Source: Halorarum salinum
Lineage (GTDB): Archaea; Halobacteriota; Halobacteria; Halobacteriales; Haloferacaceae
NCBI RefSeq assembly: GCF_013402875.1
Contig: NZ_CP058579.1
Location: forward strand, 1,364,001-1,428,000
Reading direction: 5' to 3'
Length of the DNA: 64,000 bases
Part shown: in pieces, positions 1 through 64,000 of the stretch
Position numbering within the stretch: the stretch's first letter is position 1
Layout: each line of letters opens with the position of its first letter
Program-made: the position numbers and the translations under genes
The notes under the pieces: generated by a model
Told to the model about the DNA's origin: nothing
Database searches by the model: none
Seen by the model: the letters and a program-made list of their open reading frames with translations, nothing else

Positions 1-310
1 AGTGCTCGCTCCCGTAGATAGCGGCCCCCTTCGAACAGAGCGACCCGTTGTTCACGGGGTGTTCGTGCCAGGGCTCCTGGCCCACGAACGCGTTGCCGGT
101 CCGCTCGCCGCGGAACCCGCACCCGACGGCACAGAAGTTGCAGATGGTCTTGGTCAGTTCCCCGTCCGTGTCGGTCCCGTCGGTCTCGTCGTCGGACTGT
201 GCGAGCGCGTGCCCGGCGCCGCCGCCGCCGAGCGCCACCGCCCCCGCGAGCGCGCTCGCTTTCACGAACGTCCGCCGGTCGAGGTCGAGGGAGACTGGTT
301 CGGTGCTCAT
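1..310 (-). CDS. Formate dehydrogenase-like molybdopterin oxidoreductase, alpha subunit (N-terminal part)
   Basis: Partial gene; the ATG is the complement of 308-310 and the reading frame continues beyond base 1. The 103 visible residues start with a twin-arginine signal (RRTFVK near residue 12, followed by an Ala/Gly-rich hydrophobic stretch). Then comes the N-terminal [4Fe-4S] motif of the DMSO-reductase superfamily: C57-x2-C60-x3-C64 and C92 in a CSKG context. The motif spacing and the AVGCG context fit formate dehydrogenase alpha subunits, which hold a bis-MGD Mo or W site and oxidise formate. The Tat signal implies folding before export, or at least a Tat-dependent route. It is divergent from the iron-sulfur protein and TorD-type chaperone genes that follow. 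The exact substrate cannot be settled from the N-terminus; another Mo/W-bisPGD oxidoreductase is possible. Confidence 0.85.
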   Translation of the reverse strand, partial: MSTEPVSLDLDRRTFVKASALAGAVALGGGGAGHALAQSDDETDGTDTDGELTKTICNFCAVGCGFRGERTGNAFVGQEPWHEHPVNNGSLCSKGAAIYGSEH

Positions 311-362
311 GCGCCCCCGTCGTCCCTCCACGCTGTCGGTTGCATGGTGCTAACTACCCACA

Positions 363-392
363 CGACTAATTGTAATACACGTACATTAAGAT
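363..392. promoter_or_regulatory. AT-rich divergent promoter/operator region with a dyad
   Basis: An AT-rich island in very GC-rich DNA between the divergent formate dehydrogenase and iron-sulfur protein genes. Bases 373-388 form an interrupted dyad: TAAT at 373-376, ACGT at the centre (379-382) and ATTA at 385-388. It lies 63-80 nt upstream of the minus-strand start at 310, so it could hold a TATA box for a leadered transcript, a regulator site, or both. This assignment is from sequence alone. Confidence 0.4.
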
Positions 393-565
393 GGGGGACG
401 GACTCCCCCCGGATCTGCGCCGTCGGAGGCCGCTGTTTACCGGGTTCCTCCTCGAACGGGACGATTGACGACCGGTTCCGGAGGCGAACGAATCGATCGG
501 GAAGCTGTTCGATGAAACTCATTTCCCCGCAAGGCATATCACCGTGCTATGAGCTAGCAGTTACG

Positions 566-2731
566 ATGAACACCGGGGCGTTCGCCTGCGCGTGTGGCGG
601 GACGTGCGACGTCGACCTGGAGGCCGTCCGCGAGGGCGTGCGCGACGTCGAGGTGGCCGCGAGTTCGCGGCTCCTCTGTCGGGACGGGCTGGACTCGATG
701 GCCCACGTGATCGACGAGTACGACCTCGACCAGCTCCTCGTCACGGCCGTCGACGGGGGCTGCAAGGACCGAATCAGGGCGGTCGCCGAGGAGCAGGGGC
801 TCCACCCCGACGCCACCGCGTTCGTGGACCACCGCGAGGGGGCGGCCTGGGTCCACGACGGACCCGAGGCCACCGACAAGGTCGCGCGGCTGCTCAACGC
901 CGCGAACGCGGGGCTCCGGGCGGAAGCCGTCTCCCGGACCGTCTCGCGCGACGCGGGCGAGCGCGTGGCGGTGATCGGCGACCCCGAGACCGCGGCGACG
1001 CTCTCGGACACCGCCGACGTGACGCTCGTGGCCGACGGGAGGGACTTCTCCGGCGCGGACGGCCTGGGGGACGTGACCGTCGAGCGCGGCCGCGTGACGG
1101 CCGTCGAGGGGTCGTTCGGCGGGTTCGAACTCACGCTGGCCGCGCGGGTCACCGACGACTGCATCGGTTGCATGGAGTGCGTCCGCGAGGGGCCCGAGGG
1201 GAAGGTGACGGCCCGCCCCGTCGACGTCGACCCCGACGCCCCGGGCGGCGAGTGGGTCGACGTCTGCCCGACCGACGCGATCGACCTCGACGGCGTGACG
1301 CGTCGCCTGAGCGTCGACCAGGTGATCCACCCGGCGGGCGACTCGGGGGCGCGGGGCGGCCGGGTCGGCTACTACACCGGCCCCGTCGACGGCGCGACGA
1401 TCGCGGCCGTCGAGTCGCACCTCGGCGGCGTCGAGAAGCCGGAGTTCCTCGACCTGGAGATGGACGTCTGCGCGGCGGGCGCCTCCAGCCAGGAGGGCTG
1501 TACCGCCTGCACCGACGCCTGCCCGCACGACGCCGTCGACCGTCCGGCGGTCGACCGCGTCGAGTTCGACCCGATCGCCTGCCAGAACTGCGGGGCCTGC
1601 ACGAGCGCCTGTCCGACCGGCGCGACCATGCTGCGGGAACCCTCGAACGAGCGCATCGCCCGCGAGGTGGAGGCGTCGCTGAGAACCGAGGAGTCGGGGG
1701 GCTGGCTCCCCTGGCGGGGGTCCGAGGGGATCGGGACGCCGGTGGTCGCGTTCGTCTGCTCGGAGCGCGCCCGCGAGCGGTTGCGCGAGTACGGGCGCCG
1801 CGCCGCGCGCGGCGAGGACGGCCGGTACCCGCCGGTCCTCCCCGTGTCCGTGAACTGCACCGACACCGTGGGCGAACCCCACGTCGTGCACGCGCTGGCG
1901 GCCGGCGCCGACGGCGTCGCGGTGGTCGGCTGCGGGGACGCGTGCCTCCACTCGGGTCCCGACCCGAAGGCCGCGCTGGTCGAACGGTGCAACCGGGCGA
2001 CGGCCGACCTCGGGCTGGGCGAGCGCGTCGCCTTCCTCGCCCCGGGGGACGACCCGGCCGCGTTCGCCGCCGAACTCGCGGGGTTCGTCGACGGACTCGA
2101 CGATTCGCCGGTCCCCGCCGGCGAGCACGAGGCGACGGGCCGGATCGACGAACCGACCGCCGGCGGCGTAGGCGGGTCGCCCGCGGTCCAGGCCGACGGG
2201 GGTCGCCCGAACCCGACGTTCGACGGCCACGGTTGGACGCTCGAGTCGGTGCGGACGATCCTCCGGCACGTCGACCCCGAGCGGGACGTGATCCGCGGCC
2301 TCTCCGACTTCGGCAGCATGGAGGTGAGCGACGCCTGCAACCTGACGCCGACCTGCTCGAACCTCTGTCCGACCGACGCCGTCCGCCGCACCGACGGGGG
2401 GAACCTCGAGTTCAACCACGAACTGTGCGTCAACTGCGGCCTCTGCGAGGAGGGCTGTCCCGAGACCGCGATCACGATGCGCGACGGCCTGGACCTCTCG
2501 CTGCTCCCGGAGCGCCGGGACGGCGACCCGTGGGTGACCGTCCACGACGGCGAGATGCTGGAGTGCGTCCGATGCGGGGAGCCGTTCACGAGCGTCGGCT
2601 CCGCCGAGAAGGTGCAGGCCGAGGTGGGCGACCTCGTGGAGGGCGTCGTGCCCGGGGGCGAGCACAGCGTCTTCGAGTACTGCGGCGACTGTCGGACCAG
2701 CCTGCTCTTCGGGGGTGGGGCGGGCCGATGA
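566..2731 (+). CDS. Fused HdrA-like / MvhD-like multi-[4Fe-4S] electron transfer protein
   Basis: A 721-residue soluble protein, probably an electron carrier for the neighbouring molybdo-oxidoreductase. Residues 1-120 resemble the N-terminal domain of heterodisulfide reductase HdrA (CACGGTC at 8-14 and an HREGAAWVH block at 89-97), but the HdrA flavin domain is reduced to a short stub. Cysteine clusters follow: C199/202/205 with C234; C312/315/319; C339/342/345/349 (a ferredoxin). Residues 392-510 resemble MvhD, with C398, C431, C456 and C460 kept but the second Cys of the CxxC lost. A second ferredoxin pair has C591/597/601 and C621/624/627/631. The C-terminus has a zinc-ribbon-like C667-x2-C670 and C706-x2-C709. 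I chose ATG 566 because the HdrA-like domain begins there; an in-frame ATG at 512 gives an unlikely extension. The 3' end overlaps the next gene (ATGA). Confidence 0.85.
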   Translation: MNTGAFACACGGTCDVDLEAVREGVRDVEVAASSRLLCRDGLDSMAHVIDEYDLDQLLVTAVDGGCKDRIRAVAEEQGLHPDATAFVDHREGAAWVHDGPEATDKVARLLNAANAGLRAEAVSRTVSRDAGERVAVIGDPETAATLSDTADVTLVADGRDFSGADGLGDVTVERGRVTAVEGSFGGFELTLAARVTDDCIGCMECVREGPEGKVTARPVDVDPDAPGGEWVDVCPTDAIDLDGVTRRLSVDQVIHPAGDSGARGGRVGYYTGPVDGATIAAVESHLGGVEKPEFLDLEMDVCAAGASSQEGCTACTDACPHDAVDRPAVDRVEFDPIACQNCGACTSACPTGATMLREPSNERIAREVEASLRTEESGGWLPWRGSEGIGTPVVAFVCSERARERLREYGRRAARGEDGRYPPVLPVSVNCTDTVGEPHVVHALAAGADGVAVVGCGDACLHSGPDPKAALVERCNRATADLGLGERVAFLAPGDDPAAFAAELAGFVDGLDDSPVPAGEHEATGRIDEPTAGGVGGSPAVQADGGRPNPTFDGHGWTLESVRTILRHVDPERDVIRGLSDFGSMEVSDACNLTPTCSNLCPTDAVRRTDGGNLEFNHELCVNCGLCEEGCPETAITMRDGLDLSLLPERRDGDPWVTVHDGEMLECVRCGEPFTSVGSAEKVQAEVGDLVEGVVPGGEHSVFEYCGDCRTSLLFGGGAGR

Positions 2732-3360
2732 ACGAGGACGAGATCCACGAGGCGCGCGTCGAGGTCGTGGACTTCCTGATCGAGGCGTTCTGGGACGTCC
2801 CGGGCGAGGGGTTCGTCGAGCGCCTGCTCGGCGACGGGATCGTCCTCCCCGCCGATCCGGTGAACGACCCCATGGACGAGGGGTTCGAGATGCTCCGGCG
2901 GTGGCGCGACGCCCACCGGGGGGAGCCGGTCGAGGAGGTCCACGAGGCGCTCGAACGCGAGTACACCTCGCTGTTCGTCGGCCCGCGTCCGCCGGTGCTC
3001 CCCCACGAGACGTACTACCGGGACGACACCGACTTCATCGGGAAGGGGCTCGCGGAGGTGGAGGCGAGCTACTCCGCCGCGGGCTGGTCGCCCCCGGAGG
3101 AGTACCCGGAGGAGAACGACTTCGTCGCAGTGGAACTCGCGTTCCTCCGGCACCTCGTCGGGGTCCAGCGGGACGAGCGCGAGGAGTCGTTCGGCTACGA
3201 GCGCGTGTTCCTGGACGAGCACCTGACGCAGTGGGTCGACGCGTTCGTCGCCGACCTGCGCGAGGAGGCCGACCCCGGGCTCTTCCTCGCAGCCGGGCTG
3301 ATCCTCGCGGGGCTCGTCGAGTTCGAGGACGAACTGGTCGCGCAGGTCGTGGCCGGCTAG
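2728..3360 (+). CDS. TorD/DmsD-family chaperone for a molybdoenzyme
   Basis: A 210-residue, largely helical acidic protein whose ATG overlaps the stop of the preceding iron-sulfur gene by 4 bp, implying translational coupling. It shows TorD-family features: an LxREYTSLFVGP-like block near residues 76-88, a PHETYYR segment near 94-100, and later helices with the FVAVELAFLRHL pattern. Proteins of this family bind the Tat signal of a molybdopterin oxidoreductase and hold the apoenzyme until cofactor insertion. The obvious client is the Tat-signal-bearing formate-dehydrogenase-like subunit encoded divergently about 2.4 kb upstream. The family call rests on motif pattern and context rather than alignment. 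Confidence 0.8.
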   Translation: MNEDEIHEARVEVVDFLIEAFWDVPGEGFVERLLGDGIVLPADPVNDPMDEGFEMLRRWRDAHRGEPVEEVHEALEREYTSLFVGPRPPVLPHETYYRDDTDFIGKGLAEVEASYSAAGWSPPEEYPEENDFVAVELAFLRHLVGVQRDEREESFGYERVFLDEHLTQWVDAFVADLREEADPGLFLAAGLILAGLVEFEDELVAQVVAG

Positions 3361-3475
3361 GCGCGCGATCGCACGGACCGGGGACGCGCGACTGCTCGCG
3401 GAGCGTGGGGGAAGACGTGCGGAACCCAACACGCCCCGCTACGGGACGGTAGCGCGTCGCCGGACGGAAAACGGG

Positions 3476-3637
3476 TTACTCCTCCTCGGCCTCGCGTTCG
3501 AGGAAGTCGAACCTGATCTCCCCGTCGACCTCGCCGTCGTTTATCTCGTTCGGCCGGACGCCGTGGTCCCACACCTCGAAGCCGTTGTACTTCTCCGTGG
3601 CGCCCTTCGGCCGCCAGCCGCTGTCCTTGTGTGTCAT
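3476..3637 (-). CDS. Small uncharacterised acidic protein
   Basis: A 53-residue ORF with ATG at 3635-3637 and a TAA stop. It reads as a compact folded microprotein: a lysine-containing N-terminus (MTHKDSGWRPKGATEKYNGF) and a strongly acidic C-terminus ending EEE. There is no cysteine cluster, membrane segment or signal. It is convergent with the TorD-type gene and followed upstream by a zinc-ribbon microprotein on the same strand. No function is recognised; the composition and strict G/C-ending codons argue that it is real. Confidence 0.55.
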   Translation of the reverse strand: MTHKDSGWRPKGATEKYNGFEVWDHGVRPNEINDGEVDGEIRFDFLEREAEEE

Positions 3638-3756
3638 AGGTATCCGTTCACACGTACCGCACTTAGTCCTATCGCGGCTTCCGCGGGCCGGCGGCGCTGG
3701 AGTCCCGTCGACCGTTCCCCGTCGACCGTTCGAGTTCCCGCCCCCGGACGCGGAGC

Positions 3757-3903
3757 TCAGAACGACACTCCCCGGTCGGAGTCGAACGCGACGGTCCACG
3801 TCGTCTGTTCGTCACACTCGGGACAGTGCTGGCGCAGTTCGGTCCGCTCGAAGGTGCCGACGTCGGCCAGCAGGCCGCAGTTGGCACACTCGAAGTACGG
3901 CAT
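3757..3903 (-). CDS. Zinc-ribbon microprotein
   Basis: A 48-residue protein with two CxxC knuckles (ECANCG at residues 5-10 and HCPEC at 27-31), a classic two-knuckle zinc ribbon, and an acidic tail ending GVSF. Haloarchaea carry many such one-domain zinc proteins; most are uncharacterised, and some affect swarming or biofilm formation. ATG is the complement of 3901-3903 and the stop is TGA. A TATA-like TTTTATG lies on the same strand around 4022-4028, too far upstream for a leaderless start at 3903, so the transcript probably has a leader. No specific role can be given. Confidence 0.7.
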   Translation of the reverse strand: MPYFECANCGLLADVGTFERTELRQHCPECDEQTTWTVAFDSDRGVSF

Positions 3904-4092
3904 CTACGCCACGGGCGAGCGCCCGACGGTGGCCGGAAACCGTTCCAGGACGGCCGGAGTTCGTTCGGATGTGGTTCGAGCGTCCATCGGCATCGTTCCC
4001 CACGAAGTAGCGCCCCGGGTCGCATAAAACCGCCCCCCGGCGAGTTCGACAGCGTTCCGTGGGCGACTTCGGGTTCCGTTCGCCGGGGACCC

Positions 4093-4338
4093 CTACCGGT
4101 CGCTCTCGCCCGCCACCCACACGACCACGAACCCCGCGACGAGCGAACACGCGGCGAACGCGAGCACCAGCGGCGTCCCGAGCGCCATCGCCCGCTCCAT
4201 CCGGAAGTACCACGTCCACGTCTGGACCGACTCGGCGCCGACCGCGACGACCGCGACCGCGGAGACGGAGAGCACCAGCCCCAGGAACGACAGCGCCGCG
4301 AACCCGCGGGCGAGCGACGCGACGCGCGGGCTACGCAT
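4093..4338 (-). CDS. Small two-helix membrane protein (third gene of a three-gene operon)
   Basis: 81 residues with two predicted membrane spans (about residues 12-34 and 50-75) separated by a short loop holding WTWYFRME. Its ATG (complement of 4336-4338) overlaps the stop of the upstream gene by 8 bp, so it is translated in a coupled unit with the next two entries. No family is recognised. The paired small membrane proteins suggest a hetero-oligomeric complex or accessory subunits, but nothing in the sequence identifies a substrate or cofactor. Confidence 0.65.
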   Translation of the reverse strand: MRSPRVASLARGFAALSFLGLVLSVSAVAVVAVGAESVQTWTWYFRMERAMALGTPLVLAFAACSLVAGFVVVWVAGESDR

Positions 4339-4621
4339 CGAACGCCCTCCGGGCGACCAGCGAGGTCAGCACCAGCGGCACGAGGACGGCCGTCTGGACG
4401 CCGATGAAGATCCCCATGTAGCTGATCGTCGACTCGAGGTGGATCGCCCAGTGCCAGGTGCCCTTCACCTCCGCGATGACCGCGACCGTGCCGACCGCGA
4501 GCACCGACAGCCCGACGAGCGCCGCCAGGACGAACTCCGCCACCCTGACGTAGTACAGGGCGCGCCGCCACGACGCGCCGCCCGGGTCCGACTCGACCGC
4601 CGCGGCGGTCCCGTTGCTCAC
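4331..4621 (-). CDS. Small two-helix membrane protein (second gene of the operon)
   Basis: 96 residues with a hydrophilic N-terminus and two predicted spans (about 28-50 and 66-90). Several conserved-looking aromatic and polar residues (TWHWAIHLEST) lie between the helices, where His63 could in principle bind metal or heme. It starts with GTG (complement of 4619-4621) overlapping the preceding stop by GTGA, and its own TAG overlaps the following gene. No family recognised. Confidence 0.65.
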   Translation of the reverse strand: MSNGTAAAVESDPGGASWRRALYYVRVAEFVLAALVGLSVLAVGTVAVIAEVKGTWHWAIHLESTISYMGIFIGVQTAVLVPLVLTSLVARRAFDA

Positions 4622-4773
4622 CGCTCACCACCCCCCGACGGGCGGCCCGTGACGTACGACCGGTAGGCGTCGTAGGCCGCGACCACGAGCACCAGCGTCC
4701 CGACGGCGATGAGCGCCAGCGCGGGCCCCAGCGCGAGCGGCAGGTCCGAGAGGACGTGCAGCAGGATGCCCAT
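4618..4773 (-). CDS. Single-span small membrane protein (first gene of the operon)
   Basis: 51 residues: a short N-terminus, one long hydrophobic helix (about residues 10-33) and a basic or polar C-terminal tail ending GGGER. It is translationally coupled (GTGA overlap) to the 96-residue membrane protein. The gene is divergent from the DyP-like lipoprotein with about 130 bp between them. It resembles small accessory subunits of membrane complexes in size only; the function is unknown. Confidence 0.6.
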   Translation of the reverse strand: MGILLHVLSDLPLALGPALALIAVGTLVLVVAAYDAYRSYVTGRPSGGGER

Positions 4774-4904
4774 GTGAAGGAGTGACTAGCTCGCGTGACC
4801 ATAGGGGTTGCGCCCCCGGTCGTCGAACGGCAGACTCGAACCGTCCGGCGAGGCTCGAACAGCCTGGCGAACCCTTTTGCCCGCGTACGCCGTTGAGCAC
4901 CCTG

Positions 4905-6116
4905 ATGCCGTCGAGACGGAGCCTGCTGGGGAGGCTCTCCGCGGCGGTGGGGGTCGCGGCCGCCGGCTGTGCCCGACTTCGGCCGCCGCCGGGACTGGAC
5001 CTCCTGGCGAACCCGCACGACGTTCCACGCCGCCAGTTCGCCCAGCGGGAGCGCCTCCGGCGCGACTCGGACGGCAACCCGCTCCAGGCGCGCCACAGGC
5101 GGGTGCTGCTGCTGGACCTCCGGCGGGAGCCGTCCGCCGAGGCCGGCCGGACCGTCGAACGGGCGTTGCGGGGCCTGGAGGGGGCGTTCGAGTGGAGTCC
5201 CGACGGGCTGTTCCACCTCCTCGCCTGGGGGACCAACTACCTCGACGAGCACGGCGCCCTCGGCAGGGTCCCGACCGAGCATCCGACGGTGCTCTCGCGG
5301 ACCGACGACCCCGACCTCCTGCGGTTCGACGCCGCGCTCGTGCTCGAATCCGACGTCCCCTCACACGTCGCGGCGGCCGAGGGCGCGCTGTTCGGCGACC
5401 GCGACGAACTGAACGGCACCCCGGTCGAGCACCGGCTCACGGACGTGTTCGACCGCCGTTCGCGCCGGACCGGATTCCTCGGCGAGGGGCTCCCGGCCGC
5501 CCACGCGGACGCGGAGGGCGTCCCCGCCGACGCGATCGCCGAGGACGCACCCATGTTCACCGGGTTCCGCTCCGGCCGCGAGGGGACCCAGGCGAGCGAG
5601 GACCGCGTGACCATCGAGGACGGCCCGCTCGAGGGCGGGACGACGATGCACCTCAGCCACCTCGCGCTGAACCTCCGCCGGTGGTACGACCGCCCGGAGG
5701 CCGACCGCGTGAAGCGGATGTTCGACGCGGAGACGACGCCCGAGGACGTGGCGGGCATGACCGATCGGGTGCCGTTCGCGAACGCGGTCGAGGCCCACGC
5801 CGGCGAGCACGGCGTGGTCGGCCACCACGAGAAGGTCGCGCGGGTCCGGGAGGACGGCGAACCGGTGATCCTCAGGCGGGACTTCAACACCGTCGACGGC
5901 GGCCGCCCTGGCGTCCACTTCCTCGCCCTCCAGCGGAGCCTGGACGACTTCCGACGGACGCGCAAGTCGATGAACGGCTGGTACCTGCGTGACGACTCGC
6001 CGGACATCACCGACCGGGTGAACAACGGCATCCTCGACGTGATCCGGGTCCGCTCGCGCGCGAACTTCGTCGTCCCGCCGCGGGAGAAGCGTGCGTTCCC
6101 GCTGACCGTCACGTAG
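4905..6116 (+). CDS. DyP-type peroxidase-like Tat lipoprotein
   Basis: 403 residues. The N-terminus has a double-arginine motif (SRRSLLGR), a hydrophobic stretch and a lipobox ending at Cys22 (AAAGC), so it is probably a Tat-exported, membrane-anchored lipoprotein. The body follows the order of DyP/EfeB peroxidases: an F-x-G-F-x-x-G block at 218-224, a GGTTMHLSHLAL strand-helix at 244-255, a possible proximal heme histidine in VGHHEK (307 or 308), then ILRRDF and a GVHFLALQ strand near 322-342. The usual distal GxxDG aspartate is Ser here (GFRSG). I chose ATG 4905 because the Tat/lipobox signal begins there; the longer in-frame ORF adds a non-signal tail. If heme is bound, it would act outside the cell membrane in peroxide or iron chemistry. 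The family link is by pattern only. Confidence 0.6.
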   Translation: MPSRRSLLGRLSAAVGVAAAGCARLRPPPGLDLLANPHDVPRRQFAQRERLRRDSDGNPLQARHRRVLLLDLRREPSAEAGRTVERALRGLEGAFEWSPDGLFHLLAWGTNYLDEHGALGRVPTEHPTVLSRTDDPDLLRFDAALVLESDVPSHVAAAEGALFGDRDELNGTPVEHRLTDVFDRRSRRTGFLGEGLPAAHADAEGVPADAIAEDAPMFTGFRSGREGTQASEDRVTIEDGPLEGGTTMHLSHLALNLRRWYDRPEADRVKRMFDAETTPEDVAGMTDRVPFANAVEAHAGEHGVVGHHEKVARVREDGEPVILRRDFNTVDGGRPGVHFLALQRSLDDFRRTRKSMNGWYLRDDSPDITDRVNNGILDVIRVRSRANFVVPPREKRAFPLTVT

Positions 6117-6211
6117 CACGTCGTCCCGGGGTCCGTGTTCCCGGTCGGCCGCCGGTCCGTCGCCCGGTTCGCCTGGCCCGACGACCGGGTCGGTTCCCGA
6201 CGGGGCCGCGG

Positions 6212-6559
6212 CTACCCGGACGGGGGCGCGTTCGGCGGCCGCTCGTCGTCCCCCTCGAGGAACACCGACGCGAACAGGTCGACGTGGAGCGCGAGCAGGC
6301 GTTCCGGCGCCAGATCGGCCGACCCGGCCTGTGACGCGAGGAACGCCTCGAGGTCGTCGCTGGGGGCGAACCGGACGAGCTCGCCGCCGTCCTCGAGTTC
6401 GAACGTCACCTCGGTCGCGCCCGAGACCAGGTGCTCGATCTCGAGGAGGGCCTGCTCGAGTTTCACCTCCAGCGCCTCCTCCTCCTCCATCATCCGCTGG
6501 TCGGCCCACTCGTCGGCCGCCGCCGCCAGGCGGTCGCTCACCGGGAACGAAAGCGCCAT
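6212..6559 (-). CDS. Uncharacterised acidic haloarchaeal protein
   Basis: 115 residues. The N-terminal half is helical and Glu-rich (MMEEEEALEVKLEQALLE near residues 23-40). The second half contains a beta hairpin (EVTFELEDGGELVRF) and a hydrophobic helix before a Pro-rich tail. There is no signal or membrane segment. The ATG overlaps the stop of a possible 45-residue ORF upstream (TGATG), suggesting an operon with the small membrane protein at 6992. No function recognised. Confidence 0.6.
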   Translation of the reverse strand: MALSFPVSDRLAAAADEWADQRMMEEEEALEVKLEQALLEIEHLVSGATEVTFELEDGGELVRFAPSDDLEAFLASQAGSADLAPERLLALHVDLFASVFLEGDDERPPNAPPSG

Positions 6560-6696
6560 CAGGACGACGCCCCCTCGACGCCCGATCCGACGCCGCGGCC
6601 GGCGGCGAGCGTCCCGGACGCCGGCCCCTCCGACGCCACGACTCCCTCGGCGCGTCCGACGCGGGGCTCCCCGCGGTCCGCGGATTCGTGCTGCAT
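6559..6696 (-). CDS. Possible 45-residue protein
   Basis: A short ORF rich in Gly, Ala, Ser and Arg whose TGA overlaps the next ATG (TGATG) and whose ATG lies 27 bp after the stop of the upstream membrane protein gene. The tight spacing favours a real coupled gene, but the low-complexity sequence (EGPASGTLAAGRGVGSG) has no recognisable fold, so it may be chance in high-GC DNA. Confidence 0.3.
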   Translation of the reverse strand: MQHESADRGEPRVGRAEGVVASEGPASGTLAAGRGVGSGVEGASS

Positions 6697-6722
6697 GGAC
6701 GGTGGAGCGCGAAGGGGGTGGT

Positions 6723-6992
6723 TCAGCGTTCCTCCTCGGGCATCCAGGGCTCGGGGCCGGGGTCGGACTCGCCGATCTCGCCGAAGAGGACGAACAGCAG
6801 CGCCAGCGCCGCCACCATGACCGCCAGGCCGACGAGTCCCGAGACGGCGGTGTAGCCGACGCCCGCCGAGGAGGCCCAGACGGACTCCATGTTGTTCATC
6901 GTGCGGAACGCGATGACGACGAGCCACGCCCCGAAGCCGACCGCCAGCGCCGTCAGCACCCAGCTCTGACCCACCGCGTTACGGATGCTCAT
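6723..6992 (-). CDS. Small two-helix membrane protein
   Basis: 89 residues with two clear spans (about 10-31 and 45-68) and an acidic, Pro-containing C-terminus (GPEPWMPEEER). The start is taken as ATG at 6990-6992 (MSIRN); an in-frame ATG at 7019 would add a short hydrophobic stretch. It appears to lead a small operon with the two downstream genes. No family recognised. Confidence 0.6.
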   Translation of the reverse strand: MSIRNAVGQSWVLTALAVGFGAWLVVIAFRTMNNMESVWASSAGVGYTAVSGLVGLAVMVAALALLFVLFGEIGESDPGPEPWMPEEER

Positions 6993-7082
6993 GCTAACTA
7001 CTGACACGTACTGGGTCAAAAAACTAGCCCGTCGGTGGATCGCCGCCGGGGCCGTCTGGAGCGTCGACGCCCGCGCGACGCC

Positions 7083-7976
7083 TCACGGATCCGAGAGCGA
7101 CCACCCGGCGCCCTCGGCGGCCTCCGCCACCGGGACGAACTCCCAGCCGGCCGCCTCGGCCCACGCGCGCTCGCCGGCGTCCTCGACGCCGACGAGCACC
7201 ATGCGCTTCGCGTAGAACATCGAGTGCTCGTCGACCTCCGCGAGCCGCTCGGCCGGCCCGGTGCCGGTGCCGTTGAAGAAGTCGAGGTCGAGGCGGTTCT
7301 CGCGCTGGAACTTCGTGAGGACGTGGGCGTCCACGTCGCCGACGATGCCGACCCAGTCGGTCCACGTCTCGGCGTCCGCGAGCGCTGCGTGGAGGTCCTC
7401 CAGCCGCCGGATCGCTACGTAGGAGATCGCCATCGTCATCTCGTCGGCGCCGCCGCCGTGGGGGCCCGAGGCGTCCGGTTGCTGCTGGGTCCCCTCCTCG
7501 CGGGCGTCGGCCGGGACGCCCCCGCCGCCGCCCGACTCCATCGGGATGCCGACCGGCCTGTCGTCGTTCGTGTACGGGACCCGCGGGGTCGCGGGTGGCC
7601 GGTCGTCGGTGCCGTTAGCGTCGTCGGAGACGTACGCCTCGGAAGCGGCGGGCGCGTCAGCGGCGGGGATGTCGGGCGAAACGACGCCCGACGATTCCGC
7701 CGCCGTCGAGCCCGCATCGGGGTCGCCCGTCTCGTCGCTACCCCCGTCGACCCCCTCAGTCGCCTCGCCGTCGGCGTTCGCGACCGCCGCGTCCGCGAGG
7801 CCGCCTACCCCCTCCTCGTCGGACGGCGCGGGAGCGGACGACTCGGTCGGGCCGTCCCCTCCGTCAGTCGGGCCGTCCCCGCCGTCGTTCCGCCAGAACC
7901 AGTCGCCGCGGTTCGGGCGGTCCTCCCCGTCCCCGTTCGAGACGTCCAGTTCGTCGAGGTCGATGCGGTCAGTCAT
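7083..7976 (-). CDS. Haloarchaeal protein with long disordered acidic N-terminus (DUF7124-like) coupled to an AOR gene
   Basis: 297 residues. Residues 1-165 are low-complexity Asp/Gly/Ser/Pro-rich and probably disordered. The globular C-terminus starts near MTMAISY and contains an alpha/beta domain (LTKFQRENRLDLDFFNGT, then RMVLVGVEDAGE). I believe this matches the haloarchaeal DUF7124 family, from memory. The ATG overlaps the 3' end of the aldehyde ferredoxin oxidoreductase homologue by 8 bp, so the two are almost certainly co-expressed. It has no cysteines and thus no Fe-S centre; a scaffold or redox-independent partner role is inference. Confidence 0.7.
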   Translation of the reverse strand: MTDRIDLDELDVSNGDGEDRPNRGDWFWRNDGGDGPTDGGDGPTESSAPAPSDEEGVGGLADAAVANADGEATEGVDGGSDETGDPDAGSTAAESSGVVSPDIPAADAPAASEAYVSDDANGTDDRPPATPRVPYTNDDRPVGIPMESGGGGGVPADAREEGTQQQPDASGPHGGGADEMTMAISYVAIRRLEDLHAALADAETWTDWVGIVGDVDAHVLTKFQRENRLDLDFFNGTGTGPAERLAEVDEHSMFYAKRMVLVGVEDAGERAWAEAAGWEFVPVAEAAEGAGWSLSDP

Positions 7977-9783
7977 GGGTGGTCGAGTCGGCCGATCCGA
8001 CCGAGTCGGTCGGGTCGTCGTCGGTCCTGCGCTCGTCGGTCGGATCTTGGCCCGACGGGAGCGCGTCGGTCGACAGGTCGAGGCGGTCGCAGGTCGCCGG
8101 CGTCGGGACCCCGTCGGCGGTCCAGCCGCGGGCGGCGTAGTAGGCGTCGAGCAGGCGGTCGAACGCCCCGGGGTCGACCGCACGCCCCGCCGCCGGGGCG
8201 TCGCCCTCCGGGAGCGACTCGCCGAACCACTCGGGGAGCGCGTCGTCCGATCGGTCGAACCCCTCGCGGACGTTGAACAGGCGGACGAGCGTCCACACCC
8301 GCTCGCCCACCCGGTCGAGGTCGTCGTGCGGGACGTCCAGCGCGTCGAGCCACTCGGCGCCGCGGTCGTCCCACAGCGTCTCGCCGGCGAAGTCGTCGAC
8401 GACGAGGCTCCAGAGCACCGAGCGGGCGTTCTGGGCCTCGACGACGGCCCGAACGTCGTCATCGGCGTCGTCGTCCTCCCGGAACACGGCATCCTCGATG
8501 GGACGGGCCCGCCGGTGGCAGCCGCCACGGTCCGACGTCGCGTACGCGAGCGCCATGCCGGGCGCACCCCGCGGGTCGTACGCCGGCAGCTCCATCGACT
8601 TCACGGTGGGCACGAAGTCGTCGCCGCCGTAGCGCGCCGCGGCCTCGTCGACGCCGTCGGCGAGCGCGTCGGCCAAGTCGCCCTCCCGCCGGGCGATGCG
8701 GCCGACGAGTTCGCGGGCGGCGGCCCCGTCGCCGAACTCGAATCCCGCCTCGCCGGCGCGGACCGCCCAGGCGACGGCGTTGCCCGCGGTGATGACGTCG
8801 ACGCCGAGGCGGTCGCACGTCTCCCCCAGCGCCGCGACGGCGTCGAAGTCGTCGAGCCCGAGCCCCGCGCCGAGGGTCATCGGCGCCGCGCCCCGCGGGA
8901 TCGTCTCTCCCTCGTCGGTCTCGATGCGGAAGCCGCCCGGGACCGCCTCGTCCGGGTTCTCGCGGCCGACCGCGGCGTCGGCGGCGGCCTCGATGCCGAT
9001 GCCGTCCACGTCGGTCGCCGTCTCCCGCCAGCCCCGGGCCGGGAGCACCCCGACCTCGGCGGCGAAGTCGACCGACTCCAGGGTCTCGCCGGCGGCCTGC
9101 CAGCGCCCGACGTCGTCGTCGACGAAGGCGGCCCCGTCCCGCTCGTGGAGGTCAGCCAGCGCGTCCGGCACCTCGGGGGCGTCGCCGCGCGCGACGACCG
9201 CCTCGAGGTTCTTCGCGCCCATGACGGCCCCCGCCCCGCCGCGGCCGGCGTGGTGGTCGCCGCCGTCGGAGGCGATCGTCGCGTACGCCACCTCCGCCTC
9301 GCCAGCAGGGCCGACGCAGGCGACCGCCGCGTCCGGGTACGCCGCGTCGGTCTCGACGGTGTCGGCGCCGGCGAGGTCGCCCGCGGGTTCGAGCCGCGGC
9401 TCCCCGTCGCCGACGACGAGCGCCGTCGGCTCGGCCGCCTCGCCCTCGACGACGACGCCGAGGCAGGCGGGGAGCGACCCGGCGAGGCGGTCGGGGAACG
9501 CCCCGCCCGAGTAGGAGTCGAGGAACGCGCCCGTCAGCGGCGACTTCGTCACCGCGGCGTAGCGCGACTCGCCGGGGAGCGCCCCCGAGAGCGGGCCGAG
9601 CAGGAAACAGAGCAGGTTCTCGGGCCCGAGCGGGTCGGCGCCCGCCGGGAGCTCCTCGTACAGGTAGCGCGCGCCGAGCCCCTTCCCGCCGAGGTAGCGG
9701 CGGCGCCACGCGTCGGGGACGCGTTCGAACCGGACCTCGCCCGCCCCGAGGTCCGCCCGGAGGACCCGCGTTCGTCCGTCCAT
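7969..9783 (-). CDS. Aldehyde ferredoxin oxidoreductase family protein lacking the [4Fe-4S] cysteines
   Basis: 604 residues, full family length. Family blocks are well kept: GGKGLGARYLYEELP near 32-46, VTKSPLTG near 78-85, GDHHAGRGGAGAVMGAKN near 175-192, and ELPAYDPRGAPGMALAYAT with RGGCH near 398-423. These surround the tungsto- or molybdo-bispterin site. The CxxCxxxC block that in Pyrococcus AOR reads CYACPIGC is replaced by a cysteine-free segment (residues about 272-300), and the fourth ligand near residue 461 is Val. Either it does not bind the cluster or it does so differently. The 3' end overlaps the DUF7124-like gene. The enzyme normally oxidises aldehydes with ferredoxin; the acceptor here is uncertain. 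The gene lies in a Mo-cofactor neighbourhood (mobA, yqeC, TorD). Confidence 0.85.
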   Translation of the reverse strand: MDGRTRVLRADLGAGEVRFERVPDAWRRRYLGGKGLGARYLYEELPAGADPLGPENLLCFLLGPLSGALPGESRYAAVTKSPLTGAFLDSYSGGAFPDRLAGSLPACLGVVVEGEAAEPTALVVGDGEPRLEPAGDLAGADTVETDAAYPDAAVACVGPAGEAEVAYATIASDGGDHHAGRGGAGAVMGAKNLEAVVARGDAPEVPDALADLHERDGAAFVDDDVGRWQAAGETLESVDFAAEVGVLPARGWRETATDVDGIGIEAAADAAVGRENPDEAVPGGFRIETDEGETIPRGAAPMTLGAGLGLDDFDAVAALGETCDRLGVDVITAGNAVAWAVRAGEAGFEFGDGAAARELVGRIARREGDLADALADGVDEAAARYGGDDFVPTVKSMELPAYDPRGAPGMALAYATSDRGGCHRRARPIEDAVFREDDDADDDVRAVVEAQNARSVLWSLVVDDFAGETLWDDRGAEWLDALDVPHDDLDRVGERVWTLVRLFNVREGFDRSDDALPEWFGESLPEGDAPAAGRAVDPGAFDRLLDAYYAARGWTADGVPTPATCDRLDLSTDALPSGQDPTDERRTDDDPTDSVGSADSTTHD

Positions 9784-10441
9784 CGGTGTATGTCACCCCG
9801 TTCACACGGAAAAGCGTTCGCCCGTCGAAGGCGGTGGCCGGAGTGTGTCTGTGGGTAGCGAGCCATAGTGACGGGCGGAGGTACGACGGTGCTTTCGACT
9901 CAGATATCGACCCGATCGCATCCGTACAGTTCCCGAAAGCCCCCGCGGCTGTCGGCTCGGTGCGGCCGGCTGCGCTCCTCGGCTCACTTCGGTCGCACTG
10001 CGGTGCTTACCGATCCGCGCCGTTTACGAGACGCACGCGTCTCGTGAACGTCGCCGACAGCCGCGGCCCCTTTCGGTTCCGCCCGGACCGCACCTCACCC
10101 TCCCTTACCTCGGAGCACGCTCCTCGGAACTCGCCCTCGTGTTCGAAAATCGAAGATCTTCGTCGGTACGGGAACTCCCCGAGTTCCCGTCAGCGGCCAG
10201 ATTCCGCAGGAATCTGGCAGCATCACGAAAGGCGCGAAGCGCCTTTCGAACGACTCCGCTCGCGTGAGCAGCCTCTGCACTCCTCGCGTTCGTTCCCTCC
10301 GGTCACTCACGCTGCGCTTCTTCGTCCCTCGCGCGCGTCCGGCTGACACGGAGGTCGGCCGGCACGCGCCGGGCGGCTGCTCCCTCCGCGACCACGGACG
10401 ACACGACAAGCACTATCCCCGCCGACTCCCCAGTCCCGGGC
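9784..10441. other. Gene-free palindrome-rich tract
   Basis: About 650 bp with no credible gene. It is packed with inverted repeats: a 14-bp perfect pair (9943-9956 with 10053-10066) enclosing a hairpin at 10026-10045, then a 12-bp palindrome at 10151-10162, and three consecutive perfect 10-bp stems with 3-nt loops (next entry). ORFs crossing it have no protein-like composition. It may encode structured RNA, be a decayed palindromic element, or be a haloarchaeal intergenic repeat family. Confidence 0.6.
10168..10248. repeat. Array of three 23-bp perfect hairpins
   Basis: Three adjacent inverted repeats, each a perfect 10-bp stem around a 3-nt loop: 10168-10190 (ACGGGAACTC / GAGTTCCCGT, loop CCC), 10196-10218 (GCCAGATTCC / GGAATCTGGC, loop GCA) and 10226-10248 (CGAAAGGCGC / GCGCCTTTCG, loop GAA). 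The spacers are 5 and 7 nt. The stems are unrelated in sequence, so structure rather than sequence appears to be shared. An 8-bp imperfect hairpin with a GAA loop precedes them at 10144-10162. Confidence 0.75.
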
Positions 10442-11134
10442 ATGGATGAGGCGACGGTCGAGGGGTCCGGGACGACGGAAGGGACCGAGGACTCCAACGG
10501 AGCGGAACGCCGGTACGCCGTCGTGATCGCGGGCGGACGTTCGACCCGCTTCGGCGATAGCGACAAGGCCGTCGCCCCGCTGGCCGGGACGCCGATGATC
10601 CGCCGCGTCGCCGACCGCCTCGCCGGCGTGACGGACCGCCTGGTGGTGAACTGCCGGCCGGACCAGCGCGAGGCCATCGCCGACGCGCTCGCGGGCTACC
10701 CGAACCCGGTGCGGTACGCCGAGGACGAGGAACCCGACCTCGGGCCGATGGCCGGCATCCGGACCGGCCTCAGGGGGGTGGAGGCCTGGGGCGGGCCGGA
10801 CGCGCTCGCGTTCGTCGCCGCCTGCGACATGCCGTTCCTCGACCCCGGCCTCGTCTCGCACCTGTTCGACCGCGCCGCCGACCGCGACGCGGCGGTGCCC
10901 CGCCTCGACGACGAGTGGTTCCAGACGACCCACGCGGTCTACCGCGCCGGCCCGATGGCCGACGCCTGCGACGCCGCGCTCGCCGAGGGGGAGGGGAAGA
11001 TCATCGCGCCGCTGTTCGAACTCGACCACGCCGTCGTCGAGGAGGACGAGGCGCTCCGGTACGCGGACGAGTCCACCTTCGAGAACCTCAACACCCGGAA
11101 GGAGTTCGAGGCGGCGGCCGAGCGGTTCGGGTGA
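10442..11134 (+). CDS. mobA: Molybdenum cofactor guanylyltransferase
   Basis: 230 residues. After a 24-residue acidic leader the nucleotidyltransferase signature appears (VIAGGRSTRFGDSDKAVAPLAG near 28-49). It is followed by the EEPDLGPMAGIRTGL block near 98-112 and the AACDMPFLDPG Mg-binding segment near 125-135. MobA transfers GMP from GTP to Mo-molybdopterin to make the MGD cofactor used by formate dehydrogenase and other DMSO-reductase-family enzymes, such as the one at the left edge. The length fits the family with a short N-terminal extension. The start is the first ATG after the palindrome-rich tract. A cytidylyl- or other sugar-phosphate nucleotidyltransferase is less likely given the LGPMAG block. 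Confidence 0.9.
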   Translation: MDEATVEGSGTTEGTEDSNGAERRYAVVIAGGRSTRFGDSDKAVAPLAGTPMIRRVADRLAGVTDRLVVNCRPDQREAIADALAGYPNPVRYAEDEEPDLGPMAGIRTGLRGVEAWGGPDALAFVAACDMPFLDPGLVSHLFDRAADRDAAVPRLDDEWFQTTHAVYRAGPMADACDAALAEGEGKIIAPLFELDHAVVEEDEALRYADESTFENLNTRKEFEAAAERFG

Positions 11135-11201
11135 GGCGCGACCGCGGAGCAGCGGGAGCGTTCGCGGTCGTCGCGGTGCCCGTGGTGGCGAAACGGACGA
11201 C

Positions 11202-11936
11202 CTAGCGAACCACGTCCACGACCTCGCCCTCGCCCATCCGCGCGACGACGACCCGGTCGATCCGCCCCGACCCGTCCGCCGCCAGCGCCGCCTCCGCGAC
11301 GTCGCGAGCGACCGACTCGAGCGCCTCGTCGTCGGCCTTGTTCACCAGCGGAACCGCGGACGCGCCCTCCGGCACGCCCTTCAGTCCTCCCTCCGGCGAC
11401 GCGAGCACTTCGCCCACGGCCTCCGCGGTGATCCCGTCGCCCGGTTCGAGCCCCGTGATCGCGCTCACGCGCTCGGGTCGGTGGACCGCCTCGTCCGACA
11501 GGGGCTTCCCGACCGCGCGGACCGAGGCGACCGGAATCACGGCGTCCGCCCCCGCCGGAACCTGGGGCTCGCGGTCGCTCGGCGCCTTGAACTCGCGCAT
11601 CCGGGCACCGTCGGCCTTCACGAACGCGGGGCCGTCGTGGCCCGCCGCGAGGTCGTCGACCGTCTCGCGGTCGTACCCGTGGTAGCGGTCCGAGCGCTCC
11701 CGTTCGGGGACGAGGCCGAGCGGGAAGTCGTCGGGCGCGGCTTCCCGGAGCGCGGCCCCCGGGTCGTCGGTGACGACCACCCGGGAGACGTGCTCGTCGA
11801 AGATGGGGATGCGGACCGTGGCGGTGACGACCGCCCGGTCGGCGCCCCTCGCGAGCGCGTACAGCGTGGTCTTCTTGCCGCCGGCGCCGACGACCGCGAC
11901 GAGGCCGTCGGCCGGGAGCGCCTCGGTCGGGGTCAT
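11202..11936 (-). CDS. yqeC: YqeC-like putative selenium/molybdenum-hydroxylase accessory protein
   Basis: 244 residues. The N-terminal nucleotide-binding loop VVGAGGKKTTLYALA (about residues 14-28) is the YqeC signature. It is followed by FVKADGARMREFKAPSDREPQVP (about 108-130), which is very characteristic of the family. YqeC proteins are linked by genome context to selenium-dependent molybdenum hydroxylases and cofactor handling; the biochemical activity is not established. ATG 11934-11936 overlaps the stop of the peroxiredoxin gene by 4 bp. It is convergent with mobA, keeping the Mo-cofactor theme. Confidence 0.85.
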   Translation of the reverse strand: MTPTEALPADGLVAVVGAGGKKTTLYALARGADRAVVTATVRIPIFDEHVSRVVVTDDPGAALREAAPDDFPLGLVPERERSDRYHGYDRETVDDLAAGHDGPAFVKADGARMREFKAPSDREPQVPAGADAVIPVASVRAVGKPLSDEAVHRPERVSAITGLEPGDGITAEAVGEVLASPEGGLKGVPEGASAVPLVNKADDEALESVARDVAEAALAADGSGRIDRVVVARMGEGEVVDVVR

Positions 11937-12445
11937 CGCGCCGCCCGGATCTCGTCGGCGAGTTCGTCGGTGTCGGGGAACGTCAGCGGTTCGTCCGCGC
12001 TCCACGTGTAGGTGATTCGGCGATCGGCGTCGACGACGAAGACGGCGCGGTTCGCGATGCCGGCGAGCGGGCCGTCCTCCCGCTCGACGCCGAACTCCGC
12101 GATCACGGGGTCGTTGAACCCGGAGACGAGCGGGTAGCCGAGGTCGTACTCGTCGACGAACGCGAGCAGCGACCACGGCGTGTCGGCGCTGACGCCGTAC
12201 ACGTCGGCGTCGATGTCGGCGAGATCGGCCCGCCAGTCCCGGAGCCCGCACAGCTCGCGCGTGCAGGTCCGCGAGTAGACGCCGGGGAAGAACGCGAGGG
12301 CTACGGGGCCGTCCCGGAGGGCCGATTCGAGGTCGAACTCCGCCACGTCGTCGCTCGTGTAGTTCCCCCGTTCGGCCTCGCTCGCGGCGTCCGGGGTGGC
12401 CATGGGCGCGGTGACGGCTGGCGCGTCGTCTCCCGTCTGGAGCAT
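11933..12445 (-). CDS. Peroxiredoxin (AhpC/TSA-type redoxin)
   Basis: 170 residues with a thioredoxin fold. The peroxidatic-site segment FFPGVYSRTCTRELCG (about residues 52-67) has a Cys in the T-C position of the PxxxT/SxxC motif, and a second Cys four residues on could resolve a disulfide. GVSADTPWSLLAF and NRAVFVVDADRRITY are typical downstream strands. It reduces peroxides using thioredoxin-like donors in the cytoplasm. It is translationally coupled to yqeC (ATGA overlap). It could be bacterioferritin-comigratory-type; the class is not resolved. Confidence 0.85.
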   Translation of the reverse strand: MLQTGDDAPAVTAPMATPDAASEAERGNYTSDDVAEFDLESALRDGPVALAFFPGVYSRTCTRELCGLRDWRADLADIDADVYGVSADTPWSLLAFVDEYDLGYPLVSGFNDPVIAEFGVEREDGPLAGIANRAVFVVDADRRITYTWSADEPLTFPDTDELADEIRAAR

Positions 12446-12559
12446 GGGGGACCGTTGGCGCCCCCCGCGATAATGGTTGGTGGCGATTCGAGGGGGAACG
12501 GCTCTTCCGACGGCGGTCCGGCCGGGGGAACCGGCCAGTGACGACCCCCGTCGCGTCTT

Positions 12560-13450
12560 TCACCCCAGCGCGTGTTCGTGGCGCTCGCTCGCCACCTCGA
12601 CGGTCGCGTGTACGGCGCCGAGTTCGGACTCGACCACCTCGTGGATCCGGGACACGAGCGCGTCCCGTTCCTCGATGGACGCCGTCGAGTCGATCACGAA
12701 GACGGACGCGACGACGATCCGACTGGAGAGCGACCAGACGTGGAGGTCCTCGACGCGCTCGACGCCGTCGAGTGCGGCGACGGCCCCGCGGACCGCTTCC
12801 GGATCGACGGGGCTCTCCTGCAGGAAGATGCCGCCGCTCTCCCGGAGGAGTCTCACCGCCGTCCAGACGATCAGCCCCGCGATGAGGACGGCCGTCAGCG
12901 GGTCGACGACCGTGAGCCCCGTGAACCGGACGACCAGCATCGAGACGACGACCGCCACCGACGCGCCCGCGTCCCCCAGGAGGTGGTAGTAGGCGCCCCG
13001 CTCGTTCAGGCTCATCTCGCCGCCCTGTAGCACGTAGACGGACCCGAGGTTGACGAGGAGGCCGCCCGCCGCCAGCGCCATCGTCGCGGTGGCGTCGACC
13101 TCGACCGGCGACAGGTACCGCCGGTACGACTCGTACACGAGATAGAGGACCATCGGCACGAGGAGGACGCCGTTGAGGAACGCGGCGAACGGTTCCACCC
13201 GGTGGAGGCCGAACGTCCACCGGCCGGACGGGGTCGTCCGCCGGGTGACGAGCGCCGCGCCGAGGGCGACGACGTACGCCAGCGCGTCGAACAGCATGTG
13301 GAGGGCGTCGCCGACGAGCGCGATCGACCCGAACGCGAGGCCGCCGAGGAGTTCGACGACGAAGCCGACGAGGTTGATCGCCGCGACGGCGCCGAGTTTG
13401 CGGACGCTCCGGTCGGTCCCGATGGCCCCGCCGTGTTCGTGCCCCGTCAT
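12560..13450 (-). CDS. Cation diffusion facilitator (Zn2+/Cd2+/Co2+-type exporter)
   Basis: 296 residues with a His-containing N-terminus (GHEHGG) and six predicted membrane helices. The two metal-site HxxxD/DxxxD-like patterns of CDF proteins are seen in ALVGDALHMLFDALAYV (about 45-61) and HLLGDAGASVAVV (about 150-162). A cytoplasmic alpha/beta domain (DGVERVEDLHVWSLSS; HATVEVASE) follows. CDF proteins exchange protons for divalent metals. I use ATG 13448-13450; the long upstream ORF extension is antisense noise. The metal specificity is not readable. Confidence 0.9.
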   Translation of the reverse strand: MTGHEHGGAIGTDRSVRKLGAVAAINLVGFVVELLGGLAFGSIALVGDALHMLFDALAYVVALGAALVTRRTTPSGRWTFGLHRVEPFAAFLNGVLLVPMVLYLVYESYRRYLSPVEVDATATMALAAGGLLVNLGSVYVLQGGEMSLNERGAYYHLLGDAGASVAVVVSMLVVRFTGLTVVDPLTAVLIAGLIVWTAVRLLRESGGIFLQESPVDPEAVRGAVAALDGVERVEDLHVWSLSSRIVVASVFVIDSTASIEERDALVSRIHEVVESELGAVHATVEVASERHEHALG

Positions 13451-13558
13451 GGCGACTCCGTGAGGGAGTATCCGCGCGGACGGGATAGTAGTTCCTGGGC
13501 ACGCGGTCGAACGACCGGAACCCTCAGCGTTTACCTCCCCTCCAGCGAACCAATCTCC

Positions 13559-14629
13559 ATGCAGATCGCGCCCTTCGAACTCGAACGCTGGTTCGCGGAG
13601 TACGAGCACGAGGCCGACATCATGCTCGCGGAGTCGGGCATCCGTTCGCTCCCGGCCGACCGTTTCGACCTGGACCCCGGCGACGTCGGCTACGTCATCC
13701 CCACGAACGGCGACCCCGACCTCCGAGCCGACGTCGGCGACCGCTACGGCCGGAGCGCCGACGAGGTGCTTTTCACCTGCGGCACCCAGGAGGCGAACTT
13801 CCTCGCGTTCCTGGCGCTGCTGGGCTCGGAACGCGGCGACGAGGCGGTCGTCGTCACGCCGACCTACCAGGCGCTCGACGGCGTCCCCGAGGCGTTCGGC
13901 GAGGTGACCCGCGTCGGCCTCGAACCGCCCGGGTGGGAGCTCGACGTCGACGCCGTCGCGGACGCGGTCACCGACGACACCGCCGTCGTGGTGCTCGCCA
14001 ACCCGAACAACCCGACCGGGCGCTACCACCCGGAGGAGACGGTCCGGGAGCTGTACGACGTCGCCGCCGAGCACGACGCCTACCTGCTCTCCGACGAGGT
14101 GTACCGCCTGCTCGCCGAGGAGCCCATCCCGCCAGCGGCGTCGTTCGGCGAGTGGGGCCTCTCGACGGCGAGCCTCACGAAGGCGTACGGGCTGGCGGGC
14201 ACACGGTTCGGCTGGCTCGTCGGCGACGAGTCGGTGGTCGAGGCGGCCTGGGAGTGGAAGGACTACACGACCGTCTCGCCGTCCATCTTCGGCCAGCACG
14301 TCGCCCGGCAGGCGCTCGGGGAGGCCGAGGACGGGATCCTGCGGGAGAACCGCGAACTGGCCCGGAAGCACCACGACATCGTCGTCGAGTGGCTCGACGA
14401 GCACGGCCTCGACTGGCACGACCCGGTGGGCGTCAACGGCTTCGTGACGGTCCCCGACGGGTTCGACGGCTCGCGGGAGTTCTGCCGGACGGTGGTCGAG
14501 GAGGCGTCCGTCGTGCTCGCGCCGGGCGACGCCTTCGGCCACGACGGCTACTTCCGAATCGGCTTCGGCCTGCCGACCGACGAACTGGAGGACGGACTCG
14601 ATCGCGTGGGGGACGTCATCGCGGAGTGA
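13559..14629 (+). CDS. PLP-dependent aminotransferase, class I/II
   Basis: 356 residues of the aspartate-aminotransferase fold. Visible motifs are the [14 protein letters not shown] start of the cofactor phosphate site (about 80-93), NPNNPTGRY (about 150-158), [10 protein letters not shown] (about 178-187), the PLP-lysine block [15 protein letters not shown] (about 204-218) and the RIGFG substrate-carboxylate arginine near 335. Substrate not determinable. It is monocistronic, divergent from the CDF exporter and followed about 80 bp later by aIF5A. ATG 13559 gives the usual short N-terminus. Confidence 0.9.
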
Positions 14630-14679
14630 GGGCCCCGAAGGGCCGGATTCGGCACCTTGGCGCGGTCGCTATCAAACCG

Positions 14680-14685
14680 TTTATA
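14680..14685 (+). promoter_or_regulatory. TATA box of the aIF5A gene
   Basis: TTTATA preceded by an A/C-rich BRE-like AAACCG, 25 nt upstream of the aIF5A ATG at 14710. The distance fits an archaeal leaderless transcript, which supports the chosen start. Confidence 0.7.
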
Positions 14686-14709
14686 CCGCCCGACCGGGAA
14701 GTCCGGTGC

Positions 14710-15087
14710 ATGCCGAGAGAGCAGAAGCAGGTCCGGGAACTCCAGGAAGGGAGCTACGTCATGATGGACGACTCCCCCTGCAAGATCAACCACTACAGCA
14801 CGGCCAAGCCGGGCAAACACGGCAGCGCCAAGGCTCGCGTCGAGGGGAAGGGCGTCTTCGACGAGAAGAAGCGTAGCCTGAGCCAGCCGGTCGACGCGAA
14901 GGTGTGGGTCCCCATCATCGAGCGGAAGCAGGGCCAGGTCGTCTCCGTCTCCGGCAATGACGCGCAGGTGATGGACCTCGACACCTACGAGACGTTCACG
15001 ATGCGCGTCCCGGAGGGCGAGGACTTCTCGCCGGACCAGAACATCGAGTACCTCGAGTACGAGGGCCAGCGGAAGGTCCTCGGGTAG
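14710..15087 (+). CDS. eif5A: Translation factor aIF5A (hypusine-type protein)
   Basis: 125 residues. The N-terminal SH3-like domain carries the modification loop ([13 protein letters not shown]), placing the predicted deoxyhypusine lysine at K36, and the C-terminal OB domain starts near residue 70. aIF5A binds stalled ribosomes and promotes peptide-bond formation at difficult motifs. It starts a cluster with an agmatinase-family enzyme 4 bp downstream and deoxyhypusine synthase 2 kb downstream, the enzymes expected to make or use the polyamine needed for K36 modification. The leaderless promoter is directly upstream. Confidence 0.97.
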
Positions 15088-15091
15088 CGCC

Positions 15092-16030
15092 GTGACCCTC
15101 CCGTTCCCGGGCGCGCGGGCGGCCGGCGACGGGACCGACGCAGTCACGAACGACGCCGACAGCGCAGACCCCGTCGACGATGCCGACGCCGCCGACTACC
15201 TCGTCGTCGGCGCGCCGCTCGACGCGACGACCACGTTCGAACCGGGGACGCGTTTCGGACCCGAACGCGTCCGCCGCTTCGCGAGGACGTTCGACGACTA
15301 CGACCGCCGCACCGACTCGCGCTTCTCCGAGGCGGCGGTCCACGACGCCGGGGACGTCCCCGCCTGGGACGACGTCCCGGCGTACCTCGACCACCTGACC
15401 GCCGAACTCCGAGCGGCCGCCATCGACGACGCCGTCCCGCTCGCGGTCGGCGGCGAACACACCGTCACCTGGGCCGGCGTCCGCGCGACCGAACCGGACG
15501 TCCTCGTCGTCCTCGACGCCCACCTCGACCTCCGCGAGGCGTACGACGGCAACCCGTTGAGCCACGCCTGCGTCGTCCGCCGCTGCCTCGACGGCGGCCC
15601 GGACGGGAACCACGCCGACGGGCGCCGCGACGACGCCGACCACCACACCGTCGACGAGGTCGTGGTCGTCGGCGCTCGCACCGGTTCCCGGGAGGAGTGG
15701 GAGCGCGCTGGGGCTGACGACGTGACCGTCGTTCCGCCGGAGGACGCCGGTGAGTGGTCGGAACTCGCCCCCGACCTCGACGGCCGGGACGTCTACCTCT
15801 CGGTCGACGTCGACGGCGCGGATCCGGGGTTCGCGCCCGGCACCGGAACGATGGAGCCGTTCGGCCTGCACCCCTGCGAGATGCGGGACGTCGTCCGCGG
15901 GGTTGCGGGTCGCTGCGTCGGCTTCGACGTCGTCGAGGTGAACGACCGCGACGACGGGCAGGCGGCGGCGCTGGCCGGGAAGCTGTTGCGGGAGTTCGTC
16001 CTCTCCCACCGGGCCGATTCGAATCGGTAA
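15092..16030 (+). CDS. speB: Agmatinase / ureohydrolase family enzyme
   Basis: 312 residues, GTG start only 4 bp after the aIF5A stop, so co-transcribed. Ureohydrolase metal motifs are present: GGEHTVTW (His ligand, near 121-128), LDAHLDLRE (near 142-150) and SVDVDGADPGFAPGTGTMEPFG (near 233-254). Family members use a binuclear Mn centre to remove urea from agmatine or related guanidino compounds. In halophilic archaea, genetic work on Haloferax linked the agmatinase-like protein encoded beside aIF5A to its hypusine-type modification, probably acting on an agmatine-derived group. The His-Asp-rich insert near 170-190 (DGNHADGRRDDADHH) is unusual. Confidence 0.9.
   Translation: MTLPFPGARAAGDGTDAVTNDADSADPVDDADAADYLVVGAPLDATTTFEPGTRFGPERVRRFARTFDDYDRRTDSRFSEAAVHDAGDVPAWDDVPAYLDHLTAELRAAAIDDAVPLAVGGEHTVTWAGVRATEPDVLVVLDAHLDLREAYDGNPLSHACVVRRCLDGGPDGNHADGRRDDADHHTVDEVVVVGARTGSREEWERAGADDVTVVPPEDAGEWSELAPDLDGRDVYLSVDVDGADPGFAPGTGTMEPFGLHPCEMRDVVRGVAGRCVGFDVVEVNDRDDGQAAALAGKLLREFVLSHRADSNR
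16014..16027. repeat. 14-bp perfect palindrome at the end of speB
   Basis: CCGATTCGAATCGG ends immediately before the TAA of the agmatinase gene. It could be coincidental in coding DNA or a weak hairpin affecting 3'-end stability. No T-tract follows, so it is not a classic terminator. Confidence 0.35.
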
Positions 16031-16227
16031 CCCGGGCCGACGCCGAGGGCCACGACTCCGTCAGGACCGCGTTGGAAGCCCCCGGACGTCGAGGGGAACG
16101 TCGCGACCGGCGGCTCGGTCGCACGACTTCGCCCCGAGGACGGGGTCCCGCCTGCCCGAAGCCGATTTCGAAGACGCGGCGTCCGGCACACACAGGCTAC
16201 AAGCCCCCGGCCCGTACACCGGCGTAC

Positions 16228-16995
16228 ATGGACCGCCCGGAGTTCGTCGCCCGACTCGACGAGGAACTGGACACCGCAGCCTACGCAGACCTCGACGCCA
16301 GCCCGAACGGGCTCCAGGTCGGGTCGGCGGCGGGCGAGGTCGAACGCGTCGCGTTCGCCGTCGACGCCGCGGTCGCGACCGCCGAGGCGGCCGTGGCCGC
16401 CGGCGCGGACGCGCTGGTCACCCACCACGGCATCGTCTGGGGCGGGCTGGACCGCGTGACCGACGGGGCGTACGAGCGCGTCGCGCCGCTGGTCCGCGAG
16501 GACGTCGCGCTGTACGTCTCACACCTCCCGCTGGACGGCCACCAGGAACTGGGCAACGCCGCCGGCGTCGCCGACGTGCTGGGGCTGACCGGCCGGGCCC
16601 CGTTCGGCGAACTCGGCCCGGAGTACGTCGGGCAGCGCGGGACGCTTCCGGAGCCGAGGGCGGCCGCCGACGTCGCAGCGACCCTCGATGGGGAACTGGA
16701 CCACGCGGGCGAGGGCGTGCGGGTGCTCGACTTCGGCCCGGACCGGATCGAGGACGTCGCCGTCGTCACCGGAAGCGGGAGCGACTGGCTGGACGAGGCG
16801 GTCGAGGCCGGCGCGGACGCGCTCGTCACCGGCGAGGGGAAGGGGAAGGTGTACCACGAGGCCAGGGAGGCCGGACTCACCGTGTTCCTCGCGGGCCACT
16901 ACGCGACCGAGACGTTCGGCGTCCGCAGCCTCCGGGACCTCGTCGACGGCTGGGGGCCGGAGACGAGCTACGTCGACCACCCGACCGGGCTGTGA
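16228..16995 (+). CDS. Nif3-like dinuclear metal centre protein
   Basis: 255 residues of the NIF3/YbgI family (GTP cyclohydrolase 1 type 2-like). Motifs are SPNGLQVGS near 25-33, the metal-binding ALVTHHGIVWGG near 62-73, YVSHLPLDGHQELGN near 95-109, and the C-terminal VTGSGSDWLDEAVEAGADALVTGEGK and GHYATETFGV blocks supplying further His/Glu ligands. The family forms toroidal hexamers with two metals per subunit; the biological role is not settled. ATG 16228. It sits between the agmatinase and deoxyhypusine synthase genes on the same strand, though separated by about 200 bp from the former. Confidence 0.9.
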   Translation: MDRPEFVARLDEELDTAAYADLDASPNGLQVGSAAGEVERVAFAVDAAVATAEAAVAAGADALVTHHGIVWGGLDRVTDGAYERVAPLVREDVALYVSHLPLDGHQELGNAAGVADVLGLTGRAPFGELGPEYVGQRGTLPEPRAAADVAATLDGELDHAGEGVRVLDFGPDRIEDVAVVTGSGSDWLDEAVEAGADALVTGEGKGKVYHEAREAGLTVFLAGHYATETFGVRSLRDLVDGWGPETSYVDHPTGL

Positions 16996-17106
16996 CGGGG
17001 CGCTCACGGGTCGCTGACGGGTCCTGGGGGAGTCGCCCCGAGGGACGGCCCGGTCTGCCGCCCGTGAACCACGCAACTCTAACCCCCGCGCGCCGCACGT
17101 CGGAGC

Positions 17107-18159
17107 ATGACCGACGATCACGACGGGGTCGACCACGACGACGCCGACGGCGGCCGCGAACCCCGGCGCGAGGCTTTCTCCCACGACCCGCTGGGCCACG
17201 CCGAGGTCCGCGGCGGCATGACCGTCGCGGAGCTCGTCGAGCAGTACGGCCGCGCCGGCATCGGCGCCGAGTCCGTCCACGAGGCGGCCGACGTGCTCGC
17301 GGAGATGCTGGGCAGCGAGGACTGCACCGTGTTCCTCTCGCTCGCGGGCGCGATGGTCCCGACCGGGATGCGCCGGGTCGTCGCCGACCTGATCCGGGAC
17401 GACCACGTCGACGCGCTGGTGACGACCGGCGCGAACCTCACGCACGACTCCATCGAGGCGATCGGCGGCAAGCACCACCACGGCGAGACCCACCAGGAGG
17501 GGAAGTCGCTCCGCGAGCACGACGAGCAGCTGCGCGACGAGGAGGTCGACCGGATCTACAACGTCTACCTCCCGCAGGAGCACTTCGCCGAGTTCGAGGC
17601 CCACCTCCGCGAGGAGGTGTTCGCGTCGCTGGCGGAACGGGACGACGCGGTCAGCATCGCGGAGCTCTGCCGGGAACTCGGGCGCGCGAACGCCGAGGTG
17701 AACGAGCGCGACGGCGTCGAGGAGGGCCCCGGCGTCGCCGCCGCCGCCTACGAGCACGACGTGCCGATCTACTGCCCGGCCGTCCAGGACTCCGTGCTCG
17801 GGCTGCAGGCCTGGATGTACTCGCAGACGTCGAATCTGACGCTCGACGCGCTCGCGGACATGACGCCGCTGACGGACCTCGCCTTCGACGCCGACGAGGC
17901 GGGCTGTCTGCTCGTCGGCGGCGGCGTTCCGAAGAACTTCACGCTCCAGACGATGCTCGTCACGCCGCGCGCGTACGACTACGCCGTCCAGATCACGATG
18001 GACCCCGAGGCGACCGGCGGGCTCTCGGGCGCGACGCTCGAGGAGGCGCGCTCGTGGGGCAAGCTCGAGACGGACGCGCGGAACGCCTCCGTCTACGGCG
18101 ACGCGACGGTGTTCCTCCCGCTGTTGCTCGCGGCCGCCCGGGAGCGCGTGGAGTCGTAA
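17107..18159 (+). CDS. dys: Deoxyhypusine synthase
   Basis: 350 residues. A Asp/His-rich acidic N-terminus is followed by the DHS fold: FLSLAGAMVPTGMRRVV (near 77-93), LVTTGANLTHD (NAD site, near 103-113), EAIGGKHHHGETH (near 117-129), PIYCPAVQDSVLGLQ (near 220-234) and GGGVPKNFTLQ, with the catalytic lysine at GGGVPKN (near 276). The enzyme uses NAD+ to transfer an aminobutyl group from spermidine, or an agmatine-derived donor in archaea, onto the aIF5A lysine. The substrate gene eif5A is 2 kb upstream on the same strand. Confidence 0.95.
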   Translation: MTDDHDGVDHDDADGGREPRREAFSHDPLGHAEVRGGMTVAELVEQYGRAGIGAESVHEAADVLAEMLGSEDCTVFLSLAGAMVPTGMRRVVADLIRDDHVDALVTTGANLTHDSIEAIGGKHHHGETHQEGKSLREHDEQLRDEEVDRIYNVYLPQEHFAEFEAHLREEVFASLAERDDAVSIAELCRELGRANAEVNERDGVEEGPGVAAAAYEHDVPIYCPAVQDSVLGLQAWMYSQTSNLTLDALADMTPLTDLAFDADEAGCLLVGGGVPKNFTLQTMLVTPRAYDYAVQITMDPEATGGLSGATLEEARSWGKLETDARNASVYGDATVFLPLLLAAARERVES

Positions 18160-18392
18160 GCGGGGCTTTCCACCCGTCAACGGCCGATAGGGCGCCCTCT
18201 TCCTACGCGGCCTCGGCCCATCCCGGCGTCCCAACCAGTCGGCCTGCGAGCGCGTCCGACCCGGATCCCTCGACGCCTAGGCGGAGGGTACGGTTTCCCC
18301 GTTGACCTGAAGTCGAGTGAACCGTCTCGGCCGTTTATCCCGTTCTCGCCCCGCCCCTAGCCCGCGGCCGTCCGCCCCGCCAGTCCGAAACC

Positions 18393-19100
18393 ATGACACG
18401 GCAGTACCAGCACGCACCCACCGATCGAGGGGAACCGAACCGCCGGCGACCCCGCGACCGCGTTCCGGACGACCGACCAGCGGACCGGTACGGGTCGCGG
18501 GCGCACGACGACACCCGGCCCGCGGGAGGAACCGCCCGGCCCGAACGCTCGTACTCCCGGACCGACCCGCCACCCGGCGGGGAACCCGACCGGCGCCCGC
18601 CCGGAGCGTCACGGCCCCCGCCGCCCGAGCCGCGGGCCGGAACCGCCTCGACGACCGGTCCGCCGCCGGGCCAGCAGAGTCCGCAGGAGGGTTCCATCCC
18701 GCAGCCACAGGGTCCGGACGGCCAGCAACCTCCCCGGGAGGGGGCCGGTGGACCCGCGGCGGAGGTGGGGTCCCCGCTCGTCGACGTCGTCGAGACCGGC
18801 GGCGAGGTCCACGTCGTCGTCGACCTCCCGGGCTTCGACGAGGAGGAGATCACCATCCAGGCGGACGACGACACGCTCTTCATCGCGGCCGAGCGCCCGG
18901 CCGCCGCGGGCGAAACGGGGGGTGCGGGCGGCGAGGAGTTCGACGTGGTGCGTGCCGAGCGCCCGCGTCGGCTGGAGCGCACCGTCAGACTCCCGCCGAA
19001 CGGCGACGTCGATGCCGCGACCGCGACCTACGAGGACGGCGTCTGCACGGTCACGGTACCGAAGGCGGAGACTACCCGCAGACGGATCGGCTTCCAGTAG
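18393..19100 (+). CDS. hsp20: Hsp20/alpha-crystallin small heat-shock protein with long disordered N-terminus
   Basis: 235 residues. Residues 1-125 are Pro/Arg/Gly/Gln-rich and lack predicted structure, far longer than the usual sHsp N-terminus. The alpha-crystallin domain spans about 128-235: VDVVETGGEVHVVVDLPGF, EEITIQADDDTLFIAAER, RRLERTVRLP, ATATYEDGVCTVTVPKAE. The C-terminal I-x-I/V tail motif is absent; it ends RRRIGFQ. It holds unfolding proteins against aggregation. A TTTAT box at 18333-18337 would give a transcript with a short leader. Confidence 0.85.
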   Translation: MTRQYQHAPTDRGEPNRRRPRDRVPDDRPADRYGSRAHDDTRPAGGTARPERSYSRTDPPPGGEPDRRPPGASRPPPPEPRAGTASTTGPPPGQQSPQEGSIPQPQGPDGQQPPREGAGGPAAEVGSPLVDVVETGGEVHVVVDLPGFDEEEITIQADDDTLFIAAERPAAAGETGGAGGEEFDVVRAERPRRLERTVRLPPNGDVDAATATYEDGVCTVTVPKAETTRRRIGFQ

Positions 19101-19273
19101 GCCCCGAGAGGACGGTTTTTCGTCTTTCGAGTCCCCTCGGCCGCTCCCGACGTTCGAGTCGCTCGACGCGCGGAAAGCAACCCGAAACTCCTTTGAGCGC
19201 GTACGCGGTAAGACGTTCGTACTCGGCAGTAACCCCGCCGTACCGCCGACGCGGCGCCGGCGGCCCCTAACCC

Positions 19274-19474
19274 ATGACAGGAAGCAGCTATCGAGTCGTC
19301 TCGGAGGTGCGGGCCGACGGCGATCTCCTCGACGTCCCGTCGGGCGCCCGGGACGTGACCGTCGAACCGCTCGGGCGACCGGGGATGGTCCGCGTCACCT
19401 ACCTCAAACCGGTCCGAGAGATCGCCATCACCGGGAGCGACGACGACGCCGACCGGCCCTCCTATCTGGCGTGA
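19274..19474 (+). CDS. Small uncharacterised protein downstream of Hsp20
   Basis: 66 residues, all beta-like (SYRVVSEVRADGDLLDVPSG; GMVRVTYLKPVREIAI) with an acidic C-terminus. The pattern resembles a mini beta-barrel or an OB/SH3-type microdomain, but no family is recognised. It is 173 bp after the Hsp20 gene on the same strand. Codon use is typical of the genome, so I consider it real. Confidence 0.5.
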   Translation: MTGSSYRVVSEVRADGDLLDVPSGARDVTVEPLGRPGMVRVTYLKPVREIAITGSDDDADRPSYLA

Positions 19475-19549
19475 CGTCGGACGCGCGAGCGCCGATCACG
19501 CGCGGGTCGCGTGCGCGGATTCCGTTCCGATCACCCGTTGCGAGCCCGA

Positions 19550-19993
19550 TCACCCGCTCCGACTGACGTCCCTCTCGGTCGCGGTCTCGGCCCCGTCGAA
19601 CGCGTTGGGGGTCGGGAACCCCACCTCGAGGCGGTCGTACCCCGTCACGACCTCGACCGTCTCCCCGTACCGTCGACCGAACACGAACGTGAGCGTCGCC
19701 GCCTCGTCGACGACCTCGTAGGCGTCGTAGCGGCCGTCGTCGGCCGCGAACTCCCCGAAGTAGGAGTCGGGGACCGCCGAGGCGGTCGTCGCGAGCGGCC
19801 GCCCGACCCAGACGGTGACGTCGGTGTGGGCCCCTGGGTCGAACAGGCCGTCGTACAGCGCCGCGACGGTCTCCTCGGCCAGTTCGACCCGGAGCGTCTC
19901 GCCCGCCGCCCGGAGGTCGCGGTCCACGTCGGCGAGGATGGGCGACGCTGGTCCACGTTCGAGGACGTGCCGGGCGGCGACTGCCTGGTCCAC
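19550..19993 (-). CDS. Uncharacterised protein, possibly truncated
   Basis: 147 residues from GTG at 19991-19993. It has a helical N-terminal part (QAVAARHVLERG; LAEETVAALYDGLFD) and a beta-rich C-terminal part (TDVTVWVGRPLATTAS; ATLTFVFGRRYGETVEVVTGYDRLEVGF). The frame stays open to an ATG at 20239, but upstream codons lose the strong G/C third-position bias, so I place the start at 19993. The N-terminus may instead be missing. No function recognised. Confidence 0.5.
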   Translation of the reverse strand: MDQAVAARHVLERGPASPILADVDRDLRAAGETLRVELAEETVAALYDGLFDPGAHTDVTVWVGRPLATTASAVPDSYFGEFAADDGRYDAYEVVDEAATLTFVFGRRYGETVEVVTGYDRLEVGFPTPNAFDGAETATERDVSRSG

Positions 19994-20446
19994 GGTCGGG
20001 AAGGTTCGTCGGGTGACCTGAAGGTTTCCGTTGACGGCGGCGCGGAACGGTTTTTGCGGGCGTGGCCGTACGGTGGGGTGGCCGATGACGAGGCGACCGC
20101 TCCGAGCCGGGGTGGCACCCGCGCCGTGAGGAGCCCTATGAGTGCCGAGGCCACCGATTTTGGAGGTAGCGGTCTTCTCTGGACGATCCTTGACCGTGAC
20201 CGCGGTAGACGTAGGCCCGGACGGTCCATCATCGACCACGGCCAGTCGTTCGACACTGATCCGGGATGGACACCGGAGAAAAGTCGGGCGCGCCGAAACG
20301 GAATGCGGCCTCGTCGAGGAGGAGGTCGACCTGCCCGGACGCGTGACGCCCGCCGCCGCCTCCTTGGACGTGGGATCGCTCCTCCACCTCGCCGGGATCG
20401 ATCCGCCGGACCCGACCCCGCATTCGATTCCGTGGCAGGTAGGCGA

Positions 20447-21508
20447 TCAGGCCGCCTCGACGTGCTCTAGCGTGACGCCGTCGAACTCGGTGACGTAGTC
20501 GGCACCGAACGCCGTGACCGGCGTCTGAAAGCCCGGTTCGGTCCCGCCCGAGACGACACGTCGGGCCGACTCGACGGCCGTCGCCGCGGTCAGGTCGTAC
20601 GTATCGGGGGTCGTCATGCGTGCGACGGCGCGGTCGCCGTCGTCGGTCGTGGCTTCGCCCCAAACACGCGCGGTGCTCCGGGCACGTTCGTCGGGAGTCG
20701 GTCCCGAGACGAATCGATCGGCGGCCATCCCCAGGAGCCGCTGGAGCGGCTCGAAAGCGAGCAGGGGCGTGAGTCGTCTCCCCAGTCGCATCGCCCTGAC
20801 CGCGACGGCCGGGACGACCGCGTACGTTTCGACGTTTTCGATCCCGGTCGAATAGTACGCGGTCGAGACCGTGCCCCAGGGAACCGTCACGCCGGTTTCG
20901 TCCCCGAAGCCGAAGTCGAACTCGCGGGTCTTCCAGGCGACGGGTACGCTTCGGATCTCCCCGTCCTCACGGACGGCCCCCGGTCGGTCGAGGCTCTCGA
21001 CGATCGACTTCACGGTCCCCGGCGAGAAGGTGCCGAGACCGTCGATTGCCAGCGTGAGCCGCTCGGTCTCCGGGAGCTCCGCGTCGAGTGTGGCCGCGAG
21101 ACAGTCCGTCGGAACCACGTCGAATCCGACGGCCGGGAGAACGGTGACGTCGGCGCGTTCGGCGTCCCGATCGCGCTCGGCGACGGATTCGACAGTCTCG
21201 ATGCGACCGGCGATGTCGAGATAGTCGGTCCCGGTCTCGAGACAGGCATCGAGGAGCGGGCCCACGGTCCTCGAGAACGGCCCTGCACAGTTCAAGACGG
21301 CGTCGACGTCCCCGAGCTGCGACTCGACGACGCCCGGATGGGCGAGGCTGAACACCCGATGATCCAGGCCGAGTTCGGTCGCCTGCTCCTCGAGCGGTTC
21401 GGCCCGACGTCCGGCCAGGACCGGTGCGTCCCCGGCGTCGACCGCCTCGCGGGTGATGAGGGAACCGGCGTAGCCGTACGATCCGTACACGAGTACCCTC
21501 CCGTTCAT
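20447..21508 (-). CDS. Saccharopine dehydrogenase-like NAD(P)-dependent reductase
   Basis: 353 residues with an N-terminal Rossmann fold (VLVYGSYGYAGSLITREAVDAG near 5-26). The block DVDAVLNCAGPFSRTVGPLLDACLETGTDYLDIAG (67-101) is typical of the saccharopine-dehydrogenase/trans-acting enoyl-reductase group, and VLPAVGFDVVPTDCLA lies near 122-137. A hydrophobic C-terminal helix region (VVPAVAVRAMRLGRR; LLAFEPLQRLLG) suggests membrane association, as in the lipid-related members. Substrate unknown; a role in isoprenoid lipid or quinone reduction is possible but unsupported here. Confidence 0.8.
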   Translation of the reverse strand: MNGRVLVYGSYGYAGSLITREAVDAGDAPVLAGRRAEPLEEQATELGLDHRVFSLAHPGVVESQLGDVDAVLNCAGPFSRTVGPLLDACLETGTDYLDIAGRIETVESVAERDRDAERADVTVLPAVGFDVVPTDCLAATLDAELPETERLTLAIDGLGTFSPGTVKSIVESLDRPGAVREDGEIRSVPVAWKTREFDFGFGDETGVTVPWGTVSTAYYSTGIENVETYAVVPAVAVRAMRLGRRLTPLLAFEPLQRLLGMAADRFVSGPTPDERARSTARVWGEATTDDGDRAVARMTTPDTYDLTAATAVESARRVVSGGTEPGFQTPVTAFGADYVTEFDGVTLEHVEAA

Positions 21509-21900
21509 GGGCGGAAGTTGGCGTCCGAACCCGTTAACTATTGTTCGTAGTGAGCGACGAACACGGGGACTGAGAGACCTGCGAGCCGGGGTTCTTGCTT
21601 GCTCGCCCTGCCCCCGGATCGTGACCGAGATACGCCCGCTACCCCTCCCACGACCCGGCGGATGGCGTGTCGGACGGCTGGATGCGCCGACGTACGGGGG
21701 CCACGAGACGTACCCCGAACTCCGGACGGCGGGCGAGCCGTGAACGCCGAGGCCGGCTTTCCATTTACAGATTTCCGAGCGGGAAGTGAACGAACGGCCA
21801 GTAACTAACGCCTACTCGTCCGTCATCCGATGGACAACGGCCGTTCCGTGTCCGATTCGGGTGTGGTGTTTATTAACGTACGAGGCCTACTCCGTCCGTC
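21509..21900. other. Intergenic region with divergent promoters
   Basis: About 390 bp without a credible gene between the divergent reductase and ABC binding-protein genes. TTAACTATTG at 21534-21543 sits 26-35 nt upstream of the minus-strand start at 21508. TTTATTAA at 21869-21876 sits 25-32 nt upstream of the plus-strand start at 21901. The middle is AT-richer around 21758-21780 without a clear repeat. Confidence 0.55.
21869..21876 (+). promoter_or_regulatory. TATA box of the peptide-type ABC operon
   Basis: TTTATTAA located 25-32 nt before the ATG at 21901. The position supports leaderless transcription and the choice of that start. Confidence 0.65.
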
Positions 21901-23739
21901 ATGGACGCGGGGGCTGGAGTCACCCGTCGGGACGTGACCCGACTCCTGGGAGTCGCCGCGGCCGGCACCGTCGCGGGATGCACCGGCGCCCGGGAACGAG
22001 GTGAGCCGTCGCCGGATAGACCGAACGGTTACGTTGTCGGGAGCGCCTCGGACGCACAGACGCTCAACTTCGTCCAGATAGCGGACGGCGCGTCGTCGGC
22101 GCGGGTCGGACTGACGATGGACGGGACGTACGCCATCACCCCCGACGACGAACTGTTCCCGCTCTGGGCGGACGTGAGCACCGAGGACGGTCGCGTCTAC
22201 GAGGTATCGCTCCGGGAGACGCTCCGCTGGAGCGACCCGTACGGCCCGATGACCGCGGCCGACTGGGTGTACATGATCCGCAACGTGTTCCAGTCCCCGG
22301 ACAACTGGGCGGGGTTCGTCGGGCGGAGCGACTGGGTTCGAGACGGGTCGTTCGTCCCGGTCGAACGGACCGGGACGTACAGCTTCGAGGTTCGCCTGCC
22401 CGAACCCGAGCCCGAGTTCCCGATGAAGCCGGGGCTCTGGGGGGCGCTCTGTCTGCCGAGGGGTCTGCTGGAGCGGTACGTTCCCGAGAAGGACGTCGAG
22501 GGGATGCGCCGGGACGCCGAGATCCAGACGCTCTCGTACACGGGCAACCTCGGACCGTACCGCTTCGAGCGCTGGGAGCGCGACGCCCGGTTCGTCGCCG
22601 TCCGGAACGAGGACTACTACATGCACGACGTGGCGGACGTCCCCGACGAGTGGCGGACCGCCCCGCACTTCCCCCGTTACGTCTTCCAGGTCGTCCCCGA
22701 GGAGAGCGCGCGTCTCTCGGCGCTTCAGTCCGGCGAGGTCACCGAAACCGGCGTCCCGGAGACGAAGGTCGACCGGACCGCCGCGCTCCCGGGCGTCGAG
22801 GTGAACGTCGCCCCACAGCCGTTCTGTTCGCTGCTCGTCTACAACCAGCGCGCGAACGGCTGGACGCCCCTTCGACGACGGACGGTCCGGGAGGCGCTCT
22901 CGTACGCGATCGACAAAACGGCCGTCGTGCGGTACATCCTCCGGGGGTACGCGAACGTGGCCCACACGTTCCAGCCGGCGTTCTCCGCGTGGTACGACGC
23001 CTCGCGCGTCCGGGAGACCGGCGTCGGGACGGGATTCGATCCACGGGAAGCCCGCGATCGCCTGATCGCGGCGCTCGGCCCCGACGGCTACCGGTACGAC
23101 GATCGGGGTCGGCTGCGCGCGCCGGACGGGCGGCCGGTCGCGCTCCGGCTCGTGTTTCCGGTGGGGTCCGAGACGACACAGACCGTCTGCGAGTTCATCG
23201 CCCAGTCCTACGACGAGGTCGGCATCGAGGTGACCCTGCGGGCCGTCCAGTTCAACACGCTCCTGTCGCAGTACGTCTCGAACGGCGCCCGCGAGGGCCG
23301 GGGCGCGTGGAACGCCGGCCCGTTCAACGGCGGCACCCGCGAGGAGTCGACGAGCCCGGAGCAGTGGGACCTCCAGTACGGCATCGTGTTCAACACCTAC
23401 CCGCGGACGCCGACCGCGACCCGCGACTTCTGGGTGCGCGACGGCGCGGTCAACTTCTTCGGGTACGAACCCGCCGTCGACCTGGGCGCGCTGTACGACG
23501 AGGCCGCGACCGAACTGAACGAGGACCGGCGTCGGGGGCTGTTCGCGCGCATATTCGGCGTCCTCAGCGACGACCAGCCGTGTAACTTCCTGCACTTCAG
23601 CGTCGCCATCACCGGCTACCTGTCCGGGCTGGAGGGGCCGGTCGAGCGCTTCGGCACCGGGTGGAACTACCAGACCTGGCGGTTCACGACGGCGGCGAAC
23701 GTCCACGCACCGCTCCCGGGGCGGAGGGACCGGCGGTGA
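21901..23739 (+). CDS. Peptide/nickel-type ABC transporter substrate-binding lipoprotein
   Basis: 612 residues of the family 5 (DppA/OppA) solute-binding type. The N-terminus has VTRRDVTRLLG, a hydrophobic segment and a lipobox ending at Cys26 (VAGC), so it is Tat-exported and lipid-anchored. Family features include LRETLRWSDPYGPMTAADWVYMIR (about 100-123, the W-S-D-G-x-P-x-T-A-x-D region), LSYTGNLGPYRFERWERDARF (about 203-223) and RRTVREALSYAIDKTAVV (about 323-340). It captures a peptide or other oligomeric ligand outside the membrane for the two permeases that follow with GTGA/ATGA overlaps. Confidence 0.9.
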   Translation: MDAGAGVTRRDVTRLLGVAAAGTVAGCTGARERGEPSPDRPNGYVVGSASDAQTLNFVQIADGASSARVGLTMDGTYAITPDDELFPLWADVSTEDGRVYEVSLRETLRWSDPYGPMTAADWVYMIRNVFQSPDNWAGFVGRSDWVRDGSFVPVERTGTYSFEVRLPEPEPEFPMKPGLWGALCLPRGLLERYVPEKDVEGMRRDAEIQTLSYTGNLGPYRFERWERDARFVAVRNEDYYMHDVADVPDEWRTAPHFPRYVFQVVPEESARLSALQSGEVTETGVPETKVDRTAALPGVEVNVAPQPFCSLLVYNQRANGWTPLRRRTVREALSYAIDKTAVVRYILRGYANVAHTFQPAFSAWYDASRVRETGVGTGFDPREARDRLIAALGPDGYRYDDRGRLRAPDGRPVALRLVFPVGSETTQTVCEFIAQSYDEVGIEVTLRAVQFNTLLSQYVSNGAREGRGAWNAGPFNGGTREESTSPEQWDLQYGIVFNTYPRTPTATRDFWVRDGAVNFFGYEPAVDLGALYDEAATELNEDRRRGLFARIFGVLSDDQPCNFLHFSVAITGYLSGLEGPVERFGTGWNYQTWRFTTAANVHAPLPGRRDRR

Positions 23740-24713
23740 GCGCAGGCTGGTACGTGGTCCGGCGCCTCCTCTGGGCCGTGGTCGTGACCTACCTCATCCT
23801 GAGCGTGACGTTCGCGTTCATCGTCCTCACGCCGAACGCGCAGGTGGCCGAACTCCAGTTCCAGACGGCGGCGAGCGGCGGCGACCCCGGCGAGGCCGAG
23901 CAGGCGTTCGAACGTGCACGCGGCCGGGAGGGGTCGCTCGTTCGGCAGTACCTCACGTACATGGGTAACCTCCTGACGCTCAACTGGGGGTGGTCCGACA
24001 CCCGCTCGCAGCCGGTGACGGAAGCCATCCTGGAGGCGTACCCCTACTCGCTGATGTACGCCGCGCCGGCGGTGATCCTCTCGACGGTGTTGGGGCTCGC
24101 CATCGGACTCTACTCGGCGACCCACCGCTACACGGCGGGCGACTACCTGGCGACGCTGTTCGCCTTCTTCGGGTTGAGCATCCCGAACTTCTGGCTCGGC
24201 ATCGTCCTCCTCCTGGTGTTCGGGGTCGTGCTCGGGTGGGTTCCGGTCGTCTTCGACCCCGACGTGCCCGCGTTCAGCGTGCGGAACGCCGCCCAGCTCG
24301 CGCTACCGGTGCTCGTGCTGGCAACGAGCTCCGTCGCCGGGATCATGCGGTACACCCGGGCCGAGGCGCTGGAGTACGTCCGCGCCGAGTTCGTGAAGAT
24401 GGCCCGGGCGAAGGGGGCCTCAGAGTGGCGCGTCCTCACCCGCCACGTCTTCCGACCCGCGCTGGTCCCGCTGGTGACCATCCTCGTCGGCGACCTCCTC
24501 GGCATCTTCCTGGCGTTCTCGCTGCTCGTCGAGGTCGTCTTCGGCATCCCCGGCCTCGGTCGGCTGAGCTACCAGGCGTTGCTCAACGGCGACACGGCGC
24601 TCGTCCTCGGGACGACGCTCGTTCCGGTGTTCCTCGCGGTCGTCGGGAACCTCCTGCAGGACGTCGCCTACAGCGTCCTCGACCCGCGCATCGAACTGGG
24701 AGGGCGCGAATGA
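23736..24713 (+). CDS. ABC transporter permease (DppB/OppB type)
   Basis: 325 residues with six predicted helices. It starts with GTG overlapping the upstream stop (GTGA). A TM1 is followed by a long extracellular loop (about 30-95), typical of DppB. The cytoplasmic EAA loop is MARAKGASEWRVLTRHVFRPALVP near 225-248, and the C-terminal DPRIELGGRE end is diagnostic of the family. It pairs with the next permease to form the membrane channel. Confidence 0.92.
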   Translation: MSAGWYVVRRLLWAVVVTYLILSVTFAFIVLTPNAQVAELQFQTAASGGDPGEAEQAFERARGREGSLVRQYLTYMGNLLTLNWGWSDTRSQPVTEAILEAYPYSLMYAAPAVILSTVLGLAIGLYSATHRYTAGDYLATLFAFFGLSIPNFWLGIVLLLVFGVVLGWVPVVFDPDVPAFSVRNAAQLALPVLVLATSSVAGIMRYTRAEALEYVRAEFVKMARAKGASEWRVLTRHVFRPALVPLVTILVGDLLGIFLAFSLLVEVVFGIPGLGRLSYQALLNGDTALVLGTTLVPVFLAVVGNLLQDVAYSVLDPRIELGGRE

Positions 24714-25894
24714 GCGCCGAACCCGACGCCGACCGGCCGTCGATCGACGATCGGGCCCCGTTCGAGACCATCGACTGGGAGGCGATCGAGGCGTCGCCGC
24801 GGCCCGCCCTCCGCACGTCCGTGTTCCTGGTCGCCCTGGGGTCGTTCGCGGTCGCCTTCCTGTACGACCTGCTGATCGTCCCGCCGTACGAGCCGACGGT
24901 CGCCTCGTGGGACGTGACGGCGCTGGACTGGCTGTTCATGCTGACGCTGCTGCTGGTGGGGTGTGGCCTCCTCGTCCCGCTGGCGACGAACCGCCGGCTG
25001 ATCGGCCACTACTGGCGGCGCTTCCGGCGCAACCGGGCCGCCGTCGTCAGCCTGTGGTACCTCGCGGCCGTCTTCGGACTGGGAATCGTCGGCCCGGCGG
25101 TCCTCCCACAGCCCACGCTGAACGTCGCGCACAGCTACCTGCCGCCGGTGGGGACGACGGTCCCCGCCTACGTGCCCGTCGAGTGTCTCGGCCCGGTGGT
25201 CGAGGGGGCGTGCCGGGGGACGTGGGCACACCCCCTCGGAACGACCCGGCAGGGGAAGGACGTCCTCGTGCTCGTCGTATACGGGATGCGCGTCAGCATG
25301 GAGGTCGGGCTGGTCACGTCGCTGCTCGTCGTGACCATCGGCACCGCCGTCGGCGCCGTCGCGGCCTACGTCGGCGGGCTCGTCGACGAGGTCCTGATGC
25401 GCTACGTCGACGTCCAGCAGACGTTTCCGACGTTCTTCCTCTACCTCCTGCTGGTCTACCTCTTCGGCGGCAGCCTCTTTCTGCTCATCATCATCTTCGG
25501 GTTGACCAGCTGGGGCGGCGTGGCGCGGCTCGTCCGGAGCGAGGCGCTCCAGCGCCGCGAGGAGGGCTACGTGACGGCCGCGGTCGTCGCCGGGGCGAAC
25601 CGGCGGGCCGTCGTCCTCCGCCACATCGTCCCGAACGTCTCGAACACCGTCATCACGGCGACGACGCTGCTCATACCGGGGCTCGTCCTCGCCGAGGCCG
25701 CCCTCTCCTTTCTCGGCCTGGGCGACCCCACGGCCCCCTCCTGGGGGCAGGTCATCGCCAGCGGGCGGGGGGACCTCGCCGACGCCTGGTGGGTCTCGAC
25801 CGTCCCCGGCGTCTTCCTCTTTCTGACCGTGCTGGCGTTCAACTTCCTGGGCGACGCGCTGCGCGACGCCCTCGACCCGCGGGTGGAGCCGTGA
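24710..25894 (+). CDS. ABC transporter permease (DppC/OppC type)
   Basis: 394 residues. A hydrophilic, acidic N-terminus and two extra N-terminal helices (about 37-60 and 74-92) precede the RNRAAVVSLWYLAAVFG first DppC helix. Then come the HPLGTTRQGKDVLVLVVYGMR signature (about 176-196), the EAA loop TAAVVAGANRRAVVLRHIVPN (about 289-309), EAALSFLGLGDPTAPSWG (about 325-342) and the terminal DALDPRVEP. The extra helices make it longer than the usual ~300. ATG 24710 overlaps the upstream TGA; the next gene overlaps by GTGA. Confidence 0.92.
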   Translation: MSAEPDADRPSIDDRAPFETIDWEAIEASPRPALRTSVFLVALGSFAVAFLYDLLIVPPYEPTVASWDVTALDWLFMLTLLLVGCGLLVPLATNRRLIGHYWRRFRRNRAAVVSLWYLAAVFGLGIVGPAVLPQPTLNVAHSYLPPVGTTVPAYVPVECLGPVVEGACRGTWAHPLGTTRQGKDVLVLVVYGMRVSMEVGLVTSLLVVTIGTAVGAVAAYVGGLVDEVLMRYVDVQQTFPTFFLYLLLVYLFGGSLFLLIIIFGLTSWGGVARLVRSEALQRREEGYVTAAVVAGANRRAVVLRHIVPNVSNTVITATTLLIPGLVLAEAALSFLGLGDPTAPSWGQVIASGRGDLADAWWVSTVPGVFLFLTVLAFNFLGDALRDALDPRVEP

Positions 25895-26949
25895 CCGGGC
25901 CGCTGCTCTCGGTCGGGGACCTCCGGGTGACCTTCCACGCGGACGAGGGCGACGTGCGCGCCGTCGACGGCGTGAGCTTCGACGTGAACCGGGGCGAGGT
26001 GGTCTGTCTCGTCGGCGAGAGCGGATCGGGCAAGACCGTCACCGCGGAGGCCATCACGCGCCTGCTCCCCGTGCCGCCCGCGGAACTCGAGGGGGAGGTC
26101 CGCTTCGACGGGCAGGACCTGACGACGCTCCCCGAGGCAACCATGCGGGAGATACGGGGCGCGCGAATCGCCCACGTGTTCCAGAACCCGCAGGGCGCGC
26201 TGAACCCAGTCTACACCGTCGGATGGCAGCTGGTCGAGGCGATCCGACTCCACCGGGACGTCCCGGCCGCCGCGGCGCGAGAGCGCGCGGTCGACCTGCT
26301 GGCGACGGTCGGCATCCCGGACCCGGTCGCGCGCTTCGCGGACTACCCCCACGAGTTCTCGGGCGGACAGAAACAGCGCGTCGCCATCGCCATGGCGCTG
26401 GCGAGCGACCCCGACCTGCTCGTCGCCGACGAACCGACGACCGCGCTGGACGCCACGGTCCAACAGCAGATCCTCCGGCTCCTGGAGGACCTCCGGACCG
26501 CGACCGGTCTGGCGGTGCTGCTCGTCACCCACGACCTCGGCGTCGTCGCGGAGATCGGCGACGAAGTGGTCGTCCTCTACGCCGGGAAGGTGATGGAGCA
26601 CGCGCCCGTGGAGGCGCTGTTCGACGCGCCCGCCCACCCGTACACCCGCGCCCTGCTCGCGTGTCTGCCCGGGACGGGTCGCGCGACGACCGAGGGGATC
26701 CCGGGGTCGCTGCCGGACCCGACTGACCCGCCCGCGGGCTGTCGGTTCCACCCGCGCTGCCCGTACGCGGTCGAGGAGTGCCGGGCCGGCGAGCAGCCGC
26801 CGCTGTACGATCGCGGGCCGGGCCACGACGTCTCATGCGTGCACTACGGGCCGGACGGCGACCCCGCGGTCGTCCTCGGGGACGCGGTAGCGGCCGCGAT
26901 CCGTCCCGAGGCGGGCGGCGACCGGACGTCCGGGGGTGAGTCGTCGTGA
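25891..26949 (+). CDS. ABC transporter ATPase (DppD/OppD type)
   Basis: 352 residues. Walker A GESGSGKT is near 42-49, the Q-loop [12 protein letters not shown] near 96-107, the ABC signature FSGGQKQRV near 155-163, Walker [14 protein letters not shown] near 175-187 and the H-loop VTHDLG near 212-217. The C-terminal oligopeptide-transporter extension carries the cysteine set [15 protein letters not shown] and later SCVHY, which in relatives binds a [4Fe-4S] cluster or zinc. It powers import with the following ATPase. GTG start with 4-bp overlap. Confidence 0.93.
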
Positions 26950-28247
26950 GCGACCCCCTGCTCGCGGTCCGGAACCTCGAGAAACACTACCCGATCACCG
27001 AGGGCGTCCTCCGACGGGAGGTCGGGCGCGTGCGGGCCGTGGACGGCGTCACCTTCGAGGTGGCCCGCGGCGAGACGCTGGGGCTGGTCGGGGAGTCCGG
27101 CTGCGGGAAGTCCACCGTCGGGCGGTGCGTCCTGCGGCTGGAGGAACCCACGGGGGGCGAGGTCGTCTTCGACGGCGAGGACGTCCTGGCGCTGTCGGGC
27201 CGGGCGCGAAAGCGGTTCCGGCGGCGCGCACAGCTCGTCCCCCAAGACGCCGCCGCGAGCCTCGACCCCCGGATGAGCGTCGGCCAGTCGGTGGCCGAGC
27301 CCCTGGCGATCCACGGCTACGGCGACCGTGAGCGCCGGCGGGCGGTGGTCGCCGACCTCCTCGAACGCGTCGGGCTGGACGCCGACGACGTGGCCCGCTA
27401 CCCCCACGAGCTCTCCGGGGGCCAGAAGCGCCGCGTCGCCATCGCCCGGGCGCTCGTGCTCAACCCCGCGCTCGTCGTCGCCGACGAACCCGTCGCCGGG
27501 CTGGACGTGAGCGTCCAGGCCGCCATCCTGCGGCTGCTCGCCCGCGTCAGGGACCGTTTCGATCTCGCGATGCTGTTCGTCAGCCACGACCTGAGCGTCG
27601 TCCGGGAGGTCTGCGACCGCGTCGCGGTGATGTACCTCGGCGAACTCGTCGAACTCGCGCCGACCGAACGGCTGTTCACCGATCCCGGCCACCCGTACAC
27701 CCGCGCCCTGCTCTCGGCGGTGCCGGCACGGCACCCGCGCGAGCGGGGGCGAGGGACGGAGCTGCCCGGCGACGTGCCGAGTCCGGCGAACCCGCCGCCG
27801 GGCTGCCGGTTCCACACGCGCTGTCCCGAGGTGATCCCGCCGCCCGACTCCGACTTCGGGCAGGGGGCCTGGCGGGCCGTGATGACGCTCCGCCAGGACC
27901 TCGCCGCGGACGACCTCGACCTGCGGTTCGCACGGGAGCTCGCCGGGACCGACGACCCGGACGCCCTCGCGGCCGCCGTCCGCCGGGCCTACGACGTGCC
28001 GGCGGAGCTGTCGGACCCCGCCGCCGAGCGGGTGCTGACCGCGGCACTCGCGACGGCGGTCCGTGGCGACGGTCGGGCGGCGGCCGACCGGCTGGCGGAC
28101 GAGTTCCCGACCGTCTGCGAGCACCGACACCCCCGCCGCTACCGGGCGGGCGAAGGGCAGTGGGCGACCTGCCACCTCCACGACGAGGCGCTCGACGCGA
28201 ACGCGGGGCAGATCGTGCGGAACGAGATGCCGAGGGAGGAACGCTGA
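26946..28247 (+). CDS. ABC transporter ATPase (DppF/OppF type) with C-terminal insertion
   Basis: 433 residues. Walker A is GESGCGKST near 49-57, the Q-loop region [15 protein letters not shown] near 98-112, signature LSGGQKRRV near 154-162, Walker [15 protein letters not shown] near 174-187 and H-loop SHDLS near 213-217. After [11 protein letters not shown] (near 288-298) the usual short link to the last cysteines is replaced by about 100 residues of helical acidic sequence before [11 protein letters not shown] and WATCHL. It forms the ATPase pair with the previous gene. GTG start overlaps the preceding stop. Last gene of the operon. Confidence 0.92.
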
Positions 28248-28633
28248 GGGCCGCGCTACGGCGACGGACGGGTCGTGAGCCGGCCCCGGTTCACGACCTC
28301 GCGGGTGATCGAGTAGAGCGGACCCTCGTGGCCCGGTGGGGGTTCGCGAGTTCGGAGCCGCCGGGGACCGCGTCGAAGGTCGTTCGAGCGCCCCCGCCGG
28401 TCGTCGTCGTCGTCGTCGATCCGCGGGTCGACGTGTTGACGGGGTCAGCCCGTCGACGGGGCCGACGGGTCGAACGGGACCGGCCGTCGGCGGGAACTCG
28501 AAACGCCGGTCAGCCGGCGGGACAGCCGTCGGCGACGAGCGTCGCGGGCGGTGATGCGCCGAGCAGCGCGCGACACGGCTGATTCCGTGGCCGACCCCGA
28601 AACCGGGGTCGGAGGAACGATAGATGCCGTCTG
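28248..28633. other. Gene-free region between convergent genes
   Basis: About 385 bp with no ORF of protein-like composition on either strand. It contains the hairpin at 28591-28612 and a CGTCGT run near 28400-28420. It probably holds the 3' ends of both flanking transcripts. Confidence 0.5.
28591..28612. terminator. Hairpin between convergent genes
   Basis: Perfect 9-bp stem CCGACCCCG / CGGGGTCGG with the 4-nt loop AAAC, lying between the ABC operon end and the 3' end of the methyltransferase gene. No T-rich tract follows on either strand, so a terminator role is plausible only as a 3'-end structure. Confidence 0.35.
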
Positions 28634-29719
28634 CTACTGCGGCTTCGCTTCGAAGACCATGTTGGTCGCCGTCTCGGCTACGCAGCGAAAGTGCGTGAAT
28701 CCGCCCTCGGTGACGACGTCACGGGTCCGTTCCTCCCCCGCCTGTGCGCCGAGACCGTAGCCGACGTCCTGACTGAGCGACGTCGGCGTACAGGCCACCG
28801 TCGAGATCGAGTACGCCAGGCGGCCGAACGGGGTGAGGTTCCCCTCGACCCGGTCCTCGGCGTAGGGTTCGACGATCATCCACGTGCCGTCGTCGCCGAG
28901 CGTCTCCCGGACGTGGGCCGCCACGCCGACGGGATCGCCCATGTCGTGAAAGCAGTTGAACATCGTGACGAGGTCGTAGTCGGCACCGTCGTACTCCCTC
29001 GCGGTCGTCACCTCGAAGTCGACGCGGTCGGCCACGCCGGCGGTTTCCGCCCGCTCGCGCGCCACCGCTATCGACGCCTCGTGGTAGTCGACGCCGACGA
29101 CCGTCGAATCGGGGTACGCCTCGGCGATGTGGATCGTCGGCGCGCCGTGTCCACAGCCCACGTCGACGACGCACCCGCCCGCCCTCAGCGTGGCGTCCAC
29201 GCCCTCGAGCGCCCCGATCCAGTCGGTCAGGTTGGCCCCGTAGGCCGGCCCGAAGAAGCGTTCGGTGCCGTGAAACAGGTCCCCGTCGTGTTCGTGCCAG
29301 CCGATGCCCTCTCCCGTTCGAAACGCCTCGCGGAGGTCGGGTTCGATCCTGGCCGCCGACGCGACCAACTGGAACGCGCCCGGCATGAACGCCGGACTCT
29401 CCTCGTCGGCCAGTACGAACGCCTGCTCGGGGGAGAGATCGTAGCGGTCGGTCTCGGGGTCGTAGGTGACGTACCCGCCGGCGGCCTGGGAGCGCAGCCA
29501 TTCGCGGACGTACCGTTCCGCGGTGTCCGTCCCCTCGGCCACCTCGGCGGACGTGAGCGGCCCGGCGTCGTCCAGTGCCGCGTAGAGGCCGAGTTCGTCG
29601 CCGACGACGACCAGCGCGGCGTGGACCGTCGCGCCGAGGTCGACGAGGGACGTCTCCACGAGTTCGTTCAGCTTCCGTCCGTCGATCGGGTCCGCTTCCG
29701 TTCGGGTTTCCGTCGTCAT
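28634..29719 (-). CDS. Class I SAM-dependent methyltransferase with N-terminal winged-helix domain
   Basis: 361 residues. Residues about 10-100 look like the dimerisation/winged-helix domain of O-methyltransferase-like enzymes (LYAALDDAGPLTSAEVAEGTD; YVREWLRSQAAGGYV). The SAM fold follows: motif I VVDVGCGHGAPTIHIAEA near 184-201, VVGVDYHEASIAVARERA near 207-224, DFEVTTAREYDGADYDLVTMFNCFHDMGDP near 236-265, then WMIVEPYA. It ends MVFEAKPQ. The overall build resembles Rv2258c-like proteins; substrate unknown. I chose ATG at 29717-29719 over upstream in-frame ATGs. Confidence 0.85.
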   Translation of the reverse strand: MTTETRTEADPIDGRKLNELVETSLVDLGATVHAALVVVGDELGLYAALDDAGPLTSAEVAEGTDTAERYVREWLRSQAAGGYVTYDPETDRYDLSPEQAFVLADEESPAFMPGAFQLVASAARIEPDLREAFRTGEGIGWHEHDGDLFHGTERFFGPAYGANLTDWIGALEGVDATLRAGGCVVDVGCGHGAPTIHIAEAYPDSTVVGVDYHEASIAVARERAETAGVADRVDFEVTTAREYDGADYDLVTMFNCFHDMGDPVGVAAHVRETLGDDGTWMIVEPYAEDRVEGNLTPFGRLAYSISTVACTPTSLSQDVGYGLGAQAGEERTRDVVTEGGFTHFRCVAETATNMVFEAKPQ

Positions 29720-29952
29720 GGGTTCGGTCCGCCGTGTACCTCCAGGCGCATCCATCGATCGACTTCGAGATAAGCATTGTTCGAACGACATTTCTATCGC
29801 GGTTCCGATAGAACGCGGTTTCAAAGACGTTCGGGAGGCGTCGAGATTCGATGGGGGTGGGACGCCGTCGTGTCCCCGTTCGCGGCCGAGACGCTATCGT
29901 GGGGTGAGCTAACGGGGAACAAGGTATTTGGCGGCTCTCGCCAACATCCCGT

Positions 29953-30909
29953 ATGGGCCCATCCACCACGAGGGACGCGGAACAGTCCGCTGCTGCCGCC
30001 AAGGACGAGGCGTTTCAGCTCCTCTCGGACGGGACCCGCCTCGAGATGCTGCAGGCCCTCTGGGAGGCACACGATCCGACGGACGCCTCGCCGTTGCGGT
30101 TCTCCGAGCTCCGCGAACGCATCGGCGCCGACGACCCGGGCCAGATCTACTACCACCTCGACAAGCTCACGACCCACTTCGTCCGTCGGACCGAGGACGG
30201 CTACGAACTCAGGGAGTCGGGGATGCGCATCGTCCGGATGCTGCTTTCCGGGACCGCGATCGACGATCCGGAGGTCGAGCCGGTGGAGGTCGACGTGTCG
30301 TGTTGGTACTGCGGCGGCCAGCCGGAGTTGAGCTACCGGGACGGCTGGCGCTATCTGGAGTGTACCAACTGCGACGCCCGGTGCGTCGACACCTTCCCGC
30401 CCGGCGTCATCAGCAAGAACGAGTTCCCGCCGTCCGGGCTGCGGGGCCGGACCGCCGACGAGATCAACGAGGCGGATCGGATCTGGGGCGCCCACCGACG
30501 TGCGTCCGTGATGGACGGCGTCTGTCCGGAGTGTGCGGGGGACATGCCCGTCACCTCCGTACGAACCTGTGAGGACCACCGCCCGGACTGGGATGGGTAC
30601 CAGTTCTGCGAGGCCTGCGGGTCGATCTTCCGGACGCTCGTCTCGCACGTCTGCGAGGGCTGCAAGTACCAGTGGCAGATGCCGACGTTGTTCTACCCGA
30701 CGAGAGAGCCGGCCGTGGTCGCGTTCTACTACGACCACGGCGTCGAGTTCGACCTCGCCACGTACGAACAGCGCACGCACCTCCTCGACTATCGGGAGGA
30801 ACTCCTCTCGGAGGACCCAGTCCGCATACGGATCACGATCCCCCTGGAGGGGGAGGAGCTCCGACTCACGTTCGACGAACGGATGGACGTCGTCGATGTC
30901 TATCGGTGA
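29953..30909 (+). CDS. HTH transcriptional regulator with zinc-binding ligand domain
   Basis: 318 residues. The N-terminal ArsR-like winged helix spans about 14-95 (FQLLSDGTRLEMLQALWEA; DDPGQIYYHLDKLTTHFVRR). The rest holds several paired cysteines: SCWYCGG near 116-122, ECTNCDARC near 136-144, CPECAG near 197-202, CEDH, FCEACGS and CEGCKYQW near 220-240, enough for two or three zinc ribbons. The architecture is a haloarchaeal type of DNA-binding regulator. It is divergent from the methyltransferase about 230 bp away and may regulate it. The ligand is unknown. Confidence 0.82.
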   Translation: MGPSTTRDAEQSAAAAKDEAFQLLSDGTRLEMLQALWEAHDPTDASPLRFSELRERIGADDPGQIYYHLDKLTTHFVRRTEDGYELRESGMRIVRMLLSGTAIDDPEVEPVEVDVSCWYCGGQPELSYRDGWRYLECTNCDARCVDTFPPGVISKNEFPPSGLRGRTADEINEADRIWGAHRRASVMDGVCPECAGDMPVTSVRTCEDHRPDWDGYQFCEACGSIFRTLVSHVCEGCKYQWQMPTLFYPTREPAVVAFYYDHGVEFDLATYEQRTHLLDYREELLSEDPVRIRITIPLEGEELRLTFDERMDVVDVYR

Positions 30910-31617
30910 GCGACGGCCGAGTCGAACGATCGGTCGCTCGTGGACCGCGTGGCGGGCGGTGGAGGGCGTTCGTCACCCCGGTGCTACGGCGTGCGCGGGA
31001 AGGTGGCGATCCGCGAGCGCCGAGGCCCGTCTCCGCGTGGGAACGACGCTCCGGAACCGACTCGACGTTCGTCTCGGATGGACTCCGACGTTCGTATCAG
31101 ATGGGATGGGGGTATCGTCCGTGACGATGCTTCCGCCCGCCCGACACGGCGAACGCCATCTGTCGCCGCCCCCGAAGTCAGCGATAGCTATTCACTAGCA
31201 TATTTCAGAAATGTTCATTATGGTCGGCGGCCTACCCACGAACGCGGCTGGAGCGGCGAGGGCCCACTGGACGACCGGTTTCGAACCGCCCACGGGCGGG
31301 AAAGAGGCCGGTTCGGGGCGACAACCGAAGGACCCGTAACGGGGTCACGAGGTACAAACCTCGCAGGGGAACCGAACCGACCCAGGACGTCGTCGCCCGG
31401 GAGACGACGTGTGAAGGCCAAGTACCGGACGTCGCGTGAGCGACGTTCGCGAACCCGGCGGAGTCGGGGTCGATTCGTGGCTCCGACGCACGCCGGAAGG
31501 GTCGTACGGGTCGGGGAACGCGTCCCACGTCCAGGTCCAAGTCGCCGTTCCCGCGACGTTTTCGACGTCGGAGTGCGGGAACTCTCCCCGTCGCTCCCCG
31601 GCCGTCAGTCCGACGGT
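30910..31617. other. Long intergenic region with an AT-rich core
   Basis: About 700 bp between convergent genes without an established gene. The one notable part is an AT-rich core at 31185-31220 followed by a 39-codon ORF and two small hairpins (separate entries). The flanks are ordinary high-GC sequence with spurious ORFs on both strands. Confidence 0.5.
31220..31339 (+). CDS. Possible 39-residue microprotein
   Basis: ATG to TAA ORF placed directly after an AT-rich segment; TATTCAC at 31189-31195 is 25-31 nt upstream, the correct place for an archaeal TATA box. The peptide is MVGGLPTNAAGAARAHWTTG followed by a charged Gly/Pro-rich part. The stop lies in a GACCC/GGGTC hairpin (31331-31346), and a second 6-bp hairpin with an ACAA loop follows at 31348-31363. 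It could equally be a short non-coding RNA. Confidence 0.22.
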   Translation: MVGGLPTNAAGAARAHWTTGFEPPTGGKEAGSGRQPKDP

Positions 31618-32301
31618 TCAGTTCTCGAACCCCTCGACGCCCGTCGCGCGCAGGTACTCCTCGAGGAGCGTCGGGAACTGGCCGCCGCGGACGTACCGGA
31701 GGCCGAACTCGTCCGCCCAGGAGATGATCCCCCGGTCCTCGGTGACGACGCCGGCGTCGAGTTCGCGGGCGAGGACGAGCAGGTCGAAGTCCTCGCGGGA
31801 GTCCAGCACGCCCTGCCGGAGCGCCCGGCGGTACTTGTCCCGCATCTGCGAGAGGATGCGGTCGGCCTCGGTCATGAACTCCTCCCGGCCGTCGGCGTCG
31901 CCGCTCAACTGCGCCGGGTCGAGCCGTTCGACCTCGCGGAGCGCCTCCTCCGAGACGCGGAGCCCCCGGTCGACCCGATCGCTCATCTCGTCGATGAACT
32001 CGTAGACGATGTTCGCGGGGATGGTGACGCCGTAGCGGTCCGGGCTCTTCCGGATCACCCAGGTGTCGAGCCGCGAGAACGCCTCGTCGCTCGCGTCCCG
32101 GTCGCGGAGCATCGTGGCGAGCTCGTCGTGGATCGAGGGGGGGACGTAACACGACATGTTGAGTTCGAGCCTGGCGGTCGCGATGAGGTGGAGCAGTCGG
32201 AGCACGGCCTCGTCCACCGACTCGCCGCCCTCGCGGATCTCGTCGGTGATGAAAAGCGAGGTGTCGAGGACGAACTGCTGTCGCGGCGGGTCACCGGGCA
32301 T
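31618..32301 (-). CDS. RNA ligase partner protein / HARP-type PIN-domain protein
   Basis: 227 residues. It begins [19 protein letters not shown] (PIN-fold first Asp near residue 14) and carries acidic residues at [14 protein letters not shown]-like (about 183-197) and [16 protein letters not shown] (about 200-215), the PIN active-site set. It matches the family annotated as RNA ligase partner protein, also called HARP (homologue of Aquifex RNase P). The small Aquifex protein carries out protein-only RNase P cleavage; archaeal members can process pre-tRNA in vitro but are dispensable where tested. The gene is divergent from an RNA ligase, which gives the family its name. Confidence 0.9.
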
Positions 32302-32327
32302 GTCGTCGGGTACGTCACTCGCTCACA

Positions 32328-32334
32328 AAGGTTT
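32328..32334 (-). promoter_or_regulatory. TATA-like box of the HARP gene
   Basis: AAACCTTT on the minus strand (complement of 32327-32334), 27-33 nt from the ATG at 32301. This supports a leaderless start. Confidence 0.45.
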
Positions 32335-32392
32335 CACCCCGGCGCCGGGTCCGGTGCGGCGACGACCGAGCCCGCGGCGGCCCCGACACGGC

Positions 32393-32400
32393 ACTTTTGG
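32393..32400 (+). promoter_or_regulatory. TATA-like box of the RNA ligase gene
   Basis: ACTTTTGG lies 24-31 nt upstream of the RNA ligase ATG at 32424, so both members of the divergent pair appear to be leaderless with separate promoters in a 122-bp spacer. Confidence 0.45.
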
Positions 32401-32423
32401 CCCGGCGACCCGTCCGGTACCGC

Positions 32424-33551
32424 ATGGACCAGCGGGAGTATCTCGCCCGGCTGAACCCGACCACCGAGGACCCCGAGGAACTCTTCGAACACTTCGAACG
32501 GCGGTCCGCGGCCGGCCGAACGCTCCACGCCCTCCCCGACGCCCGTCACGGCGTCGAGCGCGGGACCGTCGTCGTCGAGGACGCCGACGCCGTGGTCCGC
32601 GGCTACCCCAGCCTCCCTCGCGTGCTCGTCCTGGGGACCGGCCTCCCGGCGTTCTTCGAACCGGGGACGACCGTCGACGTCGAGGAGAAACTCGACGGGT
32701 TCAACGTCAGGATCGCCGACGTCGGCGAGCCGCTCGCGTTCACCCGAAGCGGGTTCGTCTGCCCGTACACGACGGCGCGGGCCCGCGAGCGACTCCCGCT
32801 GACGGCCTTCTTCGAGGACCACCCCGACGAGATGCTCTGTGCGGAGTTCATCGGGCCGGAGTCCCCGTACACGACCTACGACTACGACGACGTCGACACC
32901 GACGCCTTCCGGGTGTTCGACGTCCGAGACCGGGAGTCGGGCGACCCGCTCCCGGTCGCCGAGCGCCGCGACCGCTGTGAGGCGTACGGACTGCCACAAC
33001 CCCGCCACTTCGGACGGCGTGATCCGGAGGGGGCCGTCGACGTGGTGCGGGACGCCGTCGCCACGCTCGACGCGGCGGGGCGCGAGGGGGTCGTGGTGAG
33101 GTCGGCCGACGGGAGGGCCGCGGTCAAGTACACGACCGAGACCCAGCACCACGACGAGCTCGCGTACGCCTTCTCGGTGCCGTTCGACTACGGGCGGGAG
33201 TTCCTCCTCTCGCGGGTCGTCCGGGACGCGTTCCAGGCCGCCGAGTTCGACGAGGACGACGACCGACTTCGGGAGCGGGCGCACGACCTCGGCGAGTCGA
33301 TCCTGCTGCCGATGGTCGAGGCCATCCGGGACGTGGAGGAGGGCGCCACGGTCGGCGAACGGCACGTCGTCCGTGGCGACCCCGACGCCGTCGAAGCGCT
33401 GCTGGACCACCTCCGGGACCGGTCGCTGACGCTCGAGACGGAGGCGGACCGCCGCGAGGACGGCGACCGCGTCGTGGAGTTCCTGAAGGTCGCCGAGTCC
33501 ACGCGGGACCGCGTCCGCTACTACCTGGACGGGGGGACCCGCGACGAGTAG
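32424..33551 (+). CDS. ATP-dependent RNA ligase (Rnl3-like, archaeal)
   Basis: 375 residues. The nucleotidyl-lysine motif KLDGFN places the adenylated Lys at residue 89. Further nucleotidyltransferase motifs are AEFIGPESPYTTYDY (about 143-157), FRVFDVRDRESGD (about 164-176), GREGVVVRSADG (about 220-231) and VKYTTE (about 235-240). A helical C-terminal domain follows, as in Pyrococcus and Methanothermobacter ligases, which are homodimeric and can circularise RNA. Divergent from the PIN-domain partner. Its cellular substrate in haloarchaea is not known. Confidence 0.9.
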   Translation: MDQREYLARLNPTTEDPEELFEHFERRSAAGRTLHALPDARHGVERGTVVVEDADAVVRGYPSLPRVLVLGTGLPAFFEPGTTVDVEEKLDGFNVRIADVGEPLAFTRSGFVCPYTTARARERLPLTAFFEDHPDEMLCAEFIGPESPYTTYDYDDVDTDAFRVFDVRDRESGDPLPVAERRDRCEAYGLPQPRHFGRRDPEGAVDVVRDAVATLDAAGREGVVVRSADGRAAVKYTTETQHHDELAYAFSVPFDYGREFLLSRVVRDAFQAAEFDEDDDRLRERAHDLGESILLPMVEAIRDVEEGATVGERHVVRGDPDAVEALLDHLRDRSLTLETEADRREDGDRVVEFLKVAESTRDRVRYYLDGGTRDE

Positions 33552-33583
33552 CGAGTCCGGCGGGCGTTCCAGTCAGTTCCCCG

Positions 33584-35545
33584 TCACTGCGGCGTCTCCG
33601 TCGACGTCCCGGTCGGCGTCCCGGTTTCGGTCCCGGTCGGCGTCCCGGTTTCGGTCCCGGTCGGCGTCCCCGCGGGCTCCTCGGCCGGGACCAGCCTGTG
33701 GACCGCCCCGGTGTCGCCCGTCGGGGTGAAGTTCTCCGAGGTCAGCACGTAGAGTTCGCCGTCGCTGTCGCGGCCGAACCCGAGGACGTACCGGTTCAGC
33801 TGGCCGTCCTCGGTGCCGCCGATGACCAGTTCCTCCACCGACCAGAGCTGCTCCCCGCCGGCCGTCCCGTCCGGCGTTCCGGTCGCCGTCCCGGTTTCGC
33901 CGGGAGTCGACGTCGCGGTCCCCGTGGGCGTCCCGGCCTCGCCGGCGGAGTCGTCGCTCCACGGGCTCCCGGCCGGCGGCGTGGCGACGAAGATCTCCCC
34001 GTCGGGCTCGACGACGCCCTGGCCGCTCCAGTTGCCGAAGACGTACGTGCCCCGGAGGTCGGAGAGGGCGTCCCCGTCGTAGACGAACCCGCCGACAACG
34101 ACCGAGCCGTCGATCATCGCGGTGGTGCTCTCGCGGTGGCGATACTCGATGATGGGGTCGAGCAGCGGCTCGCCGCCGCGGACGTCGTCGGGCGTCGAGT
34201 CCGGACAGTCGTCGAGCGATTCGCTCGGGTTCTCCGTGCTGAAACAGTGGGTCCCCTCCTTGACGTTCCAGCCGTAGTTGCCCCCCCGCTCGACGACGTC
34301 GACCTCCTCGTAGAGGTTCTGGCCGGCGTCGGCGACGAACAGCTCCCCGTCGTTGAACGACATGGACCGCGGGTTCCGGAACCCCCAGGCGTAGTGCTCG
34401 TCGAGGCCCTCCTCGCCCACCAGGGGGTTGTCGTCCGGGATGCCGTACGGGGTGTCTCCCCCCTCGGAGTCGACGTCGATGCGCAGAACGCTCCCCAGCA
34501 GGTTCTCGGTCACGTCCTGGCCGTTGCCGCCCTCGTTGACGTCGTACCAGTCCTCGACGTGGGCCGGCCCGACGTCGTCGGCGGCGCCGCCGTCGCCGAT
34601 GCCGATGTAGAGGTAGCCGTCGGGGCCGAACGCGACGTCGCCCCCGTCGTGGTTCATCTGGGGCGACGGGATCTCGAGGATCGTCCGCTCCGAGTCGGGG
34701 AGCGCGTTCGCCATGCCCTCCTCGGCCTCGAACTCCGCGATGACGGACGTGTGGTCGTAGTCCTCGGGGGTGCCCTCGCGCGGCGGGGCGCTGTAGTGGA
34801 CGTAGAACCGCCTGTTCTCCCGGAAGTCGGGGTGGAACGCCAGCCCCAGGAGGCCGCGCTCGTCGTAGCCGTTGAGGTTCGGTACGCCGAGCTCGACGAG
34901 CTGGTCCCCGACGTCGAGGAACGGCTCGTCGCGCAGGCCGTCGTCGGTCAGGACGTATATCTGGCCGGTCTGGTCGACGACGAACCGCCGGTCGCCCTCG
35001 CCGGGCGGGACGGCGAACGCGAGCGGGGCGGTCAGTCCCTCGGCGACCGTTTCGATCCCGACGGTCGCCCCCAGCGGAATGTCAACCTCCCGCCGGGGTG
35101 CGGGGTTCTCCTGGCCGCCGACCGTCACCTGGCCGCGCATCGTTCTCGGGTGGATCTCGCAGATGTACTCCGTCATCTCCTCGGTCGCCTCGAACTCGAC
35201 CGACTGGGTCGCGCCCTGCTCGGAGACGACCTCCGTCCGCACGACCTCGTCGCCCTCCGTGTCGAGGATCACGAAGTTGTGGTCGAAGCCGTCGATGTTC
35301 GTCCACTCCACGCGGTACGTCTCGCCCGGTTCCAGCTCCAGCGTGGGGTTCCCCTGATCGGCGATCGAGGAGGGCGCTTGGCCCACCCACCGGCCGATCC
35401 CGCCCTGCAGTCTGAACGTCCCCGTCTGTGCTCCGGTTACGGTGCTGAGTCCGACGAGTCCGGCAGTTCCGCCTGTCAGCTTCAGGAACGTTCGGCGGGA
35501 GGACGCGTCGAACAGCCTGTTCGTCGGTCTCTGGTTCTGTTTCAT
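33584..35545 (-). CDS. Tat-exported cupredoxin-sugar dehydrogenase (PQQ-type) fusion protein
   Basis: 653 residues. Tat signal SRRTFLKLTGG is near 16-26. Residues about 45-145 form a plastocyanin-like domain (FDHNFVIL, then YICEIHPRTMRGQVTVGG) with Cys, His and Met in copper-ligand positions. Residues about 165-560 are a soluble glucose-dehydrogenase-like beta-propeller: GLLGLAFHPDF, QMNHDGGDVAFGPDGYLYIGIGDGG, HYAWGFRNPRSMSF, GGNYGWNVKEGTHCF, VVGGFVYDG. Two Gly/Thr/Pro-rich linkers follow, one inside the propeller and one at the C-terminus made of 24-bp DNA repeats. It probably oxidises sugars at the cell surface and may pass electrons to the copper site. No PGF-CTERM anchor is seen. Confidence 0.82.
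   Translation of the reverse strand: MKQNQRPTNRLFDASSRRTFLKLTGGTAGLVGLSTVTGAQTGTFRLQGGIGRWVGQAPSSIADQGNPTLELEPGETYRVEWTNIDGFDHNFVILDTEGDEVVRTEVVSEQGATQSVEFEATEEMTEYICEIHPRTMRGQVTVGGQENPAPRREVDIPLGATVGIETVAEGLTAPLAFAVPPGEGDRRFVVDQTGQIYVLTDDGLRDEPFLDVGDQLVELGVPNLNGYDERGLLGLAFHPDFRENRRFYVHYSAPPREGTPEDYDHTSVIAEFEAEEGMANALPDSERTILEIPSPQMNHDGGDVAFGPDGYLYIGIGDGGAADDVGPAHVEDWYDVNEGGNGQDVTENLLGSVLRIDVDSEGGDTPYGIPDDNPLVGEEGLDEHYAWGFRNPRSMSFNDGELFVADAGQNLYEEVDVVERGGNYGWNVKEGTHCFSTENPSESLDDCPDSTPDDVRGGEPLLDPIIEYRHRESTTAMIDGSVVVGGFVYDGDALSDLRGTYVFGNWSGQGVVEPDGEIFVATPPAGSPWSDDSAGEAGTPTGTATSTPGETGTATGTPDGTAGGEQLWSVEELVIGGTEDGQLNRYVLGFGRDSDGELYVLTSENFTPTGDTGAVHRLVPAEEPAGTPTGTETGTPTGTETGTPTGTSTETPQ
33611..33670. 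repeat. 24-bp tandem repeat encoding GTPTGTET
   Basis: Two perfect copies (33611-33634 and 33635-33658) and a third 12-bp partial copy (33659-33670) within the 3' end of the sugar dehydrogenase gene. They code for a Thr/Gly/Pro-rich tail, a likely O-glycosylated linker. Slipped-strand length variation is expected. Confidence 0.85.
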
Positions 35546-35965
35546 CGGTTATCGAGTGTCGCGGTACGTCTGTCGGCCTGTTCCTCGACGGCGGGTCGAC
35601 CACGAACCCGTCGTCCCGGGGTCCGATCGTCGGGTCGACTCGCAGTCACGATCTCCCGAACGGGCGGAAGACCCCGAGAGGTCGGCGTTACTGGGGCAAA
35701 AAACGGCGTACCCGTTTCGGGGGGGTAGGAGTCTGTTAGTCGGAGGCGGCGTCGCGCCGACGCGTTCGCCGCGAGCGAAAGTGTACGTTTCGCGTCCGGT
35801 CGCGCCCGCGCTCGCCCCGCGGATACGACGGCGAACCCGGCCCGAACGTGACGGCGAGACGCCGGCGGGCGAGGGGCCTTCGGCCTCCGTACGCCATCGG
35901 CGGCGGCCGGCGACGGCACGACGACCCTCGTCGGTCGTTTCGGCGGGGGACGTCCCGCCCCGAAC
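35546..35965. other. Intergenic region
   Basis: About 420 bp without a credible gene. An A6 run at 35699-35704 is its only AT-rich feature. It contains the upstream region of the minus-strand sugar dehydrogenase gene, with no clear TATA box at leaderless spacing, and the 3' end of the deacetylase transcript. Confidence 0.45.
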
Positions 35966-36781
35966 TCACGCGCGGGCGCTCACGAACCGATCCGCGGCGG
36001 CGCCCACCCGCGTCGCCGAGTCCGAGAGGTCCCACTGGACCTCCCAGAACGGGTTCGCCCCGTTGATCCGGGGGACGAGCGCGGGGTCGGTGTCGGGCGA
36101 GATGGCGTCGCGGCGGCCGCGCCCGGCGACGCCGATCCCGTGGGTCCGCCGGACCAGGTCCGCGGCGCGGTCGCTGACGCTCCCGTACGGGAAGCAGAAC
36201 CGGTCGACGTCGACGCCGAGCGCCTCCTCCAGCCGCCGCTTCGCCCCGACGATCTCCGGTTCGAGTCGGTCCGGCGGGGTCTCGCCCAGGCGGGGGTGTG
36301 ACGCCGTGTGGTTGCCGATCGTCACGAGGTCCTCCTCGACCAGTTCCGCCAGATGCTCCCGGGTCATGTACTCGTAGTCGTGCTGGCCGTTGTGGACGAA
36401 CGAGGGGTCCTCCAGCGCGTCGGCGAGGACGAACACCGTCGCGGGGACGTCGTACTCCCGGAGGATCGGCACCACGTTCCGGTAGAAGTCGCGGTAGCCG
36501 TCGTCGAACGTGAGCGCGACCTTCTTCGCCCCGCCGGGGGCGAGGACCTCCGGGAGGTCGACGATCTCGAACCGCGACCGGAGGAACTCGACGTCCCGCC
36601 TGAGCCGATCCGGGGGGACGTCGTCGTAGAACCCGCCGCCGACCGAGTGGTATCGGAGCACCTTGTTGGACCGACCGATCCCCAGCGAATCGAGTCGGGA
36701 GAAGTGCCCGGCGAACGCGACGAGCCGCCACCCCCGGAGCATCGTCGACTCGGCATCTGTCAACTGGCTCAGTACCGTCAT
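35966..36781 (-). CDS. Polysaccharide deacetylase family protein (NodB-like)
   Basis: 271 residues. NodB homology domain motifs: VALTFDDGYRDFY (catalytic Asp and metal Asp, near 88-100), IGNHTASHPRL (H-x3-H metal site, near 155-165), FCFPYGSVSDRAADLVRR (near 195-212). The first 40 residues form a hydrophobic, arginine-containing amphipathic region without a clear signal peptide, so location is uncertain. It would deacetylate N-acetylated sugars, perhaps in surface glycan synthesis. ATG is the complement of 36779-36781. Confidence 0.85.
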   Translation of the reverse strand: MTVLSQLTDAESTMLRGWRLVAFAGHFSRLDSLGIGRSNKVLRYHSVGGGFYDDVPPDRLRRDVEFLRSRFEIVDLPEVLAPGGAKKVALTFDDGYRDFYRNVVPILREYDVPATVFVLADALEDPSFVHNGQHDYEYMTREHLAELVEEDLVTIGNHTASHPRLGETPPDRLEPEIVGAKRRLEEALGVDVDRFCFPYGSVSDRAADLVRRTHGIGVAGRGRRDAISPDTDPALVPRINGANPFWEVQWDLSDSATRVGAAADRFVSARA

Positions 36782-37072
36782 CTACCACGTAGTGAACGTG
36801 GTCCCTATTCGTTAGTGACCGGGTCACTGTTCGGTGGTTGCTGGTCGGCGGCGAAAACCGACCGGAATCCCCCAAAACTCCCCGTCCTCGATTTCAGGTC
36901 GGTCGGGGTTCGCGGTCGACCGTTCCGGGGGTGCTCCCGTCACCTCAGGTGAGATACACGACCCCACAGGTGCTACCGCGTAGCGGTCGTTCCACGGGCC
37001 CGTCTCCGTCCACGAACCGCGGACGGCCCGTTTAACGGACCGATAACTACGTTCCCCCGCGGGGACGGACCG

Positions 37073-37417
37073 ATGGGGTCCACTATGCCCCAGACCCGGA
37101 ACGAACCCAGCGGTGACGAGAGAGGAGTGACTGATCCGGAGCGGTCCGACAGGACCGGCCAGCAGCGGTCTGGCCGAGAGGGCGGACGCCGGGACGACGT
37201 GGCGGCCACTGCGTGGTTCGCCAACACGGCCGTCAGAACCGGCCTGACGGTCGCCGGAGTCGTCGTGCTGCTGTTCGCGCTCGGTCAGGCGGTCGGCCTG
37301 CCGCTCCTCGAACTGGCGACCGACGCGCTCGCGTCCGAAACCGGACGGTGGCTCGTCGTCGCGTTCTTCGCGGTCGTCCTCATCGGGGCGGCCCAGAAGG
37401 TCACCCCGGCCGGTTGA
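37073..37417 (+). CDS. Small two-helix membrane protein
   Basis: 114 residues. The first 45 are hydrophilic, rich in Arg, Asp and Gly, and probably cytoplasmic. Two spans follow (about 53-75 and 88-110), and it ends QKVTPAG. A second ATG at 37085 (MPQTRNEPSG) is an equally likely start. No family recognised. It is divergent from the deacetylase. Confidence 0.6.
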   Translation: MGSTMPQTRNEPSGDERGVTDPERSDRTGQQRSGREGGRRDDVAATAWFANTAVRTGLTVAGVVVLLFALGQAVGLPLLELATDALASETGRWLVVAFFAVVLIGAAQKVTPAG

Positions 37418-37529
37418 CGTCCCGTTCCCGTTCCCGGTTTTTGACGCACGCGCCGACACTACTCTTGTAGCGATTTCGTCCAAAACCGGGACACTCGGCG
37501 GTCGTAATCGCTGTTTAGCAAGCCACAGC

Positions 37530-37536
37530 TTTTACA
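37530..37536 (+). promoter_or_regulatory. TATA-like box of the symporter gene
   Basis: TTTTACA at 37530-37536, 24-30 nt before the ATG at 37560; supports that start and leaderless transcription. Confidence 0.55.
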
Positions 37537-37559
37537 CCGAACCGTTCCCTCCGACGACC

Positions 37560-38888
37560 ATGGCTGTGCGCGAAACGTGGGCGACGCGGATCGGCTTCAT
37601 CCTCGCGGCGGTCGGCAGCGCCGTCGGACTGGGTAACGTCTGGCGCTTTCCGTTTCTCACCGCGGAGTCGGGCGGGGCGGCGTTCCTGGTGGCGTATCTC
37701 GTGCTCGTCCTCCTGATCGGACTCCCGGTCATGCTCGTCGAGTTCGTCGTCGGCCGCCGCACGAAACACAACGTCGTCGGGGCGTTCGAGGAGCTCGGGG
37801 GGTCGAACTGGCGGCTGGTCGGCGGCCTGGGCGCGTTCGCGGGGTTCGTCATCCTCTCGTACTACAGCGTCGTCGGCGGCTGGGTGATTCAGTACCTCAT
37901 CGCGAGCGTAACCGGAGCCTACACCGCTAACCCCGAGGCGTACTTCGGGTCCGCCTCGGTCGGGATGAACGCCGTGTTGTTCGACGCCCTCTTCATGGCG
38001 TTCGTGGTGGGAATCGTCGCCCTCGGCGTGCGCGACGGCATCGAACGGGCCGCGAAGTTCATGATCCCCGGGGTCGTCCTCCTGCTGATCGGCCTCGCCG
38101 CGTACGGTTCGACGCTCCCGGGCGCGGACGATGGGTACGCCTTCTACCTCTCGCCCGACACCAGCACCATCGTGACCGACGCGGTCGGACTGCTCCCCGA
38201 CGCGGCCGGCCAGGCGTTCTTCACCCTCTCGCTCGGGATGGGCGTGATGATCACCTACTCCTCGTACCTCGGCGAGGACAGGAACCTGCTCTCGGACGGC
38301 CTCATCATCCTCGTCGCGGACACGTCCATCGCGCTCCTCTCGGGGCTCGTCGTCTTCCCGTTCCTGTTCGCGATGGGCGTCGACCCGGGAGACGGCGGTC
38401 CCGGGACCGTGTTCGTGAGCCTCGCCGGGGCGTTCGCGGAGCTGCCGGCGGGCCGCGTGGTCGGGGCGGTCTTCTTCCTCATGCTGTTCCTCGCCGCGCT
38501 CACCAGCGCGTTCAGCATCATGGAGGTGGTCGTCGCCTTCGTCACCGAGACGTTCGACGTCGACCGGAAGCCGGCCACCGTGGGGCTCGGGGTCGTGATC
38601 TTCCTCGTGGGCGTCCCGACCGCGCTCGACCTCGCGATCCTCGACGTCTACGACGTGCTGGCGAACCAGGTCCTGCTCATCGGCGGCGGACTCCTGCTGG
38701 CGATCTTCGGCGGGTGGGTGTACTCGGCCGGCGCCCTCGAGGAGTTCACCACGGGCATGACCGGCGGGGACCGCCTCGGCACCGCGTGGATCTGGTTCCT
38801 CCGGGTGCCGGTCGTGCTCGTGCTCGCGTTCGTCCTCTACAACGGCTTCGGGGCGACCGCCGAGGTCGTCCGGGCCGCGTTCCTCTGA
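37560..38888 (+). CDS. Sodium-dependent transporter of the NSS/SNF family
   Basis: 442 residues with about 11 helices. The N-terminal NSS signature is GFILAAVGSAVGLGNVWRFPFLTAE (about 11-35), matching the sodium-site region of LeuT-like proteins. VIQYLIASVTGAY and the FFTLSLGMGVMITYSSYL helix (about 220-237), which in LeuT lines the substrate site, are present. It imports an amino acid or related amine with Na+. The fold is conserved, but the substrate cannot be deduced. Confidence 0.93.
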   Translation: MAVRETWATRIGFILAAVGSAVGLGNVWRFPFLTAESGGAAFLVAYLVLVLLIGLPVMLVEFVVGRRTKHNVVGAFEELGGSNWRLVGGLGAFAGFVILSYYSVVGGWVIQYLIASVTGAYTANPEAYFGSASVGMNAVLFDALFMAFVVGIVALGVRDGIERAAKFMIPGVVLLLIGLAAYGSTLPGADDGYAFYLSPDTSTIVTDAVGLLPDAAGQAFFTLSLGMGVMITYSSYLGEDRNLLSDGLIILVADTSIALLSGLVVFPFLFAMGVDPGDGGPGTVFVSLAGAFAELPAGRVVGAVFFLMLFLAALTSAFSIMEVVVAFVTETFDVDRKPATVGLGVVIFLVGVPTALDLAILDVYDVLANQVLLIGGGLLLAIFGGWVYSAGALEEFTTGMTGGDRLGTAWIWFLRVPVVLVLAFVLYNGFGATAEVVRAAFL

Positions 38889-38971
38889 CCCCCGCCGGTA
38901 ACGTTCCGGGTCCGGTTCCCGGTCACCTCCGCGTTCGGGCCGCTCCGCCATCGCGCTCCCGCGTCGGGTCC

Positions 38972-39598
38972 CTACCGTGGCCCGGCGTTCGGGTCGGCGC
39001 CGCCGTCGGGGCCGCCGCGTGCCTCCCCGCGACCGGGCTCCGCCCCGGTCCCGCCGTCGCCCACCGCGTCCGTCGGATTCGTCGTGTCCGCCGATTCGAC
39101 CGTGTACGCCTCGATCCACGGCGGCTCGCTCCGGTCCTTCGACCACTCGAAGAGGTGGCGTTTCTCGTTCGCGTAGTAGTAGCGGTAGGCGTCGACGTGG
39201 TCGTCCGCCGTCCACTCCCCGGTGAGCTGCGGGGGGTCGCTCGCGCCCGCCGTCGGCCAGTCGAGATCGCGGACGAGGTCGAGGTCGAGCGACTCGACGG
39301 CCGCCCAGCTACCGTGCCGCTCCTCGGGCCCGTGCTCCCAGCGGTACCGCCACTCGCGGTGTGCGGCCTCGGCGTAGTCGTACAGGCGCCGCCAGTTGTC
39401 GTAGGAGTCCGCGGCCCACCGGGTGAGCGGGTTGTCGGGGTGGGTGAAGGAGAGGTCCTCGTCGGCCGGATAGCCGTTCAACTGCGCCGCGGTCGTCAGC
39501 ACCATCGAGCACTCGAAGACGCTGCTCGTCACGTGCGAGTCCACGAGCCAGGCGGCGGCGGCGTCGAGGTCGCGGTCGAGCCAGAACGCGTTGACCAT
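38972..39598 (-). CDS. Uncharacterised protein resembling a phage-associated family
   Basis: 208 residues. The N-terminus MVNAFWLDRDLDAAAAWLVD with VFECSMVLTTAAQL, then THPDNPLTRWAADSYDNWRRLYDYAEAAHREWRYRW, and HVDAYRYYYANEKRHLFEW follow the pattern of a widespread phage and bacterial hypothetical family (F-x-L-D-x-D-P...H..K-x-x-x-E...HP...W...S..N..W...EY..R...Y-R-x-Y-Y..EK). The last 40 residues are disordered and Gly/Asp-rich. Function unknown. It is divergent, 104 bp, from an ERCC4 nuclease gene. Confidence 0.6.
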   Translation of the reverse strand: MVNAFWLDRDLDAAAAWLVDSHVTSSVFECSMVLTTAAQLNGYPADEDLSFTHPDNPLTRWAADSYDNWRRLYDYAEAAHREWRYRWEHGPEERHGSWAAVESLDLDLVRDLDWPTAGASDPPQLTGEWTADDHVDAYRYYYANEKRHLFEWSKDRSEPPWIEAYTVESADTTNPTDAVGDGGTGAEPGRGEARGGPDGGADPNAGPR

Positions 39599-39702
39599 CC
39601 GCCCGAACTCGGCGCCGCGGCCGGTTAGGGCTTCCGCGGGGTGTCGGCGCCGACGCCCGGCATCGGACTCTTGGTCGTCGCCGACGTAACGCGGGGATAC
39701 GG

Positions 39703-40350
39703 ATGCCGATCACGGTCGCGGTCGACGACAGGGAGCCGGCGGCGGTCGCGGAGGCGGTCCGGGCGCACCCCGACGTCGGGGCGGCCGAGGTCAGCAGGCT
39801 CGTCGCCGGCGACCTGGTCGCGGGGGAGGTCGGCGTCGAGCGGAAGACCCTCCGCGATTACGCGAGCGCGCTCGTCGGTCGATCCGGCCCCGACCTCTAC
39901 GACCAGGTCCGGCGGCTGAGCGAGGCGTACGCGCACCCGTACGTGCTCCTGGAGGGAGAGCTACCGGCCGACGGCGACGAGGGCGTCCCCGCGGCCGCCG
40001 TTCGCGGGTCGGCCGCGTCGATCACCGCCCGGCTCGGGGTCCCCGTCGTCCCGTGTTCCGACCTCGAGCGTCTCGTCGACGTGGCCGTTCGACTCGCCCG
40101 AAAACACGTCGAGGAGCCGTCGACCCCGGCGCCCCCCCGCGGCTCGGTCACGGCGCTCGACGCGCCGACGCCGAAGCGGATGTACGGCTGCATCGACGGG
40201 GTCGGTCCCGACACGGCCGATCAGCTCTACGAGGCGTACCCCGCCGTCGCCGACCTCCTCGCGGCGTCGCCGGAGGAGCTGATGGCGGTCGACGGCGTCG
40301 GACCGAAGCGGGCTGACGCGATCTACTCGGCGTTCAGGGGGCCGGGGTGA
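39703..40350 (+). CDS. ERCC4-type nuclease with helix-hairpin-helix domain
   Basis: 215 residues. The ERCC4/XPF nuclease core spans about 1-135: VAVDDRE at 5-11 and GEVGVERKTLRDYASAL (the ERKxxxD motif) near 43-59, with GDLVAGEV before it. Residues about 150-213 hold two HhH motifs (CIDGVGPDTADQLYEAYP and AVDGVGPKRADAIYSAF) for structured DNA binding. It lacks the helicase domain of full archaeal Hef/XPF and so resembles the short crenarchaeal-type XPF. It would cut branched DNA such as flaps or forks. Confidence 0.88.
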   Translation: MPITVAVDDREPAAVAEAVRAHPDVGAAEVSRLVAGDLVAGEVGVERKTLRDYASALVGRSGPDLYDQVRRLSEAYAHPYVLLEGELPADGDEGVPAAAVRGSAASITARLGVPVVPCSDLERLVDVAVRLARKHVEEPSTPAPPRGSVTALDAPTPKRMYGCIDGVGPDTADQLYEAYPAVADLLAASPEELMAVDGVGPKRADAIYSAFRGPG

Positions 40351-40402
40351 TCGGGCCCGTCCCGGGCGGCGCGCTCCGCCCGTCGAGGCGTCGCTCGCGC
40401 GG

Positions 40403-41185
40403 CTACGCCGCGTCCCCGCTCCCCCGACCGTCGCCGTCGTCCGCCGACCCGTCCCCGTCGGACTCCCCTCCGGAGGCGTCCGATTCCCCCTCCTCCCCGT
40501 CGGGGACGTCGGCCTCGGTGTGCGAGGCGTCCTCCGGGGGGCTCCGCTCGGGTTCGGTGTCCTCGGTCTGGGTCGGCTGAGCCTGTTCCGGGTCGGGCCC
40601 CGCCGCCTCGCTGGCTTCGTCTGCCATCGCCGCCTCGGAGACGTCGACCTCGACGGGCGTGCCGTCTTCGTCGTTACGGGGGTCGCCCGGACTCCCGTCG
40701 TCGAGGTCGGGTTCCTGCCGGGAGTCGGCACCCCCGTCGTCCGTGAACCGCACCTCCTCCCCGCCGGAGTCGGTCGTCGCCCCCGCCTCGGGTTCGCCCG
40801 ACGTGCCGCGCGGGTTCGTCTCGTCCTGGTGCAGGACGTCGCCGCGCTCGCGCGCGGCGTGGGCGTCGTCGGACGTCTTCCCCCCGTCGTCGCGTCCTGC
40901 GCCGTCCCGCTCGCCGGCGTCGCCCTCGCCGCGGGACCGCCGCCGTCGGAGGCCGAGCGCCAGTAGCACCGCGCCCGCGAGCACCCGTCCCCCACCCCCG
41001 CGCCCGCTCCTGAGCGCACGGACCCCCCGGAGGAGCAGCGCGCCGCCCGCCAGCGCGGCGGCCGACCCGCCCCGGACGCGTCCTGCGGCGGTCGAGGCGA
41101 CTCGTTTCGCGGGGGAGGACGCGTCTACCCCCTCCCCCCGATCGTTCTCCCCGCCTCGTGACCTCCCCGTGCTGTCGTTCGACAT
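40403..41185 (-). CDS. Acidic low-complexity protein with a hydrophobic segment
   Basis: 260 residues. Residues 30-85 contain Gly/Ala/Leu-rich stretches (AAALAGGALLLRGVRALRSG; VLAGAVLLALGLRRRRS) that may form one or two membrane spans. Everything after 90 is disordered and strongly acidic. There are no cysteines. A haloarchaeal surface or membrane-attached protein of unknown function; it is convergent with the nuclease gene. Confidence 0.55.
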   Translation of the reverse strand: MSNDSTGRSRGGENDRGEGVDASSPAKRVASTAAGRVRGGSAAALAGGALLLRGVRALRSGRGGGGRVLAGAVLLALGLRRRRSRGEGDAGERDGAGRDDGGKTSDDAHAARERGDVLHQDETNPRGTSGEPEAGATTDSGGEEVRFTDDGGADSRQEPDLDDGSPGDPRNDEDGTPVEVDVSEAAMADEASEAAGPDPEQAQPTQTEDTEPERSPPEDASHTEADVPDGEEGESDASGGESDGDGSADDGDGRGSGDAA

Positions 41186-41347
41186 GATGAGTTCGTCGCC
41201 GCCGCGTCGTTCGTTCGTCCCGATCAGTCTACAGTACGTCCCGACGACTGTTGAATCCGGTGGCGGTCCGGAGCGGACGTCCGTCCCTCCGCTCCGGGAC
41301 GGCTCCCGCGCTCCCGTGGCGGTTCCTCCCGCCTCGGCGGCCGGTCG

Positions 41348-42250
41348 TTACCGCTCGGACCGCGCTCGACGCTCGAGCAGGCGCAACGCCGGACCGCTCG
41401 CGGCCAGCCGGATCCCGAGTCCGGTGAGTCGGTCCCGCATCCAACCCGGCACGGCCGTGCCGTAGAGCGATCCGAGCAGCGGGACCGGGCCGATGCGGTA
41501 GTGGGTGGACGGCTTCGCCGCGGTCGCGGCCTCGAGCACCGTCCCGGCGACGGTCCCGGGGTCGGTGATCAGCGGCCCGCCCGCCTCGACGGCGCGGATC
41601 CGTCCCAGCACGTCGTAGAGGTCGTCGTACCTGGCCGGGCGCGCGCCCGGCCGTCGCTCGTCGGCCGCCCGCTCGATCTCCTCGATCGCCCGGTCGTAGA
41701 ACTCGGTGGCCACGATCCCGGGCTGGACGACGACGACCTCGACGCCCGTGCCCGCCACCTCCTGTCGGAGCGCGTCGCTCAGCCCCGCGAGGGCCATCTT
41801 CGACCCGTTGTAGACGCCGATGCCGGCGAGCGCGAGGCGGTCCGCGGCGCTCGTGACGTTGACGATCCGGCCCTCCCCCCGCTCGCGCATGGCGGGCAGG
41901 ACCGCGCGCATCAGCCGGTGCGGGCCGAAGCAGTGGACGGCGAACTGGCGCTCGACCCGCCGCGTCGGGACGTCCTCGACGGGCCCGAACTGCCCGTACC
42001 CGGCGTTGTTGACGAGACAGTCGATCGCGCCCTCCTCGTCCCGGATTCGGGCGACGACGCGCTCGACGTCCTCGGGTTCGGTCAGATCCAGCGCCTCGAG
42101 TTCGACCCCGCGGTCCGCGAGCGCGTCGAGGTCGGCCCGGTCCGGATCCCGGACGGTCCCGTACACCCGCCAGCCGTCCCCGCGGAACGCCAGCGCGGTC
42201 GCGCGGCCGATCCCCGACGAACAGCCCGTGATCAGCGCGGTGCTCGCCAT
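41348..42250 (-). CDS. Short-chain dehydrogenase/reductase (SDR)
   Basis: 300 residues, classical SDR: TGCSSGIGRATA at 8-19, LVNNAGYGQFGPV near 84-96, catalytic Ser in NVTSAADRLA near 131-140 and YNGSKMAL (Tyr/Lys pair) near 148-155. The C-terminus after 200 carries arginine-rich helices (RLLERRARSER). Uses NAD(P)H; the substrate is not readable. ATG is the complement of 42248-42250. Confidence 0.9.
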   Translation of the reverse strand: MASTALITGCSSGIGRATALAFRGDGWRVYGTVRDPDRADLDALADRGVELEALDLTEPEDVERVVARIRDEEGAIDCLVNNAGYGQFGPVEDVPTRRVERQFAVHCFGPHRLMRAVLPAMRERGEGRIVNVTSAADRLALAGIGVYNGSKMALAGLSDALRQEVAGTGVEVVVVQPGIVATEFYDRAIEEIERAADERRPGARPARYDDLYDVLGRIRAVEAGGPLITDPGTVAGTVLEAATAAKPSTHYRIGPVPLLGSLYGTAVPGWMRDRLTGLGIRLAASGPALRLLERRARSER

Positions 42251-42454
42251 GGCCGTCCTACGACGCCCGGAACCGAAGTGTTTCCTCCCGCACGGAGCCG
42301 TCCCCGCTCGCCGCGGACCCGAGCGAGTGGCTGCGGAACAACGTGACCGGCCCGCGAGCCACGGCGGTGAGCGTGAGCGGCCCGAGACGAACTACTGGCT
42401 CCTGGTGGGCTGACGACCTCGGCTCCCGGCGATCGGGCTCCGAAGTGCTCCGTT

Positions 42455-43588
42455 CTACCCGTCGGCCTCGGTCTCGGTCGCCGTCTCGGTTCCCTCGTCG
42501 TCCTCGGGACAGACGGTCGCATCGTCCGTCACCGCTCCACCGTCGTCGGTGTACGCACCGTCCTCGCTCCCTTCCGTCTCCACGAAGCCGTACTCCTCGT
42601 CGTCGTTCGTGTCGAGGTGGGGCATCGCGATCAGGGTCTCCTCCTCCTCGAGTTCCGACTGGTCGAAGGACGCGCCGGACACGTCGTAGAGGGTGACGGT
42701 CACGTCCTCGTGGGTGCCGGGTTCGAGGTGCTCGGACACGCCGACGACGCTCTCCAGGGCGTCCCCGTCGAGCAGTGACGAGTCGTGGATGGTGACGAAG
42801 CCGCCCTCGGGCACGGTGACGGAGTCGACGGTGACGGTCGTCCCGGGGGAGGTCTGCTCGTCGAAGGAAACTGCGGCCTCCTCCGCCTCATCCGTCTCGG
42901 TGGGCGTCTCCGTCCCGGCGGGCGTTTCCGTCGCGATGGGCGCCTCCGTTTCGATGGCCGTCTCAGTCCCGGCGGGCGTCTCCGTCGCGATGGCCGCTTC
43001 GGTTTCCGTGGCCGTCTCGATTCCCGTCGGCGTTCCCGCTTCCGCGGGTTGGGCCGCCGCTTCGATGCGCAGCGTGCCGACGGACAGCCCCTCGACCGTC
43101 GTCGATTCCGCGCTCAGGGCTCCCCCCGAGAACATTTCGTGGGCCATGACAGCCCTCGAGTGATGGTCCTCGAACGTGACGTGGTCGGCCTCGACGCCCT
43201 CTATGGTGATCGTCTCGACCTCCGCGTCGATCGTGGCGACGTCATCCTCGACGGTTACCTCCGCGGACTCGATCGTCCCCGGTTCGACCGAATCGGCCTC
43301 GAATCCCTCCACGTTTTCGCCGAGGGTCGACGCGAACGACGTCCTGAGGTGGGGGGCGACGCCGGAGAACTCGTCGAGGTCCACCGTCAGGTTGGATATC
43401 CTGACGTTCTCCATCGTGATCGCTTCGATCTCGACGTCCTCGGCCGACATGGACCGGGAGGCGTCCGGCTGGCCGGAGTCTCCCTCGCTGGCGACCGTGA
43501 ACGCGACCGCCATTCCCGACGCGAGCACGACTGCCGCCGCGATGAGCACGACCGTTACACGGCTCCTTGGTGTGTGATGGTCCGTCAT
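42455..43588 (-). CDS. Secreted or surface protein with Thr/Glu repeats and a DUF7282-like domain
   Basis: 377 residues. It has an N-terminal hydrophobic segment (about 11-30), a beta-rich region (about 45-180), then a low-complexity region with repeated ETPAGTETAIETEAPIAT (18-residue, 54-bp period) at about 188-232. A beta-sandwich domain follows near 238-330 (FDEQTSPGTTVTVDSVTVPE; GGFVTIHDSSLL; LEPGTHEDVTVTLYD), resembling haloarchaeal DUF7282 domains. The tail is acidic. Probably cell-surface; no PGF-CTERM is seen. GGATAACAAT near 43621-43630 upstream is a possible promoter. Confidence 0.68.
   Translation of the reverse strand: MTDHHTPRSRVTVVLIAAAVVLASGMAVAFTVASEGDSGQPDASRSMSAEDVEIEAITMENVRISNLTVDLDEFSGVAPHLRTSFASTLGENVEGFEADSVEPGTIESAEVTVEDDVATIDAEVETITIEGVEADHVTFEDHHSRAVMAHEMFSGGALSAESTTVEGLSVGTLRIEAAAQPAEAGTPTGIETATETEAAIATETPAGTETAIETEAPIATETPAGTETPTETDEAEEAAVSFDEQTSPGTTVTVDSVTVPEGGFVTIHDSSLLDGDALESVVGVSEHLEPGTHEDVTVTLYDVSGASFDQSELEEEETLIAMPHLDTNDDEEYGFVETEGSEDGAYTDDGGAVTDDATVCPEDDEGTETATETEADG
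42914..43021. repeat. 54-bp tandem repeat in the surface-protein gene
   Basis: A first unit at 42914-42967 and a second, partly diverged unit starting at 42968 (the same CCCGGCGGGCGT start). They encode the Thr/Glu/Pro/Ala-rich linker. A possible site of length variation. Confidence 0.7.
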
Positions 43589-44078
43589 AACTTCGCCCGT
43601 ACGTTCGCTTCACGCCGTCATTGTTATCCTGCGACCCGAAATTCGATGGCCAGAGCCGCTCTCTTCGGTAAGACGCTTACCCAGCGGTACGACGACCGTT
43701 CGCCGAAACTGACACGCCGACGGATGACAGGGACGCGGAGGTTGAAGATCCGAATCGCGAGAGAACGGCCGGAGTACTTCCGCCGGTCGGTTCGGTAATC
43801 GGTCCCTGGACCGTCACGAAGCGCGCGAACGCCCGGGACGGTCCAGCGCGGCACGCGCCGTGGGTCGCACGTCGACACGGGCGAGGTCGTCCCGGAGACG
43901 AACCTCGCCGGTTCGAATCGTCGCAAACGGCGAGCCCGCCATCGTACTGGCGTCGTCGTCCGGACGGTGTCGGCCAGCGTCGAACGCCGTGACTCCGGAG
44001 GAACTCCCGACTGCGGTGGGGCGAGAAACGACCCTGGTTCCGGCGGGGGGTGCTCGACGACGCGGATCCGGAACGGAG
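43589..44078. other. Intergenic region
   Basis: About 490 bp between two minus-strand genes. It contains the putative promoter of the repeat surface-protein gene near 43621-43630. Open frames here, including the tail of the frame-shifted VWA reading frame, have low protein quality. A GGTTCGAATC-like stretch at 43909-43920 does not form a tRNA. Confidence 0.5.
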
Positions 44079-44992
44079 CTAGCCGTCGGAGGATGCCCCG
44101 GCCGTCGCGTTCCCGTGGTCGACGACCGTCCGCAGGACGACGAGGTCCCGGCGCATGCGCTCGGCGCCGAGCGCGTCCATCTCCCGCTCGAAGTAGTCGG
44201 CGAACGCGGCGAGTCGGTCGTGGAGGCTCCCGGACCCGGTGTCTCCGACGTTCGGCATCGCGTCCGTGAGGTAGACGACCCGCGTCTCGTACGCCTCGTC
44301 GCCGGCGTGGTCCTCGACGAGGAGGCCGGCGGTTCGCATGCCCGCGTCGAGGTCGGTTCCGCCGTCTGCACCGAGGCTCTCGACGGTTTCGTTGACGTCG
44401 TTTCGCGACTCGCCGACCGCCCCGAACTCGCGGACGACCGCGCGTCGTCGTCGTAGGCGACGATTCCCAGGCGGTCCTCCGGGCCGAGGTGACCGACGAG
44501 CGTTCGGAGCGCCGACCTCGCGGCGGACATCTTGGTCGTCGTCTCCGGGTTCGACGGCGTCCCGTTCCCGTCGTAGTAGTACCGTCCGATGCCGTCGGAC
44601 GTCGAACCGGACGTGTCCACGACGACCACGAGGTTCAGCTTCTTCCGCTCGAAGTCGGTCCGCGGGATCCCGGAGTTCGGTCCGACCGCCAGGTACCGCT
44701 CGGTCTCGTTCGAGAGCGGGTCCGTCGAGGTGGCGCGGCCGTAGGAGGGACAGAAGCGCTCCTCGCACGGCCGTGACTGGCCCGTGTCGAAGTAGTAGTC
44801 GTGGAACAGTCCCTCCGAGGTGACGTCCGTCGGCCGGGGGACGTAACCGTCGTGGACGTCGTCCCGAAACGCGTTCGCGTCCCGTGCGCCGCCGACCGAG
44901 AGGCCGACGCTGCCGCCGGATCCCGAACTGCTCACGCAGCCGGGGACGGCGAGCAGCGTCGCGACCAGCAGCGCCGCGGCCGTCCGTGGCAT
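44079..44992 (-). pseudogene. VWA-domain lipoprotein with an internal frameshift
   Basis: Starts at ATG 44990-44992 with a lipoprotein signal (lipobox Cys19, AVPGC). The VWA MIDAS appears as VVVVDTSGSTSDG followed by KMSAARSALRTLVGHL and GIVAYDDD. The sense frame is then lost at the CGCGCG run at 44439-44444 and continues in another frame with AVVREFGAVGESRNDVNETV, TDLDAGMRTAGLL and YETRVVYLTDAMPNVGD, ending at TAG 44079-44081. Removing one CG restores YDDDAVVREF. This is a frameshifted gene, a phase-variable one, or a sequencing error. Even when restored, the C-terminus after residue 260 is shorter than typical VWA proteins. VWA proteins bind metal-dependent ligands at the surface. Confidence 0.75.
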
Positions 44993-45177
44993 ATCCGGTT
45001 CCTTCGGCGGAAACATGATGATAATTTGGTAGGATGGGAGGGCGATTTCATCGACGGACCGGACGGGGACGGACGGCGTCGCGAGGAGGCGTTCGCGCCG
45101 AGACGGCGCGGGCGAGTACGCGGAGACGGCGTAGGCAGGCCAGCAGGGGTTTTCCTCCTACCGATCCAACTGACCGT

Positions 45178-45927
45178 ATGCCAGCGCGAGACGGCGGGGC
45201 CGACCCGGCGGACGGGGAGAGCCACTCGGCTGACGACCCGACGGACCTCTCGGACGGGGAGGCGGAGATCGGACGCGAGATGGCCGAGGACGTCACCGAG
45301 ATGAGTTCCGTGCTCGGGGACGCCTATCGCGGGGAACTCGACCGGGAGACGACGTGGCGGTCGCGGCTCGACCAGACGACCTCGTGGGCGGTGACGGTCA
45401 TGGCGGCCATCCTGACTTGGGCGTTCTCGAGCCCCGACAACCCCCACTACATCGTCCTCGTCGGCGTGGTGACCGCGGCGGTCTTCCTCCTCATCGAGGC
45501 GCGCCGCTACCGGGACTACGACGTGTACCGCTCGCGCGTCCGACTCTTCCAGGCGAACCTGCTCGCGGACGCGCTCGACCCCTCGCAGGGGCTCGAACAC
45601 TCGGACTGGCGGGCGGAGCTGAGCCGGGACTACCGGCGGCCGACGCTGAAGGTGTCGATCATCGAGGCGGTCGGGAACCGCCTGCGCCGCGTGTACGCCG
45701 CGCTGCTTACGGTCCTGCTCGCCGCCTGGCTCTTCCGCATCGGCGCGTTCGCCCCGGACGAGGGGTGGCGGACGACCGCCGCCATCGCGGACGTCCCGGG
45801 CGTCGTCGTGCTCGGACTCGTCGGCGCCTTCTACGCCGTCGTCTACGCGGTCGCGTTCTGGCCGCGTGACCGCGAGGCGATGGGCGAGTTCCGGGAGGGC
45901 AGGCCCGGCGAGTGGAAGAGGGACTGA
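45178..45927 (+). CDS. DUF2270 membrane protein
   Basis: 249 residues. An acidic N-terminus (1-45) is followed by four predicted helices arranged as two pairs (about 70-87, 93-110; 180-198, 210-232). Conserved-looking blocks are EARRYRDYDVYRSRVRLFQANLLADAL (about 110-136) and RRPTLKVSIIEAVGNRLRRVY. It matches DUF2270, a family of predicted integral membrane proteins found in haloarchaea and some bacteria. Function unknown. It is divergent from the VWA gene. Confidence 0.82.
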   Translation: MPARDGGADPADGESHSADDPTDLSDGEAEIGREMAEDVTEMSSVLGDAYRGELDRETTWRSRLDQTTSWAVTVMAAILTWAFSSPDNPHYIVLVGVVTAAVFLLIEARRYRDYDVYRSRVRLFQANLLADALDPSQGLEHSDWRAELSRDYRRPTLKVSIIEAVGNRLRRVYAALLTVLLAAWLFRIGAFAPDEGWRTTAAIADVPGVVVLGLVGAFYAVVYAVAFWPRDREAMGEFREGRPGEWKRD

Positions 45928-46215
45928 GTCGCCACGGCCCGAGTCACCACGGTCGTTCCGTTTCGTTCGTCCGGTTCCGTCGCTCCAGCCCGTTCGTTCC
46001 GCCTGGCCGTTCACGTCCGTCCGTTCCGTCCGGCTCGGGCCGGACGCCACCGTTTAGTGGCGTCCTCGCGTCTGCGTACGCATGTTCCGCCCGCCTCCGC
46101 TCCACGGTCGCCCCCGTCCGCGTCCGCCCGAACTGGGTCCGGACCGGCAGCCGAACCCTGCCCGGCGTCGGAGCTCCGACCGACGGCTCGACCCCTGTCG
46201 GCGACGGGGTGGCTC

Positions 46216-47586
46216 GTGGTAGACCTCCTCGTCTCCACGGGACGGCTCCTCGCGGCGTTCTTCCTCGTGTTCCTGAACGGCTTCTTCGTCGCCGCCGAGT
46301 TCGCCTTCGTCCGCGTCCGCTCGACGGCGGTCGACCAGCTCGTCGAGGAGGGCAGGTCGGGAGCACCGCTGTTACAGGAGATCATGGGGAACCTGGACGA
46401 CTACCTCGCGGTCACACAGCTCGGCATCACCATCGCCTCGCTGGGGCTGGGCTGGATCGGCGAGCCGGCGGTCGCGGCGCTCATCGAGCCGGTGCTCGAA
46501 CCGCTGCTCCCCGCGAGCGCCATCCACCTCGTCGCCTTCGGGGTCGGCTTCGGCTTCATCACGTTCCTCCACGTCGTCTTCGGGGAGCTCGCCCCCAAGA
46601 CCATCGCCATCCAGCGGGCCGAGCAGCTCTCGCTGTTCGTCGCGCCGCCGATGAAGTTCTTCTACTACCTGTTCGTCCCCGGCATCGTCGTGTTCAACGG
46701 GACTGCGAACTTCTTCACCCGCCTCGTCGGCATCCCGCCCGCCTCCGAGACGGACGAGACGCTCCAGGAGGAGGAGCTCCTGATGCTTCTCACCCGCTCG
46801 GGCAAGGAGGGCGACGTCGACATGGAGGAGGTCGAGATGATAGAGCGCGTCTTCGAACTCGACGACATCACGGTCCGCGAGGTGATGGTCCCGCGCCCGG
46901 ACGTGGTGAGCGTCCCGGCGGACCTCCCGCTCGCGGACCTCCGCTCTGTCATCCTCGAGGAGGGGCACACCCGGTACCCCGTCGTCGACGCCGACGAGGG
47001 CGATCAGGTGGTCGGGTTCGTCGACGTGAAGGACGTGATTCGGGCGAGCGAGTCCGGCCGGGCCGACTCGGGAACCGTCACGGCCGAGGACCTCGCACGG
47101 GAGATCCAGTTCGTCCCCGAGACCACCCGGATCAACGACCTCCTGCTGGAGTTCCAGAAGGGCCGGAGCCAGATGGCCGCGGTCATCGACGAGTGGGGCG
47201 CCTTCGAGGGCCTCGCGACCGTCGAGGACGTCGTCGAGGTCGTCGTCGGGGACCTCCGCGACGAGTTCGACGCCGACGAACGCGAGCCCGGAATCCGCCG
47301 CCGTGACGACGGGACCTACGCCGTCGACGGGAGCGTCCCTATCTCGCAGCTCAACGAGTCGCTCGAGGTCGAGTTCCGGAGCGAGGGGTTCGAGACGGTT
47401 GCCGGGCTCGTGCTCGACCGGCTCGGGCGCGCGCCGGAGGCCGGCGACGTCGTCGAGGCGAACGGCTACCGGTTCGAGGTGACGCGGGTCGACGGCGCCC
47501 GCATCTCGACGGTGGCGGTCCGGGGCGCGGACGGCGAACGACCCGAACGGGAGGGGACCCGGGGGACGGACGCCCCCGGCGAGTAG
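46216..47586 (+). CDS. CNNM/CorC family protein (DUF21-CBS-CorC_HlyC)
   Basis: 456 residues from GTG 46216. The DUF21 membrane domain has four helices (about 1-190: FLVFLNGFFVAAEFAFVRVRS; GFITFLHVVFGELAPKTIAIQ). A tandem CBS pair follows (about 205-330: REVMVPRPDVVSVP; GHTRYPVVDADEGDQVVGFVDVKDVI; MAAVIDEWGAFEGLATVEDVVE), then the CorC_HlyC transporter-associated domain (about 350-430). Family members are linked to Mg2+ or cobalt efflux and adenosine-nucleotide sensing. The ORF extends upstream to 46057, but that region reads as low-complexity non-signal sequence; I prefer the GTG, with moderate certainty. Confidence 0.85.
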   Translation: MVDLLVSTGRLLAAFFLVFLNGFFVAAEFAFVRVRSTAVDQLVEEGRSGAPLLQEIMGNLDDYLAVTQLGITIASLGLGWIGEPAVAALIEPVLEPLLPASAIHLVAFGVGFGFITFLHVVFGELAPKTIAIQRAEQLSLFVAPPMKFFYYLFVPGIVVFNGTANFFTRLVGIPPASETDETLQEEELLMLLTRSGKEGDVDMEEVEMIERVFELDDITVREVMVPRPDVVSVPADLPLADLRSVILEEGHTRYPVVDADEGDQVVGFVDVKDVIRASESGRADSGTVTAEDLAREIQFVPETTRINDLLLEFQKGRSQMAAVIDEWGAFEGLATVEDVVEVVVGDLRDEFDADEREPGIRRRDDGTYAVDGSVPISQLNESLEVEFRSEGFETVAGLVLDRLGRAPEAGDVVEANGYRFEVTRVDGARISTVAVRGADGERPEREGTRGTDAPGE

Positions 47587-47610
47587 CCGCCGGCCCTACG
47601 CGGGGCGGCG

Positions 47611-48618
47611 TCACGCGCGCGTCCGGGGCCCGTACTCCTCCCGGTACACGTCGAGCGTCGCGCGGAGCGCGCCGATGATGACCGGGCCGAAGAAGATGCC
47701 CATGAACCCGAGGACGTAGACGCCCCCGAGGACGCCGATGATGATGACGCTCGGGTTGACCTTCGCGTACCGGTCCACGACGATGGGGCGCAGGTAGTCG
47801 TCGGAGATCCCGACGACGATCGTCCCGTACACCAGCAGCAGCAGCGCCGGAACCGGCTGGCCGATGGCGAACAGGTAGACCACGGCGGGGCCCCAGACCA
47901 TGAACGAGCCGACGATCGGCAGGAGCGACAGGACGACCATCACCGCGGTCCAGAACGTCGCGTTCGGGACGCCCGTGGCGAACAGCCCCAGCCCCGCGAG
48001 CACGCCCTGCACGAGGGCGACGAGGACGTGTCCGACCAGCACCGCGCCCATGATGCCGTCCAGCCGGGCGTAGAGGTCCGCCTGTACGCGGTCGGGCAGC
48101 GGCGTCGTCGCCCGGAGCCAGCCGAGGAGGCGCTCGCCGTCCTTCAGGAAGTAGAAGAGGAGGAACACGGTCAGCCCCAGTCCGAGGACCGTGTGCGCGA
48201 GGACGCCGAAGGCCCCGAGGAGGCTGCCGACCCCCTCGGTCCCGACCTCCCCGACCGCCGTCCGGAGCATCTCGGTCAGGTCGACCTCCTGCCCGGTGAG
48301 TTCGAGCAGGAACTGCTCGACCCCGGCGAGCGTGAGTTCGCCCTCCCTGAGCCCCTCGAGGAGCGATATCGCCTCGGAGGCGGTGACGCGGACCACGACG
48401 ACGAGCGGCACGATCACCGCGACGGTCGCGGCGGTGACGAGGACCCCGGCCGCGGTCCGGGGGGCCATCCGGCCGACGAGCCTGCGCTGGAGCGGCGCGA
48501 GGACGTACGCCAGCAGCACGGCGAGGAGGAAGTACTGCAGGAACGGCAACACCAACGCCACGGAGAACAGCAGCAGGATGCCGACGAGCACCAGCAGCAA
48601 CCCCGTGGCGGCCTTCAT
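47611..48618 (-). CDS. AI-2E family transporter (PerM/YhhT type)
   Basis: 335 residues with about eight helices and the typical build: three N-terminal helices (about 5-85), a cytoplasmic segment (about 88-130), then helices including LGLGLTVFLLFYFLKDG (about 145-161) and the C-terminal block VYGTIVVGISDDYLRPIVVDRYAKVNPSVIIIGVLGGVYVLGFMGIFFGPVI (about 265-320), highly conserved in the family. Some members export autoinducer-2 or act as Na+/H+ antiporters; the substrate here is unknown. Convergent with the CNNM gene. Confidence 0.92.
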   Translation of the reverse strand: MKAATGLLLVLVGILLLFSVALVLPFLQYFLLAVLLAYVLAPLQRRLVGRMAPRTAAGVLVTAATVAVIVPLVVVVRVTASEAISLLEGLREGELTLAGVEQFLLELTGQEVDLTEMLRTAVGEVGTEGVGSLLGAFGVLAHTVLGLGLTVFLLFYFLKDGERLLGWLRATTPLPDRVQADLYARLDGIMGAVLVGHVLVALVQGVLAGLGLFATGVPNATFWTAVMVVLSLLPIVGSFMVWGPAVVYLFAIGQPVPALLLLVYGTIVVGISDDYLRPIVVDRYAKVNPSVIIIGVLGGVYVLGFMGIFFGPVIIGALRATLDVYREEYGPRTRA

Positions 48619-48773
48619 GGCTGAAACTCGGGCTGAACCGGCAAAAGTCGTGGCCCGGTCGGACCGTGCGGGACCGGGGGAGGCGTGTCGGGATGGAGGA
48701 CCCGCGCAGTCCGGTCGACGCGTTGCGAGCGCAACCCCGTCGTAAACGACCCTGGGGCGGCAACGGACCCGCC

Positions 48774-48989
48774 ATGGCCGAGGAGAACGATCCGAACGAA
48801 CGCGACGAGGAGGCCGCCTCGAACGACGGGGACGGCGAGGACGGGGAGAACCAGTACGGGGGCGGCGACGGGGACGTCGACGCCGTCGAGCAGACCGAGC
48901 GCGTCACCGACGGGGAGGACCCGGATGAGGACGAAAACGGGGACGAGGGGGAGGAAACGGGGGACGCCGGCGGTTCGGACCGCGAGTAG
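48774..48989 (+). CDS. Small, extremely acidic disordered protein
   Basis: 71 residues, over half Asp, Glu and Gly (DEEAASNDGDGEDGEN; DPDEDENGDEGEETGDAGG). There is no hydrophobic core. ATG 48774 gives MAEENDPNERD; an in-frame extension to 48666 is less plausible. Such proteins occur across haloarchaea; chance coding in this composition cannot be excluded. Confidence 0.4.
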   Translation: MAEENDPNERDEEAASNDGDGEDGENQYGGGDGDVDAVEQTERVTDGEDPDEDENGDEGEETGDAGGSDRE

Positions 48990-49097
48990 CCCCCGGTCGG
49001 CCCGGCGGGGCACGCTTCGGCCGTCGCGGTCGGACCGAACACCCTCCCGCGGGCCACCCGACGCCTTTTCAGCGGGCGGGGTCTAGGGAACCCGACC

Positions 49098-49283
49098 ATG
49101 GGACTGATCGACGCGCTCAGGGACGCGCTGACTCCGGATACGGAGGCGGGCGTCGTACACGAGTGCGCCGACTGCAGGACGGTCGTCGACGAGCCCCGCC
49201 GGCGGTGCCCGGAGTGCGGTTCGACCGAGATCGTCGAACGGGAGGGGTTCGAGTTCCGGCCGGCCGGCGAGCGCCGCCAGTGA
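49098..49283 (+). CDS. Zinc-ribbon microprotein
   Basis: 61 residues. After an acidic N-terminal helix (MGLIDALRDALTPD), two CxxC knuckles (ECADC at about 22-26; RCPECGS near 36-42) form a zinc ribbon, then a beta strand EREGFEFRP. Related small haloarchaeal zinc-finger proteins are common; the role is unknown. It is the second zinc-ribbon microprotein in this window. Confidence 0.7.
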   Translation: MGLIDALRDALTPDTEAGVVHECADCRTVVDEPRRRCPECGSTEIVEREGFEFRPAGERRQ

Positions 49284-49361
49284 GGCGGCCGAACGGACGG
49301 GCCGAACCCGTCGAAACGGCGCCGTCCTCGACGCGCCCCGTCCGGGGGAACCGACCGCGGC

Positions 49362-49994
49362 TCACGCTGGGAGGCCGTGCCGTTCGAGCGTCAGGTCCGA
49401 CGGGTCGAGCAGGTAGTACCCTTCCCAGGCGGGCGCGAGGCTGACCACGCGCGTCCCGCGGATCTCCGCCTCGCGGTGCGTGTGGTGGTGGCCGACGAGG
49501 CAGAGATCCGGGTCGGTCGCGTCGAGCAGGTCGGTGACGTGCTCGCAGCCGGGGTCGTAGCCGTACGAGAGCAACCCGGTCGGCGCCTCGTGGGTCAGGA
49601 GGACGTCCACGTCCGTCAGCGCGGCGACCCGCTCGACGTCCTCGCGCGTGAAGTGGCGGCGTCGGTCGCCCGCGAGTTCGCTCCGCGGCAGGTCGTACTT
49701 CGTCGGCGCGTAGTTCCCCGAGAGCCCGGCGACCCGCAGGCCCCCGACCTCCGCGACCGTGCCGGCGAGCAGGTGCGCGTTCCGCACGCCCGGCGGCGGC
49801 TCGCCGTCCCGGAGGGCGTCGATGGCGTCCAGGTCCTCGTTGTTGCCGGCGACGAACCACGTCGGCGCGGGGAGGTCGTACCACTCCAGGTCGCCGACCT
49901 GTAACGCAGCGTCGGGGTCGACGGCGTCGTAGGCGGCCAGGAGCGCCTCCCGGTTGTCGGCGTCGGCCGCGTGTGCGTCTCCGAGAACGAGCAC
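49362..49994 (-). CDS. Metallophosphoesterase
   Basis: 210 residues of the calcineurin-like fold. Motifs: LGDAHAADADN at 4-14 (D-x-H), LQVGDLEW at 31-38 (GD), VAGNNEDLDA near 48-57 (GNN/HE), LLTHEAPTG near 132-140 and VGHHHTHREA near 167-176 (GHxH). Two metal ions are expected. GTG start (complement of 49992-49994). The substrate may be a nucleotide, nucleic acid or phosphoprotein; short YfcE-like forms of this size exist. No operon partner. Confidence 0.88.
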   Translation of the reverse strand: MLVLGDAHAADADNREALLAAYDAVDPDAALQVGDLEWYDLPAPTWFVAGNNEDLDAIDALRDGEPPPGVRNAHLLAGTVAEVGGLRVAGLSGNYAPTKYDLPRSELAGDRRRHFTREDVERVAALTDVDVLLTHEAPTGLLSYGYDPGCEHVTDLLDATDPDLCLVGHHHTHREAEIRGTRVVSLAPAWEGYYLLDPSDLTLERHGLPA

Positions 49995-50237
49995 GGCGAC
50001 CGTTGGCGCGGAACGGGCCTAATCCTTGCCCCGACGATCCGGACGGTTCCTCGCGGGTCCCGACGCGGTGGAGGAACCGGTCGGTCCGGCGCTCTCCGGT
50101 CGCGGCCGCGCCGGACCGACCGGTTCGTCCGCGTAAGGATACCCTTCGGAACGCCCGTCGCGAGGTAGCGTGGGCCCCGGACCGGAAACGGACGGGTACC
50201 AATGTGGCGCGGCGTCGAACCAGAACCCGGTGATACG

Positions 50238-50729
50238 ATGACCGTGAGTTCACTACAGCAACTGTTCGAGCACGAACTGGAGGACATCTACTACGCCGAG
50301 CACGAACTGCTCGACGTGCTCGAGGAACTGGCCGAGAGCACCGAGAACGAGGAGGCCGTCCGGGCGTTCGAGGAGCACCGCGACGAGACGCAGGGGCACG
50401 TCGACAGGCTGGAGGAGGTGTTCGAGATGATCGGCGAACCGCCCGAGGAGGAGGAGTGCGAGGGCATCCAGGGGCTGATCAGGGAACACGAAGGGTTCAT
50501 CGAGCGGGACCCCGACCAGGGGATCCTCGACGTGTACAACCTGACGGCCGCACAGAAGACCGAGCACTACGAGATCGCCGCCTACGGCAACCTCGCGGTG
50601 CTGGCCGATCGGCTCGGAATGAGCGAGGCGGGCGACCTCCTCCACGAGAACTTAGAGGAGGAGGAGGCGACCCTCGAGACGCTGAAGGACCTGACCAGCG
50701 ACTTCGACTACGAGCAGCTTCGGGAGTAG
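50238..50729 (+). CDS. DUF892 (YciE/YciF-like) ferritin-fold protein
   Basis: 163 residues, four-helix bundle. The N-terminus SLQQLFEHELEDIYYAEHEL and the helix TAAQKTEHYEIAAYGNLAVLADRLG are the hallmark DUF892 blocks, with Glu/His residues arranged as in diiron ferritin-like proteins. LEEEEATLETLK carries further acidic ligands. YciE/YciF homologues are stress-induced in bacteria, and iron binding is likely. ATG 50238; the longer ORF to 50202 is unnecessary. Confidence 0.88.
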   Translation: MTVSSLQQLFEHELEDIYYAEHELLDVLEELAESTENEEAVRAFEEHRDETQGHVDRLEEVFEMIGEPPEEEECEGIQGLIREHEGFIERDPDQGILDVYNLTAAQKTEHYEIAAYGNLAVLADRLGMSEAGDLLHENLEEEEATLETLKDLTSDFDYEQLRE

Positions 50730-50886
50730 CGCCGGCACCCCGGGAACGCGGCTCCCCCGAGCACCCGTCCGGCCGTCGCCTAGGACGTTCGACCGCCCGC
50801 GGCGTCCGTCCTCGGACCGGGCCGATCGACCGAAGCAGCTGCCGGGCACACCCTTTTGCGGACGCGGACCGAACGGGAACGGTGGC

Positions 50887-51834
50887 ATGAGCGAGCTCGG
50901 CAGCGGCTTCTGGGAGGAGTTGCGGGAACGGAGCGAGGCCGTCGAACCCGGGGCCGTGCTGGTGACGCCGGTCTCCGGGAGACAGTTCACGGTCGAGTCG
51001 ACCTACGCGGACCACGTCGCCGTCCGGTTCCGGGACGGCGGCGAGGAGCGGCGGCTCTGGCGCGAGCAGTTCGAGGTGTTCGCACGGCGGCTGGACGAGG
51101 GTCCCGTCGCGGTCGCGGAGCTCCCGCCGGGCGTCGAGCCGTACGCGGTCCTGGTGAGCCTCCTCGAGGGGTACGTCGCCGACGGCGAGACCCTCGCACG
51201 TGCGTCCGACGCGGAACCCGACGAGGGCGGGGAGCTCGGCGGGAGCCCGTATCTCGTCCCGCCCGAGGAGGCCCGAACGCGACCCGAGCGGCTCCACGAC
51301 GACGCCCTGTTGCTCTCGGACCTCCTCGAGCGGCTGGACGCCGCCGACCCGGCGTCGCTCGACACGGACTCGCTGACCGACCTGTACGTCCTGCTCTCGG
51401 ACGTCCAGCACGGCTCAGACCGGCTCCGGCAGTCGTCCCGGGACCCGCTTCTGGGCCGTCTCGGCCCGGGCCAGGAGCTCCACGGCCGGTTCGGGACGGT
51501 CCGTCGGACGACCCGCGAGCGCAGGCGGCCGAAGGACGACGAGACGGTCCTTGACGCGCTCGACCGCCACGGCATCCCCCACGAGTGGGTGCTGGGAATC
51601 GACCCGGACAGGCTGGACGTCGTGCTCGCCGTGACCGACGTCACGGAGGACGAGGTGTACGACGTCGACGAGCAGGTGTACGTCCAGAAGACCGGCGTCG
51701 ACGAGGGGGAGAAGTACTCGCGGCTACGGGGGCTCGCCGACCGGATCGACCGGCTCGAGGGGGCCGAGCGCGAGGACCTCAGGGAGGAACTCACGGACCT
51801 CGAGGCGCGTCTCGACGAGGCGCTCTCGGCGTGA
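50887..51834 (+). CDS. Uncharacterised haloarchaeal protein
   Basis: 315 residues, cytoplasmic and acidic. Three parts can be seen: a beta-barrel-like N-terminal region (about 20-70: VLVTPVSGRQFTVES; DHVAVRFRDGGEERRLWREQF), a helical middle (about 90-185), and a C-terminal part with WVLGIDPDRLDVVLAVTDVTEDEVYDVDEQVYVQ (about 235-270) ending in a coiled coil. No family recognised. No cysteines. Confidence 0.6.
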   Translation: MSELGSGFWEELRERSEAVEPGAVLVTPVSGRQFTVESTYADHVAVRFRDGGEERRLWREQFEVFARRLDEGPVAVAELPPGVEPYAVLVSLLEGYVADGETLARASDAEPDEGGELGGSPYLVPPEEARTRPERLHDDALLLSDLLERLDAADPASLDTDSLTDLYVLLSDVQHGSDRLRQSSRDPLLGRLGPGQELHGRFGTVRRTTRERRRPKDDETVLDALDRHGIPHEWVLGIDPDRLDVVLAVTDVTEDEVYDVDEQVYVQKTGVDEGEKYSRLRGLADRIDRLEGAEREDLREELTDLEARLDEALSA

Positions 51835-51885
51835 CGCGGCGACCCGCCACCAACCGCTTTGGGCGTGGCCGTCGAAGGCGGCCAC

Positions 51886-52170
51886 GTGAAGCCCCACGAG
51901 ATCGCCTTCCTCGAGGAGATCGCCGACAACCGCTCGGCGAGCATCGCGTCGGCGATGCGGGACGGCACGGCCGACGTGGAACTGGTCGAGAGCGAGAGCC
52001 GCCTCACCGTCCACGGGCGACTGTGGGTTCGCGGCTACCTGACCGACCGGTTCTCCATGTACAGGGCCGGAACGACCGGGAACCCGAACCTCACGGCGGA
52101 GGACCTGGAACGCATCGCGGAGTTCGTCGACGAGCACCAGGCGGGGTTCGCGGCGGAACTCTACTCGTGA
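51886..52170 (+). CDS. Uncharacterised small protein
   Basis: 94 residues from GTG 51886 (MKPHEIAFLEEIADNRSASI). The pattern is helical followed by beta (VESESRLTVHGRLWVRGYL) and a C-terminal helix (LTAEDLERIAEFVDEHQAGF). The in-frame GTG at 51859 would add nine residues. 51 bp after the previous gene, same strand, followed 20 bp later by the EEP-family gene; likely an operon. No family recognised. Confidence 0.55.
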   Translation: MKPHEIAFLEEIADNRSASIASAMRDGTADVELVESESRLTVHGRLWVRGYLTDRFSMYRAGTTGNPNLTAEDLERIAEFVDEHQAGFAAELYS

Positions 52171-52189
52171 GGAGGACGGCGCCCGAGCC

Positions 52190-53137
52190 ATGACCGACCG
52201 ACCCACTGCCGAGACCGGGGGAGTGGACGACGACGCCGGCGAATCGGACACCGCCGGCGGAACGGACGCCTCCCCGGAACGAGCCGAGGACCGGGAGCGG
52301 ATCGACACGGACGGGGAGGCCGGCGATTACAGGCCGGACATGTTGCGCGTGATGACGTACAACGTCCGCTACGCCAATCCCAACGACGGGGAGAACGTCT
52401 GGCCGAACCGGCGCGACCACGTGGCGACGGCGATCCGGTTCCACAAGCCGGACCTCGTCGGCCTGCAGGAGGCCGTCCACGGCCAGCTAGAGGACCTCCG
52501 GACGCGCCTCCCCGACTTCGAGTGGCTCGCCGCCGGCCGCCCCGCGGAGGGAACCGCCGGCGAGTACGTGCCGATCGGCTACCGGCGCAACCGGTTCGAA
52601 CCCGCCGACGACGGATCCTTCTGGCTGTCGGAGACCCCCGACGCTCCCGGTCGCGGGTGGGACGCCGCGCTCCCGCGACTCGTCCACTACGTTCGCTTCC
52701 GGGACCGGGCGACCGGGGTCGCGTTCCGTCACTTCAACACCCACTTCGACCACCGGGGCGGGACGGCCCGACGGCGGAGCGCCGAACTGCTTCGCGACCG
52801 GGTCGACGAACTGGCCTCCGACGATCCGATCGTCGTCACCGGCGACTTCAACTCCCGGGAGTCGACGGAGCCGTACCGGGTCCTGACCGAGGAGGGCGGG
52901 CACCGCCGGTCGCTGACCGACACCCACCGCATCTCGAAACACCCCCACCACGGCCCCTCGACGAGCATGACCGATTTCGGCAACCTCATCCCGCAGAAGA
53001 AGATCGACCACGTGCTCGTGTCGCCCGGAGCCGAGGTGATCAACCACGGGAGCTGTTCGGACACCTACGGCGACGGCCGCTACCCGTCGGACCACCTCCC
53101 GGTCGTCGCCGACGTGTCGCTCCCGGATCGCCGGTGA
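52190..53137 (+). CDS. Endonuclease/exonuclease/phosphatase family protein
   Basis: 315 residues. After a disordered acidic N-terminus (1-50) the EEP fold begins with MLRVMTYNVRYANPNDGENVWPNR (about 51-74), then PDLVGLQEA (Glu metal ligand, about 88-96), HFNTHFDHRG (about 183-192), TGDFNSRE (about 215-222) and SDHLPVVADV at the end, all the active-site motifs. It resembles the sub-family of short phosphoesterases acting on phosphodiesters or lipids; the substrate is not determinable. No signal peptide is seen. Confidence 0.87.
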   Translation: MTDRPTAETGGVDDDAGESDTAGGTDASPERAEDRERIDTDGEAGDYRPDMLRVMTYNVRYANPNDGENVWPNRRDHVATAIRFHKPDLVGLQEAVHGQLEDLRTRLPDFEWLAAGRPAEGTAGEYVPIGYRRNRFEPADDGSFWLSETPDAPGRGWDAALPRLVHYVRFRDRATGVAFRHFNTHFDHRGGTARRRSAELLRDRVDELASDDPIVVTGDFNSRESTEPYRVLTEEGGHRRSLTDTHRISKHPHHGPSTSMTDFGNLIPQKKIDHVLVSPGAEVINHGSCSDTYGDGRYPSDHLPVVADVSLPDRR

Positions 53138-53199
53138 CCCATCGCCGGTACCCGGTCAGGGGGGACCGGCGTCGTGGGGGGGCCGACTCGCCCCAGGAA

Positions 53200-53535
53200 T
53201 CAGTCGTCGAGCGGCGACGGCTCGGGGGTCGACTCCGACCCGGACGAGACCGGTTCACCCGTGCTCGACCCGGACGCGGCGACGTCGATCTCCCCCCGTC
53301 CGTCGACGGCCACCGAACAGCCGGCGAGTTCGAACTCGATCCGCATCCGCACGTCGTCCCTGCCGTCGAAGCGGCTGACCAGCCGATCCAGCGCGTCCGG
53401 GTCGACGACGTCGTTCAGTTGCTCCACGTCCATCGGGTCGACCCCCAGCGTCTCGGCGACGGCGACGGCGACGTCGACGCTGACGGACCGATCCGCCGGC
53501 CGGACGGCGCCCGGGTTCGATTCGCTACGTCTCAC
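53200..53535 (-). CDS. HalOD1 output-domain protein
   Basis: 111 residues. The core (about 17-85) carries SVSVDVAVAVAETLGVDPMDV, LNDVVDPDALDRLVSRF and MRIEFELAGCSVAVDGRGEIDV, matching the halobacterial output domain HalOD1, a small sensory-output module. The C-terminus is low-complexity Ser/Glu. Presumed regulatory; mechanism unknown. It lies 115 bp upstream of the Bat-type regulator on the opposite end of the intergenic stretch. Confidence 0.8.
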   Translation of the reverse strand: MRRSESNPGAVRPADRSVSVDVAVAVAETLGVDPMDVEQLNDVVDPDALDRLVSRFDGRDDVRMRIEFELAGCSVAVDGRGEIDVAASGSSTGEPVSSGSESTPEPSPLDD

Positions 53536-53650
53536 GTAGACTCGAAACGACCTGAAGCGGATAGGCGTTCGTCGTAGATAGCTACCCCTCGGCGACCCGG
53601 ATGGGGTTAGATAACTAGCCCCCGCTCGCCGGGCGCGGGCGGGCGGGCGG

Positions 53651-55822
53651 CTACTCGGAACCGAACAGCAGGTCGAACAGCTTCCGCTCGCCCTCCCGGA
53701 TGTGGCGGCTCACCGTCGGCTGGGAGACCCCCAGGCTCCCGGCGAGTTCCTGGGCGGTCGTCTCGCGCGGCCACTCGAAGAACCCGCACACGTGGGCGGC
53801 CTCGATCACCTCGGCCTGTCGGTCGGTCAGCCGCGTCTCGAACTCCGACTGGAACGCCCCGCGGGAACGGATCGGCTCGTCAACCCCGCGCCGGGCGACC
53901 AGTTCCACCTCGTCGTACCGGGCCTCGAACAGTTCCACGAACGTCCTGAGGTCGGCGCTCCGCGGGATGCGGATCACGAACCGGCCGTCGCCGTCCGCGG
54001 CCGTGATCGTGCGGGGAATCGCGCCCCGGTCCACGAGCACCGAGACGAGCGCGGTCTCGGCCAGCGTACAGCTGAACAGCGAGCCACCCTCCCGATCCGC
54101 GACGAGCGTGACGTCCTCGAGGGGCGAGCGCTCCCCGAACTCGACGACCCGCGCGGCGGTGGCCCCGCTGATCGTGAAGAACGCGCGCAACCGCTCGTCG
54201 TCGAGGACGACGTTCTCGAACTCGAACTCGCTCCCCGTCCCCTCGACGAACCCGAGGATTGGGTCGGTCTCGTCGACGACGCGGAACTCGAGTTCGACCG
54301 ACTCCTCGTTCACCAGCGCCTGCCTGCGTTCGAGCGCGTTCAGCGCGTAGCCCATCGTCCGTCCGAGTTCGGCGAACACCTCCGTCTCCGCGTCCGTGAA
54401 CGCGTCGGTCCGGTCGGTGTACAGCCCCAGGACCCCGTAGAGGGCGTCCCGGTGGACGAGCGGGACCGCGACGATCGAGCCGTACCCCCGCTCGAGCGCC
54501 GCCCGTTGCCAGGGGTCGAACGGCGGGTCCGGGGCTGCGGCGCTCAGGGCGCGGGTCTCCCGGGTGCGGGCCGCCACCTCCGTCGGCTCCCCGCGGGGGA
54601 CCTCCCCGTCGCCGGCGGTGACCGCGTCGAGGTAGCCGTCTCCGTCGCCGGCCGACGCCTCCGGGGAGAGCGTTCCGGCCCCGCGGTCGTACGTCCCGAT
54701 CCAGGCGAACCGGAACGGCCCGGAGGCGACGAGCCGGTCACACGCCGTGGTCACCACCTCCTCGCGGCTCGTCGCCCGGATCAGGTCCCCGACGATGCCG
54801 CGGATGATCGCGTTGCTGCGCCGGACGCGTTCGAGCGTCGCGTCCCGCGCCTCCAGCGCCTCCGCCCGCTCGCGGAGCGCCCGTTCCCGGTCGACCCGCT
54901 CGAACGCGGCGACGGCGATCCCGGCCAGGAGCTCCGACAGGTGGACGTCGACCGCCGAGCACGGGCGTTCCCCGGTCGCGCCGGTCACGAACGCGCCGTG
55001 CTCCCCGAGCGGGAGGACGACGGCGCTCCGCAGCGACGCGTCGGATTCGGCCGGGGCCGTCCCCGCGGACGGGTCGTCGTACACGGTCCCCTCCTGCGTG
55101 ACGAACGCCTGCCAGGGCAGGTCCTCCCCCGACGCGAGGAGCCGGCCGTCGCCGACCAGCCCCGAGACCGCCTCCGTCCGCGCGGCGGGGCGCAGCCGAC
55201 CGCTCCCCTCGTCGTACAGCTGGACCGCCGTGATCGGGAACCCGACCGCGTCGCCGGCGCCCTCGACGACGACGTCGGAGATCTCCCGGTCCGAGTCGGC
55301 CGCCCTCAACCGCTTCGGGACGTCGGCGAGCGCCGCGAGCCCTCGATCGGCTGGCGGGCGCCCGGACCGATCCTTCCCGACCGCGGCGGGCCCGGTGAGC
55401 GCCCGGGAGCGACCGTCGCTCCGCTCCGTGTCCGTCCCCGTCGCGCGGCCCGTCAGGGCCGCGATCCGGTCGGCCAGCGCGAGCAGTCCGGCGCCGCCCG
55501 ACCGGTGGAGGTACTCGACGCCGTCGACGGACCGCGCCTCGCGCGCGACGGCCTCGTCGTCCCGATCGGTGAAGAGGAGACAGGGGAGCGCGGGCCGCTC
55601 CTCCCGGACCCGTCGGAGGAACGAGAGCGCGTCGGCGTCCGGGAGGTCGGCGGTCGTCACGAGACAGTCCGGCGGCCGGTCCGCGAGGTGGTCCATCGCC
55701 CCCTCCGCGGCCCCCCGCGTCCGGACGGCGGCGCCCGGAACGTCGGCCTCCAGCGCGGCGACGGCGTCGGCTCTCCGGTCCCCGTCGCCGTCAACGTAGA
55801 GAATTCGGGTCGTAGCTGTCAT
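53651..55822 (-). CDS. Bat-type (bacterio-opsin activator-like) GAF/HTH regulator with degenerate receiver domain
   Basis: 723 residues. Order: receiver-like domain (about 5-125, ILYVDGDGDRR) in which the phosphoacceptor position is Thr57 (LVTTADLP rather than VVSDYDLP), GAF domain 1 (about 180-330), GAF domain 2 (about 355-510, YGSIVAVPLVHRDALYGVLGLYT), Bat-type domain (about 520-640) and C-terminal HTH_10 (about 660-723: LTDRQAEVIEAAHVCGFFEWPRETTAQELAGSLGVSQPTVSRHI). It would sense a small ligand or redox change and act on transcription. ATG 55822 chosen (MTATTRIL). Domain edges are approximate. Confidence 0.88.
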   Translation of the reverse strand: MTATTRILYVDGDGDRRADAVAALEADVPGAAVRTRGAAEGAMDHLADRPPDCLVTTADLPDADALSFLRRVREERPALPCLLFTDRDDEAVAREARSVDGVEYLHRSGGAGLLALADRIAALTGRATGTDTERSDGRSRALTGPAAVGKDRSGRPPADRGLAALADVPKRLRAADSDREISDVVVEGAGDAVGFPITAVQLYDEGSGRLRPAARTEAVSGLVGDGRLLASGEDLPWQAFVTQEGTVYDDPSAGTAPAESDASLRSAVVLPLGEHGAFVTGATGERPCSAVDVHLSELLAGIAVAAFERVDRERALRERAEALEARDATLERVRRSNAIIRGIVGDLIRATSREEVVTTACDRLVASGPFRFAWIGTYDRGAGTLSPEASAGDGDGYLDAVTAGDGEVPRGEPTEVAARTRETRALSAAAPDPPFDPWQRAALERGYGSIVAVPLVHRDALYGVLGLYTDRTDAFTDAETEVFAELGRTMGYALNALERRQALVNEESVELEFRVVDETDPILGFVEGTGSEFEFENVVLDDERLRAFFTISGATAARVVEFGERSPLEDVTLVADREGGSLFSCTLAETALVSVLVDRGAIPRTITAADGDGRFVIRIPRSADLRTFVELFEARYDEVELVARRGVDEPIRSRGAFQSEFETRLTDRQAEVIEAAHVCGFFEWPRETTAQELAGSLGVSQPTVSRHIREGERKLFDLLFGSE

Positions 55823-55942
55823 CACACACCGGGCCGCGACGGGCGTCACCGCGCCCCGTTGGCGGTAGCGCGCGCACGCCGGCACAGATGGGTCAGCTTG
55901 GGACTCATCCGTAATGAAACCGGTGAACCGTCCGACCGGTTC

Positions 55943-56123
55943 GTTCGCGGACGGGAGCGGGTTCGGGGAGCAGGTTCGCGGACGGAAGCAGGTTCGCGTG
56001 ACGGGGTTCAGTCCTGTTTCGCCGGTCCTCGCGCGACGGTTCCCGATCCGGTCACGTTCCCGGCGCAGTTCGACCCGGGTTCGGTTCGATCCCCGGCGCA
56101 GGTCGAACCCCGGGTCAGTTCGG
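55943..56123. repeat. Imperfect GTTCG-rich direct repeats 3' of the sugar ABC operon
   Basis: Two repeat families in one intergenic stretch. GTTCGCGGACGGgAGC occurs at 55943-55958 and 55974-55989, with a related half copy at 55992-56004. A roughly 30-bp unit starting CCCGGCGCAG occurs at 56059-56088 and again at 56092-56123, the second reaching past the stop codon of the ABC ATPase gene. Confidence 0.6.
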
Positions 56124-57326
56124 CTCGGTCTCGCGGGTCCCCTCGATCCCGGCCGACCCGGTCGCCCCCGCCGCGTCGCCGGGCCCGGTCGCCTCCCCCC
56201 GGTCGGCGTCCCCGTCGAGGCCGTGGAGGATGGCCTCGCCCGTCTCCGCGTCGAACAGGTGGACGCACGCCCGGTCGAGTCGGAGGTCGTGGCTGGTGCC
56301 CGCCATCTCCTCGGTCAGGTCGGGGTCCGGGGGCGCCGAGACCAGCAGTTCGTCCTCGGGGCCGTCGCCCTCGAGGACGAAGTAGACGAACACCTCGTCG
56401 CCCACGGGTTCGACGACGTCGACGGTCGCCGGGAACGGGTCGGTCGGGTCCGTGAGGCCGTCGGTCCCGTCCGGGAGCGCGAGGTCCTCGGGCCGGATGC
56501 CGAGCGTGACCTCCCGGCCCGGCGAGAGGTCGAACCGGGCGGGGTCGAAGCCGACGTGGAACGAGCCCGTCCGGACGCCGTCGGCGTCGATCTCCCCGTC
56601 GAAGAAGTTCATGCTCGGCGAGCCGATGAAGCCGGCGACGAACGCGTTCGCCGGCTGGTTGTAACACTCCAGGGGCCTCGCGAACTGCTGGACCTTCCCC
56701 TCGTTCATCACCGCGAGCCGGTTCGACATCGTCATCGCCTCCTCCTGGTCGTGGGTGACGTAGACGATGGTGGCGTCCAGCTCCTTGTGGAGCCGCTGGA
56801 GTTCGGTCCGCATGTGGACCCGGAGCGCGGCGTCGAGGTTCGCCAGCGGCTCGTCCATGAGGAACACCTCCGGGTCGCGGACGATGGCCCGCGCGATGGC
56901 GACGCGCTGGCGCTGACCGCCGGAGAGCTCGTCGGGCATCCGGTCGAGCATCCCCTCCATCTGGACGGTCCCGGCGGCCCGCTCGACCCGCCGGTCGATC
57001 TCGTCGTCGTCGAAGTCGCGGAGGCGGAGCCCGAAGCTGATGTTGTCGTGGACGTCCATGTGCGGGAACAGCGCGATGTTCTGGAACACCATCGCGATGC
57101 CGCGGTCCTTCGGGGGCAGGTCCGTCACCTCCCGGCCGGCGATGGTGACCGTGCCCGACGTGGGCTTGGTCAGCCCCGCGATCATCTCCAGGGTCGTCGA
57201 CTTCCCGCAGCCCGAGGGGCCGACGAGGGTCACGAACTCCCCGTCCCGAACGTCGAGCGAGACGTCGTCGACTGCCGTTACGTCCTCGTACCGCTTGATC
57301 AGGTTCTCGAGTGTGACGTTTCCCAT
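56115..57326 (-). CDS. Sugar ABC transporter ATPase (MalK/UgpC type)
   Basis: 403 residues. Walker A GPSGCGKST is near 36-44, Q-loop VFQNIALFPHMDV near 82-94, signature LSGGQRQRV near 137-145, Walker B VFLMDEPLANLDA near 157-169 and H-loop VTHDQEEAMT near 191-200. A C-terminal TOBE-like regulatory domain (about 240-400) has LGIRPEDLALPDG and VEPVGDEVFVYF. The ATP-hydrolysing subunit; the TOBE region can bind regulators in relatives. I use ATG 57324-57326 (MGNVTLENL). Last gene of the four-gene operon. Confidence 0.93.
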   Translation of the reverse strand: MGNVTLENLIKRYEDVTAVDDVSLDVRDGEFVTLVGPSGCGKSTTLEMIAGLTKPTSGTVTIAGREVTDLPPKDRGIAMVFQNIALFPHMDVHDNISFGLRLRDFDDDEIDRRVERAAGTVQMEGMLDRMPDELSGGQRQRVAIARAIVRDPEVFLMDEPLANLDAALRVHMRTELQRLHKELDATIVYVTHDQEEAMTMSNRLAVMNEGKVQQFARPLECYNQPANAFVAGFIGSPSMNFFDGEIDADGVRTGSFHVGFDPARFDLSPGREVTLGIRPEDLALPDGTDGLTDPTDPFPATVDVVEPVGDEVFVYFVLEGDGPEDELLVSAPPDPDLTEEMAGTSHDLRLDRACVHLFDAETGEAILHGLDGDADRGEATGPGDAAGATGSAGIEGTRETEPN

Positions 57327-57331
57327 GAGTA

Positions 57332-58258
57332 TCACTCCTTGAGCGCACCGGCGGTGAGCCCGCTGACGATCCGTTCCTGGGCGACGACCACGAGGATCGC
57401 GACGGGGACGACCCCGATGATGCTCGCGGCCGCCATCAGGTTGTACAGGTCGGCGTACTGGCCCTGGAACTGGAGGATGCCCCAGACGACGGGCGCCCAG
57501 TTCTGGGCCTGCCCGTCGGTCATCAGGTAGCCGAAGAAGAACTCGTTGTAGACGGCGATGAACGTGAGCACGCCCGCGGTCGCCACGCCCGGCGCCGACA
57601 GCGGCATGATGACCCGGAACAGCGCACCCAGTCGGGTCGTCCCCTCGACGCGGGCGGCCTTCTCCAGCCCGTCGGGGATCTGGCCGTAGAACGTCGTGAG
57701 GATGAAGATGGACAGCGGGAGGAACAGCGCGCTGTACGGGAGCACGAGCGCCCCCGGCGTGTTGAACAGCACGGGGCTCGTCACCTCGGTCCCGCCCGGC
57801 AGCGTCAGGAACGAGACGTTCCCGGTGAACAGCCGGAACAGCGGCAGCAGGAACGCCGCCGGGGGGAAGTACGACACCGCCAGCAGCAGCAGCATGAGCG
57901 GGACCTTCCCCGGGAACTCCAGCCGGCCGAACACGTAGCCCGCGATGCTGGCCAGCAGGAGCACGATGGCCGTCGTCACCAGCCCGAGGACGATGCTGTT
58001 GAGCATGTACCAGTGGAACGGCACCGTCTCGAAGACGGTCACGAACGCCTCGGGGTTGAACCCGTTGGGGAGGAGGCCGACGTCGGTCATGTTCTCCTCG
58101 GGGGTGAGCGCGAGCACGACCAGCCAGTACAGCGGGAACAGCGTCGTCAGCAGGAAGAAGCCGGCCGCGACGACGAACATCGCGCGGTACGCCTTCCCCG
58201 GGTTCCGGATGGCGTCGGCGACCCAGCGCTCGTACGGGCCGGCGTCGTCGGTCGCCAT
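57332..58258 (-). CDS. Sugar ABC transporter permease (MalG type)
   Basis: 308 residues with six helices. It has an N-terminal cytoplasmic segment and TM1 near 28-50, then a long extracellular loop. The EAA loop is IPDGLEKAARVEGTTRLGALFRVIMPL (about 202-228). It ends VSGLTAGALKE, the typical MalG C-terminus. It pairs with the next permease and lies 5 bp upstream of the ATPase gene. 1-bp gap to the preceding gene. Confidence 0.92.
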   Translation of the reverse strand: MATDDAGPYERWVADAIRNPGKAYRAMFVVAAGFFLLTTLFPLYWLVVLALTPEENMTDVGLLPNGFNPEAFVTVFETVPFHWYMLNSIVLGLVTTAIVLLLASIAGYVFGRLEFPGKVPLMLLLLAVSYFPPAAFLLPLFRLFTGNVSFLTLPGGTEVTSPVLFNTPGALVLPYSALFLPLSIFILTTFYGQIPDGLEKAARVEGTTRLGALFRVIMPLSAPGVATAGVLTFIAVYNEFFFGYLMTDGQAQNWAPVVWGILQFQGQYADLYNLMAAASIIGVVPVAILVVVAQERIVSGLTAGALKE

Positions 58259-58259
58259 C

Positions 58260-59243
58260 TCAGAACACCTCGCTCTCGGTGTCCGCGTAGCCGACGATGT
58301 ACACGGTCACGAACAGCGCGATGACCGCCGCCGTCACGAACGCGACGGCGGCGGCGGTGCCGTACTGGCGCGCGCTGAACGTCGTGACGACGAGACACGA
58401 CAGCGACGGGACGGTGCTACAGCTGGAGACCGTCTCGATGAGCCCGTACACCCGCATCGACTGGATGGTCCGGAACAGCATCGCGACGATGACGGTGGGC
58501 GCGACGATGGGGAGCGTGACCATCCGGAACCGCTGGATCGTGGAGGCACCCTCGACGCGCGCGACGTCGTAGAGGCTCCGGTCGACGCTCTGGAGCCCCG
58601 CGAGGATGAGCAGCGCCATAAACGCCGAGGTCTTCCACACGTCGGCGATGATGATGATGATCGTCGAGTCGACGCTGTTCACCGTGGGGGTTCCCGAGAA
58701 GACGCCCAGGTTCTGGAGCGGCTCGACGAGGAAGCTGACTCCGGGCTGGAACAGGAGGAAGAAGATCATCCCCTGGATGACGATGGGGATCGCCCATGGG
58801 AGGATGATGGCCACCCGCACCCACCGCCGGCCGCGGAACTCCCGGTCGAGCACGAGCGCCTGCCCGAACCCGATGACCGTCTCCAGGGCGACGCTCGCGA
58901 TGGTGAAGATGAACGTCACCGTGAGCGCGCTCCGGAACGGCTGGTCGAGGTCGAAGAACGGCCGGGTTAGCTGCGCGTCGATGTCGCCCGTGAGGAGCGC
59001 GACGTAGTTGTCGAGGCCGACGAACGGGCCGAACTGCTGGGAGCCGTAGAGCGCGTCGGCGTGTAGCGACATGGTGAACGTCCTGAACAGCGGCCAGAAC
59101 GCGATCGCGCCGATCAACAGCAGCATCGGCGAGAGGAGCAGGTACGCGAAGGCGGCGTCGCTCAGGTTCTCGATCCGGCGGCTGAGCCCGGCGAGCACGC
59201 CCGACTTGCGCTGCACGCCCGTGGAACCCGTCTCGGCGGCCAT
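58260..59243 (-). CDS. Sugar ABC transporter permease (MalF/UgpA type)
   Basis: 327 residues, six helices. TM1 near 36-57 (LLLSPMLLLIGAIAFWPLFRTF) and the EAA loop SVDRSLYDVARVEGASTIQRFRMVTLPI (about 221-248). A hydrophobic loop holds two Cys near 275-285 (SSCSTVPSLSCLV), which could form a surface disulfide. It starts at ATG 59241-59243, adjacent to the end of the binding-protein gene. Confidence 0.92.
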   Translation of the reverse strand: MAAETGSTGVQRKSGVLAGLSRRIENLSDAAFAYLLLSPMLLLIGAIAFWPLFRTFTMSLHADALYGSQQFGPFVGLDNYVALLTGDIDAQLTRPFFDLDQPFRSALTVTFIFTIASVALETVIGFGQALVLDREFRGRRWVRVAIILPWAIPIVIQGMIFFLLFQPGVSFLVEPLQNLGVFSGTPTVNSVDSTIIIIIADVWKTSAFMALLILAGLQSVDRSLYDVARVEGASTIQRFRMVTLPIVAPTVIVAMLFRTIQSMRVYGLIETVSSCSTVPSLSCLVVTTFSARQYGTAAAVAFVTAAVIALFVTVYIVGYADTESEVF

Positions 59244-60674
59244 CTAGCTCCCCTCCTGGACCGCGTTGTTCTCGATCCGTTCGAGCAGGCCGTTCAGCTC
59301 CGACATCGCCGCCGCCGGCGTCCGGTCCCCGCTCAGCGTCGAGCTCACCTGCTGGGAGATCCGGGGCGACTGGATCGGCCAGACGACCGTGGACGGCCGC
59401 GGGAGCGCGTGCTCGCCGGCGAACTTCAGCGTGTCGACGTACCGGCCCACCACGTCGACGTCCCGCGCCTCCCGGGAGTCGAGGAGGTCCGGCTTCGGCG
59501 GGACGTAGCCGATGAGCTCCATCAGCGTCAGGTAGAAGCTGTCCGAGCTCATCGCCCGCAACACCTCCTTTGCGGCCTCGGGGTGTCTCGCGTTCGGGTT
59601 CAGCGTGACGTGCCAGCCGCCGAGCGCGGAGACGGAGCCGCCCATCCCGTCGAACTCCGCCTCGCCGGGTTGGACGCCGAACGGCATCGGCATCACGCCG
59701 AGGTCCTCGCCGAACGCCTCCTCCGCGCCGGCCTCGAGCACCGAGTAGGGCCAGTTCCGGTGGGCGACCGCGTCGCCGTTCGTGAACGCCGCGAGCGAGG
59801 AGTCCTCCTCCCACTGGAGCACCGCCCGGGGCGAGAGCGGCCCGGCGATCGAGTCGAGCGCCGATTCGCCGTCGGGGCCTTCGAGGAACGACCGGGCCAT
59901 CCGGGCGGCCCGCACCGTCGGCTCGGCGTCGACCGTGACCGGGCGCTCGCCCACGTTCCGGAGCAGGTTCTCGCGCGCGCCGAAGTAGGAGCCCCCCCAA
60001 CTCGCCATCCACTCGTTGAACGTACAGCAGGAGAGCCCCTCGTACACCGCGGCCTGGAAGGTGTACCCGTACTCCGTGTCGGCCCCGCTTTGCGCCTCCT
60101 GAACGACCTCGGCGAACCGCTCCCACGAGCGGGGGCCGGTCGCCCACCCGCTCGGGTCGAAGCCGGCGTCCTCGACGAGGTCCTTCCGGTAGAGCGTCAG
60201 CCCGAAGTCCGAGAACAGGGGGACGCCGTGGAGCGCGCCGCCCGGCCCGGTCGCCGTCGAGACGCTCGCCTCGAAGTAGTTCTCCTTGACCGACGACGCG
60301 AGGTCCGGGAGCTCCTCGTCGAGGTTGGCGACCTGCTCGCGCAGGATGAACGGGATGGTCCAGCCGCAGTCCATCCGGAGCAGCGACGGCCGTTCGAGCC
60401 CGGCCGTCAGCCACTGGGAGTACTGCTGCTGGGCCGTGTCCGACGAGACCGGCAGGACGTCGACGGTGATGTCCCCCGGCATCCCGGCGTCGTGGAGCGC
60501 GTCGTTGATGTCGTCGACGGCCTCGTTCGCCGCGGAGTCGGCGGCCAACTGGACGACGGTGCCGTCCGAGGTGTCGCCCCGCCCGAGCGTACACCCGGCG
60601 AGCCCGGTCGCGAGGCCGGCCGCCGCGCCGCTCTTGAGGAACGTTCGCCTGGGGAGGCGGGCGGACGAGGTCAC
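59244..60674 (-). CDS. Sugar ABC transporter substrate-binding lipoprotein
   Basis: 476 residues of the extracellular family 1 type. Tat signal RRTFLKSGAAAG near 9-20 and lipobox ending at Cys28 (GLAGC). Mature-domain features include AVDDINDALHDAGMPGDITVDVLPV (about 51-76), FILREQVANLDEELPDL (about 108-124), a long two-lobed body, and MSELNGLLERIE at the end. It delivers a sugar or glycerol-phosphate-type ligand to the two permeases encoded downstream. First gene of the operon. Confidence 0.92.
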   Translation of the reverse strand: MTSSARLPRRTFLKSGAAAGLATGLAGCTLGRGDTSDGTVVQLAADSAANEAVDDINDALHDAGMPGDITVDVLPVSSDTAQQQYSQWLTAGLERPSLLRMDCGWTIPFILREQVANLDEELPDLASSVKENYFEASVSTATGPGGALHGVPLFSDFGLTLYRKDLVEDAGFDPSGWATGPRSWERFAEVVQEAQSGADTEYGYTFQAAVYEGLSCCTFNEWMASWGGSYFGARENLLRNVGERPVTVDAEPTVRAARMARSFLEGPDGESALDSIAGPLSPRAVLQWEEDSSLAAFTNGDAVAHRNWPYSVLEAGAEEAFGEDLGVMPMPFGVQPGEAEFDGMGGSVSALGGWHVTLNPNARHPEAAKEVLRAMSSDSFYLTLMELIGYVPPKPDLLDSREARDVDVVGRYVDTLKFAGEHALPRPSTVVWPIQSPRISQQVSSTLSGDRTPAAAMSELNGLLERIENNAVQEGS

Positions 60675-61012
60675 GGCCTCACCCCCCGGCAGGGGCGCCC
60701 ACGAACCCCGAACACGCTGACCCGGAGCCCGCGGTCGCGTGCGCCCGACGTGCTGGCCCGACTACTCGACGGCTCCGCTCCGGAACCGTCGTTCCGGTCC
60801 CCTACCATCGGAGGGGGGTCGGCGTTCGATTGCCCGTTTCGCCGTCCGTCCCGCCCCGTCGGAGGGTGGATACCATCTCCTGCCCGGATTACGCGCCCCG
60901 GCCCGTAATCGCGTGCCTTGCAAATGAAGGCCGAGTACGGCGGCCACCCCCGAGCCGGCCGCCGTCGGGCGGGGCGGCGACGTCACGGTCGGTGCGGTCG
61001 CGGTCGGCGCGG
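60675..61012. other. Intergenic region upstream of the sugar ABC operon
   Basis: About 340 bp between the binding-protein gene start and the 3' end of the YchF gene, both on the minus strand. It must hold the ABC operon promoter. A weak AT-rich patch (TTGCAAATGAAGG, 60918-60930) is present, but no TATA box at leaderless spacing is clear. No credible gene. Confidence 0.45.
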
Positions 61013-62212
61013 CTACCCCGTCGTCACGACCTCGAGGACCGCCCGGTGTTCGAGCCGCGTGTCGGCGCCGACCTGCCTGCGACTCCGGCAGTCGATGCCG
61101 TGGAGGAAGCCGTCGCCGATGTCCGAGTGGAGGTGGTACGCGAAGTCCTCGGCGGTCGCGTGGCCGGGCAGGACGAAGCAGTCCCGGAACGGTCCCTTCG
61201 TCCAGTCGCCGCTCGCGCTCCCCGGGAACACGACCTTCGCGTCGAGTTCCCCGAACAGCGCGGCCTCGATCGCGCCCTGGACGCCCGTGCCGCCGAACTC
61301 GGTCGCGAACTCCCGGATGGCCTCGAGGCCCGACTCCTGCTCGGCGGAGACGTCGCCGACGACCTCGAAGTCGGCGTCCCCCGGCGTGTAGTCGACGATC
61401 CCTCCCTCGGCGGCCTTCTTCAGCGACTGCTCGGCGTGGGCGCTCGCGGGGACGATCGTCAGGTGGTCGTAGGCGGGGTCGGCCGTGATCTCCGCGTAGT
61501 TCTCCCGGGCCGCCGGGGCGTCCATCTTGTTCGCGGCGATCACCATCGGCTTGGTGCGCTTGCGGAGCTCCCGCGCGAGTTCGAACCGGTCGTCGCCGTC
61601 CCACGACTCGGGGTCGAGTTCGAGGTCCAGCGAGAGGACCACCTGCTTGATCTCGTCCTTGTTCGTCCGGAACGCGCTCAACTGCTCGGCGAGCACCTCC
61701 TCGAGTTTCACCTCGTCGCCCGGGTCGGGACCGACGTACGTCGACTCGTACTTCTCGATGCCCTTCCCCAGGATGCCGAGGTACCACTGGTCCAGTTCGT
61801 CCTCGAGGAAGTCGACGTCGTCGCGCGGGTCGTGGCCCTCCGTCGGTTCGCCCTCGAGGTCGGTCTCCCCCGAGAAGTCGACGACGTGGACGAGCACGTC
61901 CGCCTCGTTCAGGTCGGTGAGGAACTGGTTTCCCAGCCCCTTCCCCTCGTGAGCGCCGGGGATGAGCCCCGCGACGTCGACCAGTTCCACGGGGACGAAG
62001 CGCGTCCCGCCCTCGCAGAAGCCGTGGTTCGGCTCGCACTCCTCGTCGAACTCCGGGGCCGCGCAGTCGACGCCGACGTACGCCTCGCCCACGCTCGGGT
62101 CGATGGTGGTGAACGGGTAGGCGCCCTCCGGCACGTCGTTCATCGTGGCCGCGTTGAAGAAGCTGGATTTCCCGACCGAGGGCTTCCCGACGAGGCCGAC
62201 CGTGTAGCTCAT
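61013..62212 (-). CDS. ychF: YchF/OLA1-like GTP-binding protein
   Basis: 399 residues. G-domain motifs: G1 GLVGKPSVGKSSFFNA (about 5-20), G3 DVAGLIPGAHEGKGLGNQFL (about 72-91), and G4 NKMD (about 228-231), where bacterial YchF has NxxE, so GTP rather than ATP preference is likely. A coiled-coil insertion (about 110-210) and a C-terminal TGS-like domain (about 315-399, HATAEDFAYHLHSDIGDGFLHGIDCR) follow. YchF/OLA1 binds ribosomes. ATG 62210-62212. Divergent, sharing a 155-bp spacer with aIF2-beta. Confidence 0.9.
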   Translation of the reverse strand: MSYTVGLVGKPSVGKSSFFNAATMNDVPEGAYPFTTIDPSVGEAYVGVDCAAPEFDEECEPNHGFCEGGTRFVPVELVDVAGLIPGAHEGKGLGNQFLTDLNEADVLVHVVDFSGETDLEGEPTEGHDPRDDVDFLEDELDQWYLGILGKGIEKYESTYVGPDPGDEVKLEEVLAEQLSAFRTNKDEIKQVVLSLDLELDPESWDGDDRFELARELRKRTKPMVIAANKMDAPAARENYAEITADPAYDHLTIVPASAHAEQSLKKAAEGGIVDYTPGDADFEVVGDVSAEQESGLEAIREFATEFGGTGVQGAIEAALFGELDAKVVFPGSASGDWTKGPFRDCFVLPGHATAEDFAYHLHSDIGDGFLHGIDCRSRRQVGADTRLEHRAVLEVVTTG

Positions 62213-62338
62213 TGGCCCGAGTCGGCGGTCGCGGTTGGAAAGGATTTCTACCCGACCGCGGCGTGGTCGTCGGTGGCACACCCCCCGGCGTTCGGCCCGC
62301 ACACCGCCGGAACCGTGTGGACCGTTATCTCGGAATCC

Positions 62339-62345
62339 CTTTAGG
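62339..62345 (+). promoter_or_regulatory. TATA-like box of the aIF2-beta gene
   Basis: CTTTAGG at 62339-62345, 23-29 nt upstream of ATG 62368; supports a leaderless start. Confidence 0.45.
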
Positions 62346-62367
62346 CCGGACGCCCCTTCCCTCGTAC

Positions 62368-62982
62368 ATGAACTACGATTCCGCGCTCGACCGAGCGTAC
62401 GAGTCGCTCCCCGAGTCGCCGGCTGAGGCGGGGGACCGACTCGACGTGCCGGACCCGGAGGGACAGACCGACGGGGCGTTCACCCGCCTCACGAACCTCG
62501 ACGAGATCGCCGACGCGCTCTCGCGCGACGCCGAGCACCTCCACCGCTCGATCCAGCGCGACCTCGGGACGAACGGCCAGTTCGAGAACGGCGTCGCCCG
62601 TTACAACGGCTCGTTCTCGGTCGCCGACTTCGAGGGAGCCATCGACGAGTACGTCGCCGAGTTCGTCACCTGCTCGGAGTGTGGCCTCCCCGACACCGTC
62701 CTGAAGAACGAGGACGGCATCGACATGCTCCGCTGTCAGGCCTGCGGGGCGTTCCGGCCGGTCGAGAAGCGCTCCGGCTCCGCGACGCGCCAGCGCGCCG
62801 GCCCCGACATCGAGGAGGGGAAGACGTACGAACTGAAGATCACCGGCACCGGACGGAAGGGCGACGGCGTCGCCGAGAAGGGGAAGTTCACCATCTTCGT
62901 CTCGGGCGCCCAGGAGGGCGACGTGGTGAACGCCTACGTCCACAACGTCTCGGGCACGCTCGCGTTCGCGCGGCCGGCCTGA
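62368..62982 (+). CDS. eif2b: Translation initiation factor aIF2 beta subunit with C-terminal TRAM domain
   Basis: 204 residues. The central alpha/beta domain (about 40-90: FTRLTNLDEIADALSRDAEHLHRSI) is followed by the zinc-ribbon FVTCSECGLPDTVL and DMLRCQACGAFRPV (about 106-132). A TRAM domain (about 148-204, GKTYELKITGTGRKGDGVAEKGKFTIFVSGAQEGD) follows, an RNA-binding module fused in many halophile aIF2-beta proteins. The N-terminal helix that binds the gamma subunit is at about 1-20. It recruits initiator tRNA with the alpha and gamma subunits. ATG 62368. Confidence 0.93.
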   Translation: MNYDSALDRAYESLPESPAEAGDRLDVPDPEGQTDGAFTRLTNLDEIADALSRDAEHLHRSIQRDLGTNGQFENGVARYNGSFSVADFEGAIDEYVAEFVTCSECGLPDTVLKNEDGIDMLRCQACGAFRPVEKRSGSATRQRAGPDIEEGKTYELKITGTGRKGDGVAEKGKFTIFVSGAQEGDVVNAYVHNVSGTLAFARPA

Positions 62983-63032
62983 GCGTCGAACCGAAAACGT
63001 CACGGTCTCCCGTTCTATACCCTGGGAGCGAC

Positions 63033-64000
63033 GTGTTACCACGTGTCGAACGGCGGACGCTGGTGCGTGCGACGCTGGCTACGCTCGTGTTCCTCTCGGC
63101 GAGTTCGCTGTCAGTGTCCGCCTACTACGGCGTGGACACCGACCCCGACGGGACAGCGTTCACCGAGGGCGAGCGGGCGGTCGAGCCGCGAGACGGCCTC
63201 ACGGCGGTGACGACGAGCCAGTACGGCGATAACTTCCTCGTCGCGTTCGCGCCGAACGGGAGCGTGCTGTACTACGACGACCAGTACGCGGTCTACGACG
63301 AGGTGGAGCACGTGCCGGGGACGAGCGCGACGGTCGTCTACGTCGCCACCCGGAACCTCGACCGACGGGGGTGTCACGCGACGACGCGGTGTAACCGGAA
63401 CGTCATCGAGCGCGTGAACCTCTCGACAGGCGAGCGCGAGCGCCTCCACGAGCGCGTGAACCCCCGGAGCAGGAACCAGTGGCACGCCATCGACCCCATC
63501 GACGAGAATCGCGTGCTCGTCGGCGACATCGCCTACGACCGGGTGTTCGTGCTCGACACCGAGACGGGGCTCATCGAGTGGGAGTGGGAGGCCCAGCAGG
63601 AGTTCCCGCTGTCGGGCGGCGGCATCTACCCCGGCGACTGGACCCACCTCAACGACGTGGAGTACCTCGGCGACGGCCGGATGATGGTGAGCCTCCGTAA
63701 CCAGGACCAGGTGGTCTTCCTCGACGTGGAGGAGGGGCTCCGGGAGGACTGGACGCTCGGGAGCGACGACGACCACGACACCCTCTACGAGCAGCACAAC
63801 CCGCAGTACATCCCCGAGTCCGGCGGCGGACCGGCCGTGCTGGTCGCGGACTCCGAGAACAACCGGATCCTCGAGTACCGGCGCGAGGACGGCGAGTGGG
63901 AGCGAAGCTGGGAGTGGTCGGACGTCCACATGCAGTGGCCCCGGGACGCCGACAGGCTCCCGAACGGTCACACGCTCGTCGTCGACTCCAACGGCGCGAG
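63033..64000 (+). CDS. Arylsulfotransferase-like (ASST) beta-propeller protein (N-terminal part)
   Basis: Partial; open to the right edge. A hydrophobic N-terminal segment (about residues 8-30) acts as a signal or anchor. The propeller follows with repeated VVSTSQYG/FAPNGSVLYYDDQYAVYDEV, WHAIDPIDENRVLVGDIAYDRVFVLDTETGLIEWEWEA, GDWTHLNDVEYLGDGRMMVSLRNQDQVVFLD and ENNRILEYRREDGEWERSWEW. The blade pattern and the final PRDADRLPNGHTLVVDS match haloarchaeal proteins annotated as arylsulfotransferases. The catalytic His is not provable here. I use GTG 63033; another in-frame GTG at 63063 would fit a TTCTATA box at 63013-63019 with a short leader. Confidence 0.75.
   Translation, partial: MLPRVERRTLVRATLATLVFLSASSLSVSAYYGVDTDPDGTAFTEGERAVEPRDGLTAVTTSQYGDNFLVAFAPNGSVLYYDDQYAVYDEVEHVPGTSATVVYVATRNLDRRGCHATTRCNRNVIERVNLSTGERERLHERVNPRSRNQWHAIDPIDENRVLVGDIAYDRVFVLDTETGLIEWEWEAQQEFPLSGGGIYPGDWTHLNDVEYLGDGRMMVSLRNQDQVVFLDVEEGLREDWTLGSDDDHDTLYEQHNPQYIPESGGGPAVLVADSENNRILEYRREDGEWERSWEWSDVHMQWPRDADRLPNGHTLVVDSNGA

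Follow-up and report, generated by a model that had tools for sequence, protein, structure and literature searches.

The aldehyde ferredoxin oxidoreductase (AOR) of Pyrococcus furiosus (PDB 1aor) is the prototype of the AOR/WOR family. A 2026 survey that divides the family into 92 clades describes the residues coordinating its pterin and [4Fe-4S] cofactors as varying very little, and reports that Thr243, Glu313, Tyr427 and His448 are conserved in most aldehyde-oxidising members (PMC13328260). We found no mention of a clade without the cluster in the passages of the survey that we consulted, and no description of one in the literature searched, of which coverage was partial. Here we describe an AOR homologue of Halorarum salinum that lacks all four cysteine ligands of the cluster, its relatives in the order Halobacteriales, and the genes that accompany it.

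The window analysed is a stretch of 64,000 nucleotides of the H. salinum genome (NZ_CP058579.1, positions 1,364,001 to 1,428,000). On its reverse strand, at 7972..9783 and followed by a stop codon at 7969-7971, lies an open reading frame of 604 aa that matches both AFOR_N (198 bits) and AFOR_C (276 bits) in Pfam, as a full-length AOR of the family fold does, and whose best PDB match is Pyrococcus AOR (1.8e-72 across residues 6-560). The Pfam scan returned AFOR domains only, and no FdhD-NarQ domain. When the [4Fe-4S] ligands are aligned on 1aor, C288 corresponds to D278 (8950-8952), C291 to V281 (8941-8943), C295 to F285 (8929-8931) and C494 to D463 (8395-8397); the first three lie in the CxxCxxxC segment, CYACPIGC in Pyrococcus and DEAVPGGF here (8929..8952, reverse strand). 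The original prediction of a full-length AOR without its cluster cysteines, and with the usual exit for electrons lost along with them, is borne out. It had given the fourth ligand as Val; that ligand is indeed lost, but C494 aligns with Asp463 and the Val is its neighbour, one position off.

Two further losses had escaped the original prediction. PRGA (8887..8898, reverse strand) replaces the P-E/D-Y/F-E motif, with Glu311 changed to Arg297 and Glu313 to Ala299 (8887-8889), and the former DxxGLC motif now reads WSLVVD (8395..8412, reverse strand), with Trp458 (8410-8412) in place of Asp489. Thr243, Tyr427, His448, Arg76 and the pterin-binding blocks are still present. The active-site His448 is His423 (8515..8517, reverse strand), within RGGCHRRARP, and ahead of the RGG pterin block the sequence DHHAG (residues 176-180; 9244..9258, reverse strand) puts His177 and His178 in place of Arg182 and Ala183. 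An AlphaFold2 model of the protein, made with two input sequences only, had a mean pLDDT of 32.

Relatives were sought in 392 genomes of Halobacteriales, and 63 distinct cluster-less sequences from at least ten family-level groups of haloarchaea were read. Loss of cysteine proved universal in this haloarchaeal clade, as all four ligands are missing by alignment in 63/63 relatives. The replacements are shared as well: in every one of the 63, position 295 is Phe or Tyr, 311 is Arg, 312 is Gly, 313 is Ala, Gly or Ser, and Trp and Asp stand at 489 and 494, whereas position 313 is acidic in 33/33 Cys-bearing relatives. His448 is kept in 63/63, Thr243 in 62/63 and Tyr427 in 59/63 (Phe in the rest), and the two new histidines of DHHAG are found in 63/63 and 62/63. 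A substitute cluster formed from other cysteines was rejected. The only cysteines common to all 63 relatives, C323 and C422, make up no substitute set, and because they correspond to C337 and C447 of Pyrococcus AOR, where both occur alongside a normal cluster, cysteines that have shifted and still fill the cluster pocket are unlikely.

The cluster was lost once, from Cys-bearing relatives that survive in a few haloarchaea. A tree was built of 53 sequences, 27 of them cluster-less; these 27 make up a single clade with support of 100, and the label changes once. The H. salinum genome carries four AOR genes, of which the other three (L001, L003 and L004) keep both CxxCxxxC and the fourth Cys, and the loss is therefore specific to this paralogue. 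Closest to the clade in the tree are the Cys-bearing L048 and L097, then L098, which comes from another order of the same phylum; L148, L151 and others were placed with this sister group by motif reading. Because L098 has Trp at 489 together with its cysteines, Trp489 can coexist with a cluster, and it may have arisen before the cluster was lost. The Cys-bearing sister AORs (L048, L096, L097, L113, L148 and L151) are rare in haloarchaea, and their neighbours are varied, with apparent aldo/keto reductase, ABC transporter and amidase genes as judged from sequence only.

Within the clade the pterin and active-site blocks, a list that we chose from motifs and contacts of the Pyrococcus enzyme, average 0.06 bits/column, where the overall figure is 1.1 and the former cluster loop has 1.38. 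In length that loop ranges from 19 to 67 residues in the clade and from 23 to 37 in Cys-bearing AORs; two relatives, L051 and L052, have big acidic insertions in it, as expected of a loop released from cluster binding. Comparison of the H. salinum gene with five relatives gave dN/dS values of 0.26-0.43, and no relatives were found in viral contigs. The protein appears to be functional without the cluster and probably still uses the cofactor pocket, cofactor binding being argued for by the retention of the pocket blocks.

The gene downstream encodes a DUF7124 protein (7083..7976, reverse strand; PF23439, 127 bits), and its start overlaps the AOR stop in an ATGA-type junction. As the original prediction stated, its translation contains no Cys; the further claim that no replacement Fe-S partner is adjacent holds for this gene only, with a polyferredoxin-like protein at 566-2728 and a formate dehydrogenase (FDH) Fe-S subunit just to the left of the window. 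The gene for the former (566..2731, forward strand) encodes an FlpD domain and lies, like the gene for a NarJ/TorD-type molybdoenzyme chaperone (2728..3360, forward strand; PF02613, 96.6 bits), about 5 kb from the AOR gene. The start of a Tat-exported FDH alpha subunit (1..331, reverse strand) continues left of the window (L140:11108-14332), and the alpha, Fe-S and cytochrome b subunits of this FDH lie just outside it on that side. In several genomes the AOR and FDH genes have between them a conserved gene for a DUF7405 protein (4782-6116 here), whose N terminus bears a Tat-like RR motif. On the other side of the AOR gene are a MobA-like nucleotidyltransferase (10442..11134, forward strand), which matches NTP_transf_3 while MobA models score below cut-off, and YqeC (11202..11930, reverse strand; PF19842, 105 bits).

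YqeC is an uncharacterised protein whose gene is known to mark the vicinity of selenium-dependent molybdenum hydroxylases (PMC2276186, PMC11448449). In 21 neighbourhoods, YqeC was found within about 7 kb of the Cys-less AOR gene in 9, an FDH alpha subunit in 9 and a MobA homologue in 8. The adjoining FDH alpha subunits belong to three architectures (Tat/membrane, NuoF-linked and stand-alone), a range easier to reconcile with an accessory protein than with a subunit; the listed gaps between AOR and FDH alpha go down to 23 bp. In 34 of the 38 genomes for which both coordinates were tabulated, over 8 family-level groups, the AOR and YqeC genes are at most 5 kb apart. At the Cys-bearing sister loci, with flanks of 4-5 kb, there was no FDH, YqeC or MobA, nor was there at several canonical AOR loci, a weaker control with flanks of about 1.5 kb.

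Across the 392 genomes, presence of the Cys-less AOR was called from a best E below 1e-95, with ambiguous genomes resolved separately, and the co-occurrence and distance tables for YqeC, FDH and genera were transcribed by hand from search output. YqeC is present in 204/206 genomes with the Cys-less AOR and in 52/186 without it; the two exceptions are genomes that are 77% and 85% complete. The association holds within 12 genera of mixed state (CMH p = 1e-16), where no YqeC-free genome holds the Cys-less AOR. FDH follows a less clean pattern, in 182/206 genomes with the AOR and 36/186 without, as scored by a profile that also matches other Mo enzymes, with two candidates per genome and a cut of 1e-280 set by eye. 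YqeC is also found in 215/218 of the genomes scored positive for FDH. This suggests that in haloarchaea YqeC is tied to formate dehydrogenase, beyond the selenium-dependent hydroxylases.

FdhD is the usual protein for sulfuration and delivery of the FDH cofactor. A profile search for FdhD (PF02634) gave 0/51 in haloarchaeal genomes, most of them scored as FDH carriers, with positive controls in E. coli, methanogens and Sulfolobus, and a second model gave no convincing match in 12 haloarchaeal genomes; the absence is one seen by profile searches, which a very divergent protein could escape.

We tentatively favour a reading in which this AOR has become, in haloarchaea, a non-redox carrier of the pterin cofactor or a maturation factor for FDH. 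One haloarchaeal AOR lineage would have shed the [4Fe-4S] cluster and the catalytic Glu while retaining the pterin-cofactor pocket, and would most likely have abandoned aldehyde oxidation; the loss of both the cluster and Glu313 removes the known electron route and a conserved catalytic acid. The protein would probably bind a pterin cofactor with Mo or W, transferring no electrons, and would serve FDH maturation as carrier, guard or insertion platform. Linkage to FDHs of several architectures, to YqeC and to MobA argues for such an accessory role, in which YqeC, MobA and TorD-type chaperones would be the partners, in organisms without a detected FdhD. For E. coli TorD, an interaction with both MobA and Mo-pterin has been reported (PMC10609526). 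A more specific version, that the AOR and YqeC together take over from FdhD, loading the pterin cofactor of haloarchaeal FDH or sulfurating it, we consider unlikely. The original prediction had left a choice between a different electron acceptor and a pseudo-enzyme. Both stay in play, and the evidence shifts towards a pseudo-enzyme in the specific sense given here, because Glu313 is lost, the pocket blocks are extremely constrained and the gene has its ties with FDH, YqeC and MobA instead of with aldehyde metabolism.

Several points count against a role in maturation. The cluster-less AOR is missing from 36/218 genomes scored positive for FDH, and FDH can presumably mature without it. Mo/W enzyme genes often cluster, and the linkage to FDH may for that reason be indirect. 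Retention of His448, Tyr427 and Thr243 is unneeded for pure carriage and counts against a carrier; the loss of Asp489 is a further point, with the qualification that the Cys-bearing L098 already has Trp there.

The near-unchanged Thr243, Tyr427, His448 and pterin blocks would also be accounted for by an active, Fe-S-free bis-pterin W or Mo enzyme of other chemistry in the same C1/formate context, possible but somewhat improbable in our estimate. Such an enzyme might be non-redox (hydration or isomerisation), or might exchange electrons with a soluble partner directly at the metal site, as DMSO/TMAO reductases do. New invariant charged residues that lie near the site in sequence (Arg297, Arg424, Arg425, His177 and His178) would suit it, and working Mo/W-bisPGD enzymes that have lost an FeS cluster are known (PMC10609526). 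It is hard to square with the change of Glu313 from an invariable acid in Cys-bearing relatives to a small residue throughout the clade, with the lack of a consistently adjacent cytochrome or reductase partner, and with the three FDH architectures, which speak against a fixed electron partner.

The same linkage and co-occurrence would suit a pseudo-enzyme with a structural or regulatory part in the FDH system, that is, an inhibitor, a sensor of the pterin cofactor or a scaffold, acting through DUF7124 in Haloferacaceae and their relatives. A homologous DUF7124 gene occurs at many Cys-less AOR loci, where the overlap of the two genes recurs. We judge this quite unlikely, as near-invariant pocket blocks favour real use of the cofactor and DUF7124, present in 390/392 Halobacteriales, is far more widespread than the cluster-less AOR. 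That near-universal distribution weakens DUF7124 as a dedicated AOR partner; it is one copy of DUF7124 that is coupled by overlap to the AOR gene. AlphaFold2 on the DUF7124 domain alone gave a pLDDT of 49. A decaying gene or a sequencing error, which the missing ligands and Glu313 and a few split or fragmentary-looking relatives might bring to mind, can be dismissed given an intact reading frame, identical replacements in 63 distinct relatives of many families, the dN/dS values and the invariant pocket blocks.

A widespread clade without the cluster is a natural experiment on the purpose that the cluster serves. Taken with the apparent absence of FdhD, the ties of the clade to FDH and YqeC point to a way of maturing FDH that has gone unrecognised, and to a role for YqeC. 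What is new here is that the cluster-less clade adjoins YqeC, MobA and FDHs of three architectures.

Compared with known systems, the haloarchaeal homologue resembles Pyrococcus AOR in full-length homology, pterin blocks, Arg76, Thr243, Tyr427 and His448, and differs from it in the cluster cysteines, in Ala for Glu313 and in Trp for Asp489. WOR83 of Haloferax volcanii (PDB 9q1t) and BmWOR, of clade 83, are likewise haloarchaeal AOR-family proteins, with a close relative, L001, in the H. salinum genome; L001 keeps all its cluster cysteines and forms with L064 and L065 a clade that branches elsewhere in the tree, the three being assigned to clade 83 by resemblance to 9q1t only. The Cys-bearing sister group (L048, L096, L097, L113, L148 and L151, with L098 outside the order) contains the nearest relatives, L048 at 49% identity, and its haloarchaeal members have the motifs HHAGRGG and SDRGGCH in common with the clade; unlike the cluster-less AORs, it has retained CxxCPxxC, GPEYE and the fourth Cys and was not found beside FDH, YqeC or MobA. 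FdhD, TorD/NarJ and other molybdoenzyme maturation proteins are alike in the proposed role only, delivery of cofactor to FDH; their families are unrelated to AOR, and the searches of haloarchaea gave no FdhD. The DMSO/TMAO reductases that lack FeS offer a precedent for a bis-pterin protein that dispenses with its cluster, but they belong to a different superfamily, and their cofactor is the nucleotide (MGD) form.
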